The notes below the pieces were generated by a model. It worked only from the letters and a program-made list of their open reading frames with translations, ran no database searches and was not told the DNA's origin. From a virus, in IMG/VR virus record IMGVR_UViG_3300021373_001554, positions 1-32,860 of that record: 32,860 nt of DNA. The stretch is one strand, 5' to 3'. The position numbers and the translations under genes were made by a program. Positions 1 through 32,860 of the stretch are shown here, in pieces (position 1 is the stretch's first letter; the number at the start of each line of letters is the position of its first letter).

Positions 1-123
1 AAGGGTGTTTACGTCAAAGAAGCACAAGGTGTAACGAAGATGGACGAGATATATGTCAAAAAAGATTCTTCAACTGTAGAGAAAATACATCAATCAGTCC
101 CAACAGCACAATTTAATAACTAA
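1..123 (+). CDS. C-terminal end of an unidentified protein (5' truncated by window)
   Basis: An open frame enters from the left edge and stops at TAA 121-123, giving the last 40 residues of a protein (begins KGVYVKEAQGV, ends TAQFNN). The pattern xYVKxxxGVxKxxEIYVKK is similar to the N-terminal part of the protein at 6595 (GAWVKTASNTWKDVDQIYIK), so it may be a related virion protein. The late promoter at 131-138 follows it directly. Function is unknown because most of the gene lies outside the window. Confidence 0.7.
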   Translation, partial: KGVYVKEAQGVTKMDEIYVKKDSSTVEKIHQSVPTAQFNN

Positions 124-130
124 CAAATCG

Positions 131-138
131 TATAAATA
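131..138 (+). promoter_or_regulatory. T4-type late promoter TATAAATA
   Basis: Exact TATAAATA, the element read by gp55-type late sigma factors (a gp55 gene is at 31856). It starts 13 nt before the ATG at 144, so with T4 geometry (motif at -13 to -6) transcription would begin on the A of the start codon. Confidence 0.75.
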
Positions 139-143
139 GTTGT

Positions 144-476
144 ATGGCTATTATCGCAAACTTATTTATTGACCAAGGTACAGACTTTTCAGTTACTGTA
201 GATGTTACAGATACAGATGGTAGTGTTTTAGACCTTGATGGTTATACTGCATCAGCACAAATAAGAAAAACATATTCTTCTTCAAGTGTGAGTGCAACAT
301 TTGGCACATCTATATCTGCATCAAACGGACAAGTTACATTAACATTGAGTGATACAGTTACTGCAGGACTAGGTGCAGGTAGATATGTTTACGATTTAAA
401 TATAGAAAGCTCTGGTGGACAAGTTACAAGAGTTGTAGAAGGTCAAGCAATCGTAACTCCAGGAGTAACGAGGTAA
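144..476 (+). CDS. Small Ig/BppU-like virion protein
   Basis: 110 residues, mostly alternating beta-strand pattern (NLFIDQGTDFSVTVDVTD, then YVYDLNIESSGGQVTRVVEGQAIVTPGVTR). The 'dqGtdf...v.v.d..G...dL.gyta.aqIRk' layout resembles small beta-sandwich proteins (BppU N-domain-like) found among phage baseplate and fibre genes. It starts directly downstream of a late promoter with no room for a Shine-Dalgarno site. It lies 3 nt before the next gene, so the two are probably co-transcribed. A structural role is inferred from context; no catalytic motif is visible. Confidence 0.7.
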   Translation: MAIIANLFIDQGTDFSVTVDVTDTDGSVLDLDGYTASAQIRKTYSSSSVSATFGTSISASNGQVTLTLSDTVTAGLGAGRYVYDLNIESSGGQVTRVVEGQAIVTPGVTR

Positions 477-479
477 ATT

Positions 480-722
480 ATGGCAATAAAAGGTACAGTA
501 TCAAGAGTAGCAACTATTGGTGGAAGAGTTGGTGGTCAAGGCAACATTCGTGCAAAGCAAGTTGCGATTGGTAATTCATCATCAAATGTAAATCTTTCTG
601 CAAAATCAATCAACGAACTTGCAGATGTAAATGCATCAGAAACAGACGACGGTTTACTTTCATACGATGCTGAATCAGATAAATGGACAACTACAACTGT
701 TCTGGATGGTGGAACGTTTTAG
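480..722 (+). CDS. Small fibre-associated protein with DGGTF C-terminus
   Basis: 80 residues. The N-terminal half is basic and glycine-rich (SRVATIGGRVGGQGNIR). The C-terminal half carries the common fibre/collar motif INELADVNASETDDGLLSYD followed by a KW pair, of the 'L.DVd....dGllsYd...dkW' type. It ends in VLDGGTF. Nearly the same C-terminal tail ends the proteins at 871 (AIDGGSF) and 4720 (QIDGGSL). It is probably translated from the same late message as 144-476, with GAGG at 470-473 near the start codon. Likely a virion or fibre-assembly protein; exact role unknown. Confidence 0.7.
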   Translation: MAIKGTVSRVATIGGRVGGQGNIRAKQVAIGNSSSNVNLSAKSINELADVNASETDDGLLSYDAESDKWTTTTVLDGGTF

Positions 723-725
723 TCG

Positions 726-733
726 TATAAATA
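726..733 (+). promoter_or_regulatory. T4-type late promoter TATAAATA
   Basis: Exact TATAAATA just after the stop codon of the gene ending at 722. The predicted transcription start is near 739, leaving a leader of about 130 nt before the ATG at 871, unlike the leaderless arrangement of neighbouring late promoters. Confidence 0.7.
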
Positions 734-738
734 TTCAT

Positions 739-870
739 ACAATCAAGGATACCGACCAGTGAAGGTATCGACCCTCATAGTGAGAGGATAGAATTTTTAC
801 ATTATATATCAGGACTCGAATAGTGCAGGGTCAAATAACATTAATTAATTAATTTTTATAGGAAATAAAA
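739..870 (+). other. Structured 5' leader of the fibre gene at 871
   Basis: 148 nt without a gene. It can fold: GATACC 748-753 pairs perfectly with GGTATC 764-769 (10-nt loop). GACCCT 770-775 pairs perfectly with AGGGTC 827-832, enclosing CTCA/TGAG (774-777/781-784). The two parts look like a diverged direct repeat (CGACC...AGTGA..GG twice, from 753 and 769). An AT-rich unpaired stretch (840-860) and AGGAAA at 860 precede the ATG. It could be a cis-regulatory leader or a small RNA; it matches no family I recognise. Confidence 0.45.
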
Positions 871-2484
871 ATGGCAACAGTAATTCAAATTAAAAGAAGT
901 ACGGGAGCAACGGCGCCTACGGTCTCTGACCTAAGTGAAGGCGAATTAGCATACGTACAGGATAGAACGAATGACGGTGCCAGTGCTAAATTGTTTATAG
1001 AATCAGTAGATTCTTCTTCTAACGCAGTAATCCATGAAGTTGGTGGTAAATATTACACCGATATCATCGATGGTGCTTCGCCAACTCCAGCAAACTTAAT
1101 TGTTGGTAATGGTGCAACAGCAGGTGCAGAGATTCAACTTAGAGAAGATTCAGACAATGGTTCAAACTATGTCGCACTTAAGGCTGCCGATACAATTGGT
1201 TCTAATATTACTTTTACATTACCTTCAGCAGACGGTAGTGCAAACCAAGTATTAGGAACAGACGGCAGTGGTACTTTATCATTCTTATCAACAACATCAA
1301 CACTAGCAGGTGCTTCAGACTCAGATATTTCATCACCTTCAGCAGGACATATTCTTGTACATGACGGAAGTGATTCATTCGACAACGTAGCATTGAGTGG
1401 TGACGTGACTATGGCATCAAGTGGTGCAGTCACAATCGCAAATGACGCTGTTGAAACAGCTATGATTGCAGATAGCAATGTTACAATAGGAAAAATTGAC
1501 TTCTTAGTTGACGAAGATGACATGTCATCTGATTCAGCAGTCAAAGTTCCTTCTCAGCAATCTGTTAAAGCATATGTTGATTCACAAGTTACAGCACAAG
1601 ACTTAGATGTCGCCGCTGATAGTGGAACAGGTGCAGTCGACTTAGACTCACAATCAATCACTTTCACTGGTGGAACAGGTGTAACAACTTCTGCAGCTAA
1701 CCAAGCAGTAACTTTTGCAATCGGTCAGGCAGTTGGAACAACAGACAACGTAACATTTAACAACGTAGACGTTGACGGAACACTTACATCGGACGATATT
1801 ACATCAACAAACATTGCAGCCACAGGTAACTTAACAGTTTCAGGAAACTTAACTGTTAATGGTACTACAACAACTGTAAACTCAACAACAGTATCAATTG
1901 ATGACCCTATTTTCGAATTAGGTGAATCAAGTTCAGATGATAACTTAGATAGAGGTATTAAATTTGCATGGCATAATGGTTCAGATGCTAAAGTCGGTTT
2001 CTTTGGTATGGACGATTCAACAGGGAAATTTACATTTATCCAAGATGCAACAGATACATCTTCAGTCTTCTCAGGAAGTGCTGGTAATGTAGCATTCGGT
2101 GGTATCGAAGGTACTGGTCTCGCTTTAAGTGGTTCAATCACATCTATAGACGGTTCTGCTCCAGCAGCTGGTGAGTTATTAGTAGGTAACGGAAGTAATG
2201 GTGATATGGAACTAGCAACTTTAACTGCTGGTGAAGGTATCGATGTTACTAATGCTGACGGTTCAATCACAATCGCCGCTGAAGTTGGTACTGATTCTAA
2301 CTTAGGTGCTGTTATTGTCGCAGCTGGAGAAGGTATGGACGCATCATACTCTTCAGGTACAGTGACAATCGCTGGTGAAGATGCAACAACTTCTAATAAA
2401 GGTATTGCTTCTTTCTCAGCAGACAACTTCACAGTTTCAAGTGGTGCAGTTACAATCACAGCAATAGACGGTGGTTCATTCTAA
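871..2484 (+). CDS. Large fibre/adhesin-like structural protein
   Basis: 537 residues, very rich in Ser, Thr, Asp, Gly and Ala, low in Cys and aromatics, typical of marine T4-like fibre or adhesin proteins. The N-terminus (MATVIQIKRSTGATAPT, then LSEGELAY) is a recurrent phage fibre start, shared with the gene at 2511. Internal modules: P-x-x-DG-x-x-NQVLGTDGSGTLSF around 118-138; DEDDMSSDSAVKVPSQQSVK at about 214-233, followed by AYVDSQ; NLTVNGTTTTVNSTTVSIDD at about 327-346. Those modules recur in the genes at 3824 and 4953. It ends in AIDGGSF. The start is supported by AGGAAA upstream and the long late leader. The receptor or ligand cannot be predicted. Confidence 0.8.
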   Translation: MATVIQIKRSTGATAPTVSDLSEGELAYVQDRTNDGASAKLFIESVDSSSNAVIHEVGGKYYTDIIDGASPTPANLIVGNGATAGAEIQLREDSDNGSNYVALKAADTIGSNITFTLPSADGSANQVLGTDGSGTLSFLSTTSTLAGASDSDISSPSAGHILVHDGSDSFDNVALSGDVTMASSGAVTIANDAVETAMIADSNVTIGKIDFLVDEDDMSSDSAVKVPSQQSVKAYVDSQVTAQDLDVAADSGTGAVDLDSQSITFTGGTGVTTSAANQAVTFAIGQAVGTTDNVTFNNVDVDGTLTSDDITSTNIAATGNLTVSGNLTVNGTTTTVNSTTVSIDDPIFELGESSSDDNLDRGIKFAWHNGSDAKVGFFGMDDSTGKFTFIQDATDTSSVFSGSAGNVAFGGIEGTGLALSGSITSIDGSAPAAGELLVGNGSNGDMELATLTAGEGIDVTNADGSITIAAEVGTDSNLGAVIVAAGEGMDASYSSGTVTIAGEDATTSNKGIASFSADNFTVSSGAVTITAIDGGSF

Positions 2485-2510
2485 TATACTAACTAAACTG
2501 AGAGGCAAAA

Positions 2511-3335
2511 ATGGCAACAGTAATACAATTTAAAAGGAGTTCAACTGAGAATTCTGTTCCTGCAACTAGTGATTTATCACTAGGGGAACTTGCTATCAAC
2601 ACATATCACGGTAGATTATATACTGAGAAAAATGATGGTAGTGCAGCTGTAGTTGAGATTGGGACTAATCCTTCATCTCTTACTGTTAACGATGCTATAA
2701 CCTTTCCAACAAGTGATGGGTCTAGTGGTCAAGCATTGACCACTAATGGTAGTGGAACTTTAGGGTTCTCAACCTTACCATCATCAGGAGTAGAAACATT
2801 TACATTCTCTATTACATCAACAGGCACTGCAATCAGTGGTGCAGATGATGATAGTAATACACTTACTTACCAAGCAGGTACAGAACAAGTGTATATCAAC
2901 GGTGTAAAACTTGTTGCTGGTTCAGACTATACCACAACAAGTTCAAGTGTTATTACTCTTACAGAAAACGCAATATCAGGTGATGTTGTCGAAGTAGTTG
3001 CAATCACTGATACTCAGAATTTAATTCAAGGGTATTATACTGCAAGTACTTTATCAGCAACAACAGCTGACCAAGTGTTATCTTCAAACGGAATAGCAAA
3101 TAAGGCTATTAAGTATATAATATGTGCCACACATGCTTCCGCTGGAACTCATTCAGCAGAAGTGTTACTAATTAACAATGGAACGAATTCATACTTCGTA
3201 CAATACGGCGATGTTTATTCAAGTTCAAGTTTGTTTTCACTGAGTTCAGATATTGATTCAGGTAATATGAGATTACTCGTAACACCTGCCAATACGAACA
3301 CAACAGTGGATACTTTCCAAATCAGAATGTCATAA
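2511..3335 (+). CDS. Fibre-like structural protein with NGV-type and shared C-terminal domains
   Basis: 274 residues. N-terminus MATVIQFKRSSTEN...LSLGELAIN is paralogous to the start of the 871 protein. A linker of the type ITFPTSDGSSGQALTTNG (about 63-80) is followed by the common fibre domain with YINGVKLVAGSDYTT (about 128-142) and GDVVEVVAI. The C-terminal domain (about 198-274: KYIICATHA...EVLLINNGTN...QYGDVYSS...LLVTPANTNTTVDTF) is homologous to the C-termini of the next two genes. GAGAGG at 2499-2504 is a plausible ribosome site. Likely a virion surface protein. Confidence 0.78.
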   Translation: MATVIQFKRSSTENSVPATSDLSLGELAINTYHGRLYTEKNDGSAAVVEIGTNPSSLTVNDAITFPTSDGSSGQALTTNGSGTLGFSTLPSSGVETFTFSITSTGTAISGADDDSNTLTYQAGTEQVYINGVKLVAGSDYTTTSSSVITLTENAISGDVVEVVAITDTQNLIQGYYTASTLSATTADQVLSSNGIANKAIKYIICATHASAGTHSAEVLLINNGTNSYFVQYGDVYSSSSLFSLSSDIDSGNMRLLVTPANTNTTVDTFQIRMS

Positions 3336-3349
3336 GGAGGATATGAATA

Positions 3350-3760
3350 ATGGCTAAAACAAAAGCATTTGAAATTGCAGAGTTAATTCGTGTCTTCAAA
3401 TACAACACATCAACTGATGAAATTGAAACAACAAAAAGAACTAAAGACAAAAACAAACAAAGAGGTAATGCAACTAAAACTGCTACCGATGAGTTTGCTT
3501 TAGATACTTTTGCTCATGCAGACTTTAGAGCTGCAAGATATATTGTCGCAATGAAAGAAGGCAGTAAATTCCATTCAACTGAAATCATGTTAGTTCATGA
3601 TGGAAGTGATGTAACAATGACACAATATGGTACACTTAAGTCACATTCGTTAGCAACTTTTGATGCAGATATATCTGGTTCAGACGTGCAATTACTTTGC
3701 ACACCAGCATCTACATCATCAACAGTTATTAAGTTCGATAGGACAACAGTTGACGCATAA
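3350..3760 (+). CDS. Small protein with the shared fibre C-terminal domain
   Basis: 136 residues. A lysine/threonine-rich N-terminus of about 55 residues (ETTKRTKDKNKQRGNATKTA) leads into the domain shared with the proteins at 2511 and 3824: ARYIVAMKEG...EIMLVHDGSDVTMTQYGTL...LATFDADISGSDVQLLCTPA. A strong Shine-Dalgarno (AAGGAGG, 3335-3341) precedes the ATG. A rho-independent terminator follows the stop. It is probably a structural or decoration protein; the shared domain has no function I can name. Confidence 0.78.
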   Translation: MAKTKAFEIAELIRVFKYNTSTDEIETTKRTKDKNKQRGNATKTATDEFALDTFAHADFRAARYIVAMKEGSKFHSTEIMLVHDGSDVTMTQYGTLKSHSLATFDADISGSDVQLLCTPASTSSTVIKFDRTTVDA

Positions 3761-3780
3761 TTAACTTTTATAATATGCAG

Positions 3781-3809
3781 AGGGGGACTTTATGTCCCCC
3801 TTTCTTTTT
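3781..3809 (+). terminator. Rho-independent terminator
   Basis: GGGGGAC (3782-3788), loop TTTAT, GTCCCCC (3794-3800), then TTTCTTTTT. It closes the 871-3760 transcription unit and is directly followed by the late promoter at 3811. Confidence 0.9.
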
Positions 3810-3810
3810 G

Positions 3811-3818
3811 TATAAATA
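3811..3818 (+). promoter_or_regulatory. T4-type late promoter TATAAATA
   Basis: TATAAATAGTATT, close to the T4 extended consensus (TATAAATACTATT). It starts 13 nt before the ATG at 3824, so the predicted +1 is the A of the ATG. It sits immediately after a terminator. Confidence 0.85.
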
Positions 3819-3823
3819 GTATT

Positions 3824-4663
3824 ATGGCAACGACAAAGAAATTTTTTGCAGAGTTAGGACTAGAGACAGCACAAGATTTATCTGTTAATGGTAACGCAAC
3901 TATTACAGGTGATTTAACTGTAAATGGTACAACGATTACTGTAAACTCTACAACAACTTCGGTTGCAGACTCGTTGATGGAGTTTGCAAACGCAAATACT
4001 TCTTCTGATACACTTGACATTGGTTTCTATGGAAACTATAATGACGGATTATCAGATGGTGGTGCCAGTGAATATACAGGATTATTCAGAGATGCAAGTG
4101 ATTCAACATGGAAATTATTTGACGGATTAGAAGCAGAACCAACTACTGTAGTCAATACAAGTGGGACAGGATATGCATATGCAGACTTACAAGTAGGTGA
4201 CTTAACAGCAACTACTTTGACAGCAACCAACAGTCTTACAGGTTCTTCTATAACATATCCTACAACAGACGGAACAAATGGGCAAGTTTTAACAACAAAT
4301 GGTTCAGGAACATTATCGTTTGCTGACCCATCAGGAAGTGGTTTAGATGGAGGAACAATTACAACTACCTCAACATCTATTACTAACTTAGATACTTTCT
4401 CAGCATCGTCTTCTAGGGGTGGAAAATATACAGTTACGTTGTCTGATTCAACAAGTGGTGAATATCAAACAACAGAAGTGCATATAATACATGATGGAAG
4501 TTCATCAAGTATGTCTCAATTTGGTACAGTCTTACAAGGTGGAAGTGACGAACTTGCAACATTCTCAACAGATGTGTCAAGCGGAAGTGTCAGATTAAGA
4601 GTTACACCAGCATCAACGAATTCTACTAAAATTTCTTTTAAAAAGATTTTAATAGATGTCTAA
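3824..4663 (+). CDS. Fibre-like structural protein
   Basis: 279 residues. The motif GDLTVNGTTITVNSTTTSVA (about 29-48) matches modules in the genes at 871 and 4953. It is followed by the usual 'DIGFYGNY...YTGLFRDASDSTWKLFDGL' segment (about 65-102), the ITYPTTDGTNGQVLTTNG linker (about 143-160), and the C-terminal domain shared with 2511 and 3350 (about 185-279: EVHIIHDGSSSSMSQFGTV...VRLRVTPASTNSTKISF). The start follows the late promoter by 5 nt and has no Shine-Dalgarno. A virion surface protein is inferred. Confidence 0.8.
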   Translation: MATTKKFFAELGLETAQDLSVNGNATITGDLTVNGTTITVNSTTTSVADSLMEFANANTSSDTLDIGFYGNYNDGLSDGGASEYTGLFRDASDSTWKLFDGLEAEPTTVVNTSGTGYAYADLQVGDLTATTLTATNSLTGSSITYPTTDGTNGQVLTTNGSGTLSFADPSGSGLDGGTITTTSTSITNLDTFSASSSRGGKYTVTLSDSTSGEYQTTEVHIIHDGSSSSMSQFGTVLQGGSDELATFSTDVSSGSVRLRVTPASTNSTKISFKKILIDV

Positions 4664-4679
4664 ACAAAGATATCTATTT

Positions 4680-4687
4680 ACTAAATA
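4680..4687 (+). promoter_or_regulatory. Weak late-promoter variant ACTAAATA
   Basis: ACTAAATA differs from TATAAATA at its first two positions. It lies between genes; the predicted start near 4693 gives a 27-nt leader with AAGGA before the ATG at 4720. The same variant occurs at 26884 and 31047. Confidence 0.35.
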
Positions 4688-4719
4688 CTTGTAATTAACA
4701 TTTACTAACAAGGATACAA

Positions 4720-4953
4720 ATGGCAACTCAAAATTCATTCGTAATAGAATATGGATTAACAGTCGGTTCGACTGAAGTGATAAATTCCTCAGGTAAACTC
4801 CAAGCATCTGCAATATCAGAATTAGACACGGATAATTTATCTGAAGGTTCAACAAACCAATATTTTACTACTGCTAAAGTAGATACACATTTAGCAAACG
4901 CTTCTGCCTCTAAGACCCTTGCAAATGTACAGATTGACGGAGGAAGTTTATAA
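4720..4953 (+). CDS. Small fibre protein paralogous to the start of the 4953 gene
   Basis: 77 residues. The N-terminus (NSFVIEYGLTVGSTEVINSSG) parallels that of the next protein (NFIIKNGLTVGTTEVIDSSG). One copy of the fibre repeat (DNLSEGSTNQYFTTAKVD) follows, and it ends in QIDGGSL, the tail also seen at the ends of the 480 and 871 genes. AAGGA lies 7-8 nt upstream of the start. The stop overlaps the next start (TAATG), so the two are translationally coupled. It may be a short partner or assembly factor for the long protein. Confidence 0.72.
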   Translation: MATQNSFVIEYGLTVGSTEVINSSGKLQASAISELDTDNLSEGSTNQYFTTAKVDTHLANASASKTLANVQIDGGSL

Positions 4954-6563
4954 TGTCATCTAAAAATTTCATAATCAAAAACGGTCTTACAGTAGGTACA
5001 ACAGAGGTTATCGATAGTTCAGGTAACGTTACAGCAAGTGGAGTAGGTGCCGCTGTTCAAGAAGCAATCGCAGATAAAATCGGTGGAATAATCAGTGCAA
5101 CAGGTGGTGCAAGTGCAACATACAATGACGGTGCAGATACAATCGTTATTGACGTTCCAATCACTGATGAAGATGATATGTCTTCAGACAGTGCTACTGC
5201 GATACCATCTCAACAATCAGTTAAAGCATATGTAGATTCTCAAATCTTAACAAAAGATAATTCAGATGAAATTACAGAAGGTTCAACAAACTTATATTTC
5301 ACAAACGCAAGAGCAGATGCTAGAATAACAAACGCATTGATTGATGAAGATGATATGTCATCTAACAGTGCGACTAAAATACCTTCTCAGCAATCTGTTA
5401 AAGCATTCGTTGAATCACAAGTAGCAAGTAAAGATGCTTTATCAGAACTTTCAGGTGATACTGATGATGTCAGTGAAGGTTCAACAAATCTTTACTATAC
5501 AGATGCAAGAGTTAACTCAGCATTCGATACAAGATTAGCAACAAAAGACACAGGTAACTTAAGTGAAGGTTCAAACCTTTATCATACAACTGAAAGAGTG
5601 CAAGATGTTACTGGTGGTCAGTTTGTAACTAATGGTTCACATACAGGTATTTCATTCTCATATGATGATGCTAACGATGGTGCCATTGATGCTACAGTTT
5701 CACTTTCAGGTTTTGATACAGATGACGTTTCAGAAGGTTCAGGTAATTTATACTTTACTAACGCAAGAGCAGACGCCAGAGTTAATGCCGTATTAGCAGA
5801 TACAGATTCATTAGGAGAAGGTTCTTCAAATCTATACTTCACAAACGAAAGAGTTGACGATAGAGTTGCAGACCTTATAGTTGGTGGTTCAAATATCACT
5901 GCAACTTATGATGACGCCGCAGGAACATTAACACTTGCTGGTTCTGCCGCATATGCAGATTCAGATGCCAGAGGTGCTATCAGTGTAACAGATAGTGGCG
6001 GAGATGGTTCACTTGCATATAATTCATCAACAGGTGTAATTACATACACAGGTCCAAGTGCTTCAGAAGTTCAAGCACATATTACTGCTGGAACAGGTGT
6101 TTCAGTAAGTTCAGGTGAAGTAAGTATTGGACAGGCAGTTGCTACAACAAGTAATGTTCAGTTTGGTAACTTGACATTATCAGGCAACTTAACAGTTAAC
6201 GGTTCAACAGTAACCAACAGTGCGACAAACACAACAATCGAAGATGCATTAATCGAATTAGGGTCTGGTAACACAGGTGCTAACTCTAATGACCTTGGTC
6301 TAGTTTTAGAAAGAGGTTCAACAGGTGATAACGCATTTATGGGTTGGGACGAAAGTGAAGACAGATTCGTAGTTGCAACAACAACGGCGACAGGTGCTTC
6401 AACTGGTGCATTGTCATTAACAGATGCTAACTTTAGAGCATCACAAATATCAACATCATACGCATCAAATAGTGGTGGTGTTGCTAGGAATATATATCAA
6501 TCAACTTCTGCCCCAGGTAGTTCAGACGGTGCAGTTGGTGATTTATGGATTTTATACTCTTAA
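4953..6563 (+). CDS. Large repeat-containing tail-fibre-like protein
   Basis: 536 residues. After the GLTVGTTEVIDSSG start come two DEDDMSS[DN]SAT..PSQQSVKA[YF]V motifs (about 73-95 and 132-153) and five copies of the EGS-x-NLYFTNAR type repeat (about 106-124, 171-189, 201-217, 257-275, 286-304). The module LTVNGSTVTNSATNTTIEDA lies in the C-terminal third (around 420). The C-terminus (APGSSDGAVGDLWILYS) is a common end of phage fibre proteins. These repeats are known from long phage fibres as beta-rich shaft or collar segments. It probably forms a virion fibre used in adsorption; the receptor is unknown. Confidence 0.82.
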   Translation: MSSKNFIIKNGLTVGTTEVIDSSGNVTASGVGAAVQEAIADKIGGIISATGGASATYNDGADTIVIDVPITDEDDMSSDSATAIPSQQSVKAYVDSQILTKDNSDEITEGSTNLYFTNARADARITNALIDEDDMSSNSATKIPSQQSVKAFVESQVASKDALSELSGDTDDVSEGSTNLYYTDARVNSAFDTRLATKDTGNLSEGSNLYHTTERVQDVTGGQFVTNGSHTGISFSYDDANDGAIDATVSLSGFDTDDVSEGSGNLYFTNARADARVNAVLADTDSLGEGSSNLYFTNERVDDRVADLIVGGSNITATYDDAAGTLTLAGSAAYADSDARGAISVTDSGGDGSLAYNSSTGVITYTGPSASEVQAHITAGTGVSVSSGEVSIGQAVATTSNVQFGNLTLSGNLTVNGSTVTNSATNTTIEDALIELGSGNTGANSNDLGLVLERGSTGDNAFMGWDESEDRFVVATTTATGASTGALSLTDANFRASQISTSYASNSGGVARNIYQSTSAPGSSDGAVGDLWILYS

Positions 6564-6569
6564 TAAATA
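6562..6569 (+). promoter_or_regulatory. Possible late promoter AATAAATA
   Basis: AATAAATA overlaps the stop of the 4953 gene; the predicted start near 6575 would give a 20-nt leader with GGAAA before the ATG at 6595. One mismatch to TATAAATA and AT-rich surroundings make this uncertain. Confidence 0.35.
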
Positions 6570-6594
6570 AGAGTTTACATTTTTGGAAAATTAA

Positions 6595-7953
6595 ATGGCG
6601 ACAGGTTCACAAAAGGTAAAAACACCAACGGGTTGGAACGCAACTCGAGGTGCATGGGTAAAAACAGCATCTAATACATGGAAAGATGTAGACCAAATCT
6701 ACATCAAAACTCCAAGTGGATGGAATAATGCTTCAGGTCAAGAAGTAACTCAGATACCTTATCCTTACATTGCAAACGCACAAAATCCATTTATAAGAGA
6801 TGCACAACAACCGTATCCTTACATTGCGAATGCACAGAATCCTGTAATTAGAGATGCACAACAACCGTATCCTTATATTGCGAATGCACAAAGTCCTTAC
6901 ATTGCTCAAGGTAGGCAACCTTCTACTTATCAACATAGGTCTCCATTAATATATCAGAATCCAGTTTCTGCTCAAGAACCAAATATTAGGTCAGCACAAG
7001 AACCTAATATTAGGTCAGCACAAGAACCAAACATAAGAGATGCAAGACAACCTTCGACTTATAATCATAGGTCACCATTTACATATAGAAATCCAGTAAA
7101 TGGAAGACAACCTTTTACTTACAACTATAGGTCACCATTTACATATAGAAATCCTGTAAATTATCAAGAACCACATATTAGAAATGGAAGAAGTCCTGGT
7201 CTTTATCGAAATCCAGGTTCTGCTCAACAACCTAATATCAGAAATGCAAGAACACCGAGAGGATACAGAAATCCAGTAAATGGAAGAGAACCTAATATTA
7301 GAAGTGGTCAAACACCATTTACATATAATGCTAGACAACCTACTATCGTTCAATCGCCAAGAAACGGACAACAACCTGTTATTGGAATAGGTTCATTCCA
7401 ACAACCATATCCGTATGATACATTCCCTGGAGGATTTGGTGGTGGTTGCTTCAGTGCTGGTTCAATGGTAATGATGGGAGATGGAACTTATTCACCAATA
7501 GAGTCATTGATTGTTGGAAACTTAGTAATGTCTTGGAATGAAAATCTAAAAGTATTAGAGCAGAAAGAGATTAAGTTGATGATGACTCCAAAAATATGTC
7601 CAATCTACGATGTAGCATTCTCTGATGGAACTATCTTAAATGTAACAGATGGTCACCCATTATTATTATCAAACGGTCAATGGGGAACAATGAATGTTGA
7701 TAAATGTGTAGAAGACCACCCATGGATGGAAGGTATTAATACACACGAGATAATTGTTGGTGATAAAATTATGAACGAAACTGATTGTCTCCATTTCGAT
7801 AAACAAGACGTAATAGGAAGTGAAATCATATCTATTTCAGAAAACTCTGAAATGGAAGTTTACAATGTCAGTGAAGTGGCAGATAATCACACTTATATAG
7901 TTGATGGGTTAGTAGTTCATAACCTAAGAACAGGAAACGAGGCAAAAAGATAA
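6595..7953 (+). CDS. Pro/Arg/Tyr repeat protein with C-terminal Hint (intein-like) domain
   Basis: 452 residues in three parts. Residues 1-54 hold two similar segments (TPTGWNATRGAWVKT and TPSGWNNAS). Residues 55-275 are short repeats: three 18-residue units starting PYPYIANAQ, then many 6-8 residue units such as QEPNIRSA, RSPFTYRN and PVNGRQ. Residues 285-443 form a Hint domain: Cys285 after GGFGGG opens block A (CFSAGSMVMMGDGTYSPIES), T351-x-x-H354 is block B, and VYNVSEVADNHTYIVDGLVV, then His442-Asn443, is the C-terminal block. No homing endonuclease fits in 159 residues. The residue after Asn443 is Leu, not Cys/Ser/Thr, so cleavage as in bacterial intein-like domains is more likely than splicing. 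Probably a self-processing virion protein. Confidence 0.82.
   Translation: MATGSQKVKTPTGWNATRGAWVKTASNTWKDVDQIYIKTPSGWNNASGQEVTQIPYPYIANAQNPFIRDAQQPYPYIANAQNPVIRDAQQPYPYIANAQSPYIAQGRQPSTYQHRSPLIYQNPVSAQEPNIRSAQEPNIRSAQEPNIRDARQPSTYNHRSPFTYRNPVNGRQPFTYNYRSPFTYRNPVNYQEPHIRNGRSPGLYRNPGSAQQPNIRNARTPRGYRNPVNGREPNIRSGQTPFTYNARQPTIVQSPRNGQQPVIGIGSFQQPYPYDTFPGGFGGGCFSAGSMVMMGDGTYSPIESLIVGNLVMSWNENLKVLEQKEIKLMMTPKICPIYDVAFSDGTILNVTDGHPLLLSNGQWGTMNVDKCVEDHPWMEGINTHEIIVGDKIMNETDCLHFDKQDVIGSEIISISENSEMEVYNVSEVADNHTYIVDGLVVHNLRTGNEAKR
6757..6918 (+). repeat. Three 54-bp tandem repeats (18-residue units)
   Basis: Units at 6757-6810, 6811-6864 and 6865-6918 encode PYPYIANAQNPFIRDAQQ and two variants; the third diverges at its end. 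They lie at the start of the repeat region of the Hint protein. Confidence 0.8.
6973..7044 (+). repeat. Three 24-bp tandem repeats (QEPNIRSA units)
   Basis: Units at 6973-6996 and 6997-7020 differ by a single base; 7021-7044 is diverged. Each encodes Q-E-P-N-I-R-[SD]-A. In-frame expansion or contraction by slippage is plausible. Confidence 0.8.
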
Positions 7954-7969
7954 TGAGAGGTAATAAATA

Positions 7970-8698
7970 ATGCCACAAGGTCAATCAGTAGTAGCATATT
8001 CATTTAGTTATCGTGTGCCATTTACGTATAGGGTTTCTGCATCTTCGCAAAATCCATATATTGCAAATGCTAGACAACCTTTCACTTATAACTATAGGTC
8101 ACCATTTACATATAGAAATCCTGTAGGATATCAGTTACCGTTTACGTATAACTATGGTTCACCATTTACATTTCAGACACCTACTTCTTATCAACAACCT
8201 TTCACTTACAACTTTAGGTCACCAGGCACATACAGAAGTCCAGTAAATGGTAGACAACCTAATATTAGAAATGGTCAAACACCATTTACATATAGAAACC
8301 CAGTTTCTGCTCAACAACCTAATATTAGAAACAATCAAGCACCGTTTACTTATAACCATAGGTCACCGTTTACTTATAACCATAGGTCACCGTTTACTTA
8401 TAACCATAGGTCACCGTTTACATACAGAAATCCTGTAAGTCAACAAGAACCTAATATACGTAATGCACAAGCACCATTCACGTATCAGCATAGACAACCT
8501 GTTACGTATCAAAGAACTGGTCAAACACCATTCACGTATCAGCATAGAAGTCCTTCTACATATGCAAGACAAGGTCAAACACCTTTCACATATCAACATA
8601 GAAGTCCTTCAACTTACGCAACACAAGGAAGAACACCTGAAGCAAGATGGGACGGAGAAGTATCGCAACAATGGCCTGCATCTCCAATAACTGCATAA
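7970..8698 (+). CDS. Pro/Arg/Tyr repeat protein without Hint domain
   Basis: 242 residues, almost entirely the same repeat type as the preceding protein: QPFTYNYRSPFTYRNPV, QPNIRNGQTPFTYRNPVS, then TPFTYQHRSPSTYA copies near the C-terminus. It lacks the GW-rich start and the Hint domain. The period between prolines alternates between about 6 and 8 residues. GAGAGG (7955-7960) is the ribosome site. The short gap after the Hint gene suggests co-translation. The regular aromatic/Arg/Pro spacing suggests an extended or beta-solenoid fibre, but no fold is certain. No signal peptide or transmembrane segment is visible. Confidence 0.75.
   Translation: MPQGQSVVAYSFSYRVPFTYRVSASSQNPYIANARQPFTYNYRSPFTYRNPVGYQLPFTYNYGSPFTFQTPTSYQQPFTYNFRSPGTYRSPVNGRQPNIRNGQTPFTYRNPVSAQQPNIRNNQAPFTYNHRSPFTYNHRSPFTYNHRSPFTYRNPVSQQEPNIRNAQAPFTYQHRQPVTYQRTGQTPFTYQHRSPSTYARQGQTPFTYQHRSPSTYATQGRTPEARWDGEVSQQWPASPITA
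8342..8413 (+). repeat. Three perfect 24-bp tandem repeats
   Basis: Identical copies at 8342-8365, 8366-8389 and 8390-8413, each encoding the eight-residue unit P-F-T-Y-N-H-R-S. Perfect identity at DNA level indicates recent duplication, in contrast to the diverged units around them. Confidence 0.92.
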
Positions 8699-8704
8699 AG
8701 CAGT

Positions 8705-8712
8705 TATAAATA
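8705..8712 (+). promoter_or_regulatory. T4-type late promoter TATAAATA
   Basis: Exact TATAAATA in the gap after the repeat protein. The predicted start near 8718 leaves a 24-nt leader before the ATG at 8742. Confidence 0.7.
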
Positions 8713-8741
8713 CTTTCAGGTAAACAACATTATGAACTTTT

Positions 8742-10322
8742 ATGAATCCGAATTTAACACCAGAAGATTTTGAATCCAAGTTATTAGAACAAGAAGACAG
8801 TAAACGTGTTCATGTTTACATTGGTCATTTTAATATTGATATTGATTACAAAGAGACACAGGTCTATAAAACATTACAATACGTTTGGGACAATCACATC
8901 GATAGTGTTAAGTGGGCAAGTTGGGAAGAGGCAAACAAATTATTAGATACTAAGATAAACAAAAGTACCTATCTAGTATCAGACTTTAATTCATTACAAT
9001 CTCAAGCATACGCATATCATTATTTCTTACCTTATGGATATACAGAAAGACCTAGAGAGATAATACCTGGTCAAGGTAGTATGGATTTCAAAAACACTAA
9101 AGATGAATATGATGACATAAGAGATTATTGTGATTTCGAAAAGTCAGATGTTGAAAAAGGTGGCCATACAGAGCAATCACTTAATTCTATCTATTATCAT
9201 GCAGCCAAAGCTCATTGGGTTTTGAATGATATAAGAGAACAAGGCGCCTGGAATCCAATTCAAGGAAGAGTTATGAAACGTGACTACGATGAGGGTTACA
9301 GATTTCAAATTCACCCTGGTTCTATTAGGTCAGGTGTTTTTGATATGTTAAGTGATGATGACTTAGAATTTATAGTCTATGACAAGTATGATTTATTTGA
9401 TTCACCCGCTCTCACTTGTGATGAGTTTATTGAAAAGCAAATAGAACATGTTCAAAGTAAAAATGCAGAACACAATAACATATCGTTTAACTTTGCTGGT
9501 GGTTATATAGAAACGTCAACAGGAACAAACAATCTTTCAAACAAACCAAACTTTAGAGACAATGTTTTTGAACATAACAAAAAAGTTATGGAGATGTCAA
9601 AAGGTAAACGAGTAAACGTTTATGTGGGTTATGATAGCAGACATGGAGACTTTACTGATACTTCTATCAAAATAATGAAACAGTCAATCATTCAAGGATT
9701 TGGAGGTGGAGATGTTCATGGTGCTATGAGTAAATGGGACATTGATATCAAACCTTTAGATGTATCAAAGATACCAGAGTATACTAGAGAGTATGCAAAT
9801 CAATCAACAGAGTTTACTTATAGTAGGTTTCTAATCCCTTATCTGGAGAATTATGAGGGGTTTAGTATCTTTGTTGATAATGATTTTATATTTCAAAAGT
9901 CTATATTACCATTATTTTACTTTTTAAATACTGATGATGCAATTGCTTGTGTTAAATACAAGTTCGACAAACCTATCATTGAAACTAAATTCAATGGTGA
10001 GAAAAATGTTCCTTATCCTAAGAAACTGTGGTCAAGCATGATGATATTCAATAACGGTCATGAAGACTGTAGAAAACTCACACCAGAAGTTGTGAATACA
10101 GAATCAGGAAAATATCTACATCAATTTGAATGGACAGATAAGATAAGTGAGATACCAGAACGATGGATTATAACAGAAGGTTATGATACAATCGAAGAGA
10201 AACCAAGAGCATTTGCAATACATTACACAAGAGGTGGTCCTTGGATAAAAGATATGGATACAAGCGAAATAAATATGTTAGACATCTACGATAGATTGAA
10301 AGCTAAATCGCTTGACAAATAG
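8742..10322 (+). CDS. GT8-like glycosyltransferase with degenerate duplicated N-terminal half
   Basis: 526 residues. The C-terminal half (about 288-526) has a GT-A glycosyltransferase layout like family GT8: strand RVNVYVGYDSR, a DxD motif D379-N-D381 in IFVDNDF for metal and nucleotide-sugar binding, SSMMIFNNGH, and H494YTRGGPW501, comparable to the C-terminal HxxGxxKPW-type loop. The N-terminal half repeats KRVHVYIG (21) and QSxxYxYxxFL (86) with the same 65-residue spacing as K289 and Q354 but has no DxD. It should transfer a sugar to a protein or other acceptor in the host cell; the acceptor is unknown. The adjacent repeat fibres upstream are candidates. The ATG at 8732 is excluded because it runs into a stop. 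Confidence 0.75.
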   Translation: MNPNLTPEDFESKLLEQEDSKRVHVYIGHFNIDIDYKETQVYKTLQYVWDNHIDSVKWASWEEANKLLDTKINKSTYLVSDFNSLQSQAYAYHYFLPYGYTERPREIIPGQGSMDFKNTKDEYDDIRDYCDFEKSDVEKGGHTEQSLNSIYYHAAKAHWVLNDIREQGAWNPIQGRVMKRDYDEGYRFQIHPGSIRSGVFDMLSDDDLEFIVYDKYDLFDSPALTCDEFIEKQIEHVQSKNAEHNNISFNFAGGYIETSTGTNNLSNKPNFRDNVFEHNKKVMEMSKGKRVNVYVGYDSRHGDFTDTSIKIMKQSIIQGFGGGDVHGAMSKWDIDIKPLDVSKIPEYTREYANQSTEFTYSRFLIPYLENYEGFSIFVDNDFIFQKSILPLFYFLNTDDAIACVKYKFDKPIIETKFNGEKNVPYPKKLWSSMMIFNNGHEDCRKLTPEVVNTESGKYLHQFEWTDKISEIPERWIITEGYDTIEEKPRAFAIHYTRGGPWIKDMDTSEINMLDIYDRLKAKSLDK

Positions 10323-10340
10323 AGTATTTTAAATTATAAT
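10312..10340 (+). promoter_or_regulatory. Consensus sigma70 promoter TTGACA-17-TATAAT
   Basis: TTGACA (10312-10317) and TATAAT (10335-10340) with a 17-bp spacer, a perfect match to the bacterial housekeeping promoter consensus. The -35 box lies in the last codons of the glycosyltransferase gene. Predicted start about 10347-10350, at or 3 nt before the ATG at 10350. It should drive the oxygenase cassette early in infection. Confidence 0.8.
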
Positions 10341-10349
10341 GGAGTGACT

Positions 10350-10901
10350 ATGAATATGTTTATATACGATGAGAACGGTAATCTCGTCATAAGAAAACCG
10401 AACGGACTAGAATATACCTTTGAAAACACTGATAAACCAAATCTTGGTTTTGACTTTGATGTTGTTGTTTACGATGATATAGAAGTTAAAATTACAGAAT
10501 GGAAAGATGGTGAAGATTTTGATAATCAACAAAAAATTAATCTGAATGAAACAGAGATTGATGCTATTGAGCAGTATATTGAAAATTCTGCACCACCAGA
10601 AGGAGTATCATTAAATCAACAGTATAGTAATGAACTAGAAAATTTGTGTAATGATTACGTAAATTCACAAATTCAGTCTTATGGATTTTCAGATTTAGTA
10701 GATGTTATGGCAGCTGCTCGTGAAGGTTCTAATCACCCTCTCAGGTCAGATGCAAGAAGAACGTTAGAATATTATGACCAAATCTGGAACATTTACATAA
10801 ATGTAATGGAAGAAATAAGACATACTAGAGAAGATGTTCTAAAACCTTTCCAAGATTATTCTGCCCATTTTCCTGTACCACGTCCAGCATTAATCGGTTA
10901 A
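10350..10901 (+). CDS. Uncharacterised acidic protein
   Basis: 183 residues from the ATG at 10350 (MNMFIYDENGNLVIRK). A GTG two codons upstream (10344) is possible but is itself part of the likely Shine-Dalgarno GGAG. The N-terminal part looks beta-rich (GLEYTFENTD, FDVVVYDDIEVKI). The C-terminal half is helical (SDARRTLEYYDQIWNIYINV). No known domain recognised. It is the first gene behind a consensus sigma70 promoter. Its stop overlaps the start of the next gene (TAATG), so it belongs to the oxygenase operon. Confidence 0.65.
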   Translation: MNMFIYDENGNLVIRKPNGLEYTFENTDKPNLGFDFDVVVYDDIEVKITEWKDGEDFDNQQKINLNETEIDAIEQYIENSAPPEGVSLNQQYSNELENLCNDYVNSQIQSYGFSDLVDVMAAAREGSNHPLRSDARRTLEYYDQIWNIYINVMEEIRHTREDVLKPFQDYSAHFPVPRPALIG

Positions 10902-11569
10902 TGAAACTAGATGTCGAATACATCGACAAACCGTTTCACGTTGTCGAATTACCACTTACAAAGATTTATGTAATTGATGATTACCTAGAAACATCTATAC
11001 ATCATTCTATTAATGATACTTTCACTAAGGCATCAATTTGGGCAAAAGGAAATGAAGTAAGAGGAGATAGTCCAACAGGATTACCTCATCATCAATTTTG
11101 GGGTGCTAGTTTCTTACGAGGAGATGAAGAAGATAAAAATTGTCTTAGGTCTTTATATCTAGCAAAAGCTTTTAATGAAAGAATACAAACAGATTTTGGT
11201 TTTAAATGGATTAGATTTCAATATATGGGTTTGAATTCACAAACACAAGGGTTACATGGAACAACTCATTCAGATTGTCCACAAGAAGATGCGTGGAATC
11301 TATCATTTTTATATTATTATAATACATTCTGGAATTCAAATTGGGGTGGCACATTGAGATTTTATGATGACCATCAACAAGGTTTAGATGGACGTAATGA
11401 ACATATACAAAATCATCAAATCGCAGAAGTTGAATTCAAACCTAATAGATTGTTAATGTTTGATGGAAGAATACCACATGGTGCAGATGCGCCAAATGAA
11501 AACGCAAGATATGCCGATAGACGTTCAATTGTATTAAGAGGCGATGAGGTTGAAATATGCCAACAATAG
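10901..11569 (+). CDS. 2OG-Fe(II) oxygenase
   Basis: 222 residues with the double-stranded beta-helix signature of the 2-oxoglutarate/Fe(II) dioxygenases: H123-S-D125 (HxD iron ligands), distal H193 in IPHGADAP, and an Arg pair 207-208 before SIVLRG that would bind the 2-oxoglutarate carboxylate. The strand GGTLRFYDD lies between them. Members hydroxylate proteins, nucleic acids or small molecules; marine T4-like phages often carry several, mostly with unknown substrates. It is coupled at both ends (TAATG with the previous gene, 13-nt overlap with the next). Confidence 0.85.
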   Translation: MKLDVEYIDKPFHVVELPLTKIYVIDDYLETSIHHSINDTFTKASIWAKGNEVRGDSPTGLPHHQFWGASFLRGDEEDKNCLRSLYLAKAFNERIQTDFGFKWIRFQYMGLNSQTQGLHGTTHSDCPQEDAWNLSFLYYYNTFWNSNWGGTLRFYDDHQQGLDGRNEHIQNHQIAEVEFKPNRLLMFDGRIPHGADAPNENARYADRRSIVLRGDEVEICQQ

Positions 11570-12411
11570 ATTTCATAGCACATAACGAAAAAACAATAAG
11601 AGACTTCAAACCAGTCTTAGCAAAATCTATATCTCCCGATTGGTGGAAAAAAGCAAAGGTCGGTATGCATATTACTGGTGACTATGTGCAAACAATAAGG
11701 TCATGTCCTGCTATGGACGATTGGTTAAAAAGTGGTTGGTATGTTTTAGCAAATAGAGATATAGATGTTATAATGTATGATAATCAAAGTGTTACGAGAG
11801 AATTCAAAGAAGAGGGAGAAAAAGATTTGCCAAGAGTAGCATCACCATCTCACCCAAGTCATCAATATTTAAATTCATTCGAATATTTAGGTCAAGATGC
11901 ACCAGTGAAAGATGCATTTAAGATGAGAAATCCATGGAACATAAAAACTCCACCTGGCTATTCTTGTTTCTATCTAGACCCATTTTTATTTCAAAACAAA
12001 TACTTTGCAACATGGCAAGGAATCATAGATACTGATAAATTTAATACCAACCAAGATAACTCTCAAATCATTTTCTATCCAAAAGTTAATCATTCATTTA
12101 CAATTAAAAAGGGCACACCTATGTGTCAAATTATACCATACAAAAGAGATACTTGGACAGCAACTTATCAATTGCGTAGTTCAAAAAACTGGTTTAACAA
12201 TGAATCATTGCATACATTAGAAGATGAAAATAGGTCAATTGCAGATTGGGGAAGACATCATAAATATTCTGGATTAAGAGAAGAAGATATGAGCAAAATG
12301 GGTCCTTACAGAAATGAAGGATATTGGCAAGAGAAAGGTCAATTTTATTCTGAAGAAGAAAATCCACCACCAGAATGCCCATTTCACAAAGAGAATAAAG
12401 ATGTCAGTTAA
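11557..12411 (+). CDS. Uncharacterised protein between two oxygenases (DUF6065-like?)
   Basis: 284 residues. Features: KSISPDWWKKAKVG near the N-terminus, TIRSCPAMDDWLKSGW around 45-60, NPWNIKTPPGYSCFYLDPFL in the middle, FYPKVNHSFTIKKGTPMCQI, and a C-terminal CPFHK. The 'P.i.dw..sGw.v...' and 'W.i.tPpGYS.l...P' pattern recalls an uncharacterised family I associate with DUF6065, often next to oxygenases in marine phages; this name is from memory. The fold may be beta-rich. It overlaps the flanking oxygenase genes by 13 and 11 nt, so it probably works with them. Confidence 0.7.
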   Translation: MPTIDFIAHNEKTIRDFKPVLAKSISPDWWKKAKVGMHITGDYVQTIRSCPAMDDWLKSGWYVLANRDIDVIMYDNQSVTREFKEEGEKDLPRVASPSHPSHQYLNSFEYLGQDAPVKDAFKMRNPWNIKTPPGYSCFYLDPFLFQNKYFATWQGIIDTDKFNTNQDNSQIIFYPKVNHSFTIKKGTPMCQIIPYKRDTWTATYQLRSSKNWFNNESLHTLEDENRSIADWGRHHKYSGLREEDMSKMGPYRNEGYWQEKGQFYSEEENPPPECPFHKENKDVS

Positions 12412-13087
12412 CATATTATTTCCAGCATTCGTTTTCGAGAGAAATCATTTAGGTGAAGATGAACATATTGAAGAAGGAATGAATGCAGAGTATTTTAGTA
12501 TACTTAAGAATGAAATAGATGCAATGCGAAGAGATGACCCTGTTGGTAGAGCTGTTTCTAACAGTGGTGGTTGGCAATCAGTAGATAAAATAGAGAGTAA
12601 TCCTATATTCGTCAAAGCAATTAGGTCAATTAAAAGAATGATACGAACTGAGATGATGCCATTTCTTGGTAGAAATGAAAAAGATGTGATTGTAGATTTT
12701 CATAATTCATGGGCAAATATAAATGACAGTGGTGCATGGAATAAACCTCATCTACACAATGGTTGCTTTTACTCCGGAGTCATGTATATAGATGCAGATG
12801 GAACTGAAGGTGATTTTAGTGCAATAGATACAAATCATAAAGTCGTTGGAACTTTTCCAAATACACCTAGAATAGTAGAATCTTGGAAAGTTTCACCAAA
12901 GACTGGTGATGTGTATTTATTTCCTAGTGGTTTGATGCATATGGTCGAACCCAATTACACAAACAAAGAACGTTATAGTATATCATTTAATTTTGATGTT
13001 GCAATTAACTCAGACGATTTCAGAAAAGACATAAAATATCCTGGTTTGAGATTCAAAGTAGACGAAAGCGGCGACATTATAGTCTAA
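12401..13087 (+). CDS. 2OG-Fe(II) oxygenase, TIGR02466-like
   Basis: 228 residues from the ATG at 12401 (MSVNILFPAFVFERN). An in-frame ATG at 12314 would add 29 lysine-rich residues lying inside the previous gene and is unlikely. Motifs of the 2OG-FeII_Oxy_5/TIGR02466 type: WANINDSGAWNKPHLHNGCF, H117/H119, SGVMYID, then GDVYLFPSGLMHMVEPN with H180, and ERYSISFN with R191. It is likely a hydroxylase; the substrate is unknown. It is the last gene of the operon behind the sigma70 promoter at 10312. Confidence 0.8.
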   Translation: MSVNILFPAFVFERNHLGEDEHIEEGMNAEYFSILKNEIDAMRRDDPVGRAVSNSGGWQSVDKIESNPIFVKAIRSIKRMIRTEMMPFLGRNEKDVIVDFHNSWANINDSGAWNKPHLHNGCFYSGVMYIDADGTEGDFSAIDTNHKVVGTFPNTPRIVESWKVSPKTGDVYLFPSGLMHMVEPNYTNKERYSISFNFDVAINSDDFRKDIKYPGLRFKVDESGDIIV

Positions 13088-13090
13088 ATA
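13083..13090 (+). promoter_or_regulatory. Late-promoter variant TCTAAATA
   Basis: TCTAAATA overlaps the stop of the oxygenase gene and starts 13 nt before the ATG at 13096, the same distance as the four exact TATAAATA sites with leaderless geometry. Two mismatches make it weaker. Confidence 0.45.
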
Positions 13091-13095
13091 TATGT

Positions 13096-13359
13096 ATGGA
13101 AGGCATAACTATAGAACCACATTTACTTTGGGATTTTATTATAACGATTATTGTTATACCAGCAGGATTTTTGGTTCGTTCACTATTGGCAGAACAAAAA
13201 AGACTTGATATCTTAGTCAATAAAACAAGAGAAGAACTTGCTAAAGAATATGTCACAAAAAACGAATTAGAAAAAGATTTAGAGAAACTCATTCAAACAA
13301 TGGAACGAATTGATGAGAAACTCGACAGACTTCAAACCAAAACTTATTTCCAAGACTAA
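13096..13359 (+). CDS. Small membrane protein with C-terminal coiled coil
   Basis: 87 residues. One transmembrane helix near the N-terminus (about 11-31, LLWDFIITIIVIPAGFLV), then a charged heptad-like helix (KEYVTKNELEKDLEKLIQTM, IDEKLDRLQ). It sits alone between the oxygenase operon and gp13. The layout would fit a spanin-like or membrane-anchored assembly protein, but no signature decides. There is no Shine-Dalgarno, and the start is directly behind a late-promoter variant. Confidence 0.65.
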   Translation: MEGITIEPHLLWDFIITIIVIPAGFLVRSLLAEQKRLDILVNKTREELAKEYVTKNELEKDLEKLIQTMERIDEKLDRLQTKTYFQD

Positions 13360-13366
13360 TTTTTAA

Positions 13367-13374
13367 CATAAATA
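13367..13374 (+). promoter_or_regulatory. Late promoter variant CATAAATA
   Basis: CATAAATAGTATT, one mismatch from TATAAATA but with the same GTATT extension as the site at 3811. The predicted start is near 13380; a 16-nt leader with AGGA precedes the gp13 ATG. Confidence 0.6.
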
Positions 13375-13395
13375 GTATTAGGACAGGATACTATT

Positions 13396-14211
13396 ATGGC
13401 AAAACCAACAACAAAAGCAGAATTTAAAGATTATATCAAAAGAAAACTTGGTGCACCAGTGTTGGAAATCAACGTTGATGATGACCAGTTAGATGATAGA
13501 GTAGATGAAGCACTGCAATATTTTTATCAATACCACTACGATGGTTCAACAAAAGTATACCTAAAGCATCAAGTTACTAGTGACCAGTTGTCTACAATGA
13601 AGACTAACGAGACAACTACTGAGAGTGCATCTGGTACACATGCATATAGTGACCAACAGGTACATGAACAGCAGAATTACGTTGTATTACCAGATTCAGT
13701 TATTTCAGTTTTAAACATATTCCCATTCAATGATAAACACAATCTGAATATGTTTGACTTGAGATATCAACTAAGACTGAACGATTTATACGATTTAACA
13801 TCAACCAATATTCTTTATTACGAACAAGTTCAACAACACATAAATTTACTCGACCACGTTTTAGTGGGTAGACAACCAATTAGATTCAATCAGCATATGA
13901 ACAGATTGTATCTGGATATGGATTTATCTAGCATTAACGCAGGTGAATACATTATCATTGAATGTTATAGAAAGATGGACCCAACAACATTTTCAGATGT
14001 TTATGATGATATGTGGTTGAAGAAATACGCAACTGCATTGACAAAGTATCAATGGGGAGAAAATCTAAGTAAGTTCTCTGGTATTCAATTGCCTGGTGGT
14101 GTCGAGTTAGATGGCTCACAAATGAAGCAGGAAGCACAAGAAGAAATTTTAAGACTTGAAGAGGAAGCAAGATTGAATCACGATATGCTTCCACTTGATA
14201 TGATAGGTTAA
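13396..14211 (+). CDS. gp13: gp13 neck (head completion) protein
   Basis: 271 residues (T4 gp13 about 309). The N-terminus (TKAEFKDYIKRKLGAPVLEI, DDQLDDRVDEALQYFYQYHY) and the C-terminal DMWLKKYATALTKYQWGENL segment, followed by PGGVELDG, are typical of T4-like neck proteins. gp13 joins gp14 to form the neck that seals filled heads and accepts the tail. First gene of the 13-14-15-16-17 series; the next gene begins 3 nt after its stop. Confidence 0.9.
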   Translation: MAKPTTKAEFKDYIKRKLGAPVLEINVDDDQLDDRVDEALQYFYQYHYDGSTKVYLKHQVTSDQLSTMKTNETTTESASGTHAYSDQQVHEQQNYVVLPDSVISVLNIFPFNDKHNLNMFDLRYQLRLNDLYDLTSTNILYYEQVQQHINLLDHVLVGRQPIRFNQHMNRLYLDMDLSSINAGEYIIIECYRKMDPTTFSDVYDDMWLKKYATALTKYQWGENLSKFSGIQLPGGVELDGSQMKQEAQEEILRLEEEARLNHDMLPLDMIG

Positions 14212-14213
14212 TT

Positions 14214-15068
14214 ATGCCGACAAATGTATTTTTTAATCATGCAGTAAACACTGAACAACAATTGTATGAAGATTTAGTTGTTGAATCATTGAGGTTTTAT
14301 GGTCATGATACTTTCTATCTACCAAGAGAGATTGTAGAAGAAGATAGTATATTCAATGAAGATGTACAATCTAAATTTGGTGATGCATATGGTGTTGAAA
14401 TGTATATTGAAAATACAGATGGTTTCGAAGGCGATGGAGACTTATTATCTAAGTTTGGTATCGAAGTACGTGATACTGCAACCTTTGTCCTTTCATTAAG
14501 AACATGGGAAAGATTTATCTCATTAGATTCTAATCTTGCAACAAGTTTAAGACCTAATGAAGGAGATTTAATTTACTTCCCTTTAACTAATTCAATGTTT
14601 GAAATTAAGTTCGTTGAACATGAAGACCCATTCTATCAAGTAGGTAAACTCTTTGTATTCAAACTTAGATGTGAACTATTCGAATACTCAGGAGAAGATT
14701 TCGATACAGGTAATGTTGATGTTGATGTCATCGAAGACCAACAAGCATATGTCATTAGTATGACACTTAGTGATTCTGGTTCAGGTAGTTTTGCAGTTAA
14801 CGAGAATGTCAACTTTAATGATGCATTAGCAGGTGAAGTTGTATCTTGGGATGGAACAACACGAAAACTTAAGATTAAAGATAATGTTCAAACACTAGAA
14901 GCAGGTGATACACTAGTCGGTGCAATTAATAGTGCATCATATGAAATTCAATCTATTGATGACGTGATGACTATGGAAAATGACCCACAAGCAGATAACC
15001 TAGAGTTTGAAAACAATGATTCAAATTTCTTAGACTTATCAGAAACTAATCCATTTGGTGAACCATAA
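14214..15068 (+). CDS. gp14: gp14 neck protein
   Basis: 284 residues (T4 gp14 about 256). The N-terminus is characteristic: NVFFNHAVNTEQQLYEDLVV, FYGHDTFYLPREIVEED. A central LIYFPLTNSMFEIKFVEHED leads to VFKLRCELFEYS. Residues from about 180 form a beta-rich stretch (GSFAVNENVNFNDALAGEVV, TLEAGDTLVG) that looks like an inserted small domain. It forms the neck with gp13. Its stop overlaps the gp15 start (TAATG). Confidence 0.9.
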   Translation: MPTNVFFNHAVNTEQQLYEDLVVESLRFYGHDTFYLPREIVEEDSIFNEDVQSKFGDAYGVEMYIENTDGFEGDGDLLSKFGIEVRDTATFVLSLRTWERFISLDSNLATSLRPNEGDLIYFPLTNSMFEIKFVEHEDPFYQVGKLFVFKLRCELFEYSGEDFDTGNVDVDVIEDQQAYVISMTLSDSGSGSFAVNENVNFNDALAGEVVSWDGTTRKLKIKDNVQTLEAGDTLVGAINSASYEIQSIDDVMTMENDPQADNLEFENNDSNFLDLSETNPFGEP

Positions 15069-16114
15069 TGTTCGGTACTTATTTTTATAACGAAACAATA
15101 AAGAGATGTGTATCAGTCTTTGGTACTCTGTTTAATAATATTCAGATTAAGAAAACAAAGGCAGATGGAACTATTCTTACAACAACTATGGTTCCAATTT
15201 CATATGGACCTGCTCAAAAATTCTTACAAAGATTAGCTGAAGAGCCAGATTTACAAGACAAAAGTAGAAGTGCTATTTCTTTACCAAGAATGGCATTTCA
15301 ATTAGAAGGTTTCAATTACGATTCACAAAGACAACAAAACAAATTAATCAGACATCAAAAGACAACAACGGAAGCAAATTCAACAGATAGAAAGTTTCAA
15401 TATCAACCAGCACCATATGATTTGAATTTTACATTGTCAATTCTTGCAAAGAATATGACCGATGCATTACAAATTGTAGAACAGATATTACCATATTTTC
15501 AACCAGAATATACAGTCACAATGAAAATGATTGATGACATGTCAGACAACAGAGATGTGCCAATCGTATTAAATAGTATTAGTTTTTCAGATGAGTTTGA
15601 AGGCGGTTTAGAAGATAGAAGAGTCATAGAATATACATTAGACTTTACTATGAAAACATACTTCTTTGGTCCTGTATACACCGGTCAAATTATTAAAAAT
15701 GTTATTGAAAGAACATATGTTAATGATGGTCAGGCAAACTTTACAACAACCGAGATTGACGAGTCAGGTCTTGTCAAAGAAGTTAAACATTATGAACCAG
15801 CATTCTCAGAAGTTGCAAATGCTGTATCAAACAACACCACAGTCACTTTTGATACTGCTATAAATACTAACATTAGTACTGGAGATGAAGTCTTCAATAC
15901 AGGATTATCTACTAATCCAACAATTAGTAGTATAGCAGATAATAAGTTATCGCTTGTATTATCAAGTGCAGTAACAATAAATGATAAGACAAGATTATTC
16001 TTTGTCGGTTCTGTAGAACCAAATGATACGTTTGTTGTTGCTGAAACAGTATCCTTCTTTGATGATGGTACAAACACAACATTCGCAGATGATAAGACAA
16101 GTGATGCAAGTTAA
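15068..16114 (+). CDS. gp15: gp15 tail sheath stabiliser / tail completion protein
   Basis: 348 residues (T4 gp15 about 272). Core motifs: FGTYFYNETIKRCVSVFGTL, ISYGPAQKFLQRLAEEPD, PRMAFQLEGFNYDSQRQQNK, PYDLNFTLSILAKNMTDALQ, QILPYFQPEYTV. gp15 caps the tail tube and sheath and binds the neck. The excess length is a C-terminal extension from about residue 235 with a beta-rich segment (NNTTVTFDTAINTNISTGDE). Translation is coupled to gp14. Confidence 0.92.
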   Translation: MFGTYFYNETIKRCVSVFGTLFNNIQIKKTKADGTILTTTMVPISYGPAQKFLQRLAEEPDLQDKSRSAISLPRMAFQLEGFNYDSQRQQNKLIRHQKTTTEANSTDRKFQYQPAPYDLNFTLSILAKNMTDALQIVEQILPYFQPEYTVTMKMIDDMSDNRDVPIVLNSISFSDEFEGGLEDRRVIEYTLDFTMKTYFFGPVYTGQIIKNVIERTYVNDGQANFTTTEIDESGLVKEVKHYEPAFSEVANAVSNNTTVTFDTAINTNISTGDEVFNTGLSTNPTISSIADNKLSLVLSSAVTINDKTRLFFVGSVEPNDTFVVAETVSFFDDGTNTTFADDKTSDAS

Positions 16115-16116
16115 TT

Positions 16117-16518
16117 ATGGACGTAGACGAAAAATTAAATCAACTGTTAGAAGTTGATACAGAAATTAAGCAAGAAACGAAAGCAGTTGTTAAGCAACCT
16201 CAACGCAGTAAAAGTATTGAGAATGATTACAAATATGCCAGAGAGAATCTATACAATCTCGTAGAGAGAGGACAAGATGCAATCGATGGTATCTTAGAAC
16301 TATCCAAAGAAACAGAACACCCAAGAGCATACGAAGTCGCAGGACAGTTAATTAAGACTGTATCAGATACTGCCGAGAAACTCTTAGACATACAAAAGAA
16401 ATTAAAGGATTTAGAAAAGGAAGACGAGCAAAAAATAGGAACTCAACACAATCATTTATATGTGGGTTCCACTTCTGAACTACAGAAATTTTTGAAATCA
16501 AAGAATGTTAAAGAATGA
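16117..16518 (+). CDS. gp16: gp16 small terminase subunit
   Basis: 133 residues (T4 gp16 about 164). Central region SIENDYKYARENLYNLVERG, AIDGILELSKETEHPRAYEV, LIKTVSDTAEKLLDIQKKLK is the conserved helical core of T4-type small terminases, which forms rings that regulate gp17. It lies between gp15 and the methyltransferase rather than directly before gp17; its end overlaps the methyltransferase start by 14 nt. Confidence 0.88.
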   Translation: MDVDEKLNQLLEVDTEIKQETKAVVKQPQRSKSIENDYKYARENLYNLVERGQDAIDGILELSKETEHPRAYEVAGQLIKTVSDTAEKLLDIQKKLKDLEKEDEQKIGTQHNHLYVGSTSELQKFLKSKNVKE

Positions 16519-17254
16519 GAACTTATTAAGATTTTTTAAAACTGCATATTGTTTTACAGATTCACAGAGAAACACAGCATACGAAAATTGGATATCTGAG
16601 AATGTCAAAGATAAGACAGTAATAGATTTAGGTGCAGGTTCAGGTATACTCTGTTATCTAGCAGTTAAATATGGTGCAAAGAAAGTATATGCCTTAGAAA
16701 GAAGAGGTAGACTCATTCATAGAATGAAAGAGATACTAGGTGATACTGTAGAGTATATACATGCAGATTTATTAGAAGCAGAATTACCAGAGTGTGATAT
16801 CTATTTGCATGAATGGTTAACATCAGAGTTTTGGAATGAGAAAAGATTTCTTAAAAACTTCTATGAAGAAGGAGATAAAGAACTTGAAGTTGGTCACATA
16901 TTAGATTTAGTAGAATACGCAAAGAAGAATAAATTTATACACAAATTATACCCTAATATTGTCGAGTTGTCAAGTATACAAGGAGAATCTACAACAGAGT
17001 GGGTAGATATAGAATTAGAATCTCATGGTAAACATTCTAGGGAATTTTTACAAGAATATTATGGTGATTTAACAAGAAACTCTATATACAGAAACGAAAT
17101 ACATAACAAAAAAGAAATATGGGCAGGACACATAAAGGATTTGAAGTATATGAAAGTTGATGACTTTATAGGTTGGAAGTTATCTTTTGATGGCAAATAT
17201 GAATTATCAAATCATATTCCTATATCTCATTGGGGATTAAGAAGTGCAAGCTAA
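16505..17254 (+). CDS. PRMT-like SAM-dependent methyltransferase inserted between terminase genes
   Basis: 249 residues. The SAM-binding core resembles protein arginine methyltransferases: motif I VIDLGAGSGILCYLAVKYGA (39-58), KKVYALE with E65, motif II CDIYLHEW. E103 and E112 are nine residues apart, like the PRMT1 'double-E' loop that holds the substrate arginine. S241-H242-W243 near the C-terminus resembles the THW loop. The segment before motif I (AYENWISENVKDKT) also fits. The dimerisation barrel normally following is short or altered. Likely substrate: arginine of a phage or host protein, or a small molecule if the resemblance misleads. It overlaps gp16 by 14 nt and gp17 by 11 nt, so it is translated with the terminase. 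Confidence 0.75.
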   Translation: MLKNENLLRFFKTAYCFTDSQRNTAYENWISENVKDKTVIDLGAGSGILCYLAVKYGAKKVYALERRGRLIHRMKEILGDTVEYIHADLLEAELPECDIYLHEWLTSEFWNEKRFLKNFYEEGDKELEVGHILDLVEYAKKNKFIHKLYPNIVELSSIQGESTTEWVDIELESHGKHSREFLQEYYGDLTRNSIYRNEIHNKKEIWAGHIKDLKYMKVDDFIGWKLSFDGKYELSNHIPISHWGLRSAS

Positions 17255-18821
17255 AAACGAAGGATATTTAGGTAATACACAAGTCAAACGTGCTGGTGTA
17301 GAAACCTCATATACAGATGAGGAGATGCAAGAATATATTAAATGCACTAAAGACCCTATTCATTTCATAGAAACATATACACAAATCATCTCACTTGATG
17401 AAGGCATGGTACCTTTTGAACTTCGTGGTTATCAGGAAGAGCTCATTAGACATTACGATAAAAATAGATTTAGTGTAGTTCTTGCATCACGTCAGAGTGG
17501 TAAGTCTATTACATCTTGTGCATATCTCTTATGGTATCTATTATTCAATCCAGAAGTTACAGTGGCCGTTCTTGCTAACAAAGGTGCAATCGCAAGAGAG
17601 ATGATTGCACGTATCGTAACGATGTTAGAGTCTGTTCCATTCTTTTTACAACCGGGTGTAAAGATACTGAACAAAGGTAATATAGAATTTGGCAATGATA
17701 GTAAAGTTGTTGCCGCGGCAACATCATCATCATCGATTCGTGGTATGTCAATTAACATGTTGTATCTCGATGAGTTTGCATTCGTAGAAGATGCAGAGAC
17801 ATTCTATACTGCAACATATCCTGTAATCACATCTGGTAAAGATTCGAAAGTTATTATTACATCTACTGCAAATGGTGTTGGTAATATGTTCCATAAGATA
17901 TACGAGTCAGCAGTTCATGGTAACTCTGAGTATAAATCATTCTTAATTAATTGGTATGATGTTCCTGGCAGAGATGATGCATGGAAAGAACAGACGATTG
18001 CTAACACTTCTGAAGCTCAATTCGAGCAAGAGTATGGTAATAGTTTTTTAGGCACAGGTAATACACTGATTAATTCAGAAACATTATTGGGTATGATGAC
18101 AGAAACTCCTCAATACTCTAAAGATTGTGTAAATGTTTATGAAAAACCCAAAGAGAAACATCAATACGTATGCACTGTAGACGTTTCTAAGGGTCGTGGA
18201 CTAGACTATTCAACCTTTAGTATATTTGATGTATCAGTCAAACCATTTAAGCAGGTATGCACTTACAGAGACAATACAGTAAGTCCTATGCTATATCCAG
18301 ATTTACTAAATAAGTACTGTAGACCTTATAATGATGCATTGGTAATAATAGAAAATAATGCAGAGGGGTCTATGGTTGCAACACAACTACATTATGATAT
18401 AGAATATCCAAATGTCTTTGTTCAAGGAATGACAAAAGCAGATGACATTGGAGTAACTATGACTCGAAAGATTAAGAGAATTGGTTGCTCAACAATGAAA
18501 GAGTTACTTGAAGAAAACAAGTTATCAGTTGTGGACAGAGCAACAATAACGGAATTGATGACCTTTATAAATAAAGGTGTATCATTCGAAGCTGATAAAG
18601 GTTATAACGATGATATGGTAATGAATTTAGTTTTATTTTCATGGTTCATTACAACAGATTTCTTTTATAATCTTACAGAAACACAAGTAAAAGATTTACT
18701 CTATTCAGAACAACAAAAAATGATAGAGGACGACTTATTACCTCCAGGAGTCTTTGGAGACTCTTATAGAGAAGAAGAAACCTTTGTAGATACAAATGGT
18801 GATAGGTGGTTTGCAGGTTAA
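17244..18821 (+). CDS. gp17: gp17 large terminase subunit (packaging ATPase/nuclease)
   Basis: 525 residues (T4 gp17 about 610). ATPase: Walker A SRQSGKS (82-88), Walker B MLYLDEF with D176-E177, coupling motif TST (206-208). Nuclease: D313 in TVDVSKG, E370 in VIIENN, D456/D457 in NDDMVM, matching the D401/E458/D542 triad of T4. It packages DNA through the gp20 portal and cuts it. It starts with GTG at 17244, inside the methyltransferase gene; the next in-frame ATG would delete 54 residues. GGGGA lies 7 nt upstream. Confidence 0.96.
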   Translation: MQAKNEGYLGNTQVKRAGVETSYTDEEMQEYIKCTKDPIHFIETYTQIISLDEGMVPFELRGYQEELIRHYDKNRFSVVLASRQSGKSITSCAYLLWYLLFNPEVTVAVLANKGAIAREMIARIVTMLESVPFFLQPGVKILNKGNIEFGNDSKVVAAATSSSSIRGMSINMLYLDEFAFVEDAETFYTATYPVITSGKDSKVIITSTANGVGNMFHKIYESAVHGNSEYKSFLINWYDVPGRDDAWKEQTIANTSEAQFEQEYGNSFLGTGNTLINSETLLGMMTETPQYSKDCVNVYEKPKEKHQYVCTVDVSKGRGLDYSTFSIFDVSVKPFKQVCTYRDNTVSPMLYPDLLNKYCRPYNDALVIIENNAEGSMVATQLHYDIEYPNVFVQGMTKADDIGVTMTRKIKRIGCSTMKELLEENKLSVVDRATITELMTFINKGVSFEADKGYNDDMVMNLVLFSWFITTDFFYNLTETQVKDLLYSEQQKMIEDDLLPPGVFGDSYREEETFVDTNGDRWFAG

Positions 18822-18836
18822 TGAAATTTTCATTTA

Positions 18837-18844
18837 TATAAATA
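18837..18844 (+). promoter_or_regulatory. T4-type late promoter TATAAATA
   Basis: Exact TATAAATA between gp17 and gp18. The predicted start is near 18850, with a 30-nt leader containing AGGAGA before the gp18 ATG. Confidence 0.85.
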
Positions 18845-18879
18845 AAACAGTAGAACTTTTACAATAACAGGAGAAAAGT

Positions 18880-20871
18880 ATGGCATTTCAAGTTTCACCA
18901 GGCATTGAAATCAAGGAAATTGATTTATCGAATGTCGTTCCAGCGGTATCCTCTACAGTAGGGGCATTTGCTGGTGTATTTCAATGGGGTCCTGTTGACA
19001 AAGTAAAAACAGTTTCAAGCGGATTAGAATTAGTAGAAGAGTTTTATCAACCTGCTAATACAGATGCTGGAGTTGAAGACTTTTATACAGCAGACTCATT
19101 TTTAAGATACGGTTCAGCACTGAAAGTTGTCAGAATGGCAACAGTCGGTTTGTTTAGTGCAAACGATTCAGGTGCAACTGCATCACTACTGAAGAATGAA
19201 GACGAATACGAAGAAAACTATAAAGACGGAAGTCTTAACGGAACTGTAGGTAAGTATATTGCAAAATATCCAGGAGCATTGGGTAATTCACTAAAAGTAT
19301 CAGTTTGTGCCTCATCAAACGCATACTTCCATAGTGGAGTTGATGCAGTCAACGATGCAAACGCAGACGCTGGCGATACTACAATTACAGTAGACGATGG
19401 AACAAAATTTGTAGTTAGAGATATCGTTAAATTCGCAGGTCACGACACAAAATATAGAGTAACAGGAATTAGTTCAAACGCATTAACAATTGCATCACTA
19501 GGAACACCTACAGCAGGTGGTCTAACTGCCGCTGTTGCAGACGATGAATCAGTTGATAGATATTGGGAATTCTATGAGTTATTCGACAAAGCACCAGGAA
19601 CATCAGCATCAGCATCATTAGTTGGCGCATCAAACGATGAAGTCCACGTAGTTGTAGTTGACGAAGATGGACAAATCACTGGTACTGAGCATACAGTTTT
19701 AGAAACATTTGGTTTCATGTCATTGGCATCAGACGGTAAAGATGCTCAAGGAAAATCAAATTACTACAGAAACGTATTAGAAAGAGAATCAGAGTACGTT
19801 TACTGGTCAGGTCACGATGTTCAAATCGTAACACCTGCAACAGATGACAGAACATTAGAAGAATCAAAAACAACTGCATTCTTAAGACCTTCAAAAGTGA
19901 AGAACAGTTCACTATCTGGTGGTGCTAATGGTAGAAGCAAACTTGCTAGTCATTTCGAAACTGCAATGGACACATTCTTTGCAGATTCAGAAACAGAGTC
20001 AATTGACTTTATCTTAGTCGGTTCAACAAGAACTGATAACGGTTCAGGTGTTGACCAAGATTTATTAGCAGACCATAACACAATCGCAAATAAGGCAATT
20101 CAAATTGCTGAAGCAAGAAAGGATTGTTTAGCAATTATCTCACCAAGACATGCATCTATTGTTCATGAATCTTCAGAATCAACACAATTAACTAACGTTA
20201 AGGCAGATTATGCAAGTGTAACTTCAAGTTCATATGCAGTTCTTGACAGTGGTTGGATATACCAGTACGATAGATACAACGATAAGTTTGTATGGGTCCC
20301 AGGAAATGGACATACTGCTGGTCTAATGGCAAGAAGTGATTTACTTCAAGACCCATGGTATTCACCTGCTGGTTTCTCAAGAGGTCAATATCTTGGAATC
20401 ACAAAACTTGCATTCAATCCTAAGAAAGCATCAAGAGATGAACTATATCGTGCTAGAATTAATCCAATCGTAACATTCCCTGGACAAGGTACAGTGTTAT
20501 TTGGTGATAAGACTGCATTAACAGTTCCAAGTGCATTCGACAGAATTAACGTAAGAAGATTATTCATAGTATTAGAAAGAGCAGTGGCACTTGCCGCTAA
20601 AGCACAATTGTTTGAATTCAATGATGCATTCACAAGGGCTCAATTCAGAAGTGCTGTGGAACCATTCTTAAGAGATGTTAAGAACAGACGAGGTTTAGTA
20701 GACTTCTCAGTAGTTTGTGACGAAACAAACAACACTGATTCAGTTATAGATAGAAATGAGTTTGTATGTTCTATCTTCATTAAACCTGCAAAATCAATCA
20801 ACTTTATCACTTTAAACTTTGTAGCATCTAGAAGTGGTGTTGAGTTTGAAGAGTTATACGGAGCAGTTTAA
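18880..20871 (+). CDS. gp18: gp18 tail sheath protein
   Basis: 663 residues (T4 gp18 659). N-terminus FQVSPGIEIKEIDLSNVVPA, then GAFAGVFQWGPVDKV, is the sheath start. The C-terminal part GYLGI-type segment here reads SRGQYLGITKLAFNPKKASR, then YRARINPIVTFPGQGTVLFG, NVRRLFIVLERAVALAAKAQ and a final FVASRSGVEFEELYG. It forms the contractile sheath around the gp19 tube. An internal beta-rich stretch (about 163-222, DAGDTTITVDDGTKFVVRDI) may be a surface insertion. Strong Shine-Dalgarno AGGAGA. Confidence 0.96.
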   Translation: MAFQVSPGIEIKEIDLSNVVPAVSSTVGAFAGVFQWGPVDKVKTVSSGLELVEEFYQPANTDAGVEDFYTADSFLRYGSALKVVRMATVGLFSANDSGATASLLKNEDEYEENYKDGSLNGTVGKYIAKYPGALGNSLKVSVCASSNAYFHSGVDAVNDANADAGDTTITVDDGTKFVVRDIVKFAGHDTKYRVTGISSNALTIASLGTPTAGGLTAAVADDESVDRYWEFYELFDKAPGTSASASLVGASNDEVHVVVVDEDGQITGTEHTVLETFGFMSLASDGKDAQGKSNYYRNVLERESEYVYWSGHDVQIVTPATDDRTLEESKTTAFLRPSKVKNSSLSGGANGRSKLASHFETAMDTFFADSETESIDFILVGSTRTDNGSGVDQDLLADHNTIANKAIQIAEARKDCLAIISPRHASIVHESSESTQLTNVKADYASVTSSSYAVLDSGWIYQYDRYNDKFVWVPGNGHTAGLMARSDLLQDPWYSPAGFSRGQYLGITKLAFNPKKASRDELYRARINPIVTFPGQGTVLFGDKTALTVPSAFDRINVRRLFIVLERAVALAAKAQLFEFNDAFTRAQFRSAVEPFLRDVKNRRGLVDFSVVCDETNNTDSVIDRNEFVCSIFIKPAKSINFITLNFVASRSGVEFEELYGAV

Positions 20872-20881
20872 GGAGAAATAA

Positions 20882-21379
20882 ATGGCAACTATAGACCAAT
20901 TTAAAGCACAACTCTTAGGGGGTGGACCTAGAGCAAATAGATTCAGAGTTTTTCTACCAAGAAGTGGTGACAAAATAGAATTTCTATGTCAGGCTGCTCA
21001 GATTCCTGCCGCTCAGGTTGGTGTAATTGAACAACCGTTCAGAGGACATGTTTTAAAACTAGCAGGTGACAGAACATTTGAACCTTGGACAGTAACAATA
21101 ATTAACGATGTAGAGTTCTCAGCAAGAAGTGCCTTAGAAGCATGGCAGACAGACATACAAGAGTTAGATTCAGGTGAAGGTATTACTTCATTAGACTATC
21201 TTGTAGACAGAGCATTTGTAGAACAATTAAATAAAGATGATTCAGTGTTAGCAAGATATGAATTCTTCAACATGTTCCCAACAAGTATTGGTGCGATTGA
21301 CTTAAGTTATGAAAACACCGACGCCTTGGAGACATTCGATGTTGAATTCCAATACTCACACTGGACTAGAGTCGTTTAA
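20882..21379 (+). CDS. gp19: gp19 tail tube protein
   Basis: 165 residues (T4 gp19 163). Typical tube-fold sequence: GGGPRANRFRVFLPR, FLCQAAQIPAAQVGVIEQPF, GDRTFEPWTVTIINDVEF, and the end ALETFDVEFQYSHWTRV. It polymerises into the inner tube through which DNA passes. It lies 10 nt after gp18 with AAGGAG as ribosome site. A 9-bp hairpin follows. Confidence 0.95.
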   Translation: MATIDQFKAQLLGGGPRANRFRVFLPRSGDKIEFLCQAAQIPAAQVGVIEQPFRGHVLKLAGDRTFEPWTVTIINDVEFSARSALEAWQTDIQELDSGEGITSLDYLVDRAFVEQLNKDDSVLARYEFFNMFPTSIGAIDLSYENTDALETFDVEFQYSHWTRVV

Positions 21380-21390
21380 TTTAGTTTTAA

Positions 21391-21414
21391 ATAGCACCTC
21401 TAATAAGGTGCTAT
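21391..21414 (+). terminator. 9-bp hairpin overlapping the gp20 late promoter
   Basis: ATAGCACCT (21391-21399) pairs perfectly with AGGTGCTAT (21406-21414) around a 6-nt loop. It has no real T tract; the last three bases are also the TAT of the late promoter TATAAATA at 21412. It could end or process gp19 transcripts, or protect their 3' ends. Confidence 0.5.
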
Positions 21415-21419
21415 AAATA
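21412..21419 (+). promoter_or_regulatory. T4-type late promoter TATAAATA
   Basis: Exact TATAAATA, 13 nt before the gp20 ATG, so the predicted +1 is the A of the start codon. The sequence has no room for a Shine-Dalgarno between promoter and gene. Confidence 0.8.
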
Positions 21420-21424
21420 TTATT

Positions 21425-22969
21425 ATGGAAATTTTTGGGTTTGAAATATCTCGTAAGAAAGACGAGTTAAGAGAAATAGATGTAGAGAAGAAGTCCGCTC
21501 CTTCTTTTGTCGCACCTGCCATCGATGATGGTACTGCTGTTATACAACAACAAGCAGGATTCATTTCAGGTGGTGCATATGGACAATATGTCGATATGGA
21601 AGGTGGGATTAAGAATGAAGCGAATCTCATCACAAGATATCGTGAAACATCATTAGTACCTGAATGTGATGCCGCTATTGAGGATATTATCAATGAGTGT
21701 GTTGTCTCTGATACCCAAGATAGAATCGTATCACTTGATTTGAGAGATGTTGAGGCAACAGAAAGCATTAAAAACAAGATGCTTGATGAGTTCAATCATA
21801 TTCTATCTTTGATGAAGTTCAATCAGAACTCACACGAAATATTCAGAAAGTGGTATGTTGACGGAAGAATTTACTTTCATAAAGTCGTTGACTCTAAAAA
21901 CATTCAAAAGGGTATGGTCGACATTCGAAACATCGACCCTCTTAAAATTAAGAAAGTACGTAACGTAGAGAAAGAGAAAGACCCAAAATCCAAAATAGAA
22001 AAGATTAAGAAAGTTGAAGAATTTTATGTCTTCAACGACAAAGGTTTTGATAAGAGTGGTGCCAATGAAGGTGCAACTCTTAAAATAGCACCTGAGGCAG
22101 TGAGTTACACTACTTCAGGAATGTTAGATTACACAAAGAACGTTGTAATCGGATATTTGCACAAAGCATTGAAGACTGCAAATCAGTTATCAATGATGGA
22201 AGATGCACTTGTTATCTACAGAATATCAAGGGCACCAGAAAGAAGAATCTTCTACATTGATGTTGGTAACTTGCCAAAAGCAAAAGCAGAACAATACTTG
22301 GCAGATGTTATGAATAAGTATAGAAATAAACTTGTTTATAACTCAGACACTGGCGAAATCAAGGACGACAGAAAACACATGTCGATGCTTGAAGACTTCT
22401 GGTTACCTAGAAGAGAAGGTGGAAGAGGGACAGAGATTACTACTCTGCCTGGTGGACAAAACTTGGCAGATATTGACGATATAGAATACTTTAAGAAGAA
22501 GTTATATCGTTCATTAAATGTTCCTTCATCTAGAATGGAAGCAGACAATGGATTTAACATGGGTCGTGCTTCAGAGATTTCTAGAGATGAACTTAAATTT
22601 AATAAGTTTGTGAAGAGATTGCAAATGAAGTTTGCTAGATGTTTTACAGACTTGCTTAGAACACAATTGGTGTTAAAAAACATCATGAAAGGTGAAGAGT
22701 TCGATAAGATAAAAGATTTTATCCGATACGATTTCTCTACTGATAATCATTTCTCTGAACTAAAAGAAGGAGAAATAATGAGAGAAAGACTTGATTTACT
22801 AAGTCAAGCAGAAGAATACTTAGGTAAGTACTTCTCTCAAAAATATATTAAGACTAACGTCTTACGTCTAACAGACCAAGATGATGAACTTATGCAACAA
22901 GAAATTGCACAAGAGAAAGAAGAGATGGGAGACGAAGGTGAAGACGAATTTGAAGGAGATGACTTTTAA
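21425..22969 (+). CDS. gp20: gp20 portal vertex protein
   Basis: 514 residues (T4 gp20 524). Conserved segments: ITRYRETSLVPECDAAIEDI, RKWYVDGRIYFHKVVD, RNIDPLKIKKVRNVEKEKD, LVIYRISRAPERRIFYIDVG, the LPGGQNLADIDDIEYFKKKL segment, and LNVPSSRMEADNGFNMGRAS. The dodecameric portal nucleates prohead assembly and is the channel for packaging. An acidic C-terminus (DEGEDEFEGDDF) closes it. It starts directly behind a late promoter without a Shine-Dalgarno site. Confidence 0.97.
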   Translation: MEIFGFEISRKKDELREIDVEKKSAPSFVAPAIDDGTAVIQQQAGFISGGAYGQYVDMEGGIKNEANLITRYRETSLVPECDAAIEDIINECVVSDTQDRIVSLDLRDVEATESIKNKMLDEFNHILSLMKFNQNSHEIFRKWYVDGRIYFHKVVDSKNIQKGMVDIRNIDPLKIKKVRNVEKEKDPKSKIEKIKKVEEFYVFNDKGFDKSGANEGATLKIAPEAVSYTTSGMLDYTKNVVIGYLHKALKTANQLSMMEDALVIYRISRAPERRIFYIDVGNLPKAKAEQYLADVMNKYRNKLVYNSDTGEIKDDRKHMSMLEDFWLPRREGGRGTEITTLPGGQNLADIDDIEYFKKKLYRSLNVPSSRMEADNGFNMGRASEISRDELKFNKFVKRLQMKFARCFTDLLRTQLVLKNIMKGEEFDKIKDFIRYDFSTDNHFSELKEGEIMRERLDLLSQAEEYLGKYFSQKYIKTNVLRLTDQDDELMQQEIAQEKEEMGDEGEDEFEGDDF

Positions 22970-22971
22970 TT

Positions 22972-23154
22972 ATGAGCGATAGTAAACAATTTATAGACCA
23001 AATAGAGGCAGGTAAATTCAACGATGCTAAAGAAACAGCATTCGAATTGATGAAAAATAAAACTGCTGAAGTTGTTGACATGAAAAGAGTAGAAACATCA
23101 ACAACTTGGATGGATAAACAAGCAGATGAAGACTTGGAAACAGATAACAGCTGA
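22972..23154 (+). CDS. gp67: gp67-like prohead core protein
   Basis: 60 residues (T4 gp67 80). Short, charged and helical (SKQFIDQIEAGKFNDAKETA, FELMKNKTAEVVDMKRVE), with an acidic end. Position between gp20 and gp68/gp21 matches the T4 order. It would be an internal core component degraded or trimmed by gp21. Identification rests mainly on order and size, less on sequence. Confidence 0.7.
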   Translation: MSDSKQFIDQIEAGKFNDAKETAFELMKNKTAEVVDMKRVETSTTWMDKQADEDLETDNS

Positions 23155-23428
23155 GTTAAACGAAGCAAAACTTAAACTTCCTAAAGACCAAAAAGAGGTC
23201 AAAAGAGAAGTTGAGAAAGTATCTGGTAAAACAGTTTCGGTTGTCTATGCTGAGGACAGACGAAAGAAAATACATGTCTACTTAGATGAAATAGAAGTAG
23301 GTACATATAAAGATTTAAAATCAGCAGAAAAAGAAATGAAGAATGTCAAAAAAGTTATGTTGCAAATGAGTGAAGAAGACATCTCTAAAGAAGAAATTTT
23401 AGGAGCAATAAATGAAATTAATATCTGA
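23126..23428 (+). CDS. gp68: gp68-like prohead core protein
   Basis: 100 residues (T4 gp68 141). N-terminus MKTWKQITAELNEAKLKL, then a basic and acidic mixed region (KIHVYLDEIEVGTYKDLKSA). It contains L-N-E|A, a fit to the gp21 cleavage rule (L/I)-x-E. It overlaps gp67 by 29 nt and gp21 by 17 nt, typical of this tightly packed core cluster. Likely an internal prohead core protein. Confidence 0.72.
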   Translation: MKTWKQITAELNEAKLKLPKDQKEVKREVEKVSGKTVSVVYAEDRRKKIHVYLDEIEVGTYKDLKSAEKEMKNVKKVMLQMSEEDISKEEILGAINEINI

Positions 23429-24065
23429 ATTTAACGACTATGCAATAGAACCTGTTATCGTTGAGGAAAACGAGAAAGGACAAAAAGAATACTTTATTGA
23501 AGGTATCTTCATGCAGTCGCAAATCAAAAACAGAAATGGACGTATCTATCCAAAAGAAGTTATGGATAAAGAAGTACAAAGATATGTCAAAGAGTTTGTC
23601 GAGAAAGACAGAGCATTCGGTGAATTAGGACATCCTGAAGGACCGACAATCAATTTAGACAAAGTATCTCACATGATTACCAAACTAGAAGCAGACGGTA
23701 ATAACTATGTGGGAAGAGCAAAGATTTTATCAACACCAAACGGACAGATAGTGAGAAACTTGATTGATGATGGTGCAAAACTTGGTGTTTCATCTAGAGG
23801 TCTAGGTTCCCTAGAACAAAAAGGTGGCGCCCAAGTAGTTAAAAGTGACTTTCAACTTGCAACAGCAGGTGACATAGTCGCAGACCCATCTGCTCCAGAG
23901 GCATTCGTAGAAGGCATCATGGAAGGAGTAGAATGGATTTATGAAAACGGTATTCTAAGGGCGCAAGAAGTTGAGCAAATGAAAAAAGAGATTCAGGTCG
24001 CAAAACTAAATAAACTCGAAGAAACCAAACTTAAAGTATGGAGTAAGTTCGTAGAGAACTTATAA
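23412..24065 (+). CDS. gp21: gp21 prohead core protease
   Basis: 217 residues (T4 gp21 212). Catalytic signatures of the herpes/T4-type prohead proteases: H74 in AFGELGHPEG and the serine cluster S127-S128 in LGVSSRGLGS. Also KNRNGRIYPKEVMD at 39-52 and TAGDIVADPSAPEAFV at 151-166. It cleaves scaffold and capsid proteins after (L/I)-x-E during maturation, before packaging. TAGGAG is the ribosome site inside the end of gp68. Confidence 0.95.
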   Translation: MKLISEFNDYAIEPVIVEENEKGQKEYFIEGIFMQSQIKNRNGRIYPKEVMDKEVQRYVKEFVEKDRAFGELGHPEGPTINLDKVSHMITKLEADGNNYVGRAKILSTPNGQIVRNLIDDGAKLGVSSRGLGSLEQKGGAQVVKSDFQLATAGDIVADPSAPEAFVEGIMEGVEWIYENGILRAQEVEQMKKEIQVAKLNKLEETKLKVWSKFVENL

Positions 24066-24067
24066 GT

Positions 24068-24075
24068 TATAAATA
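24068..24075 (+). promoter_or_regulatory. T4-type late promoter TATAAATA
   Basis: Exact TATAAATA between gp21 and gp22. The predicted start near 24081 coincides with a GTATT...AATAC hairpin (24081-24098), in a 34-nt leader ending with AGGAGA. A TATAAT also occurs at 24091, resembling the -10 region of the promoter at 10312. Confidence 0.8.
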
Positions 24076-24114
24076 AAAGAGTATTTTAAATATAATACCC
24101 TAACAGGAGAAAAC

Positions 24115-25503
24115 ATGTCAGATTTAGAAAAAACACTATCTCAAGCAGTAGCAGAGGTACTTGACGAGAAAGTCGAGCAGCCAGATGCTAAAGCAGAGAA
24201 GGGTGACCAAAAACCTGTCAAGCAAGGTTCATCAGACGCCGCTTCAATTGAAAGTGGAAAAGGTGAAGTCGTCAAACCTGAAGAAAATCCTGTTGACAAA
24301 GCCGTGGCTTCAGTTAAAAGTGCCGAAGGTGGTTCTAAAGAAAATAGTTCCGACCCTCAAAAGAAAGGTGCTTCAAAGGCTGAACCTCAACCAAAATTAA
24401 AGAAAGTTTCTGAAGAAGACGATTCTGAAGAAGAAAAACCTTCAAAGATGGAAATGATTAAGGCAATGGTCAACGCAATGAAAGGAATGGATAAAGAGTC
24501 ACTTCAGGCAATGTATAACAAAGTGTCTGATGACGAAGAAGAGGTTGACGAATCCTTAAGCAAGGCAGAAATTGCAAGAAACATCGTAGAACTCATGAAG
24601 AAAAAAGATGAGGAAGACGTTGAAGAGTCATCTAAGGCTTTCTTTGAAGAAAAAGAAGACAAAGAAGACGAAAAAAAGGTGAAAAAAGAAGAAGAGGAAG
24701 ACGAAGACGAAGAAGATGAAGACGAGAAAGAAGTCGAAGAATCTGTAGAAGTTGAGTCTGACCTAGTCGAGATGGAAGTGGAAGACGACCTATCTAAAAT
24801 CTCAGAAGCACTTGAACTTTCTGAAGAAAATACAGAAAAGGCAAAAACCATATTCAAGGCAGCAGTTTCATCTAAAGTCGAAGAAATCAAAGAGTCCTTA
24901 CAAAAGGAACATGAAGAATCATTAAAAACCTCAATAGACACTATCAAAGGTGACCTCGCGGAAGCAGTTGACAAGTATCTAACATATTGTGCTGAAGAGT
25001 GGACGAAAGAAAACGAACTCGCAATTGAAAGGGGTTTGAGGTCTGAAATGACTGAGAACTTTATCGATGGACTAAAAACATTGTTCACAGAACACTATGT
25101 TGAAGTACCAGAAGATAAGTACAATGTTATGGACGAACTCGCAAATCGTCTCGATGAGATGGAAGAAAAACTTGACGGTGAAGTGTCCAAGAATATGGAA
25201 ATCACTGAAGAGTTAGATACTCTCAAAAGAGACAACGTGGTCAGAGAAGCCTGTAAAGACTTATCTGAGTCACAACAAGAGAAATTGGTATCATTATCAA
25301 AAGGTGTAGACTTCACAGACACAGATGACTTTAGTGATAAAGTCGCTGAGTTGAAAGAAGCATACTTTCCAATTGATGGTGAGACTATCGCTGAAGAGAC
25401 TGTAGTCGAAGAAGGAACAGGAACTTTTGATGTAGAATCTACTGAAAGAGTTGTTGACCCAGAAATGGCACAGTATATGGAAGCAATTAATAAACTTAAA
25501 TAA
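24115..25503 (+). CDS. gp22: gp22 prohead scaffold protein, long acidic form
   Basis: 462 residues, far longer than T4 gp22 (269). The N-terminal ~110 residues are low complexity Lys/Glu/Ser/Pro. Residues about 165-225 are almost only Glu, Asp and Lys. The C-terminal half (from about 230) is the helical scaffold core with ALELSEENTEKAKTIFKAAV, YLTYCAEEWTKENELAIERG, MTENFIDGLKTLFTEHYVEV. It forms the inner core of the prohead and is destroyed by gp21. Position between gp21 and gp23 supports the call. Confidence 0.92.
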   Translation: MSDLEKTLSQAVAEVLDEKVEQPDAKAEKGDQKPVKQGSSDAASIESGKGEVVKPEENPVDKAVASVKSAEGGSKENSSDPQKKGASKAEPQPKLKKVSEEDDSEEEKPSKMEMIKAMVNAMKGMDKESLQAMYNKVSDDEEEVDESLSKAEIARNIVELMKKKDEEDVEESSKAFFEEKEDKEDEKKVKKEEEEDEDEEDEDEKEVEESVEVESDLVEMEVEDDLSKISEALELSEENTEKAKTIFKAAVSSKVEEIKESLQKEHEESLKTSIDTIKGDLAEAVDKYLTYCAEEWTKENELAIERGLRSEMTENFIDGLKTLFTEHYVEVPEDKYNVMDELANRLDEMEEKLDGEVSKNMEITEELDTLKRDNVVREACKDLSESQQEKLVSLSKGVDFTDTDDFSDKVAELKEAYFPIDGETIAEETVVEEGTGTFDVESTERVVDPEMAQYMEAINKLK

Positions 25504-25521
25504 TATTTAAAGGAAATAACA

Positions 25522-26832
25522 ATGTTTTTATCAGAAAACTTACAAGAAAAGTGGTCGCCTATTCTAGAACATTCCGAATTGCCTAGCATTGAGGATAACT
25601 ACAAGAAAGCGGTTACAGCAGTTATTTTAGAAAACCAAGAGAATGCTCTTAAAGAAGAAAGAGCAGCTCTTTCTGAAGCTGCACCTTTAAATGCTACTGG
25701 TTCGTCTGCTATTGCTAATTGGGACCCAATCCTAATTTCATTAGTAAGACGTGCTATGCCAAATCTCGTTGCATACGACATTTGCGGTGTTCAACCTATG
25801 ACAGGTCCTACTGGTCTTATCTTCGCTATGAAAGCAAGATACAACGACTACCCAAGTGGTGGTAGAGAAGACCAATCTGAGGCATTAGGTGTTAACGAAC
25901 CAAGAACTGGAGAATCTGCTTCTGCAGGTCCTAACGGTACTGATGGTGTTGACGCTGACCCAGAAGGAGACCCTTTCGCAAGTTCTAGTGCGTATGAAAA
26001 CGCAACTAACACAGGTATGAGTACAGCTTCTGCTGAAGCACTTGGTGATGCTACATCTAACGAATTTAACGAGATGTCATTCACAATTGAGAAATCAACA
26101 GTAACAGCAGTTTCCAGAGCATTAAAAGCTGAGTATACACTCGAACTAGCACAAGACTTAAAAGCAATCCACGGTCTTGATGCAGAATCAGAACTAGCAA
26201 ACATTCTTTCATCAGAAATTCTTGCTGAAATCAACAGAGAAGTTGTAAGAGAAGTCAACAACCAGGCAAAAACTGGTGCAGCTGACACTGCAAGTGCAGG
26301 TACTTTCAACTTAGACGTTGATGCTAACGGTAGATGGTCTGTAGAGAAGTTTAAAGGTTTATTATTCCAAATCGAAAGAGAATCAAACAAAATTGCTAAA
26401 GAAACAAGAAGAGGAAAAGGTAACTTTATCCTATGTTCTTCAGACGTAGCATCTGCTCTTTCAATGGCAGGAGTATTAGATTACGCACCTGCTTTAAATA
26501 CCAACTTAAACGTTGATGATACTGGTAATACTTTTGCTGGTTTATTAAACGGAAGAGTTAAAGTTTACATCGACCCTTATGCTGGTGCAAACTACTTAAC
26601 AGTTGGTTATAGAGGAAGTAATCCTTATGACGCTGGTATGTTCTATTGTCCTTACGTTCCATTACAAATGGTTCGTGCAGTTGGTGAGAATACTTTCCAA
26701 CCAAAAATCGGATTTAAAACAAGATACGGCATGGTTTCTAACCCATTTGTTGGGTCAACACCTGCTAACGGTCTTGCTTCCGATGGAACAAACCAATACT
26801 ACAGAAAAGTTAAAGTTACTAACATTCTGTAA
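25522..26832 (+). CDS. gp23: gp23 major capsid protein
   Basis: 436 residues (T4 gp23 521). Hallmarks: NWDPILISLVRRAMPNLVAY, DICGVQPMTGPTGLIFAMKA, NEMSFTIEKSTVTAVSRALK, YTLELAQDLKAIHGLDAESE, and YVPLQMVRAVGENTFQPKIG near the end. The N-terminal region (1-52) is helical and ends with A-L-S-E|A-A, a match to the gp21 cleavage rule, so mature gp23 probably begins at Ala53. AAGGAA precedes the start; a strong terminator follows. Confidence 0.97.
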   Translation: MFLSENLQEKWSPILEHSELPSIEDNYKKAVTAVILENQENALKEERAALSEAAPLNATGSSAIANWDPILISLVRRAMPNLVAYDICGVQPMTGPTGLIFAMKARYNDYPSGGREDQSEALGVNEPRTGESASAGPNGTDGVDADPEGDPFASSSAYENATNTGMSTASAEALGDATSNEFNEMSFTIEKSTVTAVSRALKAEYTLELAQDLKAIHGLDAESELANILSSEILAEINREVVREVNNQAKTGAADTASAGTFNLDVDANGRWSVEKFKGLLFQIERESNKIAKETRRGKGNFILCSSDVASALSMAGVLDYAPALNTNLNVDDTGNTFAGLLNGRVKVYIDPYAGANYLTVGYRGSNPYDAGMFYCPYVPLQMVRAVGENTFQPKIGFKTRYGMVSNPFVGSTPANGLASDGTNQYYRKVKVTNIL

Positions 26833-26850
26833 AATCAATATTGATTTGAG

Positions 26851-26878
26851 AAAAGGTCTCTTCGGAGACCTTTTTTTT
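26851..26878 (+). terminator. Strong rho-independent terminator after gp23
   Basis: AAAAGGTCTC (26851-26860), TTCG tetraloop, GAGACCTTTT (26865-26874), and a run of eight T from 26871. The C(UUCG)G loop is unusually stable. A 16-bp perfect palindrome (26832-26847) lies just upstream at the gp23 stop. Confidence 0.95.
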
Positions 26879-26883
26879 AGCGA

Positions 26884-26891
26884 ACTAAATA
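26884..26891 (+). promoter_or_regulatory. Weak late-promoter variant ACTAAATA
   Basis: ACTAAATA directly after the gp23 terminator; predicted start near 26897. The leader contains GCATC/GATGC (26896-26907) and AGGAGG before the ATG at 26944. Needed because the terminator would stop readthrough, but the match is imperfect. Confidence 0.4.
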
Positions 26892-26943
26892 TAAGGCATC
26901 ATTAAGATGCAGTCATATACACACATACACACAGGAGGAAAAT

Positions 26944-27162
26944 ATGGCAAATCAAGCAAAATCCGGTTACGAAATTCGTGCCGACTTACTATCCCTTGCA
27001 GAGGGCGTATTAATTAACAACATCGAGAATGAGAGGACTACCATTTACACATGGAATGATAACCATCCCGAGTCTAAAAAAGATATGCCTTTGAGAACTT
27101 ATTCAGCACAAGATGTTATTGATACTGCAAAACAGTTCAATGACTTTGTTAATGAGAAATAA
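26944..27162 (+). CDS. Small uncharacterised protein after gp23
   Basis: 72 residues: GYEIRADLLSLAEGVLINNI, a central TIYTWNDNHPE, then TYSAQDVIDTAKQFNDFVNE. Predicted mainly helical. Very strong ribosome site (AGGAGG), so probably abundant. Similar short proteins occur in this position in marine T4-like phages as far as I recall; function unknown. The gene lies between the gp23 terminator and a late promoter. Confidence 0.7.
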   Translation: MANQAKSGYEIRADLLSLAEGVLINNIENERTTIYTWNDNHPESKKDMPLRTYSAQDVIDTAKQFNDFVNEK

Positions 27163-27166
27163 GTTA

Positions 27167-27174
27167 GATAAATA
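27167..27174 (+). promoter_or_regulatory. Late promoter variant GATAAATA
   Basis: GATAAATAGTATT: one mismatch but with the GTATT extension also found at 3811 and 13367. Predicted start near 27180, so the mRNA would begin with the hairpin at 27182. Confidence 0.55.
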
Positions 27175-27181
27175 GTATTGT

Positions 27182-27199
27182 GGGGTGAATTATCACCCC
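27182..27199 (+). terminator. GC-rich hairpin at the 5' end of a predicted late transcript
   Basis: GGGGTGA (27182-27188), loop ATTA, TCACCCC (27193-27199), followed by only CTTT. It may terminate the preceding gene, or act as a 5' stability hairpin for the message starting near 27180. Confidence 0.5.
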
Positions 27200-27215
27200 C
27201 TTTAGAGGAAAAACA

Positions 27216-27434
27216 ATGTCAAATTATGCAAAAAATGTGAAAGTGTTAGAAGGACCATGGGAGAAAAGTGCATTTCCTAATGGTGTAGAAACAACCAATG
27301 TATTGAATAGAACAATCACTACTCAGTATATACAAGACGGTTATCTTTGTGAAGAAACTGTTTGTAGAACATATAGAGGTGATGACTATCAAGATACTAC
27401 ATCAACTAAGAGAGTAATAAAACTTGGCAACTAA
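27216..27434 (+). CDS. Small uncharacterised protein
   Basis: 72 residues, beta-rich in appearance: VLEGPWEKSAFPNGVETTNV, TITTQYIQDGYLCEETVCRT, YRGDDYQDTTSTKRVIKL. Two cysteines six residues apart. GAGGAAAAA precedes the ATG. The end overlaps the TTG start of the tail-tube-fold gene by 11 nt, suggesting coupling and perhaps a related tail role. No family recognised. Confidence 0.65.
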   Translation: MSNYAKNVKVLEGPWEKSAFPNGVETTNVLNRTITTQYIQDGYLCEETVCRTYRGDDYQDTTSTKRVIKLGN

Positions 27435-27963
27435 TATAAACAAATCTATTCTCAATAAGAATAATTTTAGACTTCTTATTGATAAGACACCAAATGTAGA
27501 ATACTATGTTCGAACAGTAACATTACCAGGTTTACAATTTGGTGAAACAACACAACCTACAGGTTCAGGTTTAGATGCTTACTTCCCTGGTGATAAAGCA
27601 TCATTCGATACGTTAGATGTATCGTTTTTAGTTGACGAAGATTTAGAAAACTTCAAAGAGATATATGATTGGATGGACTCTATTGTACCTGTCGGTGATG
27701 GTTCTTCTTTTGGAACATACACTGATACAAGAACTAACAAAACAAATATATACGCAGGTTCTGATAATGATTTAAATCAGTTCTCAGATATAACCCTAGT
27801 AACAAACACAAACAAGAATTTACCAAATAAATTCTTCAGATTCCACGATGCATTCCCAATCAATCTAGGAGGAATCGAATTAGAATCAGGTGCAGATGCA
27901 GAACCAGTCATTGCTACTGTATCATTTAGATTCACATATTACGAAATAAAAACTACTTCATAA
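27424..27963 (+). CDS. Tail-tube-fold protein (gp19/gp54/gp3-like candidate)
   Basis: 179 residues. The pattern NNFRLLIDKTPNVEYYVRTV then LPGLQFGE, KASFDTLDVSFLVDEDLENF then IYDWMD, and KFFRFHDAFPINLGGIEL then ATVSFRFTYYEIK matches the gp19-type tail-tube fold used by tube, initiator (gp54) and other tail proteins. Position between gp23 and uvsY is where marine T4-like phages tend to place a tail-completion gene (gp3), from memory. Its start is TTG at 27424; a stop (TAA 27418-27420) lies one codon upstream and there is no early ATG. AAGAGAG is about 10 nt upstream. Confidence 0.7.
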   Translation: MATNINKSILNKNNFRLLIDKTPNVEYYVRTVTLPGLQFGETTQPTGSGLDAYFPGDKASFDTLDVSFLVDEDLENFKEIYDWMDSIVPVGDGSSFGTYTDTRTNKTNIYAGSDNDLNQFSDITLVTNTNKNLPNKFFRFHDAFPINLGGIELESGADAEPVIATVSFRFTYYEIKTTS

Positions 27964-27985
27964 ATACTACAAACTGTAGTATAAT
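27957..27985 (+). promoter_or_regulatory. Overlapping late (CATAAATA) and sigma70-like promoters for uvsY
   Basis: CATAAATA at 27959-27966 (late type, one mismatch) and TTCATA-17-TATAAT (27957-27962, 27980-27985). A hairpin ATACTAC/GTAGTAT (27964-27970, 27976-27982) overlaps both. The sigma70-type start would fall at 27992-27994, at the uvsY ATG. Confidence 0.5.
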
Positions 27986-27993
27986 AGTATATT

Positions 27994-28437
27994 ATGACTT
28001 TAGATGAAATTAAAGAAATGTGGTCCAAGGATTGTGTCATCGATGATATCGAACTTGACAAGTCCTCATTAGAAGTACCAAAATTACATGCCAAGTATTC
28101 AGAGTTGCTTACTGATAATGTTATCAAGTTAAAGAACTTAGAATTCAAACGTAGTCTTTTGATGAAAGATAAGTGGTTATGGTATAACGGTAAAATGGAC
28201 GAAGCACGTATCAAAGAGTTGGGTTGGAACGATGACCCATTTGATGGTCTAAAGATTATGAAAAACGACATGTCTGTTTTTTATGATGCAGACCCAGACT
28301 TACAAAAGCTCAAAGCACAAATAGAATATACAAGAGAAGTCATTGAGTTCATCAGACGTTGCATGGAGAATGTAACATGGAGACACCAAACAATTAAAAA
28401 CACTATTGAATGGAAAAAGTTCATGGCAGGTTTATAA
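27994..28437 (+). CDS. uvsY: UvsY recombination mediator
   Basis: 147 residues (T4 UvsY 137). Small helical protein: TLDEIKEMWSKDCVIDDIEL, LHAKYSELLTDNVIKLKNLE, KWLWYNGKMDEARI, MKNDMSVFYDADPDLQKLKA. UvsY loads the UvsX recombinase onto gp32-coated single strands in recombination-dependent replication. It stands before uvsW, as in other T4-like phages. Its stop overlaps the ATG of the oxygenase gene. No Shine-Dalgarno is obvious. Confidence 0.88.
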   Translation: MTLDEIKEMWSKDCVIDDIELDKSSLEVPKLHAKYSELLTDNVIKLKNLEFKRSLLMKDKWLWYNGKMDEARIKELGWNDDPFDGLKIMKNDMSVFYDADPDLQKLKAQIEYTREVIEFIRRCMENVTWRHQTIKNTIEWKKFMAGL

Positions 28438-29120
28438 TGATTACTAAAAATTCTATTTGGATATATCCGGAATATTTTACACCACAAGAAGTTAACGAGT
28501 TTCATGCTATCGCAAGTAGATATGAGTTAGAAGAAAGTATGATAGGGCAAGGTAACGAAGACCCAGACGATAGAACTCATCATAAGTTAGGAAATAAAGA
28601 TAGTAATATCAGACAATCTAAAAATGTATGGTTAGCACCAGAAATAATTCCAGAAGAACTAGAAAACAAATTGGTTGATGGTATCAACATGGCAAATCAA
28701 GAATCTGGTTGGAATTTGCATTGGGATTGGCAAGAGAGACATCAATATACAACATACGAATATAGACCTGATGCACCAGTTACAGGTGATTTTTATACAT
28801 GGCATTTAGATTCAGGTGATAAACCACAATCAAGAGGTGGTAGAATCAGAAAACTTTCTTCAACAGTGCAATTGTCAGACCCAGAAGATTATGAGGGTGG
28901 CAGTTTTGATTACATAGAATATCAAGGTGTCTTTGATAAATTAGATACACATGATACACTTATTGATATTGGTAATTTTAAAAAGTCAATTCCATTTAGT
29001 GCGAAAGCAAAAGGGACACTTATTGTCTTTCCTTCAGACACATATCATCAAGTTACACCTGTTACAAGAGGAGTTAGGAAATCACTAGTTAGTTGGTTTC
29101 ACGGTAACCCATATGTCTAA
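28437..29120 (+). CDS. 2OG-Fe(II) oxygenase (PKHD-type) between uvsY and uvsW
   Basis: 227 residues from the ATG at 28437, which overlaps the uvsY stop (TAATG). An in-frame ATG 27 nt upstream is inside uvsY and less likely. Iron ligands H123-L-D125 in FYTWHLDSGD, distal H204 in FPSDTYHQVTPV, 2-oxoglutarate Arg214 in VRKSLVSWFHG; YEGGSFDYIEYQG between. This matches prolyl-hydroxylase-like PKHD enzymes common in cyanophages. Substrate unknown. The 8-nt overlap with uvsW shows it belongs to the same operon. Confidence 0.88.
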   Translation: MITKNSIWIYPEYFTPQEVNEFHAIASRYELEESMIGQGNEDPDDRTHHKLGNKDSNIRQSKNVWLAPEIIPEELENKLVDGINMANQESGWNLHWDWQERHQYTTYEYRPDAPVTGDFYTWHLDSGDKPQSRGGRIRKLSSTVQLSDPEDYEGGSFDYIEYQGVFDKLDTHDTLIDIGNFKKSIPFSAKAKGTLIVFPSDTYHQVTPVTRGVRKSLVSWFHGNPYV

Positions 29121-30564
29121 TACTGTTAGAGTTTCTAAAGTCAATGATGTCTTTATGAAAGTTGATTGTGATGATGGACTTGCAAGAGATTTATTTGATT
29201 TCTTTTCATTCTCAGTTCCAAATGCAAAGTTCATGCCCTCAGTTAAGAATCGATATTGGGATGGCAAAGTCAGACTATTTTCAATCAAAACAAATAAAAT
29301 CTACATTGGTCTTTTACCATACGTAGATGAATTCTGTAGAGAACGTGGTTATAAATTCGAAGGTATACATGATGTTATTGGTGATAAAACACGAATAACA
29401 GACGAAGATGTAGATTTCTTTATTAATGGTGACGACTTAATTCCTGGATTAGGTTTACCATTTAAACCAAGAGATTATCAAATAGATGCTTTTAAAACTG
29501 CTGTTCAGTATGGCAGACAATTACTCTTATCTCCTACTGCTAGTGGGAAGTCACTTATTATATATATGTTATGTAGATGGTTTGAAGGCGAAATGTCTTT
29601 ACCCAACTGCAAAACTATTATCATTGTCCCTACTACTTCATTGGTAGAGCAAATGGCGAAAGACTTCGAGGAGTATGGATATGATGAAAAGATTTGTAAA
29701 ATTTATTCGGGTCAGCCGGTATTTGATTCGAACATCACAATCACTACATGGCAGTCATTTGCTAAAGCTCCTAAAGATGTCATGGAAAGTTTCGATGTTG
29801 TCATCGGAGACGAAGCACACCTCTTCAAAGCACAAACACTAAAAGGCATCTTAGAAAAGATGAAGAATACTGCTATCAGAATTGGCACAACAGGAACACT
29901 TGATGGTTCTGAATGTCATAGACTTCAACTCGAAGGAATGTTTGGTCCTGTCAAAAAAGTCATAACAACTTCAGAACTCATGGAAGAAGGAACGGTGGCA
30001 AATTTATCTATTGATTGTGTCATACTTCGTCATACTAAACAGAAAAAAATGTCATATCAGGAAGAAATGGATTACTTGGTGTCGAATGATAGTAGAAACA
30101 CTTTTATAACAAATCTAGTCGCAAGTCTTACAGGTAATACACTTGTCCTGTTTCAATATGTTGAAAAACATGGTGAAGTATTGTACCCTATGATAGATGG
30201 TAGAGTTAAAGACTTACACTATGTTTATGGTGGAACAGATACTGAAGACAGAGAAAAAGTTAGAGAAGTGGTAGAGCAGTCCAATGAAAGTGTCATACTA
30301 GCATCATACGGAACATTTTCTACAGGAGTTAATATTAAGAAAATAGATAATATTGTTTTCGCAAGTCCTTCTAAATCTAGAATACGTAATCTACAATCTA
30401 TTGGTAGAGGTCTACGTAAAGCAGAAGGCAAAGATAGTATGAGATTATTTGATATCGCAGATAACTTACAATGTGATAACTACACGTTAGAACATTTAAA
30501 AGAACGTATCAATATCTATAGTGAGGAAGGTTTCAACTATGAAATTAAAGAATTTGACTTATAA
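29113..30564 (+). CDS. uvsW: UvsW DNA/RNA helicase
   Basis: 483 residues (T4 UvsW 503). N-terminal accessory domain (about 1-115), then superfamily 2 motifs: FKPRDYQIDAF (Q-like), Walker A SPTASGKS (140-147), IVPTTSLVEQM, DEAH (233-236), GTTGTLDG (258-265), and motif VI QSIGRGLRKAEG. UvsW unwinds branched DNA and R-loops and switches replication from origin-dependent to recombination-dependent mode. The stop codon lies within the late promoter at 30560. Confidence 0.96.
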   Translation: MSNTVRVSKVNDVFMKVDCDDGLARDLFDFFSFSVPNAKFMPSVKNRYWDGKVRLFSIKTNKIYIGLLPYVDEFCRERGYKFEGIHDVIGDKTRITDEDVDFFINGDDLIPGLGLPFKPRDYQIDAFKTAVQYGRQLLLSPTASGKSLIIYMLCRWFEGEMSLPNCKTIIIVPTTSLVEQMAKDFEEYGYDEKICKIYSGQPVFDSNITITTWQSFAKAPKDVMESFDVVIGDEAHLFKAQTLKGILEKMKNTAIRIGTTGTLDGSECHRLQLEGMFGPVKKVITTSELMEEGTVANLSIDCVILRHTKQKKMSYQEEMDYLVSNDSRNTFITNLVASLTGNTLVLFQYVEKHGEVLYPMIDGRVKDLHYVYGGTDTEDREKVREVVEQSNESVILASYGTFSTGVNIKKIDNIVFASPSKSRIRNLQSIGRGLRKAEGKDSMRLFDIADNLQCDNYTLEHLKERINIYSEEGFNYEIKEFDL

Positions 30565-30567
30565 ATA
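30560..30567 (+). promoter_or_regulatory. T4-type late promoter TATAAATA
   Basis: Exact TATAAATA containing the uvsW stop codon and starting 13 nt before the ATG at 30573, giving a predicted leaderless start. Confidence 0.75.
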
Positions 30568-30572
30568 CTTAT

Positions 30573-31034
30573 ATGGCAAGACCAAAAGATTTTACTCCTC
30601 AAAAATACGAAGTAATTAAAACTCGAACAGGTGCTGAAATCATGGGCATGACTCGTGATACAGGTAAGGGATTAGAGGTTACTTTGCCAATGATATGTCA
30701 TCTAACTGCAATGCCTGGTGGGGCATCTAGTCATTGTGTTTTCTACCCATATGCACCCTTATCATCAGACGAAACAGTATTGTTTCCTTATGACCACATC
30801 GCACATAGAAGTTCAGTGAATGAGCAATTCATTCCATTGTACGATAATGCATCAGCATCTTGGTTTAAGATGATAGAAAATAAATCTATACCTATCAAAG
30901 AAAGAAATGAAGATTTTGAAGAAAAGGTCAGAGATGCCATGGCAAGAATTCTAAGAACTGAAAATGAATACTTAGAAGAAGAACTTGATTTACTTGAAGA
31001 AGAAATAGACCTTTCCAAAAAAACAATTCATTAA
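30573..31034 (+). CDS. Small protein with Sm-like N-terminal segment and acidic coiled-coil C-terminus
   Basis: 153 residues. Residues about 12-50 (KYEVIKTRTGAEIMGMTRDT, GLEVTLPMICHL) look like the 'G.ei.G.v.....g..v..P..i' start of an Sm/LSm-type barrel, followed by YPYAPLSSDETVLFPYDHIA. The last ~45 residues are a strongly acidic helix (EYLEEELDLLEEEIDL). Bacteriophage proteins of this size between uvsW and gene 55 are common in marine T4-like phages as far as I recall. The Sm-like reading suggests RNA binding but is only a pattern match. Confidence 0.7.
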   Translation: MARPKDFTPQKYEVIKTRTGAEIMGMTRDTGKGLEVTLPMICHLTAMPGGASSHCVFYPYAPLSSDETVLFPYDHIAHRSSVNEQFIPLYDNASASWFKMIENKSIPIKERNEDFEEKVRDAMARILRTENEYLEEELDLLEEEIDLSKKTIH

Positions 31035-31056
31035 GATATTTTTTTTACTAAATAGA

Positions 31057-31085
31057 TTGCGTAACATATACATCTATGTTATAAT
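31057..31085 (+). promoter_or_regulatory. Sigma70-like promoter TTGCGT-17-TATAAT
   Basis: TTGCGT (31057-31062), 17-bp spacer, TATAAT (31080-31085), with a second TATAAT at 31090-31095. It precedes the tiny membrane-protein cluster. A late-like ACTAAATA (31047-31054) lies just upstream, after a run of eight T. Confidence 0.65.
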
Positions 31086-31116
31086 GTGTTATAATTAGAA
31101 TTAATAAAGGAAAACC

Positions 31117-31296
31117 ATGTCAACAGCAGAAGCAATTTATTTTGCGAAGAGCATGGTGCGAAGAACGAGAGAAATTAACCATATAATTCGTCCTCAAAAA
31201 CGAATCGCAGTTGAAACTATTGAATTCATAGTACTGATGACTCTTCCATTTTTAGTACCCGTTTCAATAATATACTTATCAAGTATACAATTATGA
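31117..31296 (+). CDS. Tiny membrane protein 1
   Basis: 59 residues: a basic N-terminal half (YFAKSMVRRTREINHIIRPQ) and one hydrophobic helix (about 37-56, EFIVLMTLPFLVPVSIIYLS). AAAGGA lies 5 nt before the ATG. It overlaps the next start by 4 nt (ATGA). A single-pass inner-membrane protein with a cytoplasmic positive end is likely; no family recognised. Confidence 0.6.
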   Translation: MSTAEAIYFAKSMVRRTREINHIIRPQKRIAVETIEFIVLMTLPFLVPVSIIYLSSIQL

Positions 31297-31388
31297 AATT
31301 TGAAAAGTTAAGAGACCACTTAGAGATATCAAGTCTCGTTAGTATATTTCTGGTATCGATAATAGCGGTATCAGGAGGATTCGCATGA
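31293..31388 (+). CDS. Tiny membrane protein 2
   Basis: 31 residues: MKFEKLRDHLEISS followed by a hydrophobic stretch (LVSIFLVSIIAVSGGFA). It is linked by ATGA overlaps to the genes on both sides (31293-31296 and 31385-31388), which supports real translation despite its size. It has no Shine-Dalgarno of its own, so coupling is probable. It could be a small regulator or membrane peptide. Confidence 0.45.
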   Translation: MKFEKLRDHLEISSLVSIFLVSIIAVSGGFA

Positions 31389-31567
31389 GCAAAGTCGAAA
31401 AGAAAATATTACAAGTAGCTAATATGTCACCATCAGAATCATGGGTTGAAAAACTACATGACGTTCACCCTATGAAACAAGTGGCAGTAGCATCTGTAAT
31501 TCAAGTTTGTGTTTTCGGATTCATGTTACTTTCATTTTTCATAATCAATCAGTTTGTAGGTCACTAG
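31385..31567 (+). CDS. Tiny membrane protein 3
   Basis: 60 residues: a polar N-terminal part (SKVEKKILQVANMSPSESWV) and a C-terminal transmembrane helix (about 33-56, VAVASVIQVCVFGFMLLSFF). A strong ribosome site (AGGAGGA, 31373-31379) sits inside the preceding gene. The N-in topology and small size would suit a holin-like or host-membrane-acting peptide, but nothing specific is conserved that I recognise. Confidence 0.62.
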   Translation: MSKVEKKILQVANMSPSESWVEKLHDVHPMKQVAVASVIQVCVFGFMLLSFFIINQFVGH

Positions 31568-31705
31568 GTGAAACACTATATAATATACACAATGTTAGCA
31601 GTAACATTCTTTTATATTACTATTGGTGAAAAAGATAGAATGGGAACCCGTGCAATCATGAGAGAGAATATAGTTATATCTGGTGCTTATATACCTAAGT
31701 TCTAA
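31568..31705 (+). CDS. Tiny membrane protein 4 (GTG start)
   Basis: 45 residues from a GTG directly after the stop of the previous gene: MKHYIIYTMLAVTFFYITIG, then EKDRMGTRAIMREN and a C-terminal IVISGAYIPKF. The N-terminal hydrophobic segment resembles a signal anchor. The ribosome site is weak (TAGG), so translation probably depends on the upstream gene. Support is position and composition only. Confidence 0.4.
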   Translation: MKHYIIYTMLAVTFFYITIGEKDRMGTRAIMRENIVISGAYIPKF

Positions 31706-31855
31706 TATATGGCTATGCCACCCTGGCAACATATTTATGATATCATATGAATTTCGAAATCGTAAGAGGGTTTTGAAAAAAAATAAAAAAAAATAAATTT
31801 AATTTCATACTAAAACCATCTTGTATATCCATTGGTTTTATAGTATATTAGATAC
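31706..31855 (+). other. Non-coding region upstream of gp55
   Basis: 150 nt without a convincing gene. It holds a short inverted repeat TGCCA-CCC-TGGCA (31717-31729), a 12-bp perfect palindrome (31736-31747), A-tracts (31777-31796), and an 8-bp inverted repeat TAAAACCA/TGGTTTTA (31811-31818, 31833-31840) that overlaps the gp55 promoter. The A-tracts are placed like a promoter UP element. Confidence 0.5.
31821..31849 (+). promoter_or_regulatory. Sigma70-like promoter TTGTAT-17-TATATT for gp55
   Basis: TTGTAT (31821-31826), 17-bp spacer, TATATT (31844-31849). A start 7 nt after the -10 box would be 31856, the A of the gp55 ATG. The inverted repeat 31811/31833 spans the -35 region and spacer and could be an operator. 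Confidence 0.55.
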
Positions 31856-32401
31856 ATGACTAAGAAACAAAACGAACACTACGTTAATAACAAAGAGTTC
31901 ACTCAAGCAGTCGCCGAGCATAACGAAGCAGTTAAACTCGCCGTAGAAAAAGGAGAAACCCCTCCACAAATGTCAAACTACATAGGGGAATGCATCTATA
32001 AGATTGCAACTCGTCTATCTACTAGACCTAACTTCATTAATTATACTTACAGAGACGAAATGATTTGCGATGCAATCGAAAACTGTATTCAGTATATTAG
32101 GAACTTTAATAGAGAGAAATCAGACAATGCTTTTGCATACGTAACTCAGATTTGTTATTATGCCTTTCTAAGAAGAATACAAAAAGAAAAAAAGCAAGTG
32201 TTTGTTAAGCAAGAGATTCTAAAAGAAACAGGACTATCAGAAGCGGCATTCGATACAATCGATGGTGATACTAGAGGTATGTCAAATACAAATATAGAAT
32301 GGTTTCAAGACAATATGAATCCGGTTAATTATGAACCGAGAACATCAAAAAATAAAACAAAGAAGAAGACTAAAAAGAACTTAGATAATTTTACTGAATG
32401 A
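31856..32401 (+). CDS. gp55: gp55 late-transcription sigma factor
   Basis: 181 residues (T4 gp55 185). Conserved region: CIYKIATRLSTRPNFINYTY, RDEMICDAIENCIQYIRNFN, AFAYVTQICYYAFLRRIQKE, corresponding to sigma region 2. Basic C-terminus (SKNKTKKKTKKNLDNF). It directs host RNA polymerase to TATAAATA promoters, of which the window holds many. The stop overlaps the gp47 start by 4 nt (ATGA). Confidence 0.93.
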   Translation: MTKKQNEHYVNNKEFTQAVAEHNEAVKLAVEKGETPPQMSNYIGECIYKIATRLSTRPNFINYTYRDEMICDAIENCIQYIRNFNREKSDNAFAYVTQICYYAFLRRIQKEKKQVFVKQEILKETGLSEAAFDTIDGDTRGMSNTNIEWFQDNMNPVNYEPRTSKNKTKKKTKKNLDNFTE

Positions 32402-32860
32402 AAATAGCGATTTTAAATGATACTCATCTGGGTGTCAGAGGCGATATGGTCGCAATGACCGAATATCAAGGACGTTTCTATAACGAAATATTTTTTCCAT
32501 ACTTAGAAGAACATGGTATCAAGCATATCATTCATTTAGGTGATTACTTTGATAGACGTAAGTATATAAACTTTGCAAGTCTAAAGGCAAACAAAGAACA
32601 CTTTGTTCAACCTATGATTGATAAAGGCATTACTATGGATTTGATTCTTGGTAATCATGACACATATTTCAAATCAACAAACGATGTTAACTCACCTGAC
32701 TTATTATTGTTCGAAGAGAACTTTAATATTGTAGAAGAGCCAGTCGTTAAAGAATATGATGGTTGTAATATAGCATTAGTGCCATGGATTAACAATGAGA
32801 ACTATGCAGACTCAGTTGACTTTTTGCTCAGTGCAAATGCAAGTGTTTGTATGGGACACT
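32398..32860 (+). CDS. gp47: gp47 recombination nuclease subunit (Mre11/SbcD-like), 3' truncated by window
   Basis: The first 154 residues are present; the frame runs off the right edge. Calcineurin-type phosphoesterase motifs: D8-x-H10 in LNDTHLG, GDYFDRR (48-54), GNHD around 85-88, and the beginning of a GH motif at the edge (CMGH). With gp46 it resects double-strand ends for recombination and degrades host DNA. It starts with ATG at 32398, overlapping the gp55 stop. Confidence 0.95.
   Translation, partial: MKIAILNDTHLGVRGDMVAMTEYQGRFYNEIFFPYLEEHGIKHIIHLGDYFDRRKYINFASLKANKEHFVQPMIDKGITMDLILGNHDTYFKSTNDVNSPDLLLFEENFNIVEEPVVKEYDGCNIALVPWINNENYADSVDFLLSANASVCMGH

Follow-up and report, generated by a model that had tools for sequence, protein, structure and literature searches.

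The known bacterial intein-like (BIL) domains are described from bacterial proteins, and the known N-cleaving families with a Hint fold (hedgehog and B-type BIL) do not retain a terminal His-Asn pair. Type A BILs form a thioester at their N-terminal side, and cleavage at their C-terminal side proceeds by cyclisation of an asparagine (PMC4031507). They can also ligate their flanks, the thioester then being attacked by the amine that has been freed, a reaction that takes place without a nucleophile at the residue following the domain (+1) and in which cleavage products dominate (PMC4031507), although a second review holds that A-type BILs cannot ligate flanks (PMC7765530). A Magnetospirillum BIL with Tyr at +1 did not splice until this residue was changed to Cys (PMC4031507). 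BIL2 of BUBL1 from Tetrahymena thermophila is reported to join its N-terminal flank to a lysine through an isopeptide bond, dispensing a ubiquitin-like domain to several substrates (PMC8616854). In the open-access papers searched, phage tail fibres are nowhere described as carrying Hint or BIL domains; the phiCbK and Rak2-like terminase cases were rejected, being true inteins in enzymes.

The window analysed here, a virus record of 32,860 bases, is a genome fragment from an uncultured T4-like phage. Structural PHROG families of phages are matched by its sheath protein, terminase, portal and major head protein. This phage is most likely marine, since its portal shares 54% identity with the portals of Methylophilales phage Melnitz and Pelagibacter phage Mosig. 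As the preliminary description of this DNA had it, a repeat protein is encoded at 6595..7953; the reading frame is on the plus strand and specifies 452 aa, and homologues of this gene occur on 74 viral-contig loci. The protein begins with a conserved N-terminal domain (residues 1-50, KVKTPTGWN ... KTPSGWN, 6595..6744), the most invariant portion of the full-length alignment A2, followed by proline-centred repeats such as PYIANAQ, PNIRSAQE and PFTYRNPV (about residues 51-272, 6745..7410). AlphaFold2 modelled the repeat region with a confidence of about 30 and no predicted secondary structure, so that the structure of the repeats is uninterpretable from the model. Next come the glycine-rich linker GGFGGG (residues 279-284, 7429..7446), a Hint domain of 159 residues (285-443, 7447..7923) and the C-terminal tail LRTGNEAKR (residues 444-452, 7924..7950), which includes Lys451; all of these features lie on the plus strand. 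Gly284 is the -1 residue of the Hint, and glycine occupies this position in 21/21 distinct fibre Hints, while the ten residues before Cys1 include 2-8 glycines in all 19 full-length Hint-bearing proteins.

The fibre gene has structural and tail genes for neighbours. On its downstream side there is a second repeat protein of 242 aa (7970..8698, plus strand), which shares repeats with the fibre protein, has no Hint and accompanies the fibre gene in every tabulated locus. The downstream region also encodes 2-oxoglutarate/Fe(II) oxygenases and a protein of the glycosyltransferase-8-like type. The two oxygenase genes (10901-11569 and 12314-13087) are situated 3' of both proline-rich repeat proteins in a region of conserved gene order, and hydroxylation of the proline-rich repeats by these enzymes is a possibility. 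Because the fibre family is absent from every cultured phage searched (0 relatives among the phage records searched), we infer the location of the 452-aa protein from its repeats and tail-gene neighbourhood, which suggest that it is probably a virion, tail-fibre-like protein.

The Hint domain was delimited with a profile built from 14 relatives of the window's domain (A1), AlphaFold2 and Foldseek. Its catalytic positions are Cys285, the predicted N-terminal nucleophile of block A (7447..7449), Thr351-x-x-His354 of block B (7645..7656, with Thr351 at 7645-7647 and His354 at 7654-7656), and His442-Asn443 of block G (7918..7923). The preliminary description had placed each of these residues correctly, along with Leu444 after Asn443, the nine remaining residues and the glycine-rich stretch immediately before Cys285. 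Its central claim, a complete self-processing Hint domain on a repeat protein, is well supported by the invariant catalytic residues, purifying selection and predicted fold described below. Single-sequence Pfam matches were weak and consistent (Intein_splicing, E 6e-6; Hint, E 2e-4; both under the curated cut-offs). Meanwhile, profile A1 matched solved Hint structures in the PDB, the best being the bacterial intein-like domain 2lwy (E 5e-13), and many inteins too. The AlphaFold2 model of the 159 residues had a mean pLDDT of 94, and Foldseek related it to 53 PDB chains at E<=0.001, with inteins, BIL and hedgehog domains among the matches listed. The nearest fold was Tetrahymena BUBL1 BIL2 (E 1e-8, TM 0.77), followed by inteins, hedgehog and 2lwy. 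The Pfam AXH (ataxin-1) model gave very high scores to the Hint domains of L118, L103, L131 and others, with E down to 7e-38, and the PDB matches of profile A1 included a structure of ataxin-1; either the model is contaminated with Hint sequences or the fold relation is genuine.

Judged by its sequence features, the window's Hint is an A-type BIL domain. It combines a predicted Hint fold, Cys1, T-x-x-H and a terminal His-Asn with the lack of Cys, Ser or Thr at +1, and the site it occupies is variable and belongs to a non-conserved protein, the fibre tip differing between close relatives. Other classes were considered and rejected. A class 1 intein is ruled out by Leu444 at +1 (Cys, Ser or Thr in 0/21 fibre Hints) and by the site, a junction between poly-Gly and tail in a repeat protein instead of a conserved site of a conserved protein. 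A B-type BIL is ruled out by His442-Asn443, as this type has no intein-like block G, and a pretoxin-Hint (PT-HINT) by the nine-residue tail, which holds no toxin domain; the PT-HINT match had an E of 0.12. The terminal His-Asn, with only nine residues and no sterol-recognition region behind it, likewise rules out a hedgehog Hog domain. Of the two comparisons drawn in the preliminary description, the hedgehog-type one thus fits poorly, since hedgehog-type domains have no terminal His-Asn and here every copy does, and the bacterial intein-like one proved the better match.

The comparison drew on viral contigs and covered 92 distinct Hint domains related to one another, 21 of the fibre type and 71 others. 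Counted over sequences that are not independent of phylogeny, Cys1 and the block-B Thr/Ser were retained in 92/92 domains, the block-B His in 91/92 and the terminal His-Asn in 90/92 (21/21 fibre Hints and 69/71 others). All 21 fibre Hints keep Gly-1, Cys1, Thr/Ser67, His70 and His-Asn, with identities to the window's Hint down to 28%, and their +1 residue is F, M, G, Y, L, I or K. In alignment A1 only 10/159 columns were invariant, and Cys1, the block-B His, the penultimate His and the Asn were four of them; random placement would put four catalytic positions among those ten with a chance of 8e-6. The closest Hint pairs (dS below 0.15) displayed an omega of about 0.18-0.26, indicating that the Hint codons are under purifying selection. 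This pattern indicates that the catalytic residues are retained for the chemistry of the Hint, and autoprocessing of the fibre Hint is strongly predicted.

The terminal His-Asn bears on which side of the domain is in use. If only the N-terminal side were active, as in hedgehog or B-type BIL domains, the Cys285 thioester would hydrolyse and free the fibre while the C-terminal side stayed inert. The intact Cys1 and block B and the lack of a nucleophile at +1 agree with such a course, which we nevertheless hold to be quite improbable: every fibre copy keeps the His-Asn that hedgehog and B-type BIL domains do not keep, and there is no sterol-binding or other region behind the domain. The pair is retained even though only 4-29 residues follow it and it would be superfluous for N-terminal cleavage alone, which counts for use of the C-terminal side. 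Since it is present in every fibre copy, the C-terminal-side chemistry is probably used, and excision of the Hint, by hydrolysis, ligation or both, would be expected.

New here is that the same fibre family also occurs without the Hint, with poly-Gly directly before a similar short tail. Among 52 distinct complete fibres, 19 carry the Hint and 33 do not. The 33 include L091, in which the fibre gene looks split, with the Hint in another frame than the repeats and neighbours closely matching those of L083; this is probably a frameshift or assembly error, and L091 was therefore set aside as a case of recent Hint loss. Where the Hint is missing, the fibre finishes with some other domain or with a short tail, which in many cases comes straight after a Gly run. 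A typical Hint-bearing end reads GGGGGGGG, Hint, FNNQGLPIGQK, and typical Hint-less ends read GGGGGGGGG-FYPQDLK and GGGGGGGGG-FNSYMPHFDMR. Particularly informative are the Hint-bearing L021 and the Hint-less L052, which share about 80% DNA identity on both sides of the gene (2.8 kb upstream, 2.3 kb downstream). The two fibres can be aligned through GGGG, after which L021 continues with the Hint and ISTK, and L052 with GGGGFFPQQLK.

The residues behind Asn443 resemble the tail with which Hint-less relatives naturally end, whose pattern is poly-Gly, often Phe, and a short tail with a final Lys or Arg. Phe follows the Gly run in 10/15 Hint-less members and starts 8/19 Hint-bearing tails (P 5e-7 on composition). 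When near copies were collapsed the signal fell to P 1e-4 (13 representatives under 70% identity) and 0.04 (8 under 50%), and we regard the Phe likeness as marginal at 50% clustering. The last residue is Lys or Arg in 16 of the 19 Hint-bearing tails, a signal still strong after the same collapse. The tail likeness as a whole is drawn from short, fast-changing sequence, and the tail counts, too, carry a phylogenetic dependence. Taken together, the L021/L052 pair and the tail comparison indicate that the Hint is placed in the fibre tip like an insert, with poly-Gly on one side and the tail on the other. Were it excised precisely and the flanks ligated, a Hint-less tip would result. The domain is also dispensable, as the same lineage includes phages without it.

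Based on these findings, we consider it likely that a self-processing Hint, of the kind known as A-type BIL, interrupts the tip of this phage repeat protein and is removed by autoprocessing. We infer the cleavage and its outcome, and the course of the reaction is modelled on known BIL chemistry. The Hint fold would bring the Gly284-Cys285 and Asn443-Leu444 bonds close together. Cys285, assisted by Thr351 and His354, would convert the Gly284-Cys285 bond to a thioester, and Asn443, assisted by His442, would cyclise and free the tail LRTGNEAKR. Water could then hydrolyse the thioester, in which case GGFGGG would be the end of the fibre, or alternatively the freed Leu444 amine could attack it, which would give GGFGGG-LRTGNEAKR. 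By either route the Hint would be removed and the mature tip would resemble that of the Hint-less relatives. Ligation is the less certain outcome because the second review denies it to A-type BILs (PMC7765530). The preliminary description had expected no splicing; it was right that Leu444 is no +1 nucleophile, but the conclusion is not secure, given that the tail resembles Hint-less tails and that A-type BILs can ligate (PMC4031507). Counting against removal of the Hint is the poor activity of some Hint folds with intact motifs, such as the Magnetospirillum BIL (PMC4031507). As for the gain to the phage, one guess is that a glycine-rich tip is held back or shielded until assembly; covalent attachment of the fibre elsewhere is possible.

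Such attachment would follow if the thioester were transferred to another amine, chiefly that of a lysine, so that the fibre became cross-linked or anchored. Gly284 might be isopeptide-linked to Lys451, in its own chain or an adjacent one, or to an amine on some surface. The nearest fold, BUBL1 BIL2, is reported to form just such a bond to lysine (PMC8616854). Lys occurs in 19/19 Hint-bearing tails (within the last two residues in 18/19), and the repeat region is almost free of it, with 7 Lys in 6,221 residues between position 50 and the Hint in Hint-bearing members. Only 6/23 Hint-less repeat-ending relatives have Lys in their last 12 residues (Fisher P 5e-7 against Hint-bearing members, phylogeny ignored), and Lys is the +1 residue in 44/71 Hints of other phage proteins. 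However, some Hint-less relatives have a basic C-terminus too, so that the lysine is perhaps an older feature of the tail, and the tail-lysine evidence is suggestive only, since Hint-less tails of some clades end in Lys. Moreover, Lys hardly ever occupies the +1 position of fibre Hints. Nor do Hint-bearing loci have a partner gene of their own, the genes around the window's fibre occurring with and without the Hint. We therefore rate transfer to lysine as rather unlikely.

The distribution of the domain provided insights into its history. On the tree of fibre Hints, one cluster holds 20 of the 21, with L064 as the exception; since they group together in this way, the simplest reading is one main Hint origin in the fibre family, followed by losses and transfers. 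When the Hint label is mapped onto a tree of the glycosyltransferase encoded nearby, it has to change six times, once on account of L091 (about five without it). These changes, the insert-like site and the lack of a homing endonuclease would suit a decayed mini-intein, a selfish remnant of no use to the phage. That reading appears extremely improbable in view of the purifying selection, the full catalytic sets and the absence of Cys, Ser or Thr at +1 from all 21 copies although inteins need one of them. In addition, the fibre Hints form essentially one group, which argues for an old, stable state instead of decay. The window and L005 share 98% identity in fibre residues 1-50 and 87% DNA identity downstream, yet their Hints share only 44% and fall on different branches of the Hint tree (with modest support). 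Being so alike around the Hint and so different within it, the pair suggests that the fibre tip, including the Hint, is exchanged as a cassette. Receptor-binding tips are swapped between close relatives in the same way, as would fit a Hint fold reused as an uncleaved structural or adhesive fibre tip that performs no chemistry. We find this very unlikely, as unused catalytic residues would not stay invariant over such divergence.

The Hint profile also matched other marine phage proteins, namely tail proteins and tandem arrays. In the L103 tail protein (phrog_2048) the Hint again lies behind poly-Gly. This protein type (L103, L107, L113, L124, L133, L142, L145, L151 and L157) displays a Gly-rich stretch, the Hint, His-Asn-Lys and a short charged tail, a layout equal to that of the window's fibre in an unrelated protein. 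The Hint forms the extreme C-terminus of a DUF4815 protein adjoining a baseplate wedge gene in L112 and of a Phage-tail_3 protein in L139. In L154 (3734-4846) the Hint is inserted, between Gly-Ala-Gly and Lys, in a tail assembly protein resembling lambda gpI; a gpK-like gene lies upstream and a gpJ-like gene downstream, the K-I-J order of lambda. This is reminiscent of the Tetrahymena BUBL arrangement of ubiquitin-like domain, BIL and acceptor Lys. Tandem arrays hold two to three full Hints, some with partial copies, at spacings down to two residues (L118, L101, L106, L100). The array proteins (L118:3168-5903, L101:3624-6353, L106, L100, L120, L138, L143) are large marine phage proteins of about 900 aa with a PHROG 21587 match in the Hint part, and several end exactly in His-Asn-Lys. 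A Hint search of 50,697 phage records yielded only Vibrio phage matches, most annotated as helicase and taken as inteins; wider Hint queries of phage records added a terminase and unnamed proteins.

These findings raise the idea that marine phages use Hints as energy-free ligases of tail proteins, joining the fibre's terminal glycine, taken from the Hint thioester, to a lysine of its own tail, of an adjacent subunit or of some other surface, to yield covalently branched or cross-linked fibres. We think this unlikely; if true, it would be a viral parallel to the ubiquitin-dispensing Tetrahymena BIL2, and L154 would be a further case. Removal of the Hint by autoprocessing, if it takes place, would mean that protein self-processing is built into a phage fibre tip. 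An active domain would also suggest a new route by which phages bring tail parts to maturity or link them covalently. It would moreover be a source of compact Hint domains working beside poly-glycine. Since natural relatives with and without the Hint exist in matching loci, the purpose of BIL domains becomes directly testable.

Among systems with a related role, Peptidase S74 and the intramolecular chaperones of phage tail fibres also form a C-terminal, self-removing fibre domain (PMC7824862). The analogy is functional only, as the Ser/Lys autopeptidase differs from the fibre Hint in fold and chemistry. Fold matches among viral structure predictions (BFVD) include entries of uncultured Caudovirales named 'Hint domain containing protein', labels that are automatic only; the names of some of the matched entries refer to collagen-repeat or fibronectin domains. 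The hedgehog Hog-Hint (1at0) shares with the fibre Hint the fold and a thioester at a Cys behind Gly; Hog has a sterol-recognition region and no terminal His-Asn, and the fibre Hint the reverse. Class 1 mini-inteins (NpuDnaB 4o1r, SspDnaB 1mi8) have the fold and catalytic blocks in common with it, but they require Cys, Ser or Thr at +1 and occupy conserved sites of essential enzymes, neither of which is true of the fibre Hint. BUBL1 BIL2 (PDB 6tmm, 6y75), which responds to zinc, is the nearest PDB fold, yet its identity to the fibre Hint is 16%, and its N-terminal flank is a ubiquitin-like domain whereas that of the phage protein is a repeat fibre. The A-type BIL of Clostridium thermocellum (2lwy) resembles the fibre Hint in fold, Cys1, T-x-x-H, terminal His-Asn and the lack of Cys, Ser or Thr at +1. 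A-type BILs further share with it the absence of an endonuclease and a site in the variable region of a non-conserved protein. Unlike them, the fibre Hint is found in a phage fibre-like protein, directly behind poly-Gly and with 4-29 residues following.
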